From Sphingomonas flavescens (GTDB taxonomy: Bacteria; Pseudomonadota; Alphaproteobacteria; Sphingomonadales; Sphingomonadaceae), in NCBI RefSeq assembly GCF_030866745.1, contig NZ_CP133016.1:1116001-1180000 (forward strand): a stretch of 64,000 nucleotides of DNA. The letters are read 5' to 3'. The notes under the pieces were generated by a model. The model made no database searches. It saw only the letters and a program-made list of their open reading frames with translations, and was not told the origin of the DNA. The position numbers and the translations under genes were made by a program. Of the stretch, positions 1 to 64,000 are shown in pieces; position 1 is the stretch's first letter; each line of letters opens with the position of its first letter.

Positions 1-780
1 GCCGGTGACGACGGTCTTCTGGGTGTCGCGGATGCCGACGATCTCGACTTCCTCGCCAACCTTGACGACGCCGGTCTCGACGCGGCCGGTGACGACCGTG
101 CCGCGGCCCGAGATCGAGAACACGTCTTCGATCGGCATCAGGAACGGCTTGTCCAGCGGACGCTCCGGCTGCGGGATCCAGTCGTCGACGGCCTTCATCA
201 GCTCCATGATCTTCTCGTCGCCGATATTCTGGTCGCGGTCTTCGAGAACCGCGAGCGCCGAACCGGCCACGATCGGAATGTTGTCGCCGTCGAAGCCGCG
301 CTTCGAAAGCTCTTCACGGATTTCCAGCTCGACGAGCTCGAGCAGCTCGGGATCGTCAACCTGGTCGACCTTGTTGAGAAAGACGACCATGGTCGGAACG
401 CCGACCTGCGCCGCGAGCAGGATGTGCTCCTTCGTCTGCGGCATCGGGCCGTCGGCGGCCGACACGACCAGGATCGCGCCGTCCATCTGGGCGGCACCGG
501 TGATCATGTTCTTCACATAGTCGGCGTGACCCGGGCAATCGACGTGCGCATAGTGACGCTTGTCAGTCTCGTACTCGACGTGTGCGGTCGAGATGGTGAT
601 GCCGCGCTCGCGCTCTTCCGGCGCCTTGTCGATGTTGGCGAAGTCGACGGCTTCACCGCCGCCGTGCTTCGACAGCACCTTGGTGATTGCAGCCGTCAGC
701 GACGTCTTGCCATGGTCGACGTGACCGATGGTGCCGATGTTGCAGTGCGGCTTGTTCCGCTCGAATTTAGCCTTCGCCAT
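1..780 (-). CDS. tuf: Elongation factor Tu, N-terminal 260 residues (runs off the left edge)
   Basis: EF-Tu is the GTPase that delivers aminoacyl-tRNA to the ribosomal A site in the cytoplasm. The translation begins [20 protein letters not shown] and shows the G1 loop GHVDHGKT, the switch II DCPGH motif, the NKVD base-recognition motif and the start of domain 2 ([14 protein letters not shown]). The frame is open to base 1, so about 136 residues of the usual ~396 are outside the window. The ATG at 780 is the canonical start. It lies 75 bases after fusA on the same strand, the last gene of a standard rpsL-rpsG-fusA-tuf str operon. No anomaly seen. Confidence 0.98.
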
Positions 781-855
781 TTTACGCCTCTTCTTTTTCT
801 GGAATTCGGGCGGCCCGCCCTCATCGCGGACGCGCCCTTAGCTACAAAATTACGG

Positions 856-2949
<2,094 letters not shown>

Positions 2950-3015
2950 GGTCGGTGTTTCCTTAGCGATGTGGGGAGCCGGCGGACCCGGCTATCCCCA
3001 ATATAGGTACGGTTT

Positions 3016-3486
3016 TTACCAGCGGTAGTGGCTGAAGGCGCGGTTCGCTTCGGCCATGCGGTGCGTGTCTTCACGCTTCTTCACCGCGTTGCCGCGATTC
3101 TGCGCCGCATCCATCAGCTCGCCCGACAGGCGGCCGGCCATCGTCTTCTCCGAACGGCTGCGCGCCGCCGAGATGAGCCAGCGGATCGCCAGCGCCTGCG
3201 CGCGTTCCGGGCGGACTTCGACCGGCACCTGATAGGTCGCACCGCCGACGCGGCGGCTGCGGACCTCGATGCCCGGCTTCACGTTGTTCAACGCATCGTG
3301 GAACACGCCGATCGGCTCACGCTTCAGGCGAGTTTCGACGCTATCGAGAGCGCCATAGACGATGCCCTCAGCGACCGACTTCTTACCATCAAGCATGACG
3401 CTGTTCATGAACTTCGAGAGGACGATATCCCCGAACTTCGGATCGGGAAGGATTTCGCGCTTTTCTGGGCGACGACGACGAGCCAT
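3016..3486 (-). CDS. rpsG: 30S ribosomal protein S7
   Basis: S7 (156 residues, normal length) binds the 3' major domain of 16S rRNA and nucleates assembly of the 30S head. The translation [20 protein letters not shown], the segment [20 protein letters not shown] and [20 protein letters not shown] are diagnostic. It follows rpsL by 64 bases and precedes fusA, the classical str order; in E. coli S7 is also the translational repressor of this operon, but no S7-binding structure was identified here. Confidence 0.99.
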
Positions 3487-3550
3487 TGGAAAATTCCTTT
3501 CTCTTCAGCCTGATCCGGGACTTTGAACTGCCCGGGGCTTACTCTCGTGA

Positions 3551-3922
3551 TTACTTCGGGCGCTTGGCGCCGTACTTCGAACGGGACTGCTTGCGGTCCT
3601 TCACGCCCTGCGTGTCGAGGACGCCGCGGAGCACGTGATAGCGCACGCCCGGAAGGTCGCGCACACGGCCGCCGCGGATCAGCACGACGCTGTGCTCCTG
3701 CAGGTTGTGGCCTTCGCCCGGGATGTAGCTGATGACTTCGCGCTGGTTGGTCAGGCGGACCTTGGCCACCTTGCGAAGCGCCGAGTTCGGCTTCTTCGGG
3801 GTCGTCGTGTAAACGCGGGTGCAGACGCCGCGCTTCTGCGGGTTCTGGTCCATCGCGGGGACCTTCGACTTGGCCTTCTGCGGTTCGCGACCCTTGCGGA
3901 TCAGCTGGTTAATCGTTGGCAT
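3551..3922 (-). CDS. rpsL: 30S ribosomal protein S12, with Arg at position 88
   Basis: S12 (123 residues) sits at the decoding centre and controls accuracy. The start is taken at the ATG at 3922 ([11 protein letters not shown]), which has a GAAGGG ribosome site five bases upstream; an in-frame GTG at 3934 would add four residues not found in the family. The decoding loop [13 protein letters not shown] carries the standard Lys43. In the second conserved loop, [13 protein letters not shown], residue 88 is Arg (codon 3659-3661, CGC on the minus strand), whereas E. coli has Lys; Lys88Arg is a classical streptomycin-resistance replacement in other bacteria. First gene of the str operon. Confidence 0.98.
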
Positions 3923-3973
3923 GAAGCCCTTCACCTTTCGTTGCGGGCAGTCCCCGCGGTTACTTTGCCCAAT

Positions 3974-4018
3974 GCAAAAGCGTGAAGACCTGATGACCTC
4001 GGGTCATCCGGCTTCACG
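3974..4018 (-). terminator. Hairpin between the sulfotransferase-like gene and rpsL, likely rho-independent terminator
   Basis: A two-tier inverted repeat: CGTGAAG (3981-3987) pairs with CTTCACG (4012-4018), and ATGACC (3993-3998) with GGTCAT (4002-4007). Read on the minus strand it is followed by CTTTTGC. It lies in the 182-base gap between the stop of the upstream minus-strand gene (4105) and rpsL (3922), so it most simply ends that operon. Since it is transcribed toward rpsL it could alternatively act as a str leader attenuator. The U-run is only four bases. Confidence 0.5.
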
Positions 4019-4104
4019 TGGCTTGAGCAATGTTCAGCTCTTGTCCGGCGCAAGAATCCCTGTCGCTCGGACGGGCGGGCACATAGCGGGGCAAGTGTTG
4101 AGGG

Positions 4105-4839
4105 TCAACCGCCCGGGAGGATGCGATGCATCGCAAGGTGGTCGTAATATGGCCGACAAGCTTCCGCGACCCCCCGCGCCTCGGCGGGCAATTTAACGTC
4201 CTCCGTCTCCGGCTGTCCGAAGCCTGTGCTGCTCTCGACCGCCGCATACCAGTACGGAGCCCAGGGACCATCCGTGTCGCGGCGTCCCGGCGCCCAGTTC
4301 AACATCGATGGGTCCCAGGGGATACCGACCGCTGCACAGAGCTCCGCCAGCACCCCTTCTGGATCCGCGAGAACGTCATTGGCGTCGACCACTGGTGGTG
4401 GGTGGCCAAGCCGGTCGCATTCCCGGTCGAAGAACTCGGCCTGTCGATCCATCCCGAAATCCTCGAACGCCGCAACTTCGCGCTGGCGCAGGTAAGACGC
4501 GATCATTCGCTGCGGCTCACGGATCAGGAAAGCGTGCGTGAACCCCTCAAAATCCGCATAGCCGATCGGCCCCGTCATATGGTGCCACATGTGCTTTTGG
4601 TACCAGATTGGCGCGCCGTTCGGCGGATCGCTGCGGAGCGTAGTCATCACGCTTGGCCACTCGCAGTCCATCGCCGCCATGATCTCGTCGCGCATCGGGT
4701 GATCCGCGCCAGTATCTTTCAAAAAGCAACCGTAGAACGGTTCATCCGACACGAACGTGTCGTCGCGGCTACCGAAGCTTCGCATCATCGCCGTGGAGAG
4801 GTTGCGCGGGCCCGACCACATCGCGATGCGGGTGGTCAC
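4105..4839 (-). CDS. Sulfotransferase-like protein
   Basis: A 244-residue protein starting VTTRIAMWSGPRNLSTAMMR; the SGPRNLST segment is in the place of the 5'-phosphosulfate loop of PAPS sulfotransferases, and FLIREPQRMIASYLRQ resembles the 3'-phosphate-binding REP segment. Homologues are usually annotated as sulfotransferase family proteins beside class IV aminotransferases; the substrate is unknown. The start is the GTG at 4839, which overlaps the upstream aminotransferase stop in a GTGA junction, implying translational coupling. A longer open frame upstream lies inside the aminotransferase and lacks family sequence. The biochemical role is inferred, not established. Confidence 0.75.
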   Translation of the reverse strand: MTTRIAMWSGPRNLSTAMMRSFGSRDDTFVSDEPFYGCFLKDTGADHPMRDEIMAAMDCEWPSVMTTLRSDPPNGAPIWYQKHMWHHMTGPIGYADFEGFTHAFLIREPQRMIASYLRQREVAAFEDFGMDRQAEFFDRECDRLGHPPPVVDANDVLADPEGVLAELCAAVGIPWDPSMLNWAPGRRDTDGPWAPYWYAAVESSTGFGQPETEDVKLPAEARGVAEACRPYYDHLAMHRILPGG

Positions 4840-5753
4840 GGGCGTTGCTGTTCCTCGGCGTCGCGGTCGACGCGGTCGACGTAGAGCCGCTGCAACCGCT
4901 CGACCATTGGACCGCGGCACGTCAACTGGCGACCATCGATTTCCCGGACCGGGACGATACCGGCGAAAGTGCCGGTCACGAACGCCTCGTCGGCGCCGTA
5001 GACGTCGGTCAGCGAGAAATCCTTTTCGATCGCCGGTATGCCTGCTTCGCGCGCGACCTCCAGCGCCAGCCCGCGCGTAATGCCGCCGAGGCAATATTTA
5101 CCACTCGACGTCCACACCTCACCCTTGCGGACGATGAAGAAGTGCGTCGAGTTGCAGGTCGCGACGAAGCCGTGCGGGTCGAGCATCAGCGCTTCGTCAG
5201 CCCCGGCCTGCGTCGCCTGGATAGAAGCCAGTATGCAGTTGAGCTTCGAGTGCGAATTGATCTTCTGGTCCTGCACCGCCGGGTCGCCGCGCCTGACGTG
5301 AACGGTGAACAGCTTCAGCCCGCGCTCGTAGACGGCCGGGTCGGGCTGTTTGTACTCAGGGATGATGACGATGGTCGCCGGGGTCACCACCACGCGCGGG
5401 TCCTGGTAGGGCGTCGAGCGGACGCCGCGCGTCACCATTAGCCGGACGTGGACGCCCTCGTTCATGTCATTGGCATTGAGCGTCTCGTAGAGTCGCGAAG
5501 TCAGTTCCTCGCGGCTGACACCGACAACCATCGCCAGCGCCTTGGCACCTTCGAACAATCGATCAAGGTGGCGATCGAGAAAGCCGAGCTTGCCGCGGTG
5601 GACGCGCAGGCCTTCCCAAACGCCGTCGCCCAGCATGAAGCCGCTGTCGAACACCGAGACGACAGCTTCGGCCCGCGGCTTCAACTCGCCGTTGACGTTG
5701 ATCAGGATCGACGCATTTCGCGGGTCCGACACGTCGTGCATGGATTGCGCCAT
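4836..5753 (-). CDS. Class IV PLP aminotransferase (D-amino acid / branched-chain type)
   Basis: Fold-type IV aminotransferase of 305 residues. The N-terminal strands ILINVNGELKPRAEAVVSVF and GFMLGDGVWEGLRVHRG are typical of the BCAT / D-alanine transaminase / aminodeoxychorismate lyase superfamily; the catalytic Lys is expected in QDQKINSHSKLN (about residue 160), and the phosphate-binding segment in FVTGTFAGIVPVREIDG. The subfamily, and so the amino-acid partner, cannot be decided by eye. Start chosen at the ATG at 5753; a longer frame to 5813 would overlap the cupin gene. It overlaps the sulfotransferase-like gene by four bases, suggesting a shared pathway. Confidence 0.85.
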   Translation of the reverse strand: MAQSMHDVSDPRNASILINVNGELKPRAEAVVSVFDSGFMLGDGVWEGLRVHRGKLGFLDRHLDRLFEGAKALAMVVGVSREELTSRLYETLNANDMNEGVHVRLMVTRGVRSTPYQDPRVVVTPATIVIIPEYKQPDPAVYERGLKLFTVHVRRGDPAVQDQKINSHSKLNCILASIQATQAGADEALMLDPHGFVATCNSTHFFIVRKGEVWTSSGKYCLGGITRGLALEVAREAGIPAIEKDFSLTDVYGADEAFVTGTFAGIVPVREIDGRQLTCRGPMVERLQRLYVDRVDRDAEEQQRP

Positions 5754-5788
5754 GGCCGGACGCTGCCGCCTCGGTGCGGGATTGGCAA

Positions 5789-6184
5789 CTACTCGGTGGT
5801 CTTGCCGTCCCACTCCTCATGCGCGGCCTCGGCTTCCGCCTTGGTCGCCTTGACCAGACCGTCGAGATGTTCGGGCGGTCCGTAGATCGTGTAGAGCCGA
5901 AGCGGCTCATCGCCGGTGTTCTTGACGTTGTGCCGGGCACCCGCCGGGACGATGACACCGAAGTCCTCTTCGACCTTATTCTCCGCACCGTCGATGAGCA
6001 CGACGCCGCGGCCTTTTTCGAAGCGGAAAAACTGATCACGGTCTTCGTGCACTTCCTCGCCGATTTCCTCTCCCGGCTTCAAAGTCATCAGCACCAACTG
6101 CAGGTTTTGACCGGTGTACAGGACGCGGCGGAAATCATCGTTTTCAACCGTCCTTGTTTCGATATTGTCGCAATAGCCTTTCAC
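5789..6184 (-). CDS. Small cupin protein
   Basis: A 131-residue single-domain cupin. The first cupin motif is visible as GEEIGEEVHEDRDQFFRFEKG (metal ligands Glu/His region about residues 38-58) and the second as VPAGARHNVKNTGDEPLRLYTIYGPP. This sequence type is often labelled mannose-6-phosphate isomerase-like, but the protein is a stand-alone beta-barrel and its substrate is unknown. It lies 3 bases after the DUF3140 gene and 35 bases before the aminotransferase on the same strand, so the four genes from 6535 to 4105 are probably one operon. Confidence 0.85.
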   Translation of the reverse strand: MKGYCDNIETRTVENDDFRRVLYTGQNLQLVLMTLKPGEEIGEEVHEDRDQFFRFEKGRGVVLIDGAENKVEEDFGVIVPAGARHNVKNTGDEPLRLYTIYGPPEHLDGLVKATKAEAEAAHEEWDGKTTE

Positions 6185-6187
6185 CGC

Positions 6188-6535
6188 TCATGCCTCCTTC
6201 ATTGGGTCGTGGCCCCAGTTCATCAGGCTGTAGCGCCAGTGCGAATGTTCGACGTCCTTCGGGCGCTGCGCCAGATGACGGTGAACGTATCCAATCACCT
6301 TGCGCATGTGATCATAGTCACCATCGGTCAGGTCCGCGACCTTCTTGCGCTTGATCGCGATGATCTTCCGGCCGCTGGCATGACCGACGCTCTCGCCCTC
6401 GCCGTCGCCGTGCTCGCCTTTCCAGCCGACCGCCCGGCTGTCCTTCGTGTCTAGCCACTTCTCGATCTCGGCGGGCGTCATGTTGACGGCCTCGCCGAAA
6501 TCCTTGCGAACCTTGTCGCGGTCAATCGTCGCCAT
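6188..6535 (-). CDS. DUF3140 family protein
   Basis: A 115-residue soluble protein: VNMTPAEIEKWLDTKDSRAV, the conserved SVGHASGRKIIAIKRKK and DYDHMRKVIGYVHRHLAQRP, ending SHWRYSLMNWGHDPMK. These are the hallmarks of DUF3140, a small family of unknown role sometimes labelled DNA-binding in databases. The basic GRKII(A/E)IKRKK segment could contact nucleic acid, but that is inference. Starts with ATG at 6535, first gene of the cupin / aminotransferase / sulfotransferase-like cluster. Confidence 0.85.
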   Translation of the reverse strand: MATIDRDKVRKDFGEAVNMTPAEIEKWLDTKDSRAVGWKGEHGDGEGESVGHASGRKIIAIKRKKVADLTDGDYDHMRKVIGYVHRHLAQRPKDVEHSHWRYSLMNWGHDPMKEA

Positions 6536-6585
6536 GACTAGCCAATGCTTCGAAGCGGCGGAGGTTTCACCGCACCGCCTTTAGG

Positions 6586-7518
6586 TCAGGGACGCGGCAG
6601 CTCCGCGTCGACCGGACTGCGCGGCCGGAGATAGAGACGCCGAACAGCCGGGAAGCGCTTCGCCGCCTCGACCTCGATTCCCCACACGATCGACTCGACG
6701 TCGCGCGCGGTGATGTCGTCGTCGAAGTCGACCGACAGCATTGCAGTGATCTGGTCCGGAGCGCTGTGAACGGTGAGAACCTGGCCGACCGCAGTCACGC
6801 CCTTCTTTTCGACGACCATGTCATGGAGCGCTTTGATCAATTCGGGATTGGCGGCCTCACCGATCAGTAGTGCCTTGGATTCAAACGCCAGCAGGGTTGC
6901 CGTGACGCCGAGGATAAGGCCGATCACGATGGACGCGGCGCCGTCGTAAAATGGGTCACCGGTCAATTGCGACAGGAAGAGACCGATCGCGGCGGCGATA
7001 ATGCCCGCCATGGCAGCGCCATTTTCCAGCAGCACGATGAAGGCTGGCGGATCCTTCGATTTTCGGATGGCCCCGAACCAGCCGAGATCACCCTTCGCTT
7101 TCTTGAAGTCCTTGAATGCTTCGACCGTCGACCAGCCTTCGAGCAGGAATGCGACAACCAGCACGATGTAGGCGATGGTCGGCGAGATCGCCTCTTCCGG
7201 ATTGGCGATGTGGATGATGCCTTCGTAAATCGACACGCCGGCGCCAAGCGCGAAGACGAGCACCGCGACCACGAAGCTCCAGAAGTAGAGTTCACGCCCG
7301 TATCCGAATGGATGAAGCTCGTCAGGCGGCCGCTTGGCCGCGCGCCGGCCCCACATCAGCAAGAGCTGGTTCGTCGAATCGACGACGCTGTGCACGCCTT
7401 CAGTCAGCATCGCCGACGAACCGGTGATCGCCGCGGCAACGAACTTCGAAACGGCAATGCCGAGGTTTGCCAGCAGCGCAACGACCAGCGTGCGCGTCGA
7501 AGTCGTATGTGCGCTCAT
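6586..7518 (-). CDS. Cation diffusion facilitator (CDF) family transporter
   Basis: A 310-residue inner-membrane protein with about six hydrophobic segments. The second segment holds the metal-site motif HSVVDSTNQ (HxxxD) and the fifth carries FYDGAASIVIGLILG; a cytoplasmic C-terminal domain follows (residues about 210-310, with VHSAPDQITAMLSVDFDDD). CDF proteins export Zn, Co, Fe or Mn by proton antiport; the metal cannot be read off here. Start taken at the ATG at 7518 (MSAHTTSTRTLVVALLANLG), because the longer frame adds a basic stretch not seen in the family. Monocistronic or weakly linked to the DUF3140 operon (51-base gap). Confidence 0.9.
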   Translation of the reverse strand: MSAHTTSTRTLVVALLANLGIAVSKFVAAAITGSSAMLTEGVHSVVDSTNQLLLMWGRRAAKRPPDELHPFGYGRELYFWSFVVAVLVFALGAGVSIYEGIIHIANPEEAISPTIAYIVLVVAFLLEGWSTVEAFKDFKKAKGDLGWFGAIRKSKDPPAFIVLLENGAAMAGIIAAAIGLFLSQLTGDPFYDGAASIVIGLILGVTATLLAFESKALLIGEAANPELIKALHDMVVEKKGVTAVGQVLTVHSAPDQITAMLSVDFDDDITARDVESIVWGIEVEAAKRFPAVRRLYLRPRSPVDAELPRP

Positions 7519-7594
7519 CGCGTCGCAAGCCTTCCCGCATCTGCCATCCCGCACTCCCTGCACGAGGATGTGCCGATTAGACAGCCCTCAATGA

Positions 7595-8962
7595 TCAGGC
7601 GCCCTGCCAGCGTACCATTTGCGCATAGTTGTCAGGTGCGCGCGGTGAAATCGCACGGGTCGTCAGCCCGCCGGCAATCACCAGAGCCAGAACAGCTGCG
7701 CCCGAGACCCAATGACGGCGTTCGATCCGCGGAGCGAGCAGGATCAGCGCCAGCGCCGAAGCAGTCATCGACCAAAGATGATATCGCAGGTCCGAGGCGA
7801 TGCTGACGACCAGGAAGCTCATCTCAAGCGTCAACGCGGAAACCACCAGCGCCAAGGCCAGTCGCCCCGCGCGGTCGTTCCTCCGACGAACTGCGACCGG
7901 CAGCAGCCCGGCGGCCACCAAGGTCCAGACGATTGGCCATCCTAAGGGCGTGGCCGACTGTATACGGGCCGCATCCTGCCACACTGCGGCGAAGCGACTT
8001 TTCGGACTTGCAAGACCAAGATCGTTCGGCTCGGCCTCGTCCGGTGGCGCTGCACCGATCAAGCCGGCCGGGACAAGCCATCGCTGCGTCGAATTCCAGT
8101 GTGCCAGGCGATGCGCCGCATAGTCGACCGGGTGTTTCATGACGGCCGAGACCAGGTCCCGATTCAGGTCACGCTGAGAAAGAGCGATGGCCGACGCAGT
8201 GGCTGCCGCGCATTCCGGGACCTCGGTAAGCGGGTCCCAGAAGAACGGCATCACGCAACCGCTGCGGCGCAACTGGCGTATCTGCACGTCATCAAAGGGC
8301 GGGACGCGGGATTTTCCGTCAACCGCGAGGGCAGCAAGATCGTACACCGGCAGACTTTTGGCGACGCCGCTGGGTGAGGCGGCGAACAAGCGCTCGTTGA
8401 TCGTCGGCGTCACCGCGAGCACCGCGATAATCATGACCGCACCGATCGCTGCCTGAACGCGAAATTTTTGGCCGCCCAGAAACAGGATCACCGCCAGCGG
8501 TACGGTAGCAAACACTGCATTCGCGCGGACCAGCGTCGCGTAAATAAGCAGGGTTGCCATCGCGATCATTGCGATTGACGGCGTCCGCCTGCCGGCAAGG
8601 CTGAAGAAGGCGAAAATCCCGGTTGCGGCGAGAAGCGCGCCCTCCATATGCGCGTCCTTCAGCACGACCATCTGCCAACCGACAAGCAATGGCGAGAGCG
8701 CCAACACCAAGACCGCCGCAAGCGCCCTAGTCCTAGCCACGCGGGCGATCGCAATAACGATCAGCGTAAAGCCAGCGACATAAAGCGCGACCTGCAGCGC
8801 GAAAATCGGCGCAGTGCCCGACCCGAGCGGCGCCAGTGTCCGCCAGAGCTGAACCATAGCCGGCGGGTGCCAGTCGTCCACCGCTCCGTCGAGAACCTGA
8901 CGGTACTGGGTTACCGTGTCGTACATGGCGACGCCCGGCCAGAATGCAGCGGCAATCACCAA
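7595..8962 (-). CDS. Polytopic membrane protein, possible GT-C type glycosyltransferase
   Basis: A membrane protein of at least 455 residues with about ten hydrophobic helices. The first periplasmic loop reads MYDTVTQYRQVLDGAVDDWHPP; an acidic loop after the first helix followed by DWHPP is reminiscent of GT39/GT-C transferases that use polyprenyl-linked sugars, but I see no decisive family signature. The GTG at 8962 would truncate the first helix; in-frame codons upstream (RRAYLAGAAFALAVL) complete it and overlap the 3' end of lpdA, so the true start may be a non-ATG codon near 8965-9010. Function unassigned. Confidence 0.7.
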   Translation of the reverse strand: MVIAAAFWPGVAMYDTVTQYRQVLDGAVDDWHPPAMVQLWRTLAPLGSGTAPIFALQVALYVAGFTLIVIAIARVARTRALAAVLVLALSPLLVGWQMVVLKDAHMEGALLAATGIFAFFSLAGRRTPSIAMIAMATLLIYATLVRANAVFATVPLAVILFLGGQKFRVQAAIGAVMIIAVLAVTPTINERLFAASPSGVAKSLPVYDLAALAVDGKSRVPPFDDVQIRQLRRSGCVMPFFWDPLTEVPECAAATASAIALSQRDLNRDLVSAVMKHPVDYAAHRLAHWNSTQRWLVPAGLIGAAPPDEAEPNDLGLASPKSRFAAVWQDAARIQSATPLGWPIVWTLVAAGLLPVAVRRRNDRAGRLALALVVSALTLEMSFLVVSIASDLRYHLWSMTASALALILLAPRIERRHWVSGAAVLALVIAGGLTTRAISPRAPDNYAQMVRWQGA

Positions 8963-9012
8963 AACGGCCAGCGCAAACGCCGCGCCAGCCAGATAGGCGC
9001 GACGGCTCGAAA

Positions 9013-10428
9013 TCAGATGTGGATGACCCGGCCGAAGGCGGCGAGAACGCTTTCGTGCATCATCTCGCTGAGCGTCGGATGCGGGAAGACCGTGTTGATG
9101 AAGTCGGTCTCGACCAGTTCCGCCGTCTTGCCGATGGTATAGCCCTGGATCAGCTCGGTCACCTCGGCGCCGATCATGTGCGCACCGAGCAGTTCGCCGG
9201 TCTTGGCGTCGAACACAGTCTTGATGAAGCCTTCGACCTCACCGAGCGCGATGGCTTTGCCATTGCCGATTGCCGGGAACTTGCCGACCCTGACCTCGTA
9301 GCCCGCTTCCTTAGCCTTGGCCTCGGTCAGGCCGACGCTGGCGACCTGCGGACGGCAATAGGTGCAGCCCGGAATGTTCTTCGGATCCATCGCGTGCGGG
9401 TGGACGTCCTTGTTGCCCAACTCCTGGGCGATCGCCTCCGCTGCAGTAACGCCCTCGTGGCTGGCCTTGTGCGCAAGCCATGGCGGCGCGGTTACGTCGC
9501 CGATCGCCCAGATGCCGGGAACACTGGTGCGGCACATGGGGTCGGTATCGATGTGGCCCTTGGTGGTTTTTACACCGAGCCCCTCGAGACCAATGTTTTC
9601 GGTGTTCGGGACGATGCCGACGGCGACGATGACATGGCTAAACCTTTGCTCGGCAGTCTTGCCGTCGCTGCTCTTGATCTTGGCCGCTACACCATTCGCG
9701 TCCGGCGCCAGGCTCTCGACGCCGGCGCCGGTCAGGATCGTCAGGCCCTGCTTCTGCAGGCTCTTGGCCAGCTGCGCGCTGATCTCGGCATCCTCGACCG
9801 GAACGACCCGGTCGAGCATTTCGACAACCGTCACCTTGGCGCCGAGGTCCGCGTAAAAGCTGGCGAACTCGATGCCGATCGCGCCCGATCCGATCACCAG
9901 CAACTCCTTGGGCATCTCCGGCGGAGTCATCGCGTGGCGGTAGGTCCAGATGCGCTTGCCGTCGGCCTTGGCGAACGGAAGGTCCCTCGCCCGCGCGCCG
10001 GTGGCGACGATGATGTGCTTGGCCGCGAGTTCGGTCGCCTTCCCGTCGGCGCCCTTGACGGAGAGCTTGCCTTTGCCGGTCAGCGCGCCCTCGCCCATGT
10101 GCACGGCGATCTTGTTCTTCTTCATCAGGTGCGTGACGCCCTGGTTGAGCTGCTTCGCCACAGCGCGGCTGCGCGCGACGACTTTGGCGAGATCGAACGA
10201 CGGCTTGTCGTTGCTGAGGCCGTAGGCGTCAGCGTGGGTCATGTAATGGAAGACCTCGGCCGACCGCAGCAGCGCCTTGGTCGGAATGCAGCCCCAGTTG
10301 AGGCAGATGCCGCCCAGATTCTCGCGCTCGACGATCGCCGTCTTCAGCCCCAGCTGCGCCGCGCGGATCGCGGCGACATAGCCGCCGGGTCCCGAGCCGA
10401 GCACGATCACGTCATATTGGTCAGCCAT
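9013..10428 (-). CDS. lpdA: Dihydrolipoyl dehydrogenase (E3) of the pyruvate dehydrogenase gene group
   Basis: A 471-residue FAD-dependent disulfide oxidoreductase that reoxidises dihydrolipoyl groups on E2. Visible are the FAD motif VIVLGSGPGGYVAAIRAAQL, the redox-active pair in GGICLNWGCIPTK, the NAD-binding LLVIGSGAIGIEFASFYADLG and the C-terminal dimer interface with the active-site His in NTVFPHPTLSE. Start at the ATG at 10428 (MADQYDVIVLG); it overlaps the thioesterase stop in ATGGCTGA. It is encoded downstream of E2 (pdhC). A second, clearly different E3 gene lies at 35536-36927, so each 2-oxoacid dehydrogenase seems to have its own. Confidence 0.96.
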   Translation of the reverse strand: MADQYDVIVLGSGPGGYVAAIRAAQLGLKTAIVERENLGGICLNWGCIPTKALLRSAEVFHYMTHADAYGLSNDKPSFDLAKVVARSRAVAKQLNQGVTHLMKKNKIAVHMGEGALTGKGKLSVKGADGKATELAAKHIIVATGARARDLPFAKADGKRIWTYRHAMTPPEMPKELLVIGSGAIGIEFASFYADLGAKVTVVEMLDRVVPVEDAEISAQLAKSLQKQGLTILTGAGVESLAPDANGVAAKIKSSDGKTAEQRFSHVIVAVGIVPNTENIGLEGLGVKTTKGHIDTDPMCRTSVPGIWAIGDVTAPPWLAHKASHEGVTAAEAIAQELGNKDVHPHAMDPKNIPGCTYCRPQVASVGLTEAKAKEAGYEVRVGKFPAIGNGKAIALGEVEGFIKTVFDAKTGELLGAHMIGAEVTELIQGYTIGKTAELVETDFINTVFPHPTLSEMMHESVLAAFGRVIHI

Positions 10429-10810
10429 TTGCGTCTTCCTCTGCCGCGATAACGCGCGGCCTATTGTCCTGGTCGAGGGCGACGAAAATGAACTCGCCTT
10501 CCGCCACCAGCTTTTCATCGCTGCCGTCGCGTTCGCGGGCGATCGCCTCGGCTTTCAATCTCATCGACGTCCGGCCGGGTTTCAACAACTCGACATAGAC
10601 GCTCAATTCGTCGCCGACGGTCATGGCCCCGGGAAACTTCAGCGCATCCGCCGCGACGAGTATCGCCTTGCCCGCCGAATGGCGCGACGCGAATGATCCG
10701 CAGGCGAGACCCATTTGCCCCATCAGCCAGCCGCCGAATACGCCGCCGTACGGGTTGGTGTCGGACGGCATCGCGGTGACACGGATCAGCGGCTCCCGCG
10801 GCGACTGCAC
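10421..10810 (-). CDS. YciA-type acyl-CoA thioesterase
   Basis: A 129-residue hotdog-fold protein. The motif PSDTNPYGGVFGGWLMGQMG matches the YciA/BACH group, where the Asp and the FGGW helix form the acyl-CoA hydrolase active site. KPGRTSMRLKAEA and EGEFIFVALDQDNRPR complete the fold. YciA enzymes hydrolyse a broad range of acyl-CoAs in the cytosol. Placed between E2 and E3 of pyruvate dehydrogenase with an 8-base overlap into lpdA, it may relieve acetyl-CoA or acyl-CoA build-up; that link is inference from position. Confidence 0.85.
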   Translation of the reverse strand: MQSPREPLIRVTAMPSDTNPYGGVFGGWLMGQMGLACGSFASRHSAGKAILVAADALKFPGAMTVGDELSVYVELLKPGRTSMRLKAEAIARERDGSDEKLVAEGEFIFVALDQDNRPRVIAAEEDANG

Positions 10811-10815
10811 CGTTT

Positions 10816-11025
10816 TCAGCTGTGCCAGCTAAACAGCAGACGAAGTGCGGTAGCCGACCCAAGGAACAGGGGGATCGACAGCAGCAATCCGGGGGAATTG
10901 TCCAGCGGACGGACCGTACCCCATCCGGCCCAGCTATCGGTCCACAACCCCTCGCCGCCGTTCATCATGGTTGGCAAGACAATTCCAAGAATGAGCCCGA
11001 AAGCGAGCGCGGTGATCCACTTCAT
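10816..11025 (-). CDS. Small two-helix membrane protein in the pdhC-lpdA operon
   Basis: A 69-residue protein, MKWITALAFGLILGIVLPTM then a soluble Trp/Gly-rich linker and a second hydrophobic segment (LLLSIPLFLGSATALRLLF). The ATG directly abuts the pdhC stop codon (TAG then ATG) and its stop lies 5 bases before the thioesterase start, so it is translated as part of this operon. Two predicted membrane helices with a short loop of about 25 residues. I recognise no family. Its tight coupling in the operon argues that it is real. Confidence 0.7.
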   Translation of the reverse strand: MKWITALAFGLILGIVLPTMMNGGEGLWTDSWAGWGTVRPLDNSPGLLLSIPLFLGSATALRLLFSWHS

Positions 11026-12357
11026 CTAGGCGAGCATCCCTAACGGATTTTCGACAAGTTCCTTGAACGCCTTCATCAACCGCGCTCCATCCGCACCGTC
11101 GATGGCCCGGTGATCGAAGCTGCCGGTGGCGCTCATCACCGTTGCGATCTGCAGGCTGTCGTTGACGACATAGGGTCGCTTCTCGCCTGCGCCGATGGCC
11201 ATAATCATGCCCTGCGGCGGGTTGATGACGGCTTCGAACTGCTTGATGCCGAACATGCCCATGTTGCTGAGCGAGGCGGTGCCGCCCTGATATTCCTGCG
11301 GCTGGAGCTTACCCTCCTTCGCGCGCGCCGCGAGGTCCTTCATCTCGGTCGAGATGGCCGACGCGCTCTTGGTGTCGGCTCCGACGATGATCGGGGTGAT
11401 GAGGCCGGCCGGGATCGACACCGCAACCGAAATGTCGGCTCGGCTGTACTTGAAAAGCTGGTCGCCGGCGAAGCTGACATTACATTCCGGCACTGCGATG
11501 AGCGCCTGGGCGAGCGCTTTGATCAGCAAGTCGTTGACGCTGAGCTTCACATTGCGCGCGGACAGGCCGGCGTTGAGCTCGCCGCGAAGCTTGAGCAGTG
11601 CATCCAGCTGGATGTCTACCGTCAGGTAGATGTGCGGGATCTGCTGCTTCGACTCGGACAGACGCCGCGCGATCGTCTTGCGCATGTTGCTGAGCTTGAT
11701 CGCCTCGTGCGGGATCGCCTCCTCGTTCGGTCCGGGGAGAACGGCATGAGAGGTCGGCGCTGGAGCAGGAGCCCCAGCGGCTGGTGCGCCAGCCGGCGCA
11801 GCCGCCGGGGCCTTGCCGGCGGCGGCATCGATGTCCGCGCGGACGATGCGGCCGCCGGGGCCGCTTCCCTTTAGCGAGCCGAGGTCAATATTCTGGGCCT
11901 GAGCGAGCCGGCGCGCGAGCGGCGATGCCTTCACGCGGTCGCCACCTGGCGGTGCCGGCGCAGCGGCCTGCGCGGGGGCGGCGGGCGTTTCGACGGGTGC
12001 CTGTGGCGGTGGTGAAGCCTTTGGAGTCGCGTCGGCCTTGGGTTCGGGCGCAGCCTTCGGCGGCGCGGGCGGCGGCGTGTCCGCCTTGGGCGCGGCGCCG
12101 GCGTCCACCGTCTCGCCTTCGCCCGCCATGATCGCGATCGGCGCGCCGACCTTTACGCCGTCCGTACCCTCCGGCACCAGGATCTGCGCGATCTTGCCTT
12201 CGTCGACGGCTTCGAACTCCATCGTCGCCTTGTCGGTCTCGATCTCTGCGAGAATGTCGCCGGACTTCACCTCGTCGCCCTCCTTCACCAGCCATTTGGC
12301 GAGCGTCCCTTCCTCCATCGTCGGGGAAAGCGCGGGCATCTTGAGTTCGATCGGCAT
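11026..12357 (-). CDS. pdhC: Dihydrolipoyllysine acetyltransferase (E2) of pyruvate dehydrogenase
   Basis: A 443-residue E2 core protein. One lipoyl domain (residues about 1-80, with the lipoylated Lys in [14 protein letters not shown]), a long Ala/Pro-rich linker, a peripheral subunit-binding domain ([20 protein letters not shown]) and the catalytic domain ending with the active-site His in [13 protein letters not shown]. The lipoyl sequence [20 protein letters not shown] is the pyruvate-type, distinct from the oxoglutarate-type E2 at 37035-38336. ATG at 12357 follows AGGACAGG. E1 genes are not in the window; E3 is downstream in the same operon. Confidence 0.96.
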
Positions 12358-12483
12358 CAGGACCTGTCCTTGCGGAAGCTTGACCGGCTCAAAGCCCAAT
12401 GCGGCAGGCGCGGTCAAGTCTGCGCAGAATGTCTAGTCGGCCGCTTGCACTTTGCGAGGGTTTGCCGCAGCACTCCTGTCCAC

Positions 12484-12951
12484 ATGGGGGACAGCCAGCG
12501 CACCTACCTGGTCGTGGTCGACGACAGCGCGGAATCGCGCGTCGCCTTGCGCTTCGCTGCGCGCCGCGCAGCTAAGACGGACGGCCGTATCGAGGTGCTG
12601 GGCGTCGTGGAGCCGCAGGACTTTGTCCAGTTCGGCGGCGTGCAGGCGGCGATGGAGGAAGAACAGCGCCTACGTATCGAGGGCGTGGTGAGCTCGGCGA
12701 TCGGCGAGATCCTCGACGAAAGTGGTATTTCCGCCAACATCATCATCCGCCAGGGCGAAGTGGTGAAGAGCGTTCGCGATTATGTCGCGGGCCGCGACGA
12801 GATCGCTGCGCTGGTGCTTGGCGCTGCGCCGAGCGGGTCCCCGGGGCCGCTGGTGGTGAATTTCGCGGGCAACGATGCTGGCCAGCTGCCCTGCCCGCTG
12901 ATGGTCATCCCCGGCTCGCTGACCGACGAGCGGCTGGAGCAGCTGAGCTAA
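12484..12951 (+). CDS. UspA-family universal stress protein
   Basis: A 155-residue single-domain Usp protein: RTYLVVVDDSAESRVALRFA begins the alpha/beta fold, RIEVLGVVEPQDF is the second strand region, and AALVLGAAPSGSPGPLVVNF is the position of the ATP-loop G-2x-G-9x-G(S/T) motif, here somewhat divergent. Usp proteins are cytoplasmic and help survival in stress or starvation by unclear means. It is divergently oriented from pdhC with 126 bases between and convergent with the fRMsr gene, whose stop it overlaps by four bases. ATG at 12484. Confidence 0.85.
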   Translation: MGDSQRTYLVVVDDSAESRVALRFAARRAAKTDGRIEVLGVVEPQDFVQFGGVQAAMEEEQRLRIEGVVSSAIGEILDESGISANIIIRQGEVVKSVRDYVAGRDEIAALVLGAAPSGSPGPLVVNFAGNDAGQLPCPLMVIPGSLTDERLEQLS

Positions 12952-13427
12952 AGCACCCGCGACAGGATCTCGCCGAGGCGTTCGCAGCCGGCGCGATCTT
13001 CCTCGTCGAAGCGGCCGGTCACCGGGCTGTCGATGTCGAGCACGCCGATCAGTTCGCCATCGTTGACGAGTGGCACGACGATCTCGCTGTTCGAGGCGCT
13101 GTCGCAGGCGATGTGGCCGGGGAAGGCGTGGACGTCATCAACCAGCTGCGTTTCGCGGGTCGCCGCCGCGGTCCCGCAGACGCCGCTGCCGAAGGGGATG
13201 CGGATGCAGGCCGCGCGGCCTTGGAACGGCCCGAGCACCAGCTCGCCGTCGACGTTGCGGTAAAAGCCCGTCCAGTTCACGTCGGGCAGCGTCTCGTAAA
13301 TTAGCGCGGCGGCGTTTGCCATGTTGGCGACCGCGTCCGTCTCGCCCGAGATCAGACCCTCCAGGGCCGAAGCGAGGTCTCGGTATAGCGTCAGCTTGTC
13401 CTCCGCCATGATGCGATGGTCGAACAT
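12948..13427 (-). CDS. msrC: GAF-domain free methionine-(R)-sulfoxide reductase
   Basis: A 159-residue GAF protein with the full fRMsr signature: VNWTGFYRNVDGELVLGPFQ, then Cys residues in AACIRIPFGSGVCG and the catalytic Cys in HAFPGHIACDSASNSEIVVP, ending GVLDIDSPVTGRF. These enzymes reduce free methionine-R-sulfoxide using thioredoxin, protecting the methionine pool under oxidative stress. The ATG at 13427 shares one base with the arfB stop (TGATG); the internal ATG at 13409 (MAEDK) is an alternative. Probably co-transcribed with arfB and the RluA gene. Confidence 0.92.
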   Translation of the reverse strand: MFDHRIMAEDKLTLYRDLASALEGLISGETDAVANMANAAALIYETLPDVNWTGFYRNVDGELVLGPFQGRAACIRIPFGSGVCGTAAATRETQLVDDVHAFPGHIACDSASNSEIVVPLVNDGELIGVLDIDSPVTGRFDEEDRAGCERLGEILSRVL

Positions 13428-13837
13428 CAGTCGAAACTCACCTTTCCGCGGCCCTGCTTGACGGCGCTGCGCTGCTTTTTCCTGTCGACGCGCTGGGCCT
13501 TGGCCGCCCGGCTGGGCTTGGTCGGCTTGCGCTTCGCCTGCACCATATGGGCGGCCGCGATCATCTCTGCCAGACGGCGCCGCGCGTCGGTGCGATTGGC
13601 GTCCTGGGTGCGGAAGCGCCGCGCGGTGATCAGCAGCTCGCCGCCGCTCGTCACCTTGCTCCCCGCGATGTTGCGCAGCCGCTGATAGACATTGGGATGC
13701 AGCCCGAGCTTGAACAGGTCGACGCGGAGCTGCACCGCGGTCGCGACCTTGTTGACGTTCTGGCCGCCCGGCCCCGTGGCGGCGAGGAAGCTTTCGCTGA
13801 GCGCGTCCTCGGGCAGGATGACGTCCTCAGGCCGCAT
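13427..13837 (-). CDS. arfB: Alternative ribosome-rescue factor ArfB (YaeJ)
   Basis: A 136-residue release-factor-like hydrolase. The catalytic GGQ is in the segment ATGPGGQNVNKVATAVQLRV, preceded by ILPEDALSESFLA; the Lys/Arg-rich C-terminal tail (KRKPTKPSRAAKAQRVDRKK) inserts in the empty mRNA channel of stalled ribosomes. It hydrolyses peptidyl-tRNA on non-stop complexes. ATG at 13837 overlaps the RluA stop by 11 bases; the longer upstream frame lies inside that gene and is not homologous. Known family role; assignment firm. Confidence 0.93.
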   Translation of the reverse strand: MRPEDVILPEDALSESFLAATGPGGQNVNKVATAVQLRVDLFKLGLHPNVYQRLRNIAGSKVTSGGELLITARRFRTQDANRTDARRRLAEMIAAAHMVQAKRKPTKPSRAAKAQRVDRKKQRSAVKQGRGKVSFD

Positions 13838-14477
13838 CGGCCCACTCGCCGAAATAGTCGGGCAGCGGCGCGGTGACGTCGATCGTGTCCTTACGGTCGC
13901 GCGGAACGACGAGCCGCGAGGCGTGGAGCAGCATCGGCCCGCCGGGCACGCCATACACGCGGTCGCCGACAATGCCGCGTCCGAACGCCTCGCGCGCGTG
14001 CACGCGTATCTGGTGCGTCCGGCCCGTCAGCGGCTGAAACTCGACCAGCGTGCGGCCATCGCGCACGGCCAACCGGCGCCAACGAGTGACCGCCTCCTGC
14101 CCTTTTTCGTCCGCGACCATCTTCCAACCGGCCAGCTCGCTCGAGACCTTCGCGAGCGAAGCGTCGATCGTGCCGCTTTCCTCTGCGACCTCCGCAGCGA
14201 TGACGGCGAGATAATATTTTTCGACCGTGCGCCCCTCGAACGCCTGCTGAAACTGCGCGCGCCCGCGGGCTGTGCGCGCGAAGAGGAGGCAGCCGCTGGT
14301 GTCGGTATCGAGCCGGTGCATCGCGGTCGGCGGCCGCTGGAAGCCGCATTTCAACTCATCGATCCGCGCCGCGATGGACTCCCCGCCCCGGCGCGGCGCG
14401 TCGACGGGAAGGCCCGCGGGCTTGTCGAGCACCAGCGCTTCGGCGTCGATGAGGAGGATGCGGTCGGCAAGGTCCAT
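13827..14477 (-). CDS. RluA-family RNA pseudouridine synthase
   Basis: A 216-residue pseudouridine synthase. The catalytic Asp lies in the family motif AMHRLDTDTSGCLLFA (HRLDxxTSG); VLDKPAGLPVDAP precedes it, and QPLTGRTHQIRVHARE and LLHASRLVV complete the signature. The target RNA site (23S rRNA or tRNA) cannot be told by eye. Start set at the ATG at 14477 with AGAGGGG just upstream; the extension to 14543 covers the ctrA-facing regulatory region. First gene of a tight minus-strand cluster with arfB and msrC. Confidence 0.9.
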   Translation of the reverse strand: MDLADRILLIDAEALVLDKPAGLPVDAPRRGGESIAARIDELKCGFQRPPTAMHRLDTDTSGCLLFARTARGRAQFQQAFEGRTVEKYYLAVIAAEVAEESGTIDASLAKVSSELAGWKMVADEKGQEAVTRWRRLAVRDGRTLVEFQPLTGRTHQIRVHAREAFGRGIVGDRVYGVPGGPMLLHASRLVVPRDRKDTIDVTAPLPDYFGEWADAA

Positions 14478-14500
14478 CGCGCCCCTCTGGACGAGTTTGT

Positions 14501-14630
14501 GACTCCTTTGCAACGAATCCAAGGAATCCAGCGCGTTACACAATATTAACCTTTTCCCTTCAGACCCCGAATGGTTAATGGACGCTTCAAGGCTCTTAAG
14601 GGCGATTTACGTTTGCCCGGCGCCTGAATC
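14501..14630 (+). promoter_or_regulatory. ctrA upstream region with four GANTC methylation sites and TTAA half-boxes
   Basis: Between the RluA gene and ctrA lie GACTC (14501-14505), GAATC (14515-14519), GAATC (14524-14528) and GAATC (14626-14630). GANTC is the target of the CcrM methyltransferase, and in Caulobacter the ctrA P1 promoter is silenced by full methylation of such a site. Three TTAA tetranucleotides (14546, 14575, 14596) resemble CtrA half-sites, but none is paired at the canonical N7 spacing. Regulation by CcrM is inferred from these sites. Confidence 0.55.
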
Positions 14631-14642
14631 GGGGGGATCAAA

Positions 14643-15356
14643 ATGCGGGTTTTGCTGATCGAGGACGAGCCGACCACGGCGAAGAGCATCGAGTTGATGC
14701 TCGGCGCGGAAGGCTTCAACGTCTACACCACCGATCTCGGGGAAGAAGGCCTCGATCTCGGCAAGCTGTATGATTACGACATCATCTGTCTGGACCTGAA
14801 CCTGCCCGACATGCACGGCTATGACGTGCTCAAGAAATTGCGCACCGCGAAGGTGTCGACGCCGGTCCTGATCCTTTCGGGCATCGGTGAAATGGACAGC
14901 AAGGTTCGCGCGCTCGGCTTCGGTGCCGACGACTATGTGACCAAGCCGTTCCACCGCGACGAGCTGGTCGCTCGCATTCACGCTATTGTCCGCCGCTCCA
15001 AGGGTCACAGCCAGTCGGTTATCCGCACGGGTAAGCTCGCCGTGAACCTCGACGCCAAGACGGTCGAAGTCGACGGCAGCCGCGTGCACCTGACCGGCAA
15101 GGAATATGCGATGCTGGAGCTGCTTTCGCTCCGCAAGGGCACGACGCTGACCAAGGAAATGTTCCTGAACCACCTGTATGGCGGGATGGACGAGCCGGAA
15201 CTCAAAATCATCGACGTCTTCATCTGCAAGCTGCGCAAGAAGCTCAGCCTTGCCTGTGGCGGCGCCAATTACATCGAGACTGTCTGGGGCCGCGGCTACG
15301 TGCTTCGTGACGCCGACGACGTCGAGGACAGCCAGCCGGTGGCGGCTGTCGCCTGA
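14643..15356 (+). CDS. ctrA: Cell-cycle master response regulator CtrA
   Basis: A 237-residue OmpR-type response regulator. The receiver domain (1-120) begins [20 protein letters not shown], with the phosphoacceptor Asp in [17 protein letters not shown] and the Lys in [17 protein letters not shown]. The winged-helix DNA-binding domain has [20 protein letters not shown] and the family-diagnostic [20 protein letters not shown]. CtrA controls replication, division and motility in alphaproteobacteria, fed by the CckA-ChpT phosphorelay. Followed by a strong terminator; monocistronic. The upstream region carries clustered GANTC sites. Confidence 0.96.
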
Positions 15357-15381
15357 CACTTACGCACGGGGGTGGCGAGAA

Positions 15382-15410
15382 AGGCGGGGCCGCGAGGCTC
15401 CGCCTTTTTT
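15382..15410 (+). terminator. Rho-independent terminator of ctrA
   Basis: AGGCGGGGCC and GGCTCCGCCT flank a four-base loop and are followed directly by a run of six T. It lies 26 bases after the ctrA stop codon and reaches the stop codon of the convergent lipoprotein gene. Confidence 0.9.
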
Positions 15411-15825
15411 ACTTTATCGACCGAACTTCGTGTTTTGGGGCAAGCACGGCGGAAGCGCTGTAAATGCCATCGCGATCCGCTGGCAGTTCGCTTGCGTGCA
15501 GAAATTGAACCTGCAGCCCGATGCTCGGCTCGCGGTAGACATGACGCATGGGTGAGTTTGGATTTCCTCCGCCGATCGCCCCGCTCCAAGAATCGGAGTC
15601 TGCGGCGTTCGTGATCTGCTTGGAGAGAACTCCGAAAAAATCAAAACCGTGATCCAAAGCTGTTCGAGCCGCCAACTTCAGCGCTCGATGTTTGACGACG
15701 GCTTCCGAACCGCCGATTTCAGACGTCGTAATAAGCGCCGAATTGGAAGAGATCATCTTCGTCGACGTGGCGGTAGTGCAGCCGGCGAGAACGGCGGCGG
15801 AAATCAGAAGAACTGGACGGAGCAT
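15409..15825 (-). CDS. Putative lipoprotein, CC0125/CC1285-like
   Basis: A 138-residue protein with a lipoprotein signal peptide: MLRPVLLISAAVLAGC, lipobox LAGC with the lipidated Cys at residue 16. The mature part contains VVKHRALKLAARTALDHGFD, FFGVLSKQ, resembling the region of the CC0125/CC1285 alphaproteobacterial lipoproteins in which a helix precedes G(Y/F)DWF. No enzymatic motif. Start at the ATG at 15825; an upstream in-frame ATG at 15864 would bury the signal peptide. Convergent with ctrA. Assignment to that family is tentative, lipoprotein status is clear. Confidence 0.75.
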   Translation of the reverse strand: MLRPVLLISAAVLAGCTTATSTKMISSNSALITTSEIGGSEAVVKHRALKLAARTALDHGFDFFGVLSKQITNAADSDSWSGAIGGGNPNSPMRHVYREPSIGLQVQFLHASELPADRDGIYSASAVLAPKHEVRSIK

Positions 15826-15894
15826 CTGAGCCTCCCATTCCGAGCGGACCCGTCCATATCGCATCCGGACGGCAACCGAAACTCGGCGGGCTGT

Positions 15895-16704
15895 CTACGC
15901 GTCGACGAGTATCTGCCGGGGGCGGCGGTTCGGAAGCGACAACGAGACCTTTGCAGTCTTATCGCCTTCGGACTGATCCATTCGCCGCCAGCCATCGCGG
16001 CCCAGGCGTTCGAGCGGACGGAAGCCCGTCTTGTAGGCCATCCGACCCGAGCCTTCGACCCAATAGCCAAGATAGACGTACGGCAGGTTCGCACGTGCGG
16101 CGCGGATGATGTGGTCGAGGATGATGAAGGTGCCGAGGCCCTTGCGGGCGTCCGGGCCGACATCGAAGAAGCTGTAAATCATCGACAGGCCATCGCTCTG
16201 CTGGTCGCTGAGGCAGGCGCCGACCAGGCGACCCGGCTTTCCGTCCACGGATGGTTCGCGATATTCGATAATGTAGGTCCGAACCGGCGTCTGCTCGACC
16301 ATGTCGGCGAAATCGCTCTCGTCCATTTCCGCCATGCCGCCGCCGGGATGGCGGGCAGCGAGATATTTCCGCAGCAGAGAATATTGCTCGTCCGTAGTCC
16401 ACGGCTTGCAGGCGGTGACCTCGAGGTCCTGATTGCGCCTTAGCAGCTTGCGCTGGGTCGCGGTCGCCTCGAATTCCGACGCAAGGACGCGGACGGAAAC
16501 GCAGGCCGAGCAATCGATGCAACTGGGCCGATAGGCCACCGACTGGCTGCGGCGGAAACCAATTCGCCCAAGCGCTTCATTGAGTTCGTTGGCGTGCCGC
16601 CCGCTCAGTTCCGTAAACACTTTCCGCTCGACCTTGCCCGGAAGATACGGGCACGGCGACGGGTTCGTTACGAAGAACTTTGGGAAGCGGAACGGTGCGC
16701 TCAC
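15895..16704 (-). CDS. bpt: Aspartate/glutamate leucyltransferase (Bpt)
   Basis: A 269-residue L/F-transferase-type enzyme that adds Leu to N-terminal Asp/Glu of proteins, routing them to ClpS/ClpAP by the N-degron pathway. Signatures: [20 protein letters not shown], the Cys-rich [16 protein letters not shown] and the GNAT-like C-terminal half with [20 protein letters not shown]. Start chosen at the GTG at 16704 ([11 protein letters not shown]), with GTGAGG about 9 bases upstream; a TTG at 16722 would add six residues but has no ribosome site. Ends 69 bases from the lipoprotein gene. Confidence 0.92.
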
Positions 16705-16825
16705 CCGGGCGACCTCACTCAAAGGGTTACGAACATCTTTATGCGGCGGGTTAACGCGGTTGAAAAGAGTTTGGCTCCGTCATTTTCGACAGACGAAAGG
16801 CCATGTCCCGTGAGGGGACACAAAG

Positions 16826-18043
16826 TCAGTCGAGACGGGCGCGTTCGACCCTGAAGCCAGCGGCTTCCAGCCGGCGCACGACGTCGTCGATCGACTCCGG
16901 ATCGCGCGCCTCGCACTCGACCTCGATCATCGTGTCCTTCGCCGGCAGGCTGGTGAAAATGCGGCTGTGATTGATTTCCAGCACATTGACGCCGGCTTCG
17001 TAAACCTTGGCAGTGATCGCGGCGAGCGCGCCGGGCTGGTCGTGTGCCGCGATTTGCAGGCGGGCGATCCGGCCATTGCGCACAAGGTCACGGACGAGAA
17101 CGTTGGCGAGCAGATGCGTGTCGATGTTACCGCCGCACAATAATGTTGCGACCTTCTTCCCCTTGAAGCGATCGGGATCGGCGATCATCGCCGCCAAGCC
17201 GGCCGCGCCGGCGCCTTCAACCACGGTCTTTTCGATCCCTACGAGCATCGCGACCGCGCGTTCGAGATCGCGTTCTGAAACCAGCGCGACATCGTCGGCA
17301 TAATCCTTCAGGATCTGCGACGTCAGCGCGCCCGGCTGCTTCACCGCAATGCCCTCCGCCAGCGTGTCGCCGCCCAGCGGCAAATGGCAGTCCTGGATCG
17401 CGCATTTCATCGACGGATAAAGCTCGGCCTCAACGCCGATCAGTTCGATGTCCGGCTTGATCGCACGCGCGGCGATGGCGATCCCCGACATCAGCCCGCC
17501 GCCACCGATCGGCACGACAATGGTGTCCAGGTCCGGCGCGGCTTCGAGCATCTCGAGGGCGGTCGTCCCTGCACCCGCGATGATCTGCGGATCGTCGAAT
17601 GGGTGAACGAAGACATAGCCTTTCTCGAGCGCCAGCTCGCGCGCCTTGGCATAGGCGTCGTCGAACATGTCGCCATGCAGTACGACCGTCGCGCCATGGC
17701 CGGCGGTCTGCGTGACTTTCACCGATGGCGTTGGCGCGGGCATCACGATCGTGGCCGGAATGCCGAGGCGCCTGGCGTGATAAGCGACGGCCTGCGCGTG
17801 GTTGCCCGCCGACGCCGCGATGACGCCGCGCGCGCGCTCGTCGTCGGTCAGCTGCAGCAACTTGTTGAGCGCGCCGCGCTCCTTGTAGGCCGCGGTGAAC
17901 TGCAGGTTCTCGAACTTCAGCCACACCTCGGCGCCGATGATCTCGGAAAGAGTCCGGCTGACCTGCATCGGCGTGCGGACAACCGAGCCTTCGATGCGCT
18001 TTGCGGCGGCGCGAATGTCGTCAATCGTCGGCGGGACTTGCAT
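16826..18043 (-). CDS. Threonine ammonia-lyase (threonine dehydratase) with ACT-like C-terminus
   Basis: A 405-residue fold-type II PLP enzyme converting threonine to 2-oxobutyrate and ammonia, the entry step to isoleucine. The PLP Lys is in the segment FENLQFTAAYKERGALNKLL (about residue 53); AASAGNHAQAVAYHA and the phosphate-binding loop IVVPIGGGGLMSGIAIA are plain. Residues about 325-405 form one ACT-type domain (HDQPGALAAITAKVYEAGVN), giving the shorter TdcB-like architecture rather than the two-ACT biosynthetic IlvA of E. coli. Divergent from the amidohydrolase gene with only 36 bases between. Confidence 0.93.
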   Translation of the reverse strand: MQVPPTIDDIRAAAKRIEGSVVRTPMQVSRTLSEIIGAEVWLKFENLQFTAAYKERGALNKLLQLTDDERARGVIAASAGNHAQAVAYHARRLGIPATIVMPAPTPSVKVTQTAGHGATVVLHGDMFDDAYAKARELALEKGYVFVHPFDDPQIIAGAGTTALEMLEAAPDLDTIVVPIGGGGLMSGIAIAARAIKPDIELIGVEAELYPSMKCAIQDCHLPLGGDTLAEGIAVKQPGALTSQILKDYADDVALVSERDLERAVAMLVGIEKTVVEGAGAAGLAAMIADPDRFKGKKVATLLCGGNIDTHLLANVLVRDLVRNGRIARLQIAAHDQPGALAAITAKVYEAGVNVLEINHSRIFTSLPAKDTMIEVECEARDPESIDDVVRRLEAAGFRVERARLD

Positions 18044-18079
18044 CGCTGCGCGGCCTAGCGGTTCCCTTGGGACGCGACA

Positions 18080-19741
18080 ATGCTAAGCAGCGGCATGCGC
18101 ATCATGCTCTTCGCGCTCAGCGCGCTCCTCGCTTCGACCGCCGCCAACGCGGATACGCTTTTCACCAATGCCAACGGCATCACAGTCGACGACCAGAGCC
18201 GGATCCAGCATTTCACCGGCCTGCTGATCGGCGACGATGGCAAGGTTGTGAGGTTGCTTAACGGCTCTGCAACCGCGCCGCGAAATGGGAAGGTCGTCGA
18301 TCTGGGCGGCCGCACGGTCCTGCCGGGGCTGATCGATGCGCATGGCCACGTGACCGACCTAGGCTTCACCGCGCTGCGCCTGAACCTGACGGGCACGAAA
18401 TCGCTGGCGGAATTACAGCAGCGGTTGCGCGATTATGCGGCGGCGCATCCTGACCTCAAGTGGATCAGCGGCTTCGGCTGGAACCAGGAACAATGGGCCG
18501 ACAAACGCTTCCCGACATCGGCCGACCTGGATGCCGCGGTCGGCGATCGGCCGGTCACGCTGGAGCGCGTCGATGGGCACGCCGTCGTCGCCAACGGCGC
18601 GGCGTTGCGCGCAGCGGGCGTGACGGCCGCGACGCCGGTTCCGGCCGGCGGCGAATTTCATGACGGACTGTTTGTCGACAATGCGCGCAGCCTGATCGAC
18701 AAGGCGGTACCCCGGCCGACCACGGCGCAACTCGACGAGGCCCTGCAGAAATCGCAGGAAATTTTGCTCGGCTACGGCGTGACCGGCGTCGGCAGCATGA
18801 GCACGTCGGTTGACGACTGGAACGCCTTCAACCGGGCCGGACGCAGCGGGCGGCTCAATGTGCGGCTGATGAGCTATCTGTCGGGAACTGAGTCGATGGC
18901 CGCCGTGCCGCACCCGACCAATTGGTTGTTCGGCGATCGCCTTCGCGCGGTCGGCATCAAGCTGTTCGCCGATGGCGCACTCGGATCACGCGGCGCGTGG
19001 CTCAAGCAGCCTTATGCCGACAAGCCGGATACGCGCGGACTGCAGTTCCATTCGGACGCGGAAATGCTGGCGCTGGCGACGAAAGCCGCGGACGCCGGTT
19101 TCCAGCTTGCGACGCACGCAATTGGCGACGCGGCCAACGCGCAGATCATCACCGTCTATGAGCAGTTGTCGAAGCGTTATGGCGCAAACCGTCGCTGGCG
19201 GATCGAGCACTTCCAGATTGTCGATCCCGCGGACATCCCGCGATTGGCGCCGGCGGGAATCATCGCCTCGATGCAGCCGACGCACCAGACCAGCGACCGG
19301 CTAATGGCCGAAGCGCGGATGGGGCCGAACAGGCTCGGCGGCTCTTATGCATGGCATACGGTGCTGAAGAGTGGCGCACGGCTGGCATTCGGGTCGGACT
19401 TGCCGGTCGAATCGCCCAATCCCTTTCCCGGCCTGTCCGCCGCGATCAGCCGACAGGATGTCGAGGGGCAGCCGCCAGGCGGCTGGCGTCCCCAGGAACG
19501 CCTGACTCTTGGTCAGGCGCTTCACGCCTTTACCCGCGGCGCGGCCTACGCCGGCTTTGCCGAAGCGAAAATTGGCGCGCTGGAGCCGGGCAAATACGCC
19601 GACTTCATCGTCGTGGACCGCGATCCGACCAAAATCGATGCGCAGGTATTGGCCAAGACGGAAGTGTTGGAAACCTGGGTCGGCGGCAAGAAGGTCTGGA
19701 GTCGGGCGCCTAGCGCTTCGCGGCCTGAGCGCGGCCAGTGA
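18080..19741 (+). CDS. Secreted amidohydrolase (YtcJ-like, Amidohydro_3)
   Basis: A 553-residue protein with a signal peptide (MRIMLFALSALLASTAANA) and a metal-dependent amidohydrolase barrel. Metal ligands: HGH in LPGLIDAHGHVTDLGF, later His in ATHAIGDAANAQ, IEHFQIVD and Asp in LAFGSDLPVESPNPF; the composite N/C beta-domain ends DFIVVDRDPTKID. The family hydrolyses amides or ureides of unknown identity, likely in the periplasm. Starts possible at 18080, 18095 and 18104; the ATG at 18095 gives the tidiest signal peptide. Its 3' end overlaps the convergent dsbD-type gene by 32 bases. Confidence 0.88.
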   Translation: MLSSGMRIMLFALSALLASTAANADTLFTNANGITVDDQSRIQHFTGLLIGDDGKVVRLLNGSATAPRNGKVVDLGGRTVLPGLIDAHGHVTDLGFTALRLNLTGTKSLAELQQRLRDYAAAHPDLKWISGFGWNQEQWADKRFPTSADLDAAVGDRPVTLERVDGHAVVANGAALRAAGVTAATPVPAGGEFHDGLFVDNARSLIDKAVPRPTTAQLDEALQKSQEILLGYGVTGVGSMSTSVDDWNAFNRAGRSGRLNVRLMSYLSGTESMAAVPHPTNWLFGDRLRAVGIKLFADGALGSRGAWLKQPYADKPDTRGLQFHSDAEMLALATKAADAGFQLATHAIGDAANAQIITVYEQLSKRYGANRRWRIEHFQIVDPADIPRLAPAGIIASMQPTHQTSDRLMAEARMGPNRLGGSYAWHTVLKSGARLAFGSDLPVESPNPFPGLSAAISRQDVEGQPPGGWRPQERLTLGQALHAFTRGAAYAGFAEAKIGALEPGKYADFIVVDRDPTKIDAQVLAKTEVLETWVGGKKVWSRAPSASRPERGQ

Positions 19742-21695
19742 GCATCGACGGCGTCAGCACCTGCGGAAGCTCCTCGGGAGGCTTTCCGGGCGCGTACCAC
19801 AGGTAATAGGGCACACCGGCTCTGCCACGCGTCTCGAGGAAGCGCGTGATCGCCGGATCGCCGTTGGTCCAGTCGCCTTCCAGCACCGTGACCCCGGCGC
19901 GCTTGAAGGCGTCGCGGACTTCCGCCCGGTCGATGGCCGCGGCTTCATTCACCTTGCAGGTCAGGCACCAGTCGGCGGTGAAGTAAACGAAGACCGGTTT
20001 GCCCTGCTGCGCCAGCGCAGCGACGCGGACTTCGCTCCACTTCTCCGCGCTACCTGCCCGCTCAGCCTGGGCTTCGACAGGGATCGTGTTCGCAGCGACG
20101 GCCGACGCGGCAACCAGTCCCACGATTGCAGCGATGGCGGGCAAGCCTGTCGCAACGCCACGGCGTTGGCGGCGACCGATCCAGATGAGCAGCGCGATCA
20201 GGGCAATGGCGCTGAGCGCTCCTAATGCCAGCGCCTTCGGACCGCCGAGGCGGTAGACCAGCCACAACGCCGCAATCGCACTCGCGACCATAGGGACGGC
20301 GAGTAAGCGCTTCAGGCGATCCATCCATGGTCCGGGTTTCGGCAGCTTGGTGCGAAGCGCTGGAACGAAGGCGACCGCCACGAAGGGCAGTGCCAATCCA
20401 AGGCCGAGCGCGGCAAAGACGGCGAGAGATCCGGCTGGTGGCAGAAGCAAGGCGGTGCCCAGTGCGGCGCCGAGGAACGGACCTGCGCAGGGCGTGGCCA
20501 CGAATGCAGCCAGCACGCCGGTACCGAAGCTGCCCGCGGGTTGCGCGCGGCCGCCGAGGACGGGCAATTCGAACAGGCCGAGCAGGTTGGCGGTGATCAC
20601 GACCGCAAGGAGCATTAGCAACATGATCGTGCGCGGATCTTGAAGCTGGAAAGCCCAGCCCGCCTGGGCTCCAGCAGCCCGGATGATCAGCAATACCGCG
20701 CCGAGGGCGCCGGTGCCGATCACCGCGCCGGCCGCATAGCTCAGCGCGTCCGATCGGGCCTCGCGTTGCGAACCGCCGGCGCGGGACAGGTGCAGCGCCT
20801 TGAGGGCCAGGATTGGGAAGACGCAGGGCATGAGGTTGAGGAGGATGCCGCCCGCCAGCGCACCAAGGACGGCCCAAAAAATGGCCTGCGCACCTAACGC
20901 CCCTCCGCCGATCACCTCTCCGCCGGAGGGCACTGGTCCCTGCACTGCTCGGAATTCCAGTCCGCGACCGTCCTTGAGCGCCAGCACGCCCTCGAAAGTG
21001 TGCGGCGACGCCTTGGTCGTCAGCTCGGCGACGACCCAGTCGCCGCTGCGGCGGAATTGCTGCGGCGCTTCATAGTCGAACACGTCGTCGGTGATCGGGA
21101 ACAGGTAGGGCTCGGCGACGGCGACGCTCGCCGGTAGCGGTATCGCGACGCGCAGGCGGTTGCCCTGCACGGCGAAATGCGCCGGTGTCGCGAGCGGCTG
21201 CGGAAGCGCCTGGCGCCATGCGTCGAACTGCGCGCGGTTGGGCGTGCCCTGCCCGACCGGCACGTCGAGCGAGAGTTCGCCGCGCTCCGGGACGCAGATC
21301 TTGTCCGTGCAGGCGAGCCAGGTCGCGGCGGCGCGCACCGGGATCGTGCCGGTCGCGTTCGCGGGCACCTTGAGGCGGACGAGCACTGCATAGTCCCGCT
21401 CAAATACGTAGTTCATGAGCCCAGCAACGGTGAGGCGCGTCGGCACCGGGTAGCTCAGTGGCCCGGCCGAAAAGCCTGGCGGCAGCCGCCAGTCGACCGT
21501 CATCGGCAGGCCGGCATCGCCGGGGTTCCGCCAATAACCGTGCCAGCCGCGCTCCGGCCGCATGTGGATGGCGAGCTCCACTTCGCCGCCTGGCGGAGCG
21601 GCGCCCTCGGCGACCAGCTGCGGCACGATGTGCTGAGCGCCAGCAGCAGCCGGTGCCAGCAGCAGACAGAGCAAAAGCAAGAGCCGACGGATCAC
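19710..21695 (-). CDS. DsbD/ScsB-type thiol:disulfide interchange protein
   Basis: A 661-residue membrane reductase that carries electrons from cytoplasmic thioredoxin to periplasmic partners. N-terminal signal peptide (VIRRLLLLLCLLLAPAAAGA); a periplasmic domain with the Cys pair TWLACTDKICVPERGE; a CcdA-like eight-helix core with one Cys each in LMPCVFPILALK and ATPCAGPFLGAAL; and a C-terminal thioredoxin domain with FTADWCLTCKVNE. Start is the GTG at 21695. It follows the second metH gene by 28 bases, so it is probably on the met operon transcript, although no functional link is evident. Confidence 0.92.
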   Translation of the reverse strand: MIRRLLLLLCLLLAPAAAGAQHIVPQLVAEGAAPPGGEVELAIHMRPERGWHGYWRNPGDAGLPMTVDWRLPPGFSAGPLSYPVPTRLTVAGLMNYVFERDYAVLVRLKVPANATGTIPVRAAATWLACTDKICVPERGELSLDVPVGQGTPNRAQFDAWRQALPQPLATPAHFAVQGNRLRVAIPLPASVAVAEPYLFPITDDVFDYEAPQQFRRSGDWVVAELTTKASPHTFEGVLALKDGRGLEFRAVQGPVPSGGEVIGGGALGAQAIFWAVLGALAGGILLNLMPCVFPILALKALHLSRAGGSQREARSDALSYAAGAVIGTGALGAVLLIIRAAGAQAGWAFQLQDPRTIMLLMLLAVVITANLLGLFELPVLGGRAQPAGSFGTGVLAAFVATPCAGPFLGAALGTALLLPPAGSLAVFAALGLGLALPFVAVAFVPALRTKLPKPGPWMDRLKRLLAVPMVASAIAALWLVYRLGGPKALALGALSAIALIALLIWIGRRQRRGVATGLPAIAAIVGLVAASAVAANTIPVEAQAERAGSAEKWSEVRVAALAQQGKPVFVYFTADWCLTCKVNEAAAIDRAEVRDAFKRAGVTVLEGDWTNGDPAITRFLETRGRAGVPYYLWYAPGKPPEELPQVLTPSMLTGRAQAAKR

Positions 21696-21723
21696 GTTGC
21701 CGCCGCTAGTGCGAGTCGCAGGC

Positions 21724-24354
<2,631 letters not shown>

Positions 24355-24358
24355 TTTG

Positions 24359-25405
24359 TCAGGCGGCAATCAGCATCGGCTCGAGCCCGGCAAGCAGGGT
24401 GCCGGGGCGAGGTGCCGGGACGGCGCGCGGCGTGCAATCGCGCACCGCCCCGGCAATTGCGGCGATGTGCAGGGGAGTCGTCCCGCAACAGCCGCCAACT
24501 ACGTTCACCAAACCGCTGGTCCCCCATTCGCGGACCTGCGCCGCCGTCTGTTCGGCGGCCTCGTCATATTCGCCTAGTTCGTTGGGCAGACCGGCGTTGG
24601 GATAGGCCATCACCAGCGTGTCCGCCTGCGCGGCCAACGCTGCCAGATGCGGCCGCAGCTGCGCCGCGCCGAACGAGCAATTGAGCCCGATCGTTACCGG
24701 CTTGGCGTGACGGACCGAAGCCCAGAAAGCTTCCACCGTGTGGCCGGACAGGTTGCGGCCGGAAAGATCCGTCAGCGTCATGGAGATCATCAGCGGCAGC
24801 TCGCGGCCAAGCGCCTGTTCGGCTTCCAGCGTCGCCATGATCGCCGCCTTGGCGTTCAGCGTGTCGAAGATGGTCTCGATCAGGATGAAATCGACGCCCC
24901 CCTCGACTAGCGCGTCGATCTGCTCGCGGTAGACGGCCTTGACCTGATCGAAGTCGACCTCGCGGAAGCCGGGATCGTTGACGTCCGGCGAGAGTGAGAG
25001 GGTCTTGTTGGTCGGACCGAGCGCGCCGGCGACCCAGCGGACTTTTCCGTCCTTCGCCGAATAGGCGTCGGCGACACCGCGCATGATCCTCGCGGATGCG
25101 CGATTGATCTCTCCGACGAGCGCTTCGGCGCCGTAGTCGGCCTGGCTGATCGAGTTGGCGTTGAAGGTGTTGGTCGCCAAGATCTCCGCGCCCGCATCGG
25201 CGAAGCTCTCGCAGATCGATCGCACCACGTCCGGCTTGGTAATGTTGAGCAGGTCGTTGTTGCCGCGCTGGTCCTTCAGCAGGTCCAGGCCGCCACAATA
25301 ATCGTTGGTCTGCAGCTTACGGTTCTGGATCGACGTGCCGTAGGCTCCATCCTTGATGATGATGCGCTTGGCCGCTTCGGCGCGCAGGGATTGGGAAGCA
25401 CTCAT
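24359..25405 (-). CDS. Methionine synthase, homocysteine S-methyltransferase subunit (split MetH, N-terminal part)
   Basis: A 348-residue homocysteine-binding barrel corresponding to module 1 of Met[36 protein letters not shown], and the zinc Cys in GLNCSFGA and the double Cys [15 protein letters not shown]. In E. coli this is fused to the rest of MetH; here it ends with its own stop after a short tail ([15 protein letters not shown]). It overlaps metF by four bases (ATGA) and lies four bases before the second metH gene, so the two parts are made together and presumably act as a complex. Confidence 0.95.
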
Positions 25406-26304
25406 GATTTCGCCCTTGCGCCCAGCAGGTGGCAGATGGCGTAGCTGAGCTCTGCCCGGTTGAGCGTGTAGAAGTGGAAAGTTCGTTCACCGCCAGCGTA
25501 CAGCTGGCCGCACAGTTCGGCCGCGACGGTGGCGGCGATCAGCTGGCGCGCCGCCGGGAGATCGTCAAGGCCTTCGAACAGGTCGTCGAGCCATTTGGGA
25601 ATTGCAGCGCCGCAACTCGCTGCGAAGCGGCGCGTCGTGGCGACGTTCGATACCGGCAGGATGCCGGGCACGATCTCGACATCAATGCCCGCCGCTGCCG
25701 CGTCATCGCGGAAGCGGAAAAAGCAATCGGCGGAAAAGAAGAACTGCGTGATCGCCCGATCCGCCCCGGCGTCGACCTTGCGCTTCAGATTTTCGAGATC
25801 GAACTGCCGCGTCGACGAATCTGGATGGCACTCCGGATAGGCCGCGACGGAGATGTCGAATGGCGCCACCTCCTTCAGGCCGCGGACCAGCTCCACCGCA
25901 TCGCGATAGCCACCGGGATGTGGCTGATATTTCGATCCCGGCTCCGTAGGGTCGCCGCGCAGCGCCACGATGTGACGGACCCCGGCGTCCCAGTAGCTGC
26001 GTGCGACCTCGTCCACTTCCTCACGGGTCGCGCCCACGCAGGTGAGGTGAGCGGCAGGCGTCAGCGACGTCTCCTTGAGGATACGTTCGACAGTCGCGTG
26101 CGTCCGTTCGCGCGTGGAGCCGCCGGCACCGTAAGTGACCGAAACAAAGCGCGGCTGCAGTGGCTCGAGAGTCTTGATCGACTCCCAGAGCGTCTGCTCC
26201 ATCTTCTCCGTCTTCGGCGGAAAGAATTCGAAGCTCACCTGAACGTCGCCGCGGGCTTCCGCGAATAGCGGCAGATGCCGCCCGAGCGATTCGAGCGCAT
26301 TCAT
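25402..26304 (-). CDS. metF: 5,10-methylenetetrahydrofolate reductase
   Basis: A 300-residue FAD-dependent TIM-barrel enzyme that makes 5-methyl-tetrahydrofolate, the methyl donor for the MetH proteins encoded next. Diagnostic: VSFEFFPPKTEKMEQTLWES with the catalytic Glu, FVSVTYGAGGSTRERT, VRHIVALRGDP and DRAITQFFFSADCFF. Starts with an ATG that overlaps the upstream regulator gene by four bases and ends four bases inside the homocysteine methyltransferase gene: a fully coupled metF-metH1-metH2 operon. Confidence 0.97.
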   Translation of the reverse strand: MNALESLGRHLPLFAEARGDVQVSFEFFPPKTEKMEQTLWESIKTLEPLQPRFVSVTYGAGGSTRERTHATVERILKETSLTPAAHLTCVGATREEVDEVARSYWDAGVRHIVALRGDPTEPGSKYQPHPGGYRDAVELVRGLKEVAPFDISVAAYPECHPDSSTRQFDLENLKRKVDAGADRAITQFFFSADCFFRFRDDAAAAGIDVEIVPGILPVSNVATTRRFAASCGAAIPKWLDDLFEGLDDLPAARQLIAATVAAELCGQLYAGGERTFHFYTLNRAELSYAICHLLGARAKS

Positions 26305-27260
26305 GCGGCCCTCCGCTCTTTCTCGGCAGCCTTCACGCCTCGCCAGATGGTGACCGTGAGCTCGCCGCCTTCCAGATGGCGGACCTGATCGACCTCGAGT
26401 CCGGCCGCCGCGAACCAGCCGTTCATGACGTCTTCCTCGAAGCCGAGGCGGATGTGGGCATCGCGCTCGCGCAATTCCTCGCGCTCGTGCGCTGCGAAAT
26501 CGACGACCAGCAATGTACCGCCGGGCGCAAGTACGCGCGCCGCCTCAGCGACCGCCTTTGCAGGCGAATGAGCATAATGGAGTACCTGATGGATGATGAT
26601 ATTGTCCGCCGTCTGATCGGCGAGCGGCAATGCGTACATGTCGCCCTGACGGAGGCTGGATGCGATACCGGCCGCCTCAAGCTTCACACGGGCGAGGCGC
26701 AGCATTTCCGACGAACGGTCGATGCCGATCGCCTGCGATGCGCGCGGACCGAATAGCTCGATCATGCGACCCGTGCCGGTACCGACGTCGACCAGCCGCC
26801 CGAGCGGGCGCTTGCCCAAGGCGCCGTCAATCGCCTGCTCGACCTCGCTCTCGGCAGCGTGAAGCGAGCGGATCTGATCCCAGATCTCGGCATGACCCGA
26901 GAAGTAGCGGTTGGCGGCCTCGGCGCGCTCGGCACGAATGCCTTCCGTCCGCGCTGCATCGGTAGCAAACCAGCGCGCTGTGTCCTCATCCGCCCACTGA
27001 TCGATCAGCGCGAAGAGAGGAGCCACACGCTCAGCGTCTCCGAGCGTCAGGAAAACCCAGCTGCCTTCCTTGCGGCGATCGAGAACTTCGGCATCTGCCA
27101 GAATCTTGAGATGTCGCGAAACGCGCGGCTGACTTTGGCCCAGGATCTGCGCCAACTCTCCGACCGACAATTCCATTTGCCGTAACAAAGCGAGAATGCG
27201 CAGCCGCGTTGGGTCGGCAAGCGCCTGAAATCGGTCAGCAAGGGGCAAAGCGCCGGTCAC
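26301..27260 (-). CDS. ArsR-family regulator fused to a SAM-dependent methyltransferase domain; probable met operon regulator
   Basis: A 319-residue two-domain protein. Residues 1-95 are an ArsR winged helix (FQALADPTRLRILALLRQME, recognition helix SQPRVSRHLKILADAEVL) without the Cys-rich metal site ELCVCDL. Residues about 140-319 are a class I methyltransferase with motif I RLVDVGTGTGRMIELFG and VLAPGGTLLVVDF. It heads the metF-metH operon and lies beside a perfect 20-bp palindrome at 27270-27289, so it likely binds there and senses SAM or SAH, as known for ArsR-type SahR regulators. GTG start at 27260, no clear ribosome site. Confidence 0.88.
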   Translation of the reverse strand: MTGALPLADRFQALADPTRLRILALLRQMELSVGELAQILGQSQPRVSRHLKILADAEVLDRRKEGSWVFLTLGDAERVAPLFALIDQWADEDTARWFATDAARTEGIRAERAEAANRYFSGHAEIWDQIRSLHAAESEVEQAIDGALGKRPLGRLVDVGTGTGRMIELFGPRASQAIGIDRSSEMLRLARVKLEAAGIASSLRQGDMYALPLADQTADNIIIHQVLHYAHSPAKAVAEAARVLAPGGTLLVVDFAAHEREELRERDAHIRLGFEEDVMNGWFAAAGLEVDQVRHLEGGELTVTIWRGVKAAEKERRAA

Positions 27261-27269
27261 GAGTTAAGG

Positions 27270-27289
27270 ATATAAAGATATCTTTATAT
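27270..27289. promoter_or_regulatory. Perfect 20-bp palindrome, probable operator of the met regulator
   Basis: ATATAAAGATATCTTTATAT is its own reverse complement over all 20 bases and sits 10 bases upstream of the GTG of the ArsR-methyltransferase gene, in an AT-rich island of an otherwise GC-rich sequence. Its length suits a dimeric winged-helix repressor, and its place suggests autoregulation of the whole met operon. The divergent lipoprotein gene begins 142 bases away and may share the control region. Confidence 0.75.
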
Positions 27290-27391
27290 GGTCAATTCAT
27301 TGCATGAATTTATACCCTTGTGCGGGAGTAGAGATTACCGCTAATGCCGAAGGTCTGGCCTGAAGCGACTCGCGTCCGACGGCCGGGTTGG

Positions 27392-27415
27392 ATGCCCACC
27401 CCCACGGGCATTTTT
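27392..27415 (+). terminator. Terminator-like hairpin in the leader of the small lipoprotein gene
   Basis: ATGCCC and GGGCAT enclose an eight-base loop and are followed by a run of five T on the plus strand. No plus-strand gene precedes it; the lipoprotein ribosome site (GAGGGAG) begins directly after. It is either a leader attenuator or the end of a short untranslated RNA beginning near 27310. Confidence 0.5.
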
Positions 27416-27431
27416 GAGGGAGTGAAAGACC

Positions 27432-27671
27432 ATGAAGAAGGTTGCCATCGTGACCGCCGCCGTTTGCGCCCTCGCGCTCGGTGCGTGCAGCAAGAAAGAA
27501 GAAGCCAACACGGCCGCCAACGAGACCGCAGTCGAGAACACCGCTTCGACCGACGTCAACGTTGCCGCCAACGACGTGACCGCGAATGCGGACGCGGCGC
27601 TGAACGCCGACGTCAATGCCATCGACAATTCGACGGCCAACGACGTCGCGAACGCGACCGAGAACAAGTAA
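27432..27671 (+). CDS. Small Asn/Ala-rich lipoprotein
   Basis: A 79-residue protein with a lipoprotein signal (MKKVAIVTAAVCALALGACS, lipidated Cys at residue 19) and a low-complexity mature part of Asn, Ala, Asp, Thr and Val (NETAVENTASTDVNVAAND). No structured domain is evident. Ribosome site GAGGGAG lies 7 bases before the ATG. Such circular-looking Asn/Ala-rich lipoproteins are common in sphingomonads, with no known role. A very good terminator follows. The leader carries a terminator-like hairpin. Confidence 0.85.
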   Translation: MKKVAIVTAAVCALALGACSKKEEANTAANETAVENTASTDVNVAANDVTANADAALNADVNAIDNSTANDVANATENK

Positions 27672-27697
27672 GCTTCTCGCTTACCGCTCGATTAGAG

Positions 27698-27731
27698 AAA
27701 GGGCCGTTCCTTCGGGAGCGGCCCTTTTTTT
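27698..27731 (+). terminator. Strong rho-independent terminator after the Asn/Ala-rich lipoprotein
   Basis: AAAGGGCCGTTCC pairs with GGAGCGGCCCTTT around a UUCG tetraloop (27711-27714), with one G-U pair, and runs into seven T. Confidence 0.95.
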
Positions 27732-27760
27732 GTGCTCGGACAAAGTGGTACTTGGCCGGA

Positions 27761-27940
27761 GTGAGAAGATTGATTGCCTGCTTCCTGTTGCTCGCGGCCT
27801 GCCGGGACGACCGTCCGCCAGCGCCCACCACGGAGGAGAGCGCGCAGCTGAACTCGGCCGAGGACATGCTGAACGACATGGCCCGCAACGAAGAAGGGCC
27901 AGCAGATCGCTCCGCCGGCCCTTCCAATCAGTCAGAGTGA
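27761..27940 (+). CDS. Small putative lipoprotein
   Basis: A 59-residue protein read from the GTG at 27761: VRRLIACFLLLAACRDDRPP, with a short signal peptide and lipobox LAAC (Cys at residue 14). The acidic mature part (TTEESAQLNSAEDMLNDMAR) is mostly helical in character with no known domain. GGCCGGA just before the GTG is a weak ribosome site. It begins 30 bases after a strong terminator, so it needs its own promoter or read-through, and it converges on groEL with a 10-base gap. Confidence 0.6.
   Translation: MRRLIACFLLLAACRDDRPPAPTTEESAQLNSAEDMLNDMARNEEGPADRSAGPSNQSE
27893..27924 (-). terminator. Hairpin at the 3' side of groEL
   Basis: GAAGGGCC (27893-27900) and GGCCCTTC (27917-27924) form an eight-pair stem with a 16-base loop. 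Read on the minus strand it lies 27 bases after the groEL stop and is followed by TTCGTTG, so it may end groESL transcripts, though without a proper U-run. It falls inside the small convergent lipoprotein gene. Confidence 0.35.
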
Positions 27941-27950
27941 ACGTCCGGAC

Positions 27951-29606
<1,656 letters not shown>

Positions 29607-29663
29607 TCATAATCTGGAAGTTTGCTAAGTTCGTTCCTCAACGCGCGCGCGAGGAATGCGAGG

Positions 29664-29951
29664 TCAGCCGACGATCCCGAGGATGTCGCTTTCCTTCATG
29701 ATGATCAGGTCTTCACCGTCGATCTTGACCTCGGTGCCCGACCACTTGCCGAACAGGATCTTGTCGCCGGCCTTGACGTCCAGCGGCGTGACCTTGCCAT
29801 CGTCGGCGCGCGCGCCGGTCCCGACGGAGATGACTTCGCCTTCCTGCGGCTTTTCCTTGGCAGTGTCCGGGATGATGATCCCGCCGGCGGTCTTTTCATC
29901 GGCCTCGACGCGACGGACGAGAACACGATCATGAAGCGGCCTGAAACCCAT
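29664..29951 (-). CDS. groES: Co-chaperonin GroES
   Basis: A 95-residue lid protein for Gro[22 protein letters not shown], the mobile loop ([20 protein letters not shown]) and [20 protein letters not shown] are typical. First gene of groESL. A CIRCE inverted repeat lies 43 bases upstream of its ATG, so it is expected to be repressed by HrcA and induced by heat shock. Confidence 0.99.
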
Positions 29952-29994
29952 GGGTTGAACCCCCTCTTTCTCTCTTCAAGTTGAACATGTTTCG

Positions 29995-30021
29995 TTGGCA
30001 CTCATCATGTGAGAGTGCCAG
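29995..30021 (-). promoter_or_regulatory. CIRCE element upstream of groES
   Basis: TTGGCACTC (29995-30003), a nine-base spacer and GAGTGCCAG (30013-30021) match the CIRCE consensus TTAGCACTC-N9-GAGTGCTAA, with one wobble between arms. CIRCE is bound by the repressor HrcA. hrcA itself is not in the window. Confidence 0.92.
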
Positions 30022-30056
30022 CGACCCGGCGCATATGGGTTCGACACTCCAACCCG

Positions 30057-31478
30057 TCAATGGGTCGCGACGGCTTTGATTTTGGGGGGTTCGCGGTCCG
30101 CCAGCCCGAGCGTCCCGCGCTGCGTCCAGCGCCACAACATGAGGAGTGCGACGACGCCTAGACCGGCCGCCAGACCGACCCAAATTCCCACCCCGCGCCA
30201 GTCGAGAACAAACGCCAGGGCGATGCCGACCCCCAGGCCGATCGCCCAATAGCCGAAGAGCGCAAAGATCATCGGGACGCGCGTGTCATGCAGCCCGCGC
30301 AGCATGCCGGCGCCGACGACCTGAGCGCCGTCCGCGATTTGAAACAAGGCGGCGATCAGGAGAAACGAAACACCGAGCGAAATCACGTTCGCATTCGCGG
30401 CACTGTCATCGAGAAACAGCGTGATCAGTTCGCGCGGAAACAGGAACATGACGCCGGCCATCACCGTCATGAACGCAATGCCCAGAACGAAGGCCGTCCA
30501 ACCCGCGAGCGCGACAGCGTGCGGGTCGTTGCGTCCATAAGCGAGGCCGACGCGGACCGTCGCCGCCTGGCCGAGGGCCAGCGGGACCATGAACGTCGTC
30601 GCCGCGATCTGTAGCGCAATCTGATGTGCCGCGACCGAGGGCGCTCCAAACAGGCCCATCAGATAGGCGGCGGCACTGAACACGCCGCCTTCGAAGCCCA
30701 TCGTCAATCCGATCGGACCGCCGAGCCGGAACAGCTGGCGAAACCGGGGCCAGTCTGGCCGCCAGAACCGGCCGAACAAATGAAAGCGCCGGAATTGACG
30801 ATCGGACAGCACCACGGCGGTGAGCGCCAGCGCCATGGCCGTCCACACGATCGAACTGCCGATCCCGCCGCCCAGGATACCGAGCGCAGGCAGGCCGAGA
30901 TGGCCGAAGATGAGGGCCCAGCTGACAAGCGCATTGAGCGGTATGCCGACGGAGCTGATCACCAGGATCCAACCCGGCCGCTCCATCGCGGAAACGAAAT
31001 TGCGCAGGGTCTGGAACAGCATCCACGGCGGAATGACCCACATGTATCCGCGCAGAAAGCGACCGGCGAGCGACGCCAGTTCAGGTTCCTGACCGAAGGC
31101 GAGGATAATGCCCTCGGCGTTCCACAGGACGACGAGAACGGGCGCGGCCATCAACGCGGCGGCCCACACAGACTGCCGAAACGTGCGGCGGACATCGCGC
31201 ACGGCGTTGAAGCGCGCGCCAAGCGCGGAAGCGATCATCGGCGACGAGGCCGTGAGCACGCCAAGCGCAAACAACACCATGCCGAACGAGAGGCTGAGGC
31301 CCAGCGCGGCAGCTGCAAGCTCCTTTGCCCCTAGCCACCCAAGCAGGATGACATCGGTCGCCTGGATCAACTGCATGGTCAGATTGGCGAGGATCAACGG
31401 CCAGGCAAGCGCGAGCGTGGCGCGAAGTTCGTCGCGCCAAGGACTGCGTCGCCCGGCGATGCTGGTTTCCTGCCGCAT
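30057..31478 (-). CDS. MATE-family efflux transporter (NorM-like)
   Basis: A 473-residue inner-membrane protein with about twelve hydrophobic helices in two related halves. Opening LAWPLILANLTMQLIQATDV and the repeat-equivalent LGGPIGLTMGFEGGVFSAAA are typical of MATE/NorM proteins, as is APSVAAHQIALQIAATTFMV. These export cationic drugs by Na+ or H+ antiport; the substrate here is unknown. ATG at 31478; the stop lies 36 bases from the groES CIRCE, and it is divergent from sppA. Confidence 0.92.
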   Translation of the reverse strand: MRQETSIAGRRSPWRDELRATLALAWPLILANLTMQLIQATDVILLGWLGAKELAAAALGLSLSFGMVLFALGVLTASSPMIASALGARFNAVRDVRRTFRQSVWAAALMAAPVLVVLWNAEGIILAFGQEPELASLAGRFLRGYMWVIPPWMLFQTLRNFVSAMERPGWILVISSVGIPLNALVSWALIFGHLGLPALGILGGGIGSSIVWTAMALALTAVVLSDRQFRRFHLFGRFWRPDWPRFRQLFRLGGPIGLTMGFEGGVFSAAAYLMGLFGAPSVAAHQIALQIAATTFMVPLALGQAATVRVGLAYGRNDPHAVALAGWTAFVLGIAFMTVMAGVMFLFPRELITLFLDDSAANANVISLGVSFLLIAALFQIADGAQVVGAGMLRGLHDTRVPMIFALFGYWAIGLGVGIALAFVLDWRGVGIWVGLAAGLGVVALLMLWRWTQRGTLGLADREPPKIKAVATH

Positions 31479-31579
31479 GACGGGCGCGCCCTAGCCGTCC
31501 GCCGACCCGTCGAAAAGGTTTGGCCGCCTGCCCGCTCCTCCGCTAGCAACGGTGCAAAGTTGATGCAGAGGCTGTGGCA

Positions 31580-33439
31580 ATGAAATTCGTTCGCGCAATC
31601 TGGAAGCTGCTGGTCGGAGTGAAGGACGCCTTGGTCCTGCTGCTTCTGCTGCTGTTCTTTGGCGGCCTCTATGGCGCGCTGTCCGCCCGTCCCGCGCCGG
31701 TGAAGGACGGGGTGCTTGATCTCAATCTCAACGGCAGCGTGGTGGAGCAGCCAGCGCGCCGTCAATGGTCGGACGTCGCCAGCGGCGGCGCGCTCGGGCA
31801 ATACCGCCTGCGCGATCTGGTCGCCGCAATGGACAAGGCGCGCACCGACGACCGGGTGAAGGTGGTCGCCCTCGACCTCGACGGGTTCACCGGTGGCGGC
31901 GCAACGGCGATCAACGATCTGGCTGAAGCCGTGCGGCGCGTCCGTGGCGCGGGTAAGCCGGTGGTTGCTTATGGTGTCGGTTATACCGACGACAGCTACG
32001 CCCTGGCGTCGGCGGCATCGGAAATCTGGCTCAATCCGCTCGGCGGCGTGCTCATCTCCGGGCCGGGCGGATCGAACCTCTATTACAAGGGCCTGCTCGA
32101 CAAGCTTGGCGTGACCGCCAACGTCTATCGCGTTGGCACCTATAAGTCGGCGGTCGAGCCTTACATTCGCAACGACATGTCGCCCGAAGCGCGGCAGAAT
32201 TACCAGGCACTGGACGGAGCGCGGCTGGAGACCTGGAAACAGGCGGTCAAGCAGGCGCGGCCCAAGGCGAATATCGACCTCTTCCTGTCCAACATGAACG
32301 GCGCGGTGGCGGCCGCTGGCGGCGACATGGCAAAAGCCGCTTTGCAGGCGGGTCTGATCGATAAGGTCGGCGAGCGGCAGGATTTTGAGGCACGGCTGGC
32401 GCAACTCGGCGGCGGCGCGGGCGACCGCGGCAACGCGTTCAAGGAAATCAAGCTCGGCGCCTACATCAACGACGTGGTTGATCGAAAGCCGAGCGGACCC
32501 ATCGGCGTGGTCACCATCGCGGGGATGATCGTCGACGGCAAAGCCGGCCCCGGAACTGCGGGCGGCGACACCATCGCCAAGCAAATCCAGGACGGGATTC
32601 GCAACAAGGGGGTGAAAGCGCTGGTCGTGCGGGTCGATAGCCCGGGCGGTTCGGTGCTGGCTTCCGAGCGCATCCGGCAGGCGTTGCTGGAAGCTAAATC
32701 CAAGAAAATCCCCGTCGTCGTGTCGATGGGCAGCGTGGCCGCTTCTGGCGGCTACTGGGTCTCGACCCCGGCCGATTTCATCTATGCCGAGCCGTCGACG
32801 ATCACCGGGTCGATCGGCGTGTTCGGCGTGCTTCCGAGCTTCCAGGGCACCCTGGCCAAGTTGGGCGTCGGCGCGGATGGCGTGAAGACGACACCGCTGT
32901 CGGGCGAACCGGACCTGCTCAAGGGCCCTTCGCCGGAAGCCGGACAACTGATCCAGACAGGCGTCGAATCCACCTATGGACGCTTTCTCAGCATTGTCGC
33001 GCAGTCGCGGCACAAGACGCCGCAGCAGATCGACCAGATCGCGCAGGGGCGCGTGTGGGACGGCGGCACGGCGCGCCAGATCGGGCTGGTCGACGGCTTC
33101 GGTGGGATGAGCGAGGCGATCGGCAAGGCCGCCGAACTGGCCAAGCTCGGCGACGAGCGGCGCGTCCGGTACCTTGAGGCGCAGCCGAGCTTCAGCGATC
33201 AACTGATCGAAGCCTGGGCGACGAAGGACAATGACCAGGCTGCCCCGACCGACGCTTTCTCGCTGATGGCGCGCAAGCCGCAGGACCAGCTCGCGCAGGT
33301 GTTTGCCGAGGTGCAGTCGATCCTGAGCGGACCGAGCATCCAGGCGCGCTGCCTGGAGTGTCAGGTATCCGCGCCGGCGCGATCGCCCACGCACGATCAG
33401 ACCCTGCTGGCGCTGCTGCGCAGCTGGCTGACCGTATAG
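31580..33439 (+). CDS. sppA: Signal peptide peptidase SppA, 67K type
   Basis: A 619-residue membrane-anchored serine protease that degrades cleaved signal peptides in the membrane. One N-terminal helix (DALVLLLLLLFFGGLYGAL), then two S49 domains. The catalytic Lys is in RVGTYKSAVEPY (residue 189) and the Ser in SMGSVAASGGYWVS (residue 389); the 200-residue spacing equals that of E. coli Lys209/Ser409. Start at the ATG at 31580, eight bases after AGAGG; the GTG at 31574 is too close to it. It is followed by an M28 peptidase gene 20 bases on. Confidence 0.94.
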   Translation: MKFVRAIWKLLVGVKDALVLLLLLLFFGGLYGALSARPAPVKDGVLDLNLNGSVVEQPARRQWSDVASGGALGQYRLRDLVAAMDKARTDDRVKVVALDLDGFTGGGATAINDLAEAVRRVRGAGKPVVAYGVGYTDDSYALASAASEIWLNPLGGVLISGPGGSNLYYKGLLDKLGVTANVYRVGTYKSAVEPYIRNDMSPEARQNYQALDGARLETWKQAVKQARPKANIDLFLSNMNGAVAAAGGDMAKAALQAGLIDKVGERQDFEARLAQLGGGAGDRGNAFKEIKLGAYINDVVDRKPSGPIGVVTIAGMIVDGKAGPGTAGGDTIAKQIQDGIRNKGVKALVVRVDSPGGSVLASERIRQALLEAKSKKIPVVVSMGSVAASGGYWVSTPADFIYAEPSTITGSIGVFGVLPSFQGTLAKLGVGADGVKTTPLSGEPDLLKGPSPEAGQLIQTGVESTYGRFLSIVAQSRHKTPQQIDQIAQGRVWDGGTARQIGLVDGFGGMSEAIGKAAELAKLGDERRVRYLEAQPSFSDQLIEAWATKDNDQAAPTDAFSLMARKPQDQLAQVFAEVQSILSGPSIQARCLECQVSAPARSPTHDQTLLALLRSWLTV

Positions 33440-33459
33440 ATAAATCTGGGGGACCATCC

Positions 33460-34809
33460 TTGAAAACTATATTTGCCGCGCTCTGCGCGACTGCTGCGCT
33501 GGCGACGACACCGGCGCTGGCGCAAAGCACGATCACCGAGCGGTCGGTCGCCGCACATGAGGCATTTCTGGCAAGCGACGCCTTGCAGGGACGCGGCAGC
33601 GCAACCCGCGACGAAGCGATTGCCGCCGTCTATGTCGCGTCGCAATTCCAGGCGTACGGCCTGGTACCGGCGCCGGGAATGGACGGCTATCTGCAGAAAG
33701 CAGTTGTTGTACGCGAGACGCTGACGGCTCCCGCGACCTTGACGGTGGGCGGCGCAGCCATCGCCTCTCCAACGCTGTTGCTCAGCTCGGGCAAGCCGAT
33801 TTCGGGCACTCTCGCGGTGGCGGCCGTTGCGGATCCGGCGAAACTTCCAACTGCGGACATCGTGCTGGTGTCGGCCAAGGACGCCGACCCGATGACGATC
33901 TATCGCGCGATCGCTGGCAAGCCCGTCAAGCTGCTCATCGTTCGCGAGAATGAAGGAAGCCGAAAGCTACTCGGCATGCTCGGCGGGAAACCCCGCCTGC
34001 CGGTGTATCTCGAGGAAAAGCCGCCACGCGAGCGGCCCAGCCTCATAACGTTGCCGGACGCTGCCGTTGACGCACTGGCGAGCAGAGTGGGCGCCCCAGT
34101 CATGCTGAATATCGCGACGACAAAAGAGCGCGCCACGACCACCAACGCCATTGGCTACCTAAAAGGCCGCGACGCGAAGGCCGGAACGCTGCTGCTGACG
34201 GCGCATCTCGATCACCTGGGTTTGCGTCCCGACGGCACGATCATGCCGGGCGCCAATGACGATGCTTCCGGAACCACGGCGGTGATGGAGCTGGCGCGCG
34301 CCCTGGCGACCGGCAAGCAGCCGCGGCGGAGCATTCTGTTCGTTTGCTACGGGAGCGAGGAGATCGGTGGCTACGGATCGACCTATTTCGGCGAGCATCC
34401 GCCGGTGCGGCTCGATCAAATCGCCGCGAACATCGAGTTCGAAATGATCGGCTCGCAGGATCCAAAGCTCCCGAAGAATACGCTGATGATGACGGGCTTC
34501 GATCGGTCGAACCTCGGTCCGGCGCTGAAGGCGCACGGCGCGCTGGTGACGAGCGACCCCTATCCCGAACAGAATTTCTTCCAGCGTTCGGACAACTACT
34601 CGCTCGCGCTGAAGGGCGTGGTCGCGCACACGGTGTCGGGTTGGGCGGTGGTGCCGACCTATCACCAGCCGACCGACACGGCAGCCAACCTCAACATCCC
34701 ATTCATGACGAGCGCGATCCGCTCGCTGGTGGCGCCAATGCGATGGCTTGCGGACAGCAGTTTCACGCCCGCCTGGACAGCCAACGGACGACCGACGCAG
34801 GAACGTTAG
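33460..34809 (+). CDS. Secreted M28-family metallopeptidase
   Basis: A 449-residue zinc aminopeptidase-like enzyme with a signal peptide (LKTIFAALCATAALATTPALAQ). Zinc-site residues are visible in order: LLTAHLDHLGL (His, Asp), PGANDDASGTTAVMELARAL (bridging Asp), YGSEEIGGYGS (catalytic Glu-Glu), IEFEMIG and the final His in PTYHQPTDT. A PA-type insert probably lies between residues 80 and 220. Start is the TTG at 33460 with GGGGGA seven bases upstream; no ATG gives a signal peptide. Downstream of sppA in the same direction, so a shared transcript is likely. Peptide substrate unknown. Confidence 0.9.
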   Translation: MKTIFAALCATAALATTPALAQSTITERSVAAHEAFLASDALQGRGSATRDEAIAAVYVASQFQAYGLVPAPGMDGYLQKAVVVRETLTAPATLTVGGAAIASPTLLLSSGKPISGTLAVAAVADPAKLPTADIVLVSAKDADPMTIYRAIAGKPVKLLIVRENEGSRKLLGMLGGKPRLPVYLEEKPPRERPSLITLPDAAVDALASRVGAPVMLNIATTKERATTTNAIGYLKGRDAKAGTLLLTAHLDHLGLRPDGTIMPGANDDASGTTAVMELARALATGKQPRRSILFVCYGSEEIGGYGSTYFGEHPPVRLDQIAANIEFEMIGSQDPKLPKNTLMMTGFDRSNLGPALKAHGALVTSDPYPEQNFFQRSDNYSLALKGVVAHTVSGWAVVPTYHQPTDTAANLNIPFMTSAIRSLVAPMRWLADSSFTPAWTANGRPTQER

Positions 34810-35519
34810 GCCAAGTTGTCGGCAAGCCGCCTGAGGGTGGCAGCGGGGCGATCGATGATTTCGCCGTGCGACGGGATAAGACGGATCAAGCCGGGGATTT
34901 CGGACCAATCGCGCAACTGCGCGGCGAGCGCGGCTTCATCCTTCACGTAGCGCATTCGCAGCAGTCGCGGCACCGCCGGACGGGGTCCGAACCCTGTCAG
35001 CCGCGCCATGATCCGCGCGCCGATGCCCTGCGGCTGTGAAACGTTACCGACGATGTCGTTGACGACGAGCGTCGTGCCGCCGTCGTGACGGACGACGAGT
35101 GCGAGTTCGGCGTCACCCATGCCGGGTACGCTGACCAAATCGACATCCTTGCCGAGATCAGGCGTGGACGTGTCGACCCGCACAGCTTCGTCGACCTGAG
35201 CCTTGGCCCCCGGCGCTGCCACGACCTTGGCCTTCGGATAACGCGCCTTGAAGGGGCGGCTGTCGAGCCGGTGACCGCCGTTTGGCACGATGATAAAGGA
35301 CGGCGTACCCAGTGCCTGGATCCGCGCCATCTCCGCGTCGGGCAGCGGGATCGGCGAGAAGATTGCCGTGCGCTTGCGGGGCAATGCAACAACCGTCATC
35401 CGCCGCGGAAAATTACCGAGCGGCATCGGGATCTGACCGACGACGGTCATCAGGCCCGGTGCAACCTCGCGCAGCGGGCCGTGCGGCAGGACTTCCCAGT
35501 CATCGTGGAGCTTCGCCAT
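34806..35519 (-). CDS. DUF4336 family protein (metallo-beta-lactamase-like)
   Basis: A 237-residue protein: LPHGPLREVAPGLMTVVGQI, RRMTVVALPRKRTAIFSPIP and FIIVPNGGHRLDSRPFKARYP follow the DUF4336 pattern, a divergent metallo-hydrolase-like fold lacking the classical HxHxDH zinc motif. LVVNDIVGNV and LIPSHGEII mark the C-terminal half. Biochemical function unknown. ATG at 35519; a TTG at 35531 is possible. It follows the second lpd gene by 16 bases and overlaps the convergent M28 gene stop by four bases. Confidence 0.8.
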   Translation of the reverse strand: MAKLHDDWEVLPHGPLREVAPGLMTVVGQIPMPLGNFPRRMTVVALPRKRTAIFSPIPLPDAEMARIQALGTPSFIIVPNGGHRLDSRPFKARYPKAKVVAAPGAKAQVDEAVRVDTSTPDLGKDVDLVSVPGMGDAELALVVRHDGGTTLVVNDIVGNVSQPQGIGARIMARLTGFGPRPAVPRLLRMRYVKDEAALAAQLRDWSEIPGLIRLIPSHGEIIDRPAATLRRLADNLA

Positions 35520-35535
35520 CGCGAAACCCAACGCA

Positions 35536-36927
35536 TCAAATGTGGATCGGCTTCCCGGTCACGCCCATCGCCGCTTCCTTGAGCGCTTCGCTGTGCGTCG
35601 GGTGCGCGTGGCAGGTGTAGGCGATGTCCTCGCTGGTCGCGCCGAACTCCATTGCCAGCGCTGCCTCGGCGATCATCGTGCCGGCGACGCTGGCGATGCA
35701 CCAGACGCCCAGCACGCGGTCGGTCTTGGCGTCCGCGATGACCTTCACGAAGCCGTCCGGCTCGTGGTTGGTCTTGGCACGGCTGTTGGCGAGCATCGGG
35801 AACTTGCCGACCTTTACCTCGCCATGCTCCTTGGCCTGTGCTTCGGTTAGGCCCACGCCCGCGATCTCGGGCATGGTGTAGACGACCGACGGGATGACGT
35901 CGTGGTTCACGATCCCGGTCTGGCCCGCGATGTTCTCGGCGACCGCAATGCCCTCATCCTCGGCCTTGTGCGCGAGCATCGGGCCGGGGATCACGTCGCC
36001 GATCGCCCACACGCCCTGCACCTTGGTGCGGAAGTCGTGATCGGTTTCGATCTGGCCGCGCTGATTGACCGACAGGCCCGCCTTGTCGAGCGCGAGGCCC
36101 TCCGTGTTCGGACGCCGGCCAATGGAGACTAGAACCACGTCGGCATCGAGCGTTTCCGCAGCACCGCCCTTTGCCGGTTCGACGGTCAAGCTGGCCTTGC
36201 TGCCATCGACTTTCACGCCGGTAACCTTAGTGCCGAGCCGGAACTCGATACCCTGCTTCTTGAAAATCTTGTTGGCTTCCTTGCGGACGTCGTCGTCGAA
36301 GCCGGGCAGGATCTGATCGAGGAACTCGACGCAGGTGACCTTGGCACCGAGCCGCCGCCACACGCTGCCAAGCTCGAGCCCGATCACGCCGCCGCCAATC
36401 ACCACCATATGCGCCGGGACTTTTTCCAGTTCGAGCGCGCCGGTGGAAGAGACCACGATCTTCTCGTCGATCTCGACGCCTGGAAGCGGGGTCACCGACG
36501 AGCCGGTGGCGATGACGATGTTCTTCGCACGGACGGTCCGGTCGCCGACCTTGACGGTATCGGCGCTTTCGAAGCTGGCGCGGCCTTTCAGCCATTCGAC
36601 CTTGTTCTTCTTGAACAGGAATTCGATGCCGCCGGTCAGGCCCTTCACCGCATCGCGGCGCTGCGCGTGCATGGTGTCGAGGTCGAGCTCGGGCGTGACC
36701 TTGATGCCCATCTTGGCCATCGCGCCATTAGCTGCAGCATCGAAATATTCCGACGCGTGCAGCATCGCCTTCGAAGGGATGCAGCCGACATTGAGGCACG
36801 TACCGCCAAGCGTTTCGCGGCTTTCGGCGCACGCGGTCTTCAGGCCGAGCTGCGCAGCGCGGATCGCCGCGACGTAACCGCCAGGACCGGCACCAATCAC
36901 CAGCACGTCGAAATCGTAATCAGCCAT
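35536..36927 (-). CDS. lpd: Dihydrolipoyl dehydrogenase (E3) of the 2-oxoglutarate dehydrogenase gene group
   Basis: A 463-residue flavoprotein disulfide reductase, second E3 of the window. FAD motif LVIGAGPGGYVAAIRAAQLG, redox Cys pair in GGTCLNVGCIPSK, NAD loop VVIGGGVIGLELGSVWRRLG and the catalytic His-Glu in CHAHPTHSEALKEAA. It reoxidises lipoyl groups of OdhB. Start is the ATG at 36927 (MADYDFDVLVIG); the longer frame would read through a repetitive palindrome (RQAQGERSFS), a common misannotation in sphingomonads. It is the last catalytic gene of the mdh-sucD-sucA-odhB-lpd block. Confidence 0.96.
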   Translation of the reverse strand: MADYDFDVLVIGAGPGGYVAAIRAAQLGLKTACAESRETLGGTCLNVGCIPSKAMLHASEYFDAAANGAMAKMGIKVTPELDLDTMHAQRRDAVKGLTGGIEFLFKKNKVEWLKGRASFESADTVKVGDRTVRAKNIVIATGSSVTPLPGVEIDEKIVVSSTGALELEKVPAHMVVIGGGVIGLELGSVWRRLGAKVTCVEFLDQILPGFDDDVRKEANKIFKKQGIEFRLGTKVTGVKVDGSKASLTVEPAKGGAAETLDADVVLVSIGRRPNTEGLALDKAGLSVNQRGQIETDHDFRTKVQGVWAIGDVIPGPMLAHKAEDEGIAVAENIAGQTGIVNHDVIPSVVYTMPEIAGVGLTEAQAKEHGEVKVGKFPMLANSRAKTNHEPDGFVKVIADAKTDRVLGVWCIASVAGTMIAEAALAMEFGATSEDIAYTCHAHPTHSEALKEAAMGVTGKPIHI

Positions 36928-36936
36928 GGAGAAACT

Positions 36937-37027
36937 CCGTTCGCCCTGAGCTTGTCGAAGGGCTGTCTTGGTTCTTTGCCTTCGCATTTAAGGAAGAACG
37001 GGGCTTCGACAAGCTCAGCCCGAACGG
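36937..37027. repeat. Pair of inverted REP-like palindromic elements between odhB and lpd
   Basis: Two 27-base units face each other: 36937-36963 (core CTGAGCTTGTCGAAGGGC) and 37001-37027 (core GGGCTTCGACAAGCTCAG). They are inverted copies differing at four bases, and the differences are compensatory: unit 1 has GCCCT/AGGGC and unit 2 GGGCT/AGCCC, so each keeps its own five-pair stem. The same TTCGACAAGCTCAG core is well known as a repeated palindrome in sphingomonad genomes. The pair can also fold on itself as one long hairpin between two co-transcribed genes. Confidence 0.9.
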
Positions 37028-37034
37028 TGGGTGA

Positions 37035-38336
37035 CTAAAGGTCGATCAGTAGCCGCGTCGGATCCTCGATCGCTTCCTTGATGCGGACCAGGAACGTGAC
37101 CGCTTCGCGGCCGTCGATCAAACGGTGGTCGTAGCTGAGCGCGAGGTACATCATCGGGCGGATGACAACCTGGCCGTCCTTGGCAACCGGACGCTCCTCG
37201 ATGCGGTGCATGCCGAGCACTGCCGACTGCGGCGGGTTGATGATCGGCGTCGACAGCAGCGAGCCGAACACACCGCCGTTGGAGATGGTGAAGGTGCCGC
37301 CCGCCATGTCGTCGGCGGTCAGCGTGCCTTCCTTGGCCTTCTTGCCGTAGCCGGCGATCGCCTTTTCGATCTCGGCGAAGCTCATCGCGTCGGCATTGCG
37401 GACGACCGGAACGACCAGCCCCTTGGGCGCCGACACCGCGACCGAGACGTCGAGATAGTCGTGGTAGACGATCTCGTCGCCCTCGATGCTGGCGTTGACC
37501 GAGGGGACGTCCTTGGCGGCCAGCGCGACGGCCTTCACGAAGAAGCCCATGAAGCCGAGGCGGATGCCGTGCTTCTTCTCGAACAGGTCCTTGTAGCGGG
37601 CGCGGGCGTCGATGACGGCGGTCATGTCGACATCGTTGAACGTAGTCAGCAGCGCGGCTGTGTTCTGCGCATCCTTGAGGCGCTTGGCGATCGTCTGCCG
37701 CAGCCGCGACATTTTTACGCGCTCTTCTGCACGGTCGCCAGTCGCGGCCTTCGTGGCAGGCGCTTGTTGCGCGGGAGCAGCCGCAGGGGCGGACGGTGCT
37801 TTGGCTTCCGGTGCCGGCGCAGCCTTCTGCGCTTCGGCGGCGGCGATCACATCGTCCTTGGTCAGGCGTCCGTCCTTGCCGGTGCCGCGGATGCGTGTCG
37901 GATCGACGTGATGCTCCAGCACCGCGCGGCGCACGGCCGGCGACAGGGATGTAATCCCCGCGTCCTGCGGCGCGGCGTCCGGGCTGGCGGGCGGGGTCGG
38001 TTGCGCATCCTCACGCAGGGCGGGCGTTTCGGCCGGTCCTGTCGGATTGGTCGAAGTCGCCGCAGCCGCCTGTGCGGGCGCGGCGGCGCTGGCCCTGCCC
38101 GACTGGTCGATCCGCGCGATGGCGGCGCCGACCGCGACGGTGTCGCCTTCCTTGGCCAACTGCTCGGTCAGTACGCCGGCGATCGGCGACGGCACTTCGA
38201 CGCTGACCTTGTCTGTCTCCAGGCTGGCGATAGGCTCGTCGGCCGCGACCGTTTCGCCCGGCTGCTTGAGCCATTGGGCAAGCGTGCCTTCGGTAATCGA
38301 TTCGCCGAGCGCCGGAACTTGAACTTCGGTGGCCAT
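37035..38336 (-). CDS. odhB: Dihydrolipoyllysine succinyltransferase (E2) of 2-oxoglutarate dehydrogenase
   Basis: A 433-residue E2. Lipoyl domain (1-77) [20 protein letters not shown] with the lipoylated Lys in [14 protein letters not shown]; Ala/Pro linker; peripheral subunit-binding domain ([20 protein letters not shown]); catalytic domain with [20 protein letters not shown] and the active-site His in [18 protein letters not shown]. The sequences are of succinyl, not acetyl, type. Nine bases after sucA, 107 bases before lpd, with the REP pair in that gap. It forms the core of the OGDH complex in the TCA cycle. Confidence 0.97.
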
Positions 38337-38345
38337 GCGTTTCCC

Positions 38346-41173
<2,828 letters not shown>

Positions 41174-41177
<4 letters not shown>

Positions 41178-42061
41178 GCCGAAACGAGCAACTCCTTGAG
41201 TGTCTTGCCCAATTCAGATGGGCTCGGGGAGACGGTAATTCCAGCCGCTTCCATCGCCGCGATCTTGCTTTCCGCATCGCCCTTGCCGCCGGAGACGATA
41301 GCGCCGGCGTGGCCCATGCGGCGACCCGGAGGCGCCGTGCGGCCGGCGATGAAGCCGACGGTCGGCTTCTTGCGTCCGCGCTTCGCTTCGTCGGCCAGGA
41401 ACTGCGCAGCGTCTTCTTCCGCGCTGCCGCCGATTTCACCGATCATGATGATAGATTCTGTCGCGTCGTCGGCGAGGAACATCTCGAGCATGTCGATGAA
41501 CTCGGTGCCTTTGACCGGATCGCCGCCGATACCGACCGCGGTCGTCTGGCCGAGGCCTTCGTTGGTCGTCTGGAAAACCGCTTCGTAAGTCAGCGTGCCG
41601 GAGCGGCTGACCACGCCGACGCTGCCCTTTTTGAAGATGTTGCCGGGCATGATGCCGATCTTGCACTCGTCCGGCGTAAGCACGCCGGGGCAGTTCGGAC
41701 CGATCAGCCGCGACTTCGAGCCGTCGAGCGCGCGCTTCACCCGCACCATGTCGAGCACCGGAATGCCCTCGGTGATGCAGACGATCAGCGGCACTTGCGC
41801 GTCAATCGCTTCGAGGATCGAGTCCGCGGCGAATGGCGGCGGCACGTAGATGACGCTGGCGTCGGCGCCAGTCTTGGCGACCGCTTCATGCACCGTGTCG
41901 AACACCGGTAGGCCGATATGCTCGGTGCCGCCCTTGCCAGGCGTCACGCCGCCGACCATCTGGGTACCGTAGGCCAGCGCCTGCTGAGTGTGGAAAGTGC
42001 CGGTTTCGCCGGTCATCCCCTGAGTAATGACCTTCGTATTACGGTCGACGAGAATGCTCAT
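41174..42061 (-). CDS. sucD: Succinyl-CoA ligase, alpha subunit
   Basis: A 295-residue CoA-binding subunit: [35 protein letters not shown] segment, [20 protein letters not shown], and the phosphohistidine loop at the C-terminal end ([20 protein letters not shown]). SucD needs the beta subunit SucC, which normally sits next to it; here the upstream neighbour is instead a secreted protein of unknown role, and no sucC is in the window. Overlaps sucA by four bases; 16 bases from the secreted protein gene. Confidence 0.97.
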
Positions 42062-42077
42062 CTAGTCCGAGACCTTC

Positions 42078-43555
<1,478 letters not shown>

Positions 43556-43780
43556 TTAGCTGCTGCTTTCCTCTGCTTTTCAAGAGCGGCGCCGAGGACC
43601 GGTGCCAGGGTTGGCGGCGCTCTAGACCGGTGAGGAGAGTCGGGCAACCGCTTGGCACTCATTCGATCCGCAGATGAAACTTCGATTACCTTTTGGTGAA
43701 CTCAGAAACCGAGCCGAATGCGGCCCGTTCGGCCGGTCACGAGCCCGTTCGAGGTTCGATTGATCTGAGGAGTATCGACA

Positions 43781-44125
43781 ATGAAATTCGTAATTGCGAC
43801 GGCGGCCGCAGCAATCGCGGTCGCGGCTACGCCTGCCTCTGCACGCACCTATTCCGATGTAGTTCGATGCGTAAAGGTGGCCGATGGAAAGTGCACCAAG
43901 TGGGACCGCTTGACCACCGAGCAAGCGATGAAGGCGCAGTGGAAAACCGGCTACGTCTTCGGCCCGACCTACACTTACACCGATTTCAGCACGATCCCGC
44001 AGAACTTCGTGACCGAATACGGCCTCGATCCCAGTGGCCGGTACGTCTATCAGAACGGCTACATCTACGTTGTCGACCCGACGACCTATGCGGTCAGCAA
44101 AGTCATTTACACGACTAACCCCTGA
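43781..44125 (+). CDS. Periplasmic RcnB-like protein
   Basis: A 114-residue protein with a signal peptide (MKFVIATAAAAIAVAATPASA). Two Cys (VVRCVKVADGKCTKWDR) may pair. The C-terminal 45 residues, DPSGRYVYQNGYIYVVDPTT followed by AVSKVIYT, resemble the end of the next gene product and of RcnB-type proteins. Function unknown; RcnB itself is a periplasmic Ni/Co homeostasis factor. Ribosome site GAGGAG lies 9 bases before the ATG. Followed by a strong terminator. Confidence 0.8.
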   Translation: MKFVIATAAAAIAVAATPASARTYSDVVRCVKVADGKCTKWDRLTTEQAMKAQWKTGYVFGPTYTYTDFSTIPQNFVTEYGLDPSGRYVYQNGYIYVVDPTTYAVSKVIYTTNP

Positions 44126-44152
44126 CGCCTTGTCCAGATTTGACACGAAAGC

Positions 44153-44181
44153 GCCGCCGGTCCGTTTCCGGCGGCCTTTTT
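44153..44181 (+). terminator. Rho-independent terminator after the first RcnB-like gene
   Basis: GCCGCCGG and CCGGCGGC form a perfect eight-pair stem with a seven-base loop, followed by CTTTTT. Confidence 0.94.
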
Positions 44182-44237
44182 GTAACCATTTCGGATGGCG
44201 GACGTTGAGAAGCCGAAACCAGTAGAGGGTAAGATAG

Positions 44238-44615
44238 ATGAAACAGCTCATGCTTTTGGCCGGCATTGCGGCGCTCGGCTTTGCCGGTCCCGCCATTGCC
44301 AAGCTTGGCCATGGCAATGGTCACGGCGGCGATCGCGACAATTATGGCTACAACGGCCGCAACTGCCCACCGGGCCTGGCCAAGAAGCACAACGGCTGCA
44401 TGCCCCCGGGCCAAGCCAAGAAGCGCTGGAGCCGCGGCGATCGCTGGCGAAGCAATTACGGCAGCTATTACACGTACAACCGGATCCCTTACGACATCCG
44501 GCAGCGCTACGACCTGAACTCGCGCTACCGTTATTATTACAACGACGGTTACCTCTATCAGGTCGATCCGCGCACGCAGCTGATCTCGCAGGTGATCAGC
44601 GCGCTGCTGCGCTAG
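44238..44615 (+). CDS. RcnB-family periplasmic protein
   Basis: A 125-residue protein with a signal peptide (MKQLMLLAGIAALGFAGPAIA) and a His/Gly-rich then basic mature region: GHGNGHGGDRDN, NCPPGLAKKHNGCMPPGQAKK with two Cys, and the RcnB-like end YRYYYNDGYLYQVDPRTQLI. The PPGLAKK..PPGQAKK arrangement is typical of RcnB-domain proteins. Metal binding by the His-rich stretch is plausible but unproven. It has its own terminator on both sides, so it is a separate transcript from the upstream relative. Confidence 0.85.
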   Translation: MKQLMLLAGIAALGFAGPAIAKLGHGNGHGGDRDNYGYNGRNCPPGLAKKHNGCMPPGQAKKRWSRGDRWRSNYGSYYTYNRIPYDIRQRYDLNSRYRYYYNDGYLYQVDPRTQLISQVISALLR

Positions 44616-44636
44616 GTCTAAAGTCTTGGGCTGAAG

Positions 44637-44668
44637 AGGCCGTCCGGGCGACCGGACGGCCTTTTCTT
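44637..44668 (+). terminator. Rho-independent terminator after the second RcnB-like gene
   Basis: AGGCCGTCCGG and CCGGACGGCCT pair perfectly around a GCGA tetraloop and are followed by TTTCTTT. Confidence 0.94.
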
Positions 44669-44715
44669 TGCCCTCCCGCGCGTGCTAGCGGCGCCGGCAA
44701 GACAGGAGTTTTCCC

Positions 44716-45492
44716 TTGGCCGAGTTCACGCTTCCCAAGAACAGCAAGATCACCAAGGGCCGCGAGTGGAAGCCCGAAGAGGGCAAGCGGCTCAAGACGT
44801 TCAAGATCTACCGCTACGATCCGGACAGCGGTGCCAACCCGCGTTTCGATCGGTACACCATCGATCTCGACAAGTGCGGGCCGATGGTCCTCGACGCGCT
44901 GATCAAGATCAAGAACGAGATCGACCCGACGCTGACTTTCCGCCGCTCGTGCCGGGAAGGCATTTGCGGATCATGCTCGATGAACATGGAAGGCCGTAAT
45001 GGCCTCGCATGCACGACGGCGATCGAGGATCTGAAGGGCGACGTCCAGATCACGCCGCTGCCGCACATGGAAGTCGTGAAGGACCTCGTCCCCGACCTGA
45101 CCAATGCCTACGCGCAATATGCGTTGATCCAGCCATGGCTGAAGACTTCGAGCCCGGCGCCCTCGCGCGAGCGGCTGCAGTCGCCGGACGACCGCGCGAA
45201 GCTCGACGGACTCTACGAGTGCATCCTGTGCTTCTGCTGCTCGACGAGCTGCCCAAGCTATTGGTGGAACAGCGACCGGTTCCTGGGCCCGGCGATCCTG
45301 CTCCAGGCCTATCGCTGGCTAGCGGATAGTCGCGACGAGGCCACTGGCGACCGGTTGGACACGCTGGAAGATCCGTTCCGCCTGTATCGCTGCCACACGA
45401 TCATGAATTGCGCGAACGTCTGTCCGAAGGGCCTCAACCCGGCAAAGGCGATCGCCGAAACGAAGAAGCTGATTGCGGAGCGCGCGGCTTAG
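44716..45492 (+). CDS. sdhB: Succinate dehydrogenase iron-sulfur subunit
   Basis: A 258-residue iron-sulfur protein linking the flavoprotein SdhA to the membrane quinone site. The [2Fe-2S] Cys set is in [20 protein letters not shown] and LACTTAI; the [4Fe-4S]/[3Fe-4S] ligands are in [18 protein letters not shown] and [17 protein letters not shown]. Start is the TTG at 44716, with AGGAG seven bases upstream. sdhC, sdhD and sdhA are not adjacent: a terminator closes the upstream side, so sdhB must have its own promoter in the short 44669-44715 gap or be fed by read-through. Confidence 0.97.
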
Positions 45493-45869
45493 CGCTCAGC
45501 GTCCTTGTATCCCGCCCGGAAGGCGCGCGCCGTCCAATAGTCGGCCAACTTGAGGTCTTTGCCAACGCCCTCGCCGCGTTCGAATGCACGGCCAAGGATG
45601 TACATCGAGGGCGGGTCGTTACGAAGCGCGGCTTCGTAGAACCAGCCTACCGCAGCCTCGCGGTCGCGGTGCACACCCTGCCCCTTCCATAGAAGCAGTC
45701 CATATTCCCGCATGGCGGGAACATCCCCTCTCCTCGCCAGCCGCTCAAGACGAACGGCGGCACCGCCGTCATGAATGGCCTCGGCTGTCCAGGCGTTTTG
45801 GCCGCCCGGGTTCCATTGTTGCGTTGGTTGAGCAAGTCCGAGCGCGACGGCTGAGAGCAGAGCAAACAT
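45489..45869 (-). CDS. Secreted Sel1-repeat protein
   Basis: A 126-residue protein with a signal peptide ([14 protein letters not shown]) and about two Sel1-type helical repeats: [20 protein letters not shown] then [20 protein letters not shown]. Such repeats mediate protein contacts; no enzymatic motif is present. Start at the ATG at 45869, preceded by AAGGAGA; the frame to 45944 extends outside the family. Convergent with sdhB, overlapping its stop by four bases, and divergent from the thioesterase gene. Confidence 0.82.
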
Positions 45870-45968
45870 CAGGCAAGTCTCCTTCGCGGCCGGGCGCCCA
45901 AAATCTATCATCCTCTGTGCCCGGCTTCCAGTTGCGCGGTGCAACCGACCGCATTAGGCCAGCCAGCG

Positions 45969-46460
45969 ATGAGCCAAGCCGAAGAAATGATGGACGACGT
46001 CGGCGTGCCGCGCGGCGCGCAGCCCGACCCGGAGCACGAGGGCTGGTACAGCTGGGGTGACTTCCCCCGGTCCAGCTTCGCGGCAGCAACCGGTCGCCTG
46101 CTGTTCCGGCCGGATGGCCCAAATCGCGGCGTGGTCCGGATGTTCCCCACCATCGACCACATGAACATGGGTGGCTCGATTCACGGCGGCGCGGTGATGA
46201 GCTTCATCGACATGTCGATGTTCGCTGGCGGCCTGTGCGCCGGGATGGAGCGTTCGCATTACGTGACGCTGGACCTCAGCACGCACTTCCTTGCGCGCGG
46301 CCAGGCAGGGTCCCCGCTCGATGCCCACGTCGAACTCGTGAAGCAGACGCGCGGCCATGCGTTCCTGCAAGGCGTCGTCAAGCAGAACGGGGAGAACTGC
46401 TACAGTTTCAGCGGAACGCTGAAGAAGGTGCATCGGCCCAACGGACCTTCTGCGCGATGA
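45969..46460 (+). CDS. PaaI-family hotdog thioesterase
   Basis: A 163-residue hotdog protein: TIDHMNMGGSIHGGAVMSFI is the helix and catalytic-site motif (HGGAVMSFIDM) of the PaaI/4HBT group, followed by YVTLDLSTHFLARGQAGSPL and GHAFLQGVVKQNGENCYSFS. Likely hydrolyses an acyl- or aryl-CoA in the cytosol; the substrate is unknown. Start at the ATG at 45969. It overlaps the zapE-like ATPase gene by four bases (ATGA), so the two are translationally coupled. Confidence 0.87.
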   Translation: MSQAEEMMDDVGVPRGAQPDPEHEGWYSWGDFPRSSFAAATGRLLFRPDGPNRGVVRMFPTIDHMNMGGSIHGGAVMSFIDMSMFAGGLCAGMERSHYVTLDLSTHFLARGQAGSPLDAHVELVKQTRGHAFLQGVVKQNGENCYSFSGTLKKVHRPNGPSAR

Positions 46461-47563
46461 GAGGACCCGTTCGGGTCGCCTACGAAGCACTGATCGCCGC
46501 CAACGAGCTCAAGCCAGATCCCGCACAGGCTCGCGCGGCTGACGCACTCGATGTGATCGGCGCGAATAGGCATCGCGGCGGCCTCCTGTCGCGCCTGTTC
46601 GGTGAGCGCGCCAACGAACCTGCGGGCGTTTATCTGTGGGGTGGGGTCGGGCGCGGTAAATCGATGCTGATGGACCTTGCGTTCGATCATCTCGATATTC
46701 GGCCGAAAAGGCGAGTGCACTTCCACGAGTTCATGCTCGAAACCCACGAGCGGCTTCGCAAGGCGCGTGAGCGCGAGCAGGGCGACCCGATCGAGCCCGT
46801 CGCGGAGGAAATTGCGAGCGAGGCCGCGTTGTTGTGCTTCGACGAAATGCAGGTCACCAATCCGGCCGACGCGATGATCCTGTCGCGGCTGTTCGGAAAG
46901 TTGCTCGGGGAGGGCGTCAAGGTCGTGACGACGTCCAATCGCCCGCCCCGCGACCTCTACCAAGGCGGGCTCAATCGCGAGCTGTTCCTGCCCTTCATCG
47001 ATCTGATTGAACGGCGGCTGGTGGTGGTCGAGGTCAACGGCCCAACCGATTATCGCCTCGACCGCTTGACCGGCGTCGAAGTCTGGCACGTTCCGAACGG
47101 CCCCGGAGCCACGGCTGACCTGAGCCGCGCTTTCTTCCAGCTCACCGACTATCCGGTTGAGGACCGCGCCAAGGTCCCGTCGGAAGAGCTTGACGTCGGC
47201 GGCGGGCGGACGCTGCACGTCCCCAAGAGCCTTAAGGGCGTCGCGGTGTTTTCCTTCAAGAGGCTCTGCGGCGAGGCGCGCGGCGCCGCCGATTACCTGG
47301 CGGTCGCGCGCCGCTACCACACCGTCATCATCGTCGGCATTCCGGTGCTGACGCGTGAAATGCGTAACGAGGCCGCGCGCTTCGTCACGCTGATCGACGC
47401 GCTGTACGAACACCGGGTGAAGCTTCTCGCCTCGGCCGATGCCGAACCAGGGGACCTTTACCCGACAGGCGACGGCAGCTTCGAATTCCAACGCACCGTC
47501 AGCCGCCTCGAAGAAATGCAGAGCGCCGAATATCTCGCGGAGGGCCACGGCGCTGTAACTTGA
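46457..47563 (+). CDS. zapE: AFG1/ZapE-family ATPase
   Basis: A 368-residue P-loop ATPase. Walker A is VYLWGGVGRGKSMLMDLAF and Walker B ALLCFDEMQVTNPADAMILS; the arginine-finger region VVTTSNRPPRDLYQGGLNRE and FKRLCGEARGAADYLAVARR are typical. ZapE in E. coli binds FtsZ and is needed for division under anaerobic or heat stress; the mitochondrial homologue Afg1 is a quality-control factor. The start at 46457 couples it to the thioesterase gene; the longer frame lies inside that gene. Confidence 0.93.
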   Translation: MRGPVRVAYEALIAANELKPDPAQARAADALDVIGANRHRGGLLSRLFGERANEPAGVYLWGGVGRGKSMLMDLAFDHLDIRPKRRVHFHEFMLETHERLRKAREREQGDPIEPVAEEIASEAALLCFDEMQVTNPADAMILSRLFGKLLGEGVKVVTTSNRPPRDLYQGGLNRELFLPFIDLIERRLVVVEVNGPTDYRLDRLTGVEVWHVPNGPGATADLSRAFFQLTDYPVEDRAKVPSEELDVGGGRTLHVPKSLKGVAVFSFKRLCGEARGAADYLAVARRYHTVIIVGIPVLTREMRNEAARFVTLIDALYEHRVKLLASADAEPGDLYPTGDGSFEFQRTVSRLEEMQSAEYLAEGHGAVT

Positions 47564-47616
47564 CGAGACCGGGCACGCGCCTAGCTTCGGCGGTCATCGA
47601 TCAGGGGGAGAATCAG

Positions 47617-49044
47617 ATGCGCTTCTTGCTCGCTTCGGTGGCACTTGCCGCCATCGCTTCAGCCGCCAGCGCGGCTCCTCCCCAACTGACGGCAGCGCAG
47701 CGCACCGCCGCGCATGCCATGTTCGAGCATGTCGTAAACATGCCGACAGTCATCGGGCGTCACAAGGTTCCGGAGATGGCGGAGTATCTGGCCGGACAAT
47801 TGAAGGCCGCGGGTTTTCCGGCGGCCGACGTCCACGTCGTTCCCTATCACACGGGCAGCGCGACAACCGGCGATGACGAGACCGCGGCGCTGATCGTCCG
47901 CTGGCGGTCGGGCAATGCGGCCGCCAAGCCAATCCTGCTGATGGGCCACATGGACGTGGTGGAGGCCAAGCGCGAGGATTCGACGACCGACCCGTTCGTG
48001 CTGACCGAGCGCGACGGTTATTACTACGGCCGCGGCACCATCGACATGAAGGATGGCATAACGGCTATCACGCAGTCGCTGATCAACCTGCGCGCAGCTG
48101 GCTTTAAACCGAGACGCGACATCGTCGTCCTGTTCACCGGCGATGAAGAGACCAACGGCATCGGCGCCAAGAAGGGCGCTACGGAATGGCTGGACATGCT
48201 CGGCCATCCCGAATTCGGACTGAATGCGGACGGTGGCGGCGGTGGGTTTAACGCGGACAAGTCCCCGGCCGGTTTCACCATGCAGACCGCCGAAAAGACA
48301 TTCGCGGGCTATACGCTGACAGTCCGCAATCGCGGCGGTCACTCATCGAAGCCGCGCAAGGACAATGCGATCTACAGCCTGGCGCACGCGCTCGATAAAA
48401 TCGAAGCCTATCGTTTCACGCCGGTGCTCAGCGAGACTACCCGCGCGTATTTCGCGGGCCGCGCGAAATTGGAAAAAGGGCCGCTTGGCGATGCGATGCG
48501 GCGCTGGCTAGCCAATCAAAACGATGGCGAGGCGGCGGACATGATCGAAGCCAGCGAGTCCGAAGTCGGACTGACCCGAACGCGCTGCGTGCCGACGCGT
48601 CTCTTCGCTGGTCATGCCGACAATGCCCTGCCGCAACTGGCGACTGCGATGATCAATTGCCGCATCTTCCCGGGCGTCGAACCCGACGCGATCAAGGCGG
48701 AAGTGGAGAAGATCGTGGCGGACCCGACCGTTGTCGTCACCCGCAACGACGACAATCCCGCCTCGCTGGCATCGCCCCTGCGACCCGACGTAACGGCAGC
48801 TTACACCAATGCCATCCATGCGCTGCACCCGGGCTCACCGGTCTTCCCCGAAATGTCGACGGGCGCCAGCGACGCGCGGCCCTTCCGCGTTGCCGGCGTG
48901 CCCGTCTACGGCGTCAACGGTGCCTGGGTGCAGGTGCCCATCGATTTCCGCGCCCACGGCAAGGACGAGCGGATCCCCGTGCAATCGCTGTACGATAACG
49001 TCGTGCACTGGCAGCTGATGCTGCGCGACCTCGCTGGCAAATGA
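47617..49044 (+). CDS. Secreted M20-family metallopeptidase (first of two)
   Basis: A 475-residue dizinc peptidase with a signal peptide (MRFLLASVALAAIASAASA). Zinc ligands and catalytic residues: PILLMGHMDVVEAKRED (His, Asp), YYGRGTIDMKDGITAI (bridging Asp), LFTGDEETNGIGAKKG (Glu-Glu), and MSTGASDARPFRVAGVPVYG near the end. A lid/dimerisation insert (NRGGHSSKPRKDNAIYSLAH) lies at about 230-350. ATG at 47617, with GGGGGAG ahead. Probably a periplasmic di- or aminopeptidase. Only 7 bases separate it from its paralogue. Confidence 0.92.
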   Translation: MRFLLASVALAAIASAASAAPPQLTAAQRTAAHAMFEHVVNMPTVIGRHKVPEMAEYLAGQLKAAGFPAADVHVVPYHTGSATTGDDETAALIVRWRSGNAAAKPILLMGHMDVVEAKREDSTTDPFVLTERDGYYYGRGTIDMKDGITAITQSLINLRAAGFKPRRDIVVLFTGDEETNGIGAKKGATEWLDMLGHPEFGLNADGGGGGFNADKSPAGFTMQTAEKTFAGYTLTVRNRGGHSSKPRKDNAIYSLAHALDKIEAYRFTPVLSETTRAYFAGRAKLEKGPLGDAMRRWLANQNDGEAADMIEASESEVGLTRTRCVPTRLFAGHADNALPQLATAMINCRIFPGVEPDAIKAEVEKIVADPTVVVTRNDDNPASLASPLRPDVTAAYTNAIHALHPGSPVFPEMSTGASDARPFRVAGVPVYGVNGAWVQVPIDFRAHGKDERIPVQSLYDNVVHWQLMLRDLAGK

Positions 49045-49051
49045 GGAGCCA

Positions 49052-50491
49052 ATGATGAAACGTGTTTTCGCCGGGCTGATGCTCGCCACTTGCGCCGTTG
49101 CCATTCAGGCCGCCCCCGATCCGCGTAAAGCCCCCTCTCCGCTTCCGGCGCCGTGGCAGGCGAGGACGCGCGAACTGTTCAAGCAGGTCATCGAGACACC
49201 GAGCGTCGAGGGCCGCGGTCAGACGCAGAAGGTCGCCAAGCTGCTGGCCGATCAGTTCCGCGCCGCTGGCATCCCCGAATCCGACATCCACATCATGCCG
49301 TACGACGCGCTTCCGGGCGACCATACGGCGGCGCTGATCGTCCGCTGGCGCTCGCCCAAGGCGACCAAAAAGCCGATGCTGATCCTCGGGCACATGGACG
49401 TAGTCGAAGCCAAGCGCGAGGACTGGAAGTTCGACCCATTCGTGTTCCGCGAGCAGGACGGCTACTTCCTAGGCCGCGGCAGTAGCGACATGAAGAACGG
49501 CGACGTCGCCACCACCATGGCCGCGATCAAGCTGATGTCCGAAGGGTTCAAGCCCAACCGCGACATCATCTTCTTCTACAGCGGCGACGAGGAAACCCGC
49601 GGCGTCGGCGCAACCCTGGGCTCGACCAAATGGCGCAACCTGACCGAGGCGGAGTTCGGGCTGAACGCCGACGGCGGCTGCATGGGCTTCGACGAGAAGT
49701 TCCGGAACCTCGGCTGCGCGGTGTCGACCGCCGAGAAGACCTTCCAGACCTACTTCCTGACGACGCGCAATCCCGGCGGCCACAGCAGCCGCCCGCGGCC
49801 GGACAATGCGATCTACGATCTGGCGGACGCGCTCGAGAAGCTGCGGACGCACCGCTTCACGCCGATGCTCAACCCGGTCAGCCGCGCCTATTTCGAGCAG
49901 CGTGCGAAACAGGAGGGCGACAACGCGCTCGGCCGCAACATCCGCGCCTGGCTCGCAGACCCGAACAACGGCGCCGCCGCCGACGCCGTCGAAGCCGATC
50001 CGCTAGAGGTGGGTCACACCCGCACGCGCTGCGTCGCGACGATGCTGAGCGGCGGCCATGCCGACAACGCGCTCCCGCAAAGCGCCACCGCGACCGTCAA
50101 TTGCCGGATCATGCCGGGCGTGGAGCCCAAGGCGGTCCAAGCCGAGCTTCAGGCGATGGCGGGGCCGAAGGTCGAGGTGAAGCCCGATCCCAATTACATC
50201 GGTGAATCGACGCCGGCGTCGCCGCTACGTCCTGACGTGTTCAATGCCGTGACGAAGGCAATTCGCTCGCTCTACGGTGCGTCCACCGATGTCTATCCGG
50301 TGATGTCCACGGGCGCGAGCGACGGCAGCTTCTTCCGCGCCAAGGGCATCCCGGTTTACGACATCGACAGCAGCTACGGCATCAGCCCGATCGACGAGCG
50401 CGCCCACGGCCTGGACGAGCGCGTGCCCGTCAACGCCATGTACAACGACGTCGTCTACTGGACGATGGTCTATAAGTCGCTCGCTAGCTGA
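49052..50491 (+). CDS. Secreted M20-family metallopeptidase (second of two)
   Basis: A 479-residue paralogue of the preceding gene, with a signal peptide (MMKRVFAGLMLATCAVAIQA). The same zinc-site series is kept: MLILGHMDVVEAKREDW, FLGRGSSDMKNGDVATTMAA, FFYSGDEETRGVGATLGS and MSTGASDGSFFRAKGIPVYD. The pairing NPGGHSSRPRPDNAIYDLAD corresponds to the insert of the first. The two differ clearly, indicating an old duplication. GAGGAG precedes the ATG pair at 49052/49055. Likely co-transcribed with the first, with distinct peptide specificity. Confidence 0.92.
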   Translation: MMKRVFAGLMLATCAVAIQAAPDPRKAPSPLPAPWQARTRELFKQVIETPSVEGRGQTQKVAKLLADQFRAAGIPESDIHIMPYDALPGDHTAALIVRWRSPKATKKPMLILGHMDVVEAKREDWKFDPFVFREQDGYFLGRGSSDMKNGDVATTMAAIKLMSEGFKPNRDIIFFYSGDEETRGVGATLGSTKWRNLTEAEFGLNADGGCMGFDEKFRNLGCAVSTAEKTFQTYFLTTRNPGGHSSRPRPDNAIYDLADALEKLRTHRFTPMLNPVSRAYFEQRAKQEGDNALGRNIRAWLADPNNGAAADAVEADPLEVGHTRTRCVATMLSGGHADNALPQSATATVNCRIMPGVEPKAVQAELQAMAGPKVEVKPDPNYIGESTPASPLRPDVFNAVTKAIRSLYGASTDVYPVMSTGASDGSFFRAKGIPVYDIDSSYGISPIDERAHGLDERVPVNAMYNDVVYWTMVYKSLAS

Positions 50492-50632
50492 CCGAGGGGG
50501 TCCCCGCTGGAGAGGCGTTGTGTCCGCAATGGATTGAAGGCGGACATCCGGACGCCTTGAGGATTTAGCCGCCGAACTGCTAGCGCGAGGGCGAACAGCG
50601 GGTTAGGGCAACCAAGACCGGCGAGATGACTG

Positions 50633-53101
50633 ATGAGCGATGACAAGGCCCTCAGCTTCCTAGAGGGAAGCGGCGAAATGAGCCGACGAATGCGAGCGCT
50701 GGAGTGGTCGTCATCGCCGCTAGGATCTCCCGAAAGCTGGCCGCAATCCCTTCGATCGGTCGTCGGCCTGATGCTGGGCTCCGAGTTTCCCATGTTCGTC
50801 GCGTGGGGTTCCGAACTCGGGTTTCTCTACAATGAACCTTATGCTGAAATCTTGGGCTCGAAGCATCCAGAGGCGCTTGGTCGCCCCTTTCATGAAATCT
50901 GGGCGGAGATCTGGCCGGACATTTCGCCTTTGATAGACGCGGCCATGGCTGGCCAAGCCACGTATCGCAAAGACTTGCCACTCCTCATGCGTCGCAAGGG
51001 CTACGACGAGGAGACCTGGTTCACATTTTCCTATTCGCCGGTGCGCGATGAGAGTGGCGCAGTGGCCGGCATGTTCTGCGCGTGCACCGAAACGACGGAC
51101 GCTGTGCTGGGAGCCAAGCGACGCGACGCACTGCTGGAACTGGACGATCGACTGCGCGATCTTGAAAACACCGCCGACCTGTCCTTCGCGGCGTCTGAGA
51201 TCCTTGGTCGCCTGCTTCAGGCGGTTCGGGCCGGTTATGGAGCTATCGACATAGACGCCGGAACTATCTCCGTTGAACGGAACTGGTTCGCGCCGGGGTT
51301 CAGTGACTTGGCCGGTGTGCACAGCTTCTCTGATTACGGATCGTATGTCGACGATCTTCGGCGCGGCGAGACCGTAGCTGTTTCCGACGTCGCCCGCGAT
51401 CCGCGCACGTCTCATAACGTCAAGGCGTTCGAGCGCCTTGAGATACGCGCGCACCTTGATGTGCCCGTCGTGGAAAACGGCCGGACCGTCGGCGAAATGT
51501 TCGTTCATTCTGCGACGCCCAGGGTCTGGACCGATGCTGAGATAGTTTTCGTCAGGGAGGTCGCTGAGCGCACCCGCGCGGCCGTAGCGCGTCGCAGGGC
51601 CGAGCGGGAGTTGCGCGACAGCGAGCGGGATCGCTTGTGGACCCTGTCACAGGACATGCTCGCCCGCGCCGATTACAGCGGCATGATGTCCGCCGTTAGC
51701 CCGGCCTGGACTCAAGTTCTGGGCTGGACGGCCGATGAGTTGCTGACCCGCGGATACGCGACGTTCATGCACCCGGACGACATGCCGCCGACACTCGATG
51801 CCATTACACGGATGAAGGAAACGCGGCTGCCGACCCGTTTCGAAAACCGGATCGCGACCAGCGACGGCGGGTGGAAACATATTGAATGGACTGTGGCTCC
51901 TGAGCCGGACGGCGAAAATTTTATTGCGGTCGGTCGAGACCTTAGCGACGCCAAGAAGCGGGACGAAGAACTGAATGCCGCGCAGGAACTGCTCCGGCAA
52001 AGCCAGAAGATGGAGGCAATGGGCAGCCTGACGGGCGGGGTCGCCCATGATTTCAACAATTTGCTGGCGCCAATCATCGGCTCGCTCGATTTGCTCCAGC
52101 GACGACAGTTAGGAAGCGAGCGAGAGCAGCGCCTGATCGATGGCGCCTTGCAGTCCGCGGAACGTGCACGTCTGTTGGTCCAGCGCCTCCTTGCATTCGC
52201 GCGGCGTCAGCCCCTGCAGCCCCGGCCCGTCGACATCGGCGCACTCGTGTCGGGCATGGCGGGCTTGGTGTCTTCAACGACTGGGCCGCAAATCCAGGTG
52301 GAGGTGCAAATCGCCAACGAGCTTCCGGCGGCCTTCGCCGATCCCAACCAGATCGAGATGGCGATCCTCAACCTGAGCGTGAATGCGCGCGACGCCATAG
52401 GTGGCGGCGGTGGCACGCTGCGCATTTCGGCTGACGAAGAGGTGATTCGCGAGGGCCATCGGTCTGGCCTGGAGCCCGGGCGGTACGTGCGACTTTCAGT
52501 CGCCGATACCGGCAGCGGAATGGACGAGGCGACGCTGGCGCGCGCGATCGAACCGTTCTTCTCGACCAAGGGGGTTGGCCGCGGAACGGGCCTTGGGCTG
52601 TCGATGGCGCATGGCCTCGCCTCCCAGCTTGGCGGAGCTTTGCTGATCGAGAGTAGGCCAGGCCTTGGCACCAATGTCGAAATGTGGCTGCCGGCCACGG
52701 AGGACGCGGTACGCCGGCAAGACGCCGTACAAGGGCCGGACAAACCGCTGCGTACGGGAAAAGCGCTTCTGGTCGACGACGAAGATCTCGTTCGGGCGAG
52801 CACGGCCGACATGCTCACCGAGCTGGGCTACAGCGTCGAAGTGGCGGGCTCCGCTGAGGAAGCACTGGAGTTATTCGACGGAGAAAGGCGTTTCGACCTC
52901 CTGGTCACCGATCATCTCATGCCGGGAATGACCGGTACTGAGCTCGCGCGGCTCGTGCGTTCTCGCCAACCAGCCACTCGAACGCTGGTGATTTCCGGTT
53001 ACGCCGACGTCGACGGCGTCGCGCCCGATCTACCGCGTCTCACGAAGCCCTTCCGCAAGAATGACCTGTCATCGAAGCTCAATGAGCTCGCTAAAAGATA
53101 A
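50633..53101 (+). CDS. Hybrid sensor histidine kinase (PAS-GAF-PAS-HisKA-HATPase-REC)
   Basis: An 822-residue soluble sensor, no membrane helix. Residues about 40-160: PAS (FPMFVAWGSELGFLYNEPYA); 170-325: GAF; 335-450: a second PAS (DYSGMMSAVSPAWTQVLGWT); 455-520: dimerisation domain with phosphorylatable His472 in GGVAHDFNNLLAPI; 560-690: ATPase with the N-box region AILNLSVNARDAI and DTGSGM, GTGLGLSM; 705-822: receiver with Asp760 in LLVTDHLMPGMTG. The input signal is unknown. No partner regulator adjoins it. It is monocistronic and faces bcp. Confidence 0.92.
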   Translation: MSDDKALSFLEGSGEMSRRMRALEWSSSPLGSPESWPQSLRSVVGLMLGSEFPMFVAWGSELGFLYNEPYAEILGSKHPEALGRPFHEIWAEIWPDISPLIDAAMAGQATYRKDLPLLMRRKGYDEETWFTFSYSPVRDESGAVAGMFCACTETTDAVLGAKRRDALLELDDRLRDLENTADLSFAASEILGRLLQAVRAGYGAIDIDAGTISVERNWFAPGFSDLAGVHSFSDYGSYVDDLRRGETVAVSDVARDPRTSHNVKAFERLEIRAHLDVPVVENGRTVGEMFVHSATPRVWTDAEIVFVREVAERTRAAVARRRAERELRDSERDRLWTLSQDMLARADYSGMMSAVSPAWTQVLGWTADELLTRGYATFMHPDDMPPTLDAITRMKETRLPTRFENRIATSDGGWKHIEWTVAPEPDGENFIAVGRDLSDAKKRDEELNAAQELLRQSQKMEAMGSLTGGVAHDFNNLLAPIIGSLDLLQRRQLGSEREQRLIDGALQSAERARLLVQRLLAFARRQPLQPRPVDIGALVSGMAGLVSSTTGPQIQVEVQIANELPAAFADPNQIEMAILNLSVNARDAIGGGGGTLRISADEEVIREGHRSGLEPGRYVRLSVADTGSGMDEATLARAIEPFFSTKGVGRGTGLGLSMAHGLASQLGGALLIESRPGLGTNVEMWLPATEDAVRRQDAVQGPDKPLRTGKALLVDDEDLVRASTADMLTELGYSVEVAGSAEEALELFDGERRFDLLVTDHLMPGMTGTELARLVRSRQPATRTLVISGYADVDGVAPDLPRLTKPFRKNDLSSKLNELAKR

Positions 53102-53263
53102 CGGTTTGGCTTCAGCTTCGCCGAGAGTTGGCGGGCCTATAGCTCCGATCGGAATATTTCCGGTCTACCGGAACCCCGCGAGGCGTATGTGGCGATGCGT
53201 TGAACGGTCGCGCTGCGCCAATGTCGCATTTGGTCGAAAGCAGACGCGGCGCTAACTTCGCAT

Positions 53264-53737
53264 TTACGTGGAAAGCGGAGGCAAAGCTGATGCGGCCTTG
53301 AGTACTTCCTGGGCGTGGCCAGGCACCTTGACCTTGCGCCAAGCCTTTTGGACGCGGCCGTCTGCGCCGATCAGATAGGTCGCGCGCTCCATCCCCATAT
53401 ATTTGCGGCCGTACATCGACTTTTCGACCCATGTGCCGAACGCGTCCGAGACCCGGCCGTCCTCATCCGATGCGAGCGGCACCGCGAGCTCATATTTGCT
53501 GATGAACTTTTCGTGCTTCTTCATCGGATCGCGCGACAAACCCACTACTTTGACGCCGGCCTTCGCAAAGTCCTTCGCCAGCGCGGTGAAGTCCTGCGCT
53601 TCACGAGTGCAGCCCGACGTGTCGTCCTTGGGATAGAAATACAGGACCAGCGGCTGCCCGGGCGAACCGAGGTTTACCGTGCTGCCGTCGGTCAAGGTCA
53701 CGTCGATGGCGGGAGCCTTGTCCCCTTCATTGATCAT
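53264..53737 (-). CDS. bcp: Thioredoxin-dependent peroxiredoxin (Bcp/PrxQ)
   Basis: A 157-residue peroxiredoxin that reduces hydroperoxides. The peroxidatic Cys is in YPKDDTSGCTREAQDFTALA (about residue 46); no resolving Cys stands five residues later, where many PrxQ proteins have one, so it may act as an atypical 1-Cys form. GVKVVGLSRDPMKKHEKFIS, GRKYMGMERATYLIG and the FGTWVEKSMYG segment fit the Bcp subfamily. ATG at 53737 overlaps the glnE stop by four bases, giving a glnE-bcp operon as in many alphaproteobacteria. Confidence 0.93.
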   Translation of the reverse strand: MINEGDKAPAIDVTLTDGSTVNLGSPGQPLVLYFYPKDDTSGCTREAQDFTALAKDFAKAGVKVVGLSRDPMKKHEKFISKYELAVPLASDEDGRVSDAFGTWVEKSMYGRKYMGMERATYLIGADGRVQKAWRKVKVPGHAQEVLKAASALPPLST

Positions 53738-56427
53738 GCCGATGCCTCTTCCTTGATGCCGTTCCAAAGTGCCGCGATGCTCTGCCGCGCCGCGTCATGC
53801 TCGGCAAGAAGCTCGTCCCAATTCGCGGCGCCGCAAGCTTCCGCGACAAGCTGCCAGGTTTCGGCGGTCGGCTTCACGTCGCCCGGCGCAACAAGCCGCA
53901 TCATCACCAGCATGCGCGACAGCAACTTTAGCGCATCAACAATATTTGCCGGCACCAAAGATTCCGCTGCTAATGCTTCAAGGGCGACTTCCAGGCGCGT
54001 GTCGAGCCCGATGTGGGTCGTCAGTTGCAGGACCTGCACCGCAAACTCGAGGTCCACGAGGCCGCCTTGACCAAGCTTGACATCGAGCGCCCCGAGCGCC
54101 GGTTTGTGACGCTCCATCTCGGCCCGCATCCGCACGGCGTCGCCAGCGATCCGGCCGCGATCGCGCGGCAAGCGAAGGATGGACTCGATCAATTCCGCCG
54201 TTCGCGCCTGCGCTTCCGTTGAACCAAGGACGGGGCGCGCGCGGCACAGCGCCATATGCTCCCACGTCCACGCCTCCTCCCGCTGATAGCGTTCGAACGC
54301 ATCGAGCGAGACAACGAGCATACCTTTTGCCCCTTCCGGCCGTAGGCGCGTGTCGACGTCGTAGAGCGGGCCGGCCGCCGTGGGCACGCTCAGCGCTGAC
54401 GTGATCCTGCTCGCGAGGCGATTGAAATAGTCGTTGGGGCCAAGCGGCTTTCGGCCACCGGACAGACCAGCCTGGGACGCAGTATGCAAATAGACGATAT
54501 CGAGATCCGAAGCGTGCGTCAGCGAATGACCGCCGAAGCGGCCCAACCCGAGCGCGACCAGCTCGCCTCCCTCGATCTCACCGTGCGCCGCCACAAACTC
54601 TGTCGTTGCCGCCCGGGCCAACGCCAGCAGCGCGCCTTCCGCGACGCGTGCATAACCTTCCGTCACCTCCAGCGGGTCACGATGACGGTCGATCAGCTGC
54701 ACGCCCAGCGCGAAGCGGCGCTCGTTCACGGCGCGGCGAACACGATCCAGGGCAACGTCGTAGGGCTGACCATCCATCGCCTGCTTCAGCGTCGCCGCGA
54801 TTTCGATGGCGGGCGGCGGCATTGCGAAGCAGGAGGCGTCGAACAGGCCCTCGAACAACTCCGGCCGACGCGCGAGTTGATCGGCAAGGGTCGGCGCGTG
54901 CGCCAGAACCTTGGCCAGCAGTCCCGCGAGCGCAGGCCGCGCTTCCAGCAGGCGGAAGAGGTTCACTCCGCTCGACAGGCGTTCGACGATGTCGCTCAGC
55001 CGGTTGAGCGCCCGGTCCGGATCCGCGCCGGCGGCAATCGCTTGGAGCAGGCCTGGCAGCATCGCTTCGAACGCTTGCTGCGCAGGCGGAGAGCGCAGCG
55101 CGCGCGCCTTGCCGGAACGCCATGCCGCAATGTGGCGAATGGCCGCTTCCGGATCTGCAAAGCCGAGGCCCTGCAATTCGCTCGCGAGGATGTCGGGGTC
55201 GTTCGACAGGCGCTGCTGGGAATCAGGCCCAAGGCCGTCGAAAATTTCGCCGGCCAAGCCGATGTGCGGCCTCAGCCTGCGCAGCAGGTCCTCACCCGAC
55301 TCCATCCCATCCAGTTGCGCGACATTGTCGAGCGCGGCCGGCTCGCGCGGAAGCAAATGGGTCTGCGCATCCGCGACCATTTGCACGCGATGCTCGACGG
55401 TTCTGAGTAGCCGGTAGGCAGCGGCCAGTTTGCGACCGGTTTCGTCGTCGAGGTGGCCGGCCTGCACCAGTGCGACGATCGCATCGAGCGTAGCAGCTTC
55501 GCGGACGGAGGCATTGCGCCCGCCGTGGATCATTTGCTGAATCTGGACGAAGAATTCGATCTCCCGGATGCCGCCGCGCCCGCGCTTCAAATCGTAGCCT
55601 GGACCGATGTGGGCGCCCTGCGCGAAATGATCGCGAATGCGGGCGGAGATCTGCCGCACCTCGTCGATCACCCCGAAATCGAGCGAGCGGCGCCACACGA
55701 ACGGCTGAATGGCATTCAGAAATCGCTCGCCTAGCGCCACGTCCCCTGCTGCCGCGCGCGCACGGATGAAAGCCGCCCGCTCCCAGGGCAGAGCGCTAGA
55801 CTCGTAATGCGAAATAGCGGCGTCGATCGGAAGCGCGATAGGGGTCACTTCAGGTGAAGGCCGCAGCCGGAGGTCGACCCGCTCGACGTACCCATGCTCG
55901 GTACGCTTCTGCAGGATCTCGACGATGCGCCGGGCGATGCGAACCGCCGCCTCCCCAACGTCATCCCGCGCCCGGCGCGGCAAGCTTCCGGGATCGAAAA
56001 GGAGCAGCAGATCGACATCGGAAGAATAATTGAGCTCGTGGCTGCCAAGCTTTCCCATTGCGATCACGGCAAAACCCGTTGGGTCGGCGTCCGGCGCGCG
56101 TTCGCGGATCGCTGCGGTCACTGCTTCGTCGATTGCGCGATCGGCGAAATCGGACAGGCGCCGCGTCACCTGCTCCAGCGGCAGTTCGCCAGCCAGGTCG
56201 CCGAGCGCGACTGCGAGCGCGAGGCCGCTTCGCTTGGCGCGCAGGACCTGCATCAATTCGCCGTCGCTGACGGCCATCGCGGCGTCGGCCGCGGCTGCCG
56301 CGCCGCTGTCAACGAAAAGCTCGACGAGATCCGGATGCGCCCGTGTCAGGGAGTACAGGAATGGCGAATGATCGCAGGCGCGGCGAAGCGCATCCTCACG
56401 GGCGGAAATCGACGAGTCGCCGGTCAT
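53734..56427 (-). CDS. glnE: Glutamine synthetase adenylyltransferase/deadenylase
   Basis: An 897-residue bifunctional nucleotidyltransferase that adds or removes AMP on glutamine synthetase according to nitrogen status. Two catalytic domains are visible: the N-terminal deadenylase GKLGSHELNYSSDVDLLLLF (about residue 130) and the C-terminal adenylylase GRFGGHSLTHASDLDIVYLH (about residue 650), each with the G-x-x-S/T..DxD metal motif. Start at the ATG at 56427 (MTGDSSISAREDALRR); upstream in-frame residues are not conserved. Divergent from the nepR-like gene, and coupled to bcp. Confidence 0.95.
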   Translation of the reverse strand: MTGDSSISAREDALRRACDHSPFLYSLTRAHPDLVELFVDSGAAAAADAAMAVSDGELMQVLRAKRSGLALAVALGDLAGELPLEQVTRRLSDFADRAIDEAVTAAIRERAPDADPTGFAVIAMGKLGSHELNYSSDVDLLLLFDPGSLPRRARDDVGEAAVRIARRIVEILQKRTEHGYVERVDLRLRPSPEVTPIALPIDAAISHYESSALPWERAAFIRARAAAGDVALGERFLNAIQPFVWRRSLDFGVIDEVRQISARIRDHFAQGAHIGPGYDLKRGRGGIREIEFFVQIQQMIHGGRNASVREAATLDAIVALVQAGHLDDETGRKLAAAYRLLRTVEHRVQMVADAQTHLLPREPAALDNVAQLDGMESGEDLLRRLRPHIGLAGEIFDGLGPDSQQRLSNDPDILASELQGLGFADPEAAIRHIAAWRSGKARALRSPPAQQAFEAMLPGLLQAIAAGADPDRALNRLSDIVERLSSGVNLFRLLEARPALAGLLAKVLAHAPTLADQLARRPELFEGLFDASCFAMPPPAIEIAATLKQAMDGQPYDVALDRVRRAVNERRFALGVQLIDRHRDPLEVTEGYARVAEGALLALARAATTEFVAAHGEIEGGELVALGLGRFGGHSLTHASDLDIVYLHTASQAGLSGGRKPLGPNDYFNRLASRITSALSVPTAAGPLYDVDTRLRPEGAKGMLVVSLDAFERYQREEAWTWEHMALCRARPVLGSTEAQARTAELIESILRLPRDRGRIAGDAVRMRAEMERHKPALGALDVKLGQGGLVDLEFAVQVLQLTTHIGLDTRLEVALEALAAESLVPANIVDALKLLSRMLVMMRLVAPGDVKPTAETWQLVAEACGAANWDELLAEHDAARQSIAALWNGIKEEASA

Positions 56428-56546
56428 GCGGTTGTTTGCACCGTTACGCGCGCGGGCCGGAAGCAACTTCTTTGCGACACCGCTCGTTGAATATTGCCAT
56501 GAACGTACGATCCAAAATGGTTTCAGCGTCGGAAAGGAGTGGAAAC

Positions 56547-56684
56547 GTGGATCGGCAATCTATCCATGTCGACATGGATCAGACGCAGGCGGGAATTACC
56601 GCCGCGCTTCGCCGTGCCTTTCAGGCGGCGGCGAACGAACCTAGCGATCGCGACTTTGCGGATTTGCTGCGCCGACTGAATTAG
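56547..56684 (+). CDS. Short NepR-like protein (second NepR)
   Basis: A 45-residue protein read from the GTG at 56547, which has AAAGGAG seven bases upstream. Its C-terminal half ITAALRRAFQAAANEPSD then RDFADLLRRLN aligns with the NepR core of the 58743-58937 gene (ALRSVYDD, VPDDFNDLLGRLS): ALR, DF, DLL and RL match. NepR binds sigma-EcfG until PhyR~P displaces it. The protein lacks the long N-terminal extension and has AAN in place of the usual (D/E)xLxExVP. It converges on ecfG, 13 bases apart. Whether it is anti-sigma, or a modulator, is unknown. Confidence 0.72.
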   Translation: MDRQSIHVDMDQTQAGITAALRRAFQAAANEPSDRDFADLLRRLN

Positions 56685-56693
56685 CGACGCCTG

Positions 56694-56711
56694 GCGATCA
56701 TTCGTGATCGC
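56694..56711. terminator. Palindromic hairpin between the nepR-like gene and ecfG
   Basis: GCGATCA and TGATCGC pair perfectly around a TTCG tetraloop across the ecfG stop codon, ten bases after the nepR-like stop. It is placed to act on both convergent transcripts, but has no T-run on either side. Confidence 0.4.
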
Positions 56712-57336
56712 GGCTCAGGTGGTCGACCTCACCCATAATCGTTTGCAGCGCCGACTTGTCGGGATCGGTCCGGTGCTGACGGCGTGACGGCAGCTTGCCG
56801 CTCGACAGCAATTGCTCGAGCGCAACACGTCCGCGCGCCACGCGACTCTTGATCGTGCCCACCGCGCAACCGCAGATTTCCGCAGCTTCTTCGTAGGCGA
56901 ATCCACCGGCCCCCACGAGGATCAGCGCCTCGCGCTGCGGCTGCGGCAAGTGCATCAGCGCCCGCTGCATGTCGCCAAGCTCGATGTGGCGATCCTGGCT
57001 GGCCGGGGCCGCGAGGATTTTCGACGCCGTCACATCGTCCCATTCTCCCTTGAAGCGCGCACGGCGCATCTGGGAGAGGAAGAGGTTGCGGAGAATGATG
57101 AACGTCCACGCCCGCATATTCGTGCCGGCCTGGAAGCGTTTCCGGGCGGCCCACGCCTTGAGCAGCGTTTCCTGCACCAGATCGTCTGCAAGATCGCGGC
57201 TCCCGGACAAGGAACGACCAAAAGCGCGCAAATGCGGGATTACCGACGCAAGCTGATCCTTGAATTCCGGATCAGACAGCGGGGCCCAATCGTCCGATTG
57301 GACGGTCGGCCGGTCCTCGTCTTCAGCGTCGGTCAA
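56698..57336 (-). CDS. ecfG: General stress ECF sigma factor EcfG
   Basis: A 212-residue ECF sigma factor. Region 2 (DLADDLVQETLLKAWAARKR, RAWTFIILRNLFLSQMRRAR) and region 4 (ALMHLPQPQREALILVGAGG, YEEAAEICGCAVGTIKSRVA) are complete. EcfG transcribes the general stress regulon from GGAAC-N16/17-CGTT promoters once PhyR~P has trapped NepR. Start is a TTG at 57336, no ATG available in frame. It is downstream of the 51-residue membrane protein, from whose sigma-EcfG promoter it is probably transcribed (autoregulation). Confidence 0.95.
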   Translation of the reverse strand: MTDAEDEDRPTVQSDDWAPLSDPEFKDQLASVIPHLRAFGRSLSGSRDLADDLVQETLLKAWAARKRFQAGTNMRAWTFIILRNLFLSQMRRARFKGEWDDVTASKILAAPASQDRHIELGDMQRALMHLPQPQREALILVGAGGFAYEEAAEICGCAVGTIKSRVARGRVALEQLLSSGKLPSRRQHRTDPDKSALQTIMGEVDHLSRDHE

Positions 57337-57424
57337 ACCTTACCCCACCCAATCCTGACCCGGCGGCAGTGAGCAACCGGGCGTGACAGCAACATGAACG
57401 GCAATCTTGGCAATAGTTAGTGGC

Positions 57425-57580
57425 TTAGGGCCGCCCAACCAAGAAGATGATGACGAAAAGTATCACGACCAGCAGTGTGCCGAAGATCAGCACATTGCGC
57501 GCAACGCCCGGTGTCGACCCAGCCCGCGCCTCCGTCGTGGTCTCGCGAATGGGTGCTTCTGATCGTTGCGGGTCGGACAT
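57425..57580 (-). CDS. Single-pass membrane protein between phyR and ecfG
   Basis: A 51-residue protein from the ATG at 57580: about 28 polar residues (MSDPQRSEAPIRETTTEARA), then one membrane helix (NVLIFGTLLVVILFVIIFLV) and a three-residue tail. GAGAG lies four bases upstream. It is the gene nearest to a consensus sigma-EcfG promoter (57615-57639) and 88 bases ahead of ecfG in the same direction, so it should be induced with the sigma factor under stress. I recognise no family. It may simply be a small stress membrane protein, or a modulator of the locus. Confidence 0.7.
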   Translation of the reverse strand: MSDPQRSEAPIRETTTEARAGSTPGVARNVLIFGTLLVVILFVIIFLVGRP

Positions 57581-57614
57581 TATGCTCTCGTTACGATTTA
57601 CCGTTCCCGCGGCC

Positions 57615-57639
57615 AACGCGCCGGTTGGAGTCGTGTTCC
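57615..57639 (-). promoter_or_regulatory. Sigma-EcfG promoter for the small membrane protein and ecfG
   Basis: On the minus strand GGAAC (57639-57635) is followed after 16 bases by CGTT (57618-57615), an exact match to the alphaproteobacterial EcfG consensus. The expected start is near 57608, about 28 bases before the ATG at 57580. The -35 element lies within the right-hand arm of a hairpin that spans the phyR stop codon. Confidence 0.85.
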
Positions 57640-57643
57640 CGCC

Positions 57644-58444
57644 CTATCCGGCGGGAACTGTCGCCGCGTCGAAGAACAGGGCCTGCGCGATCGCAGCCTT
57701 GACCGTCGAACGCTGAAACGGCTTCGTGATCAGGAACGTCGGCTCCGGTCGTGTGCCCGTCAGCAAGCGTTCGGGGAACGCCGTGATGAAGATCACCGGC
57801 ACCGAGAACTCCGCAAGAATATCCTTCACCGCGTCGATGCCGCTGGAATCGTCGGCCAGTTGGATATCGGCGAGCACCAAGCCCGGCGGGCTCGAACGCG
57901 CTTGCGAAACCGCCTCATCGCGCGTGACGGCAACGCCGGTCACGTTGTGGCCAAGGTCGCGCACGATGGTTTCGATATCCATCGCGATGATTGGCTCATC
58001 CTCGATGATCAGCACGTCAGCCAACGTTTGCCGCTCGATCTCCTCAAGCGCTTCCGCGACGAGCGAGTCGACGTCCGAGGGCGAGGCGCCAATGAGATAG
58101 GCAGTGTCTTCTGACGAGAAACCTTCAAGCGAGGTCAATAGAAGAGCCTGACGAGACAGGGGTGTAATGCGCGACAAGCGGGCCTGCGCGATCCCTTCGG
58201 CGCCGGTTAGGTTGTCGCTGGGTTCCTCGCCCTCTTCAATATTGGCCGTCGACCAGATCGCGTGGAACGTTCGATACAATCCCAACCTCGGATCTACGTC
58301 ACGCGGGAATTCTTCCGGCTGGGCGACAATCGCCTCCAGCGTAGCGCGAACGAAAGCATCGCCGTGCGCTTGGCTGCCCGTCAGGGCGCGCGCATAGCGG
58401 CGAAGGAATGGCAGGTGCGGAGCAAGTTCCTGGCCAAGCGACAT
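57644..58444 (-). CDS. phyR: General stress response regulator PhyR
   Basis: A 266-residue two-domain anti-anti-sigma protein. Residues 1-130 mimic an ECF sigma factor (LAPHLPFLRRYARALTGSQA, ITPLSRQALLLTSLEGFSSE); 140-266 are a receiver domain with the phospho-Asp in PGLVLADIQLADDSSGIDAV, and FITAFPERLL and FLITKPFQ. On phosphorylation the sigma-like part captures NepR and frees EcfG. ATG at 58444. A perfect nine-pair inverted repeat crosses its stop codon. A second operon, nepR-phyP, is divergent across a 298-base gap. Confidence 0.97.
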   Translation of the reverse strand: MSLGQELAPHLPFLRRYARALTGSQAHGDAFVRATLEAIVAQPEEFPRDVDPRLGLYRTFHAIWSTANIEEGEEPSDNLTGAEGIAQARLSRITPLSRQALLLTSLEGFSSEDTAYLIGASPSDVDSLVAEALEEIERQTLADVLIIEDEPIIAMDIETIVRDLGHNVTGVAVTRDEAVSQARSSPPGLVLADIQLADDSSGIDAVKDILAEFSVPVIFITAFPERLLTGTRPEPTFLITKPFQRSTVKAAIAQALFFDAATVPAG

Positions 58445-58742
58445 GATCGGGTATTCTCCCTAGAAAACGCAAAGTCGGGCCGTCTTTAGGCGGCCCCCAA
58501 AGTGTTGCAACCCTGGAAGGGCTCGTATGCTTAGCCCTCCCGCCCCCAAAGATGTGAAGCAGCACTGGAACAAAGGACCGGCCATTTAGTTTCGTGGCTG
58601 AATGGGATCACCGCCGCGCGGACAATCGCGGAGCGGTCCCTCATTTTTGTGCGTGTCGACCCATGACAGATGCAGTGCCCATATTGCGCCTGCGAAAGAG
58701 TGGATTAAGAGCGCGATGGACCCGCGCGAGGGGGACTAGGAG
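58445..58742. other. Divergent control region between phyR and nepR
   Basis: No gene found in these 298 bases. It holds a plus-strand sigma-EcfG-like promoter (58567-58591), a GGGCCG/CGGCCC inverted repeat near 58480 and an AGGGCT/AGCCCT inverted repeat (58518-58523 with 58533-58538) on the phyR side, both within the likely phyR leader. No GGAAC-type promoter was seen facing phyR, so phyR may use a housekeeping promoter. Confidence 0.6.
58567..58591 (+). promoter_or_regulatory. Sigma-EcfG-like promoter ahead of nepR-phyP
   Basis: GGAAC (58567-58571), 17 bases, then GTT (58589-58591); the base before GTT is A, not the consensus C. It faces nepR, whose start codon is about 145 bases further on. 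It would give negative feedback if used. Confidence 0.6.
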
Positions 58743-58937
58743 TTGAGTGCAGAAAGTCGGAGCAAGACGGACCGAGCCGGACATTCCGGGCGCTCGACAA
58801 AGTCCCCTGCGACGGAGAAAAACGGACGTAAGCAGCGCTCGAGCGATCTCGGGCGCGCTCTGCGCTCGGTCTACGACGACACGCTCCGCGAAAGCGTTCC
58901 AGACGATTTCAACGACCTCTTGGGACGCCTGTCCTAG
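58743..58937 (+). CDS. nepR: Anti-sigma factor NepR
   Basis: A 64-residue protein. The disordered basic N-terminus is followed by the NepR signature DLGRALRSVYDDTLRESVPD and DFNDLLGRLS, two helices that clamp EcfG and, alternatively, PhyR~P. Start is a TTG at 58743, preceded by GAGGGGG at eight bases; there is no ATG or GTG in frame. It is followed by the PhyP-like gene in 24 bases, so the two form an operon divergent from phyR. Confidence 0.93.
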   Translation: MSAESRSKTDRAGHSGRSTKSPATEKNGRKQRSSDLGRALRSVYDDTLRESVPDDFNDLLGRLS

Positions 58938-58961
58938 ATTGCAGCTTTCGTTGGTAGTGCC

Positions 58962-60494
58962 GTGACCGCTACCGATCGTTTTGCTCGCCTGCCCACCGCA
59001 GCGAAACTCCTGCTGATCTTGACGGCGGTGCTTCTGCCCATCGGCGCCGCGCTTGCCTGGCTGGGCAATAACGGAATCCTTCAAGCTGACGCCGCACTTC
59101 AAGGCCGCAATCAGGATCAATCTCGCGCGCTCGCCTCAGCTGTCGAAAGCCTCATTGCGCGTAATGCGCTAGCGCTGCGCATCGCGGGCAACGCCGCGCT
59201 TGCCGACGGACCCGCCGGCGCGTGCGAACGCGCTCAACGGGCGTTGTCCATCGCCCCAGGCGTAGCCAGCAGTTTCGAGCTGGAAGACAGCAGCGGAAAG
59301 CCCATCTGCGCGGTCGGGGAAGTGGGTCAAACGGGCGTAATTCCCCTGACGGCGCCCGGCGATATCAAGGTGAGAATTGCAACGGGCGCCGACGCCGTCG
59401 CAATTCGCGTGGGCGTCATCAACGGCATCGTCACCGGCAATGTCCCGTTGGCCGAACTCAGCGCTGCTGCCCGCGATGCGGGCGGCAATATTGCGACGGT
59501 CATGCTGACTGATGAGGCGCGTGAATTGCGCGTGATTGGACCGCCGCCCGGCAGTGATATGCAGTTGCGGATCAGCCAGTGGCCGTTGGGCAACGGCAAT
59601 ATCATTGCGCGCATCGGCGTGCCGCGTTCCCAACTGACGACGCAGGATCAGCTGACGCTGCTCTTGCCTCTGCTGATGTGGTTTGCGGCCGCGATGATCG
59701 CCTGGCTCGTGGTCAGCAGGCTCCTGGTCCGGCCCCTGAAGAGATTAGAGCGGGCGGTGGTTGCCTATCGGCCAGGCGAAGGGCCACTCAAGCTGCCAAC
59801 CCGCGTTGGTCCCAGCACCGAAATCCAGGAGCTACGCAACGCGTTCGGCCGAGCGATCGGGCGTGTGGAGGAGTCGGAACGAGAAACTGGCGCTGCCCTG
59901 GATGGGCAAAGGCGGCTGGTCCGCGAAGTGCACCACCGGGTGAAAAACAATCTGCAGGTGGTGGCATCCCTGCTCAACATCCATGGCCGGACCGCGGAGA
60001 CCCCCGAAGCGCGCGCGGCCTATGCCTCGATCAGCCGGCGCGTCGGCGCCTTGTCGATCGTGCACCGCAACCATTTCGCTGAAATGGAAGAGAACCGCGG
60101 CATTTCGATCCGGCCTTTGGTCAACGAGCTTGCTGCTGAACTGCGCGGAACGGCGCCTGAGGACGCTCGAAGGGTCCGCATCGATTTGGACATCGATTCG
60201 CTCTCTACGACTCAGGATGTCGCGGTCGCCGTCGCGTTCCTGATCACCGAAATGGTAGAATTCGCGATGCTCAATGCGCCGGAAGCGCCAATTGAAATTT
60301 CGATGCGGCGCACGAGCGAACTCACCGCGCGGCTCGCGATCTCCAGTCCCGTCCTTGTGCCAGGCAGCGAAGATAGCCCGGAGAAAATTCAATTCGAACG
60401 GATCATTGGCGGCCTGGCCAAACAGCTGCGGTCTCTGCTTGAACGCAATCTCGGCCGGTACAGCGTCGAATTGCCGGTATTCCCCCCGCGCTAG
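58962..60494 (+). CDS. phyP: PhyP-like membrane sensor with HisKA_2 domain and degenerate ATPase domain
   Basis: A 510-residue membrane protein: helix at about 14-34, a periplasmic domain, a second helix at about 228-250, a HAMP-like linker, then a HisKA_2 domain with the His of VREVHHRVKNNLQVVASLLN (residues 324-325). The C-terminal domain is shaped like a HATPase but the N-box motif ExxxNA is EMVEFA, with Phe at residue 434 where Asn binds Mg-ATP, and no DxGxG loop follows (SSPVLVPGSE). In Sphingomonas the protein PhyP from the phyR locus is a phosphatase acting on PhyR. GTG start at 58962. Operon with nepR. Confidence 0.88.
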   Translation: MTATDRFARLPTAAKLLLILTAVLLPIGAALAWLGNNGILQADAALQGRNQDQSRALASAVESLIARNALALRIAGNAALADGPAGACERAQRALSIAPGVASSFELEDSSGKPICAVGEVGQTGVIPLTAPGDIKVRIATGADAVAIRVGVINGIVTGNVPLAELSAAARDAGGNIATVMLTDEARELRVIGPPPGSDMQLRISQWPLGNGNIIARIGVPRSQLTTQDQLTLLLPLLMWFAAAMIAWLVVSRLLVRPLKRLERAVVAYRPGEGPLKLPTRVGPSTEIQELRNAFGRAIGRVEESERETGAALDGQRRLVREVHHRVKNNLQVVASLLNIHGRTAETPEARAAYASISRRVGALSIVHRNHFAEMEENRGISIRPLVNELAAELRGTAPEDARRVRIDLDIDSLSTTQDVAVAVAFLITEMVEFAMLNAPEAPIEISMRRTSELTARLAISSPVLVPGSEDSPEKIQFERIIGGLAKQLRSLLERNLGRYSVELPVFPPR

Positions 60495-60553
60495 GCGGGC
60501 GCAAGATCGTTACGGGCATGACCAAAAAAGTTTGATGGTCCGCAGATTTTCCC

Positions 60554-60579
60554 GGAACCCCATACGAACCATCGACGTT
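60554..60579 (+). promoter_or_regulatory. Orphan sigma-EcfG promoter pointing toward the tatC 3' end
   Basis: GGAAC (60554-60558), 17 bases, CGTT (60576-60579). It lies 60 bases after the phyP-like gene on the plus strand and no plus-strand gene follows for more than 1 kb, so it should drive a non-coding transcript starting near 60586. Confidence 0.7.
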
Positions 60580-60585
60580 ATGTTG

Positions 60586-60690
60586 TTCGGATAGTGACCT
60601 TTTGCCCCCCCGCTCTCGCTATCCGCTTAAATGGGCCCGGAACCGCCAACCCTCCCCCCCCCCGGTGGCGCTTCCGGGCCCTCTATTGTC
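60586..60690 (+). ncRNA. Predicted stress-induced small RNA with a C-rich loop, antisense to the tatC 3' end
   Basis: From the predicted start the transcript folds at once: CGGATAGTGA (60588-60597) pairs with TCGCTATCCG (60616-60625), nine Watson-Crick pairs and one G-U, with the 18-base loop CCTTTTGCCCCCCCGCTC holding seven consecutive C. A second hairpin has GGGCCCGGAA (60633-60642) with TTCCGGGCCC (60672-60681) and an inner CGCCA/TGGCG, enclosing a ten-C run; the weakly U-rich TCTATTGTC follows. Caulobacter GsrN, a sigma-T controlled RNA, also acts through a C-rich loop. The 3' half is antisense to the last ~60 bases of tatC. Existence is predicted, not shown. Confidence 0.5.
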
Positions 60691-61469
60691 TGGGGCCCAT
60701 CGACAATCGCAGAGCTTGAACGCGCAGCCTTACGTGCTGCACGCCAGTGGGTGATGCGAATGGCCAGGATCGCGAATTCGTATAGGCCGTAGAGCGGCAC
60801 GAGCAGCATCAGCATCGAGACGACGTCCGGGGGCGTCAGCACGGCAGCGATAGCCGCGGCGCCGACGATGGCATACCGACGCGATCTCGCGAGCTGTTCG
60901 CGGGTGACAATCCCCGCACGCTCGAGGATCATCAGCAGGATCGGCGTCAGGAACGCAGCGCCGAAACCGAACAGGAAACGGGTGACGAATGTCAGGTAAT
61001 TGCCGACGCCTGGCAGCGCCTCCTGCTGGATACCGCCGACATTGCCTTGGTAACTCAGCAGAAAGTGTAGCGCCCAAGGCATGGCGAAGAAGTAAGCAAA
61101 GCTCGCGCCGGCCGCGAAAAACAAGGGGGTCAGGAGCAGGAACGGTAGAAACGCCTTCTTCTCCTTGGCGTAGAGGCCCGGCGCGACGAAACGCCACAGC
61201 TGCGTGGCGATCACTGGAAAGGCAAGCATCAGCGCGGCGAAAAGCGACACCTTAACTTGCGTGAAAAAAGCCTCAAAAATGTCGGTGTAGATGAGCTTGC
61301 CCTGCCCAGCGCGCAGCAATGGCTGAACCAGCACGGCAAAGATGTTCTTCGCGAAGGCAAAGCAAACAAAGAAGCAGATCACGAGAGTCGCGAGCGACCA
61401 GAGAAGGCGCCGCCGGAGCTCGATGAGATGCTCAAGCAAAGGCTGCTTGGTATCGTCGATATCTTTCAT
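60627..61469 (-). CDS. tatC: Twin-arginine translocase subunit TatC
   Basis: A 280-residue membrane protein with six helices, the receptor for RR signal peptides. MKDIDDTKQPLLEHLIELRR, RFVAPGLYAKEKKAFLPFLL, FGFGAAFLTPILLMILERAG and the end of helix 6 are typical. The C-terminal tail is Gly/Pro-rich and encoded by a run of ten G (60654-60663) on the minus strand; a slip there would change only the last few residues. ATG at 61469 overlaps the tatB stop by four bases. The 3' end is overlapped by the predicted antisense RNA. Confidence 0.96.
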   Translation of the reverse strand: MKDIDDTKQPLLEHLIELRRRLLWSLATLVICFFVCFAFAKNIFAVLVQPLLRAGQGKLIYTDIFEAFFTQVKVSLFAALMLAFPVIATQLWRFVAPGLYAKEKKAFLPFLLLTPLFFAAGASFAYFFAMPWALHFLLSYQGNVGGIQQEALPGVGNYLTFVTRFLFGFGAAFLTPILLMILERAGIVTREQLARSRRYAIVGAAAIAAVLTPPDVVSMLMLLVPLYGLYEFAILAIRITHWRAARKAARSSSAIVDGPQTIEGPEAPPGGGRVGGSGPI

Positions 61470-61804
61470 GGCAGCGGGCGCTGCTCAATGGGCAGCTCGT
61501 CTGCCGGCTCGGGCTCGGTGACCGGCGGCATGTCGTCTGGCTGCCCTGGTTCCGGATAGTGAGCGTCGGCCGGATGGAGCCGCATGATCCGTTCGTTTTC
61601 CTCTTTCCAGCGCTTCTCCATCTCCTCGAGCTCCGCCTCGCGGATCATGTTCTCGATGCCGGAGGTGAAGTGCCGAGCCATGCCGCGGACACGGCCAACC
61701 CAGTAGCCGACCGTTCGCAGCGCGTTCGGAAGCTCCTTCGGACCGATGAAGATCAGCGCGAGAATGGCGACAACCGCCAGCTCCGAAGAATCGACGCCGA
61801 ACAT
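61466..61804 (-). CDS. tatB: Sec-independent translocase subunit TatB
   Basis: A 112-residue protein: one N-terminal helix (SSELAVVAILALIFIGPKEL) with the characteristic GPKELP turn, an amphipathic helix (NALRTVGYWVGRVRGMARHF) and a Glu/Arg-rich coiled segment, then a Pro/Glu-rich tail. TatB passes substrate from TatC to TatA. 15 bases after tatA, overlapping tatC. Confidence 0.95.
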   Translation of the reverse strand: MFGVDSSELAVVAILALIFIGPKELPNALRTVGYWVGRVRGMARHFTSGIENMIREAELEEMEKRWKEENERIMRLHPADAHYPEPGQPDDMPPVTEPEPADELPIEQRPLP

Positions 61805-61819
61805 CGGATCTGACGCTGG

Positions 61820-62104
61820 TTAAAGCGCGTCGTCCCGCGGCGGAGGCGGCGGCGCGACGGGATCGGCAGGACGCGAGGCCTGAGCATCGATAGGCGGCTG
61901 GTCGCGCGGAAGCTGACGCGGGTCGTTGCGCCGCTGCTCTTCGTAGCGGCGAACCCGGTCGTCATCCTCGTCCGCCATCCCCTGCTTGAAGCTTTTCAGG
62001 CCCTTGGCCACGTCGCCCATCATGGCCGAAAAACGGTTCCCGCCGAACAGCAGCAGGACGATGATCGCGAAGATCAGAATATGCCAGATGCTGAAACCGC
62101 CCAT
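61820..62104 (-). CDS. tatA: Sec-independent translocase subunit TatA
   Basis: A 94-residue pore-forming subunit: [20 protein letters not shown], the FGGNRF hinge replacing the usual FG..KLP, then an amphipathic helix ([20 protein letters not shown]) and a charged, Pro-rich tail. Starts 28 bases after scpB in the scpAB-tatABC cluster. Confidence 0.95.
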
Positions 62105-62132
62105 GATCGCGAAACTCCTTTGAGGGCGCTAT

Positions 62133-62711
62133 CTAGTCGGCTTCCTCTTCGCTTTCCAGTTGAAGCTGACCAAGCGATTCGAAGACTTTTTCGTCCAATG
62201 GGTCGAGCAGCCCCGCGGCCTTGAGGTCGTCGATCCCAGGCAGGTCGCGTCGCGAGCCTAGCCCGAAGTGCGTGAGGAACGCCTCGGTCGTCGCATAGAG
62301 CAGCGGCCGGCCGGGCCCTTCCCGTCGCCCGGCCGGCCGCACCCACCCGGCGTCCATCAGGACGTCGAGCGTACCCTTCGAAATCTGGACGCCGCGAATG
62401 GCTTCGATTTCAGCCCGGCTCACGGGTTCGTGATAGGCGATGATCGCCAGCGTCTCGGTGGCGGCTCGCGACAGGCGGCGCGGTTCCTCGCGCGTCCGGC
62501 GCAGCAAATGGGCGAGGTCCGGCGCGGTCTGGAAGTGCCAGCGGCCACCACGCTCCACCAATTCGATGCCATGACCCGCGTAATGCTGGGCGACGCTGCG
62601 CAGACCCTTGATCACGTCGCCCTCACCGACATGCTCCGCGATCTCGTCGGCCGTCATCGGCTCCGAGGCCGCGAACAACGTTGCCTCGATCGCGCGGCAC
62701 AGCTCGTCCAT
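62133..62711 (-). CDS. scpB: Segregation and condensation protein ScpB
   Basis: A 192-residue winged-helix kleisin partner: LCRAIEATLFAASEPMTADE, then YHEPVSRAEIEAIRGVQISK and LLYATTEAFLTHFGLGSRRD. With ScpA it forms the accessory complex of SMC that compacts and segregates the chromosome. ATG at 62711 shares one base with the scpA stop (TGATG). The C-terminal tail is Glu/Asp-rich. Confidence 0.95.
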   Translation of the reverse strand: MDELCRAIEATLFAASEPMTADEIAEHVGEGDVIKGLRSVAQHYAGHGIELVERGGRWHFQTAPDLAHLLRRTREEPRRLSRAATETLAIIAYHEPVSRAEIEAIRGVQISKGTLDVLMDAGWVRPAGRREGPGRPLLYATTEAFLTHFGLGSRRDLPGIDDLKAAGLLDPLDEKVFESLGQLQLESEEEAD

Positions 62712-63466
62712 CAGGCGGCCACCTTGAGTCGAATGGGTGCGAACGCCTCGTCCTGCGCGATATCCAGACGGCCGCGACGGGCGAGTTCCAGCGCGGCAAG
62801 GAAGCTCGAAGCGAGCGCCGACCGGCGAAGCTGTACATCACCGGTCTCCGGTAAAAAGCTCTCGAGGAACGTCCAATCGAGCGCCATGCCGATCATTCGG
62901 CCTACCCGGTCGATCGCCTCCTCCAGCGTCATCACCGAACGGGCATGGACGACGTGCATCGCCGGCTGGGTGCGCGCGCGAACGGCGCCGTACGCTGCAA
63001 ACAGGTCGAATTCGCGGACTTGCCACAATGCCTTGCGAACCAGGCGAAGCCCTTCCGGTGCGCCGCGCAGGAAAACGTCGCGGCCGATGCGGTCGCGGCC
63101 GAGCAAACGCGCGCCCGCCTCTCGCATGGCGTCCAACCTTTGGAGCCGCATCTGGAGCCGCAGCGCGATCTCTTCAGGAGAGGGATCCTGCTCCGGATCC
63201 TTCGGCAGAAGCAGGCATGATTTGAGGTAGGCCAGCCACGCCGCCATCACGAGGTAATCGGCGGCAATCTCAAGCTTCAAGGCGCGCGCTTCGGAGAGAT
63301 AGGCGAGATATTGCTCGACCAGCTCCAGGATCGAAATCTGCGCAAGATCGACCTTTTGGGCGCGGGCGAGATTGAGCAGCAGGTCGAGCGGCCCTTCCCA
63401 GCCGTCGAGCGTCAGATTGAGTTCGTCCGACTGCCTCAGCGGCAGCTGCTCGAAATCTTCGTCCAC
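62711..63466 (-). CDS. scpA: Segregation and condensation protein ScpA
   Basis: A 251-residue kleisin. LTLDGWEGPLDLLLNLARAQ and VDLAQISILELVEQYLAYLS are the N-terminal SMC-binding helices, AADYLVMAAWLAYLKSCLLL follows, and the C-terminal winged helix is in ESFLPETGDVQLRRSALASS. It bridges the SMC heads together with ScpB. First gene of scpA-scpB-tatA-tatB-tatC. Confidence 0.95.
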   Translation of the reverse strand: MDEDFEQLPLRQSDELNLTLDGWEGPLDLLLNLARAQKVDLAQISILELVEQYLAYLSEARALKLEIAADYLVMAAWLAYLKSCLLLPKDPEQDPSPEEIALRLQMRLQRLDAMREAGARLLGRDRIGRDVFLRGAPEGLRLVRKALWQVREFDLFAAYGAVRARTQPAMHVVHARSVMTLEEAIDRVGRMIGMALDWTFLESFLPETGDVQLRRSALASSFLAALELARRGRLDIAQDEAFAPIRLKVAA

Positions 63467-63528
63467 ATCGCCGTAATACCCATTAGTTGTGGCCCTGCGA
63501 AGCTAGGCCCACATTCTATTGTGGATAA

Positions 63529-64000
63529 CTAGCGGCGGCGGCGCGCGGGTGCCGGAGCCCGGCCGGCCGCCGCGTCATACACGGCGGAGCGAACAAACTG
63601 CTCCACGTCCACCCGCATCTGATGCAGCGCCTCGGGGTTCAGATAGACCATGTGTCCGGCCGGGTAATATTTGTACTCAAGGTTCCGCTGCTGCGCGGGC
63701 TCGAGCATCATGTGATTGAGATCATATTCCGTGCCGAAGAACGGGGTCGCCATGTCGTACCAGCCGTTCAGCGACAGGACTTTGAGATAGGGGTTCTCCC
63801 GCATTGCCGCCGCGAGATCGAGCGCCGTATTCGGGGCGTTCAGCGCCTGCCGCATGCCCGGGGCCTTATGGCTGAAATCCCACTTGAAGCCTTCCTCCTC
63901 GCTCGCGCTCGCGCGGTACGCCATGTTGGTGGTGTAGCCGAGATCCTTGCTCATGTAGGTGTGCATGGTGCCGATGAAGGCGCCGCTAATCGCGGTGTCC
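63529..64000 (-). CDS. S10-type serine carboxypeptidase-like protein, C-terminal part (runs off the right edge)
   Basis: The last 157 residues of a larger enzyme; the frame is open to base 64000. LKVLSLNGWYDMATPFFGTE carries the Asp region and EYKYYPAGHMVYLNPEALHQ the catalytic His of peptidase family S10 (alpha/beta hydrolase fold), then a basic, Ala/Arg-rich end (GRAPAPARRRR). Most S10-like enzymes of sphingomonads are secreted and about 500 residues. The N-terminal signal and nucleophile Ser are outside the window. Separated from scpA by 62 bases. Confidence 0.85.
   Translation of the reverse strand, partial: DTAISGAFIGTMHTYMSKDLGYTTNMAYRASASEEEGFKWDFSHKAPGMRQALNAPNTALDLAAAMRENPYLKVLSLNGWYDMATPFFGTEYDLNHMMLEPAQQRNLEYKYYPAGHMVYLNPEALHQMRVDVEQFVRSAVYDAAAGRAPAPARRRR

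Follow-up and report, generated by a model that had tools for sequence, protein, structure and literature searches.

Background

In the alphaproteobacteria the general stress response has been described chiefly at the level of transcription; the small RNA GsrN added a post-transcriptional arm in Caulobacter, while the lone sphingomonad of that study seemingly has none. That sphingomonad is Erythrobacter litoralis, the only one in the tree of the GsrN paper. In the published description, GsrN of Caulobacter crescentus carries six C in its 5' loop and pairs with G-rich stretches, including that of katG; by BLASTn it occurs only in Caulobacteraceae, the genes of other groups having been predicted mainly from position and promoter; GsrN-like genes lie mostly near ecfG-nepR-phyR; and no apparent gsrN-like gene is reported for E. 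litoralis (PMC5869019).

Two other small RNAs bear on the comparison. CcnA, also of Caulobacter crescentus, is described as pairing through a CCCC loop with GGGG near the ctrA start and in the gcrA leader (PMC8959179), and SuhB of Sphingopyxis granuli TFA as a 61 nt RNA whose expression follows growth rate and which is conserved in the genus Sphingopyxis (PMC6563040). For Sphingomonas melonis, the EcfG motif is given as GGAAC-N17-20-GTT, and PhyT, formerly PhyP, as a PhyR phosphotransferase; the terms sRNA, ncRNA, non-coding and intergenic never occur in the main text of that EcfG transcriptome paper (PMC6599016), and the paper on EcfG in Sphingopyxis likewise has no sRNA, ncRNA or small RNA in its main text.

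Here we analyse a locus of Sphingomonas flavescens in the window, by which we mean the whole stretch of 64,000 nucleotides under study. A sequence-only reading had described a GGAAC-N17-CGTT promoter followed by two hairpins with C7 and C10 in their loops, and both its coordinates and its description of these elements are correct (Table 1). The locus is very probably a real small regulatory RNA gene, so far uncatalogued, whose transcription and targets are predicted, because the promoter and the secondary structure persist across many related bacteria. No Rfam family (release 15) matches at its gathering cut-off in the window or in 15 related loci, and a search of the open-licence PMC literature found no report of this RNA.

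Promoter and fold of the proposed RNA

The promoter in the window agrees with the S. melonis EcfG motif, and nine bases separate its CGTT from the stem of hairpin 1, in which 60588-60597 form ten pairs with 60616-60625 and whose loop displays G-C7-G; the stem of hairpin 2 is long and GC-rich. Folding of 60586-60690 gives -46.6 kcal/mol, compared with a mean of -27.93 for 200 shuffles (z -6.97), none of which folds as well. Blastn matches from the same genus mostly start at query positions 46-50, which correspond to 60585-60589. The promoter match alone is no evidence, because the pattern GGAACN16-18CGTT has 42 matches in the 2.66-Mb genome and the reversed pattern is commoner, with 105; support must therefore come from conservation.

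Table 1. Features of the RNA locus, the general-stress locus and the candidate target in the window
Feature	Position	Strand	Basis or remark
-35 element GGAAC, EcfG-type promoter	60554-60558	+	read from sequence; kept in related loci
-10 element CGTT, spacer 17	60576-60579	+	read from sequence; kept in related loci
proposed small RNA, ~105 nt	60586-60690	+	both ends predicted; 5' end expected 5 to 9 bases downstream of CGTT
hairpin 1, 18-base loop, C7 at 60605-60611	60588-60625	+	sequence, fold, covariation
hairpin 2, probable terminator hairpin, C10 in loop at 60654-60663	60633-60681	+	sequence, fold, covariation
ecfG, ECF-type sigma factor gene	56698-57336	-	Pfam Sigma70_r2 and r4_2
phyR, response regulator anti-anti-sigma factor gene	57644-58444	-	NCBIfam NF006623, 372.6 bits, cut-off 240
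HisKA_2 gene, sensor kinase or phosphotransferase-like, at the position of phyT (earlier phyP)	58962-60494	+	Pfam HisKA_2
tatC, 3' end overlaps RNA in antisense	60627-61469	-	TIGR00945 over cut-off; stop codon 60627-60629
ctrA G6 tract and start codon, candidate target	14631-14645	+	G6 tract; CtrA model NF045991 over cut-off

Conservation within the genus

With a 161-base query, blastn gives strong matches (E<1e-25) in 34 of the 36 other same-genus genomes, the two without a match (G005 and G026) being 77 and 79% complete; the same query gives no strong match in 24 genomes of other families, where the best E is 0.02. The same-genus set that was compared consists of 36 loci from 35 genomes, including the window's own locus and two loci from one genome (G003) and excluding a contig fragment (L037, of G030) that holds only part of the RNA. 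All 36 loci carry the strict promoter GGAAC-N16/17-CGTT, with a spacer of 17 in 21 loci and of 16 in 15, and in all 36 the distance from CGTT to the stem is nine bases, while the sequence of the spacer and the flanks drift. The chance of a promoter at that fixed place is 0.0006 per locus, as estimated by dinucleotide shuffling of the 52-base stretch upstream; these and the following counts refer to drawn sets of genomes, in which relatives do not count as independent. The sequence-only reading had made its case depend on conservation of the promoter and hairpin 1 in relatives, and the 36 loci and the wider sets below bear it out.

In the free alignment of the same-genus loci (A1), 96.7% of cells pair, and eight pairs change on both sides, compared with 3.6 in shuffles, none of 500 of which is as high. 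One of five measures is weaker: the alignment has 17 further pair types against 14.4 in shuffles, a value reached by 10 of the 500.

Conservation beyond the genus

Of 296 genomes of the order, a covariance model (R1) matches 69 with E<=1e-5, every one in a single family; the E-values of this model and of the model R2 below are rough. These 69 comprise 23 genomes of the window's genus, 11 of which had supplied sequences to the model, and 46 of other genera of the same family, none of which had. At E<=0.5 the matches number 74 of 296; the five weak ones (G209, G240, G255, G311 and G103, E 0.002 to 0.4), one of which is outside the family, were left out of the count. An alignment (A4) of 47 loci chosen by R1 score at E<=1e-6, with eight from the genus and 39 from other genera, has changes on both sides in 23 of 28 pairs, compared with 11.9 in shuffles, and in 144 cells compared with 30.8, and its covariation score of 0.380, against 0.159, is reached by none of 500 shuffles; it was fitted to the R1 structure and so leans towards the model. 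A1, which is free of this bias, agrees with A4 in direction. The both-side changes in A4 fall in all 18 pairs of helix 2 and in five of the ten pairs of helix 1.

The promoter extends beyond the genus as well. Among 30 other-genus loci (a set from which L099, with hairpin 2 only, was excluded and in which the expression used by the script did not locate L082 and L084), the strict promoter is present in 20 and a relaxed form in 26, and nine bases lead to the stem in 19 of the 20 strict cases. A pattern scan of named genomes gave at least 120 loci, 119 of them with enough upstream sequence; among the matches listed, GGAAC is in place in 119/119, the strict promoter in 94/119 and the relaxed one in 109/119, and 92 of the 94 strict-promoter loci have nine bases to the stem. 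The genera among the matches listed are Sphingomonas, Sphingobium, Sphingomicrobium, Sphingosinicella, Hephaestia, Parasphingopyxis, Stakelama and Sphingorhabdus, together with unspecific metagenome names.

A second model, R2, was run on 40 genomes in which no R1 match had been accepted, 20 from within the family and 20 from outside it. It matches 16 of them at E<=1, and four of these (G101, G071, G116 and G110) also have a GGAAC promoter; the remaining matches were not counted, and all but that of G039 look like chance. Over 190 genomes of the class, R2 gives three matches at E<=0.01, two in the family and a weak one elsewhere. When the tatC side was checked in 20 family genomes with no R1 match or a weak one, the promoter and C-rich hairpins were found within 1.1 kb in three (G071, G110 and G313), and no such RNA beside tatC in 16, the loci of G119 and G132 being cut by contig ends; G101 has the RNA away from tatC, and a partial copy was found in G132. 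Since many genera of the family show no such RNA beside tatC, it is not universal in the family, and the 16 absences fit a patchy distribution.

Two loci from these searches stand apart. In the genome G313 a second RNA (L104 2001-2106, minus strand; G313:C1:940680-940785) has its own GGAAC promoter and combines a C8 loop with a very strong terminator hairpin whose loop also carries C; it is possibly a paralogue of the tatC-linked RNA of the same genome (L084). In G039, which belongs to another family (R2 E 1.9e-5), two successive hairpins with C6 loops occur without GGAAC (L112 1501-1601, minus strand; G039:C3:318808-318908); they may represent a comparable RNA controlled by a different sigma factor.

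Loops, reading frames and termination

Over 146 loci located with an expression that requires at least five C, loop 1 has a run of six to nine C and loop 2 one of six to 13; two members have shorter runs (C4 and C5 in L082, C5 and C5 in L111). A C-run that is kept and yet varies in length would suit the role of a seed for G-tracts. The same variation bears on whether the locus codes for a small protein, a reading to which the presence of an ATG somewhere in the RNA in 124 of the 146 loci might lend some colour: the runs differ by single bases, so that a reading frame across them shifts, and the changes in the stems compensate one another, which makes a coding function scarcely credible.

The element could also yield no regulatory RNA at all and serve, between the kinase gene and tatC, simply as a terminator of transcription or at the DNA level. 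It does sit between convergent genes, and hairpin 2 is terminator-like, with a following tail that is U-rich in many relatives, though U-poor in the window. Yet a terminator leaves unexplained the EcfG promoter at a near-fixed nine bases before hairpin 1, the existence of hairpin 1 itself and the invariant loop bases, and we regard this account as highly improbable beside that of a regulatory RNA gene.

Genomic neighbourhood and the overlap with tatC

The RNA is usually flanked on one side by tatC and on the other by the HisKA_2 kinase gene that belongs to the ecfG-phyR locus; in the window it is 3.2 kb from ecfG. The sigma factor gene is taken as ecfG from its position beside phyR, the nearest NCBIfam models being below their cut-offs. 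The HisKA_2 gene scores 95.5 bits with the NCBIfam PhyK model, far under the cut-off of 750, and its place and domain suggest a counterpart of PhyT. A further frame at 56343-56684 (+), whose end presumably resembles the anti-sigma factor NepR, judging by a motif, converges with ecfG and does not precede it; a 35-residue piece of it has no Pfam match.

Among loci with a recognised kinase homologue, the kinase gene precedes the RNA by at most 1.3 kb, on its strand, in 35/35 same-genus loci (L018 excluded), in 22/22 other-genus loci and, among the matches listed, in 96/98 pattern-scan loci, the exceptions being L195 and L211, with kinase identities of 26 and 32%. In most of the pattern-scan loci that are long enough, among the matches listed, phyR and ecfG are on the same side, and in several Sphingobium loci tatC is found with no kinase gene within the stretch examined.

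The sequence-only reading had also noted that hairpin 2 lies antisense to the tatC stop region, and in the window the RNA does cover the last tatC codons. It had called a second effect, on tatC mRNA, possible, and one might go further and suppose that the RNA is mainly a cis-antisense regulator, which pairs with the 3' end of tatC and alters its mRNA under stress. Of 33 same-genus loci, 29 have a tatC frame that extends into the RNA, as such a function would lead one to expect, but this holds for none of 23 other-genus loci and, among the matches listed, for 15 of 96 pattern-scan loci, some of which (e.g. L157 and L198) resemble other genera by kinase identity, and yet the RNA and its promoter are kept. 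The position at which tatC ends varies, the C-run that it would read varies by single bases, and the stem changes compensate inside the RNA. An effect on tatC is thus not upheld as a general function, and a mainly cis-antisense role is very unlikely; the overlap, being mostly confined to the window's genus, is probably incidental, tatC having run into the RNA gene.

Candidate targets

GsrN pairs with katG, and katG was accordingly considered as a target here. In 11 of 12 same-genus katG genes there is no G5 run in the 150 bases upstream, and a G4 tract near the start is present in two of the 12; with the expected G-tract absent from these leaders, katG was dropped as a target.

The boldest candidate target is ctrA (14643-15356), whose G6 tract ends six bases before the start and whose leader sequence CGGGGGG is complementary over all seven bases to CCCCCCG in loop 1. 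All 30 sphingomonad genomes compared have a G4-G6 tract ahead of the ctrA start codon; four of them (G062, G063, G086 and G145) have no acceptable match to the RNA, so that the tract is independent of it. On the fullest version of this idea, a stress RNA with two poly-C loops would act on ribosome-binding sites with the ctrA G-tract as a chief target, and the stress response would directly reset the master regulator of the cell cycle; we consider this unlikely as it stands.

Wider searches for target signatures gave the following picture. In the window's genome, G6 tracts before ATG have 53 matches, compared with 22 for the reversed pattern, and 32 of 56 G6-preceded ATGs open 50 or more codons. 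In each of the 58 genomes of the order that were searched, GGGGGG placed 3 to 12 bases ahead of ATG is more frequent than its reversed control, by about 1.4 to 14 fold: ribosome-binding sites with a G-tract seem to be widespread there. Because the excess is also present in genomes without the detected RNA, it supports no target, and G6 before ATG was rejected as a target signature. Duplex energies between the loops and the leaders of the window genes did not discriminate, and two of the 59 called window frames, in a set of gene calls that does not include ctrA, have a tract of G4 or longer before a start.

Nature and proposed action of the RNA

At the level of sequence, support comes from the promoter, its near-fixed spacing to the stem, the covarying structure, the C-rich loops and the position at the stress locus. 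We judge it likely, from these features and from analogy, that the RNA is a GsrN-like, EcfG-driven small RNA acting in trans, whose C-loops pair with G-rich mRNA leaders. Under stress, EcfG would begin transcription at GGAAC-N17-CGTT; the product would be an RNA of about 105 nt, in which a short linker joins a 5' hairpin with G-C7-G in its loop to a terminator hairpin with a second C-run, the latter hairpin presumably ending the transcript. By analogy with GsrN and CcnA, the C-loops would then pair in trans with G-rich leader stretches at or near ribosome-binding sites, and such pairing would alter the translation or stability of the bound mRNAs. Of the original proposal of a GsrN-like stress RNA, what stands is the EcfG-type promoter, the C-rich 5' loop and the position at the stress locus; an effect on tatC as a general function is not supported, nor is katG as a target.

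Alternatively, the RNA might be induced by stress and bind a protein through its C-rich loops, with no pairing to mRNA. Two exposed C-runs of variable length would also suit a poly-C-binding protein, and the target searches above support no mRNA, but the two closest precedents work by pairing, and this reading appears quite improbable to us. We know of no poly-C-binding protein for this system.

Comparison with known systems

A trans-acting RNA of this kind would work like GsrN, the likeness being judged from design and place. As GsrN is described, the two share an EcfG-type stress sigma promoter, a length of about 100 nt, a position near the ecfG-phyR locus and an exposed C-rich loop in the 5' hairpin; they differ in that 11 of the 12 same-genus katG leaders are not rich in G. 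The CcsR RNAs of Rhodobacter sphaeroides, which are stress-related and have C-rich loop motifs, are also similar by description, but they occur in several tandem copies under other sigma factors. The best sub-threshold Rfam matches, Alphaproteobacterial ar14 (RF02344) and ar7 (RF02342), are alike in general hairpin layout, but with 14.5 and 12.6 bits against gathering scores of 58.8 and 60 they do not include the present RNA as a member.

CcnA is comparable in that its C-loop pairs with GGGG near the ctrA start, where the window RNA has a candidate pairing site; it differs in being, as described, a cell-cycle RNA from the replication origin, which that description does not present as driven by a stress sigma factor (PMC8959179). 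SuhB is comparable as a trans-acting sphingomonad small RNA that binds an mRNA 5' UTR (PMC6563040), and is set apart by its description.

If the RNA is real, it would supply a post-transcriptional arm to the general stress response in a large environmental family that includes Sphingomonas, Sphingobium, Sphingomicrobium and related genera, and RNA-seq data already exist for S. melonis Fr1 (PRJEB30300). What is new relative to GsrN, as that RNA is described, is that the window RNA has a second C-run, placed in the loop of the terminator-like hairpin.
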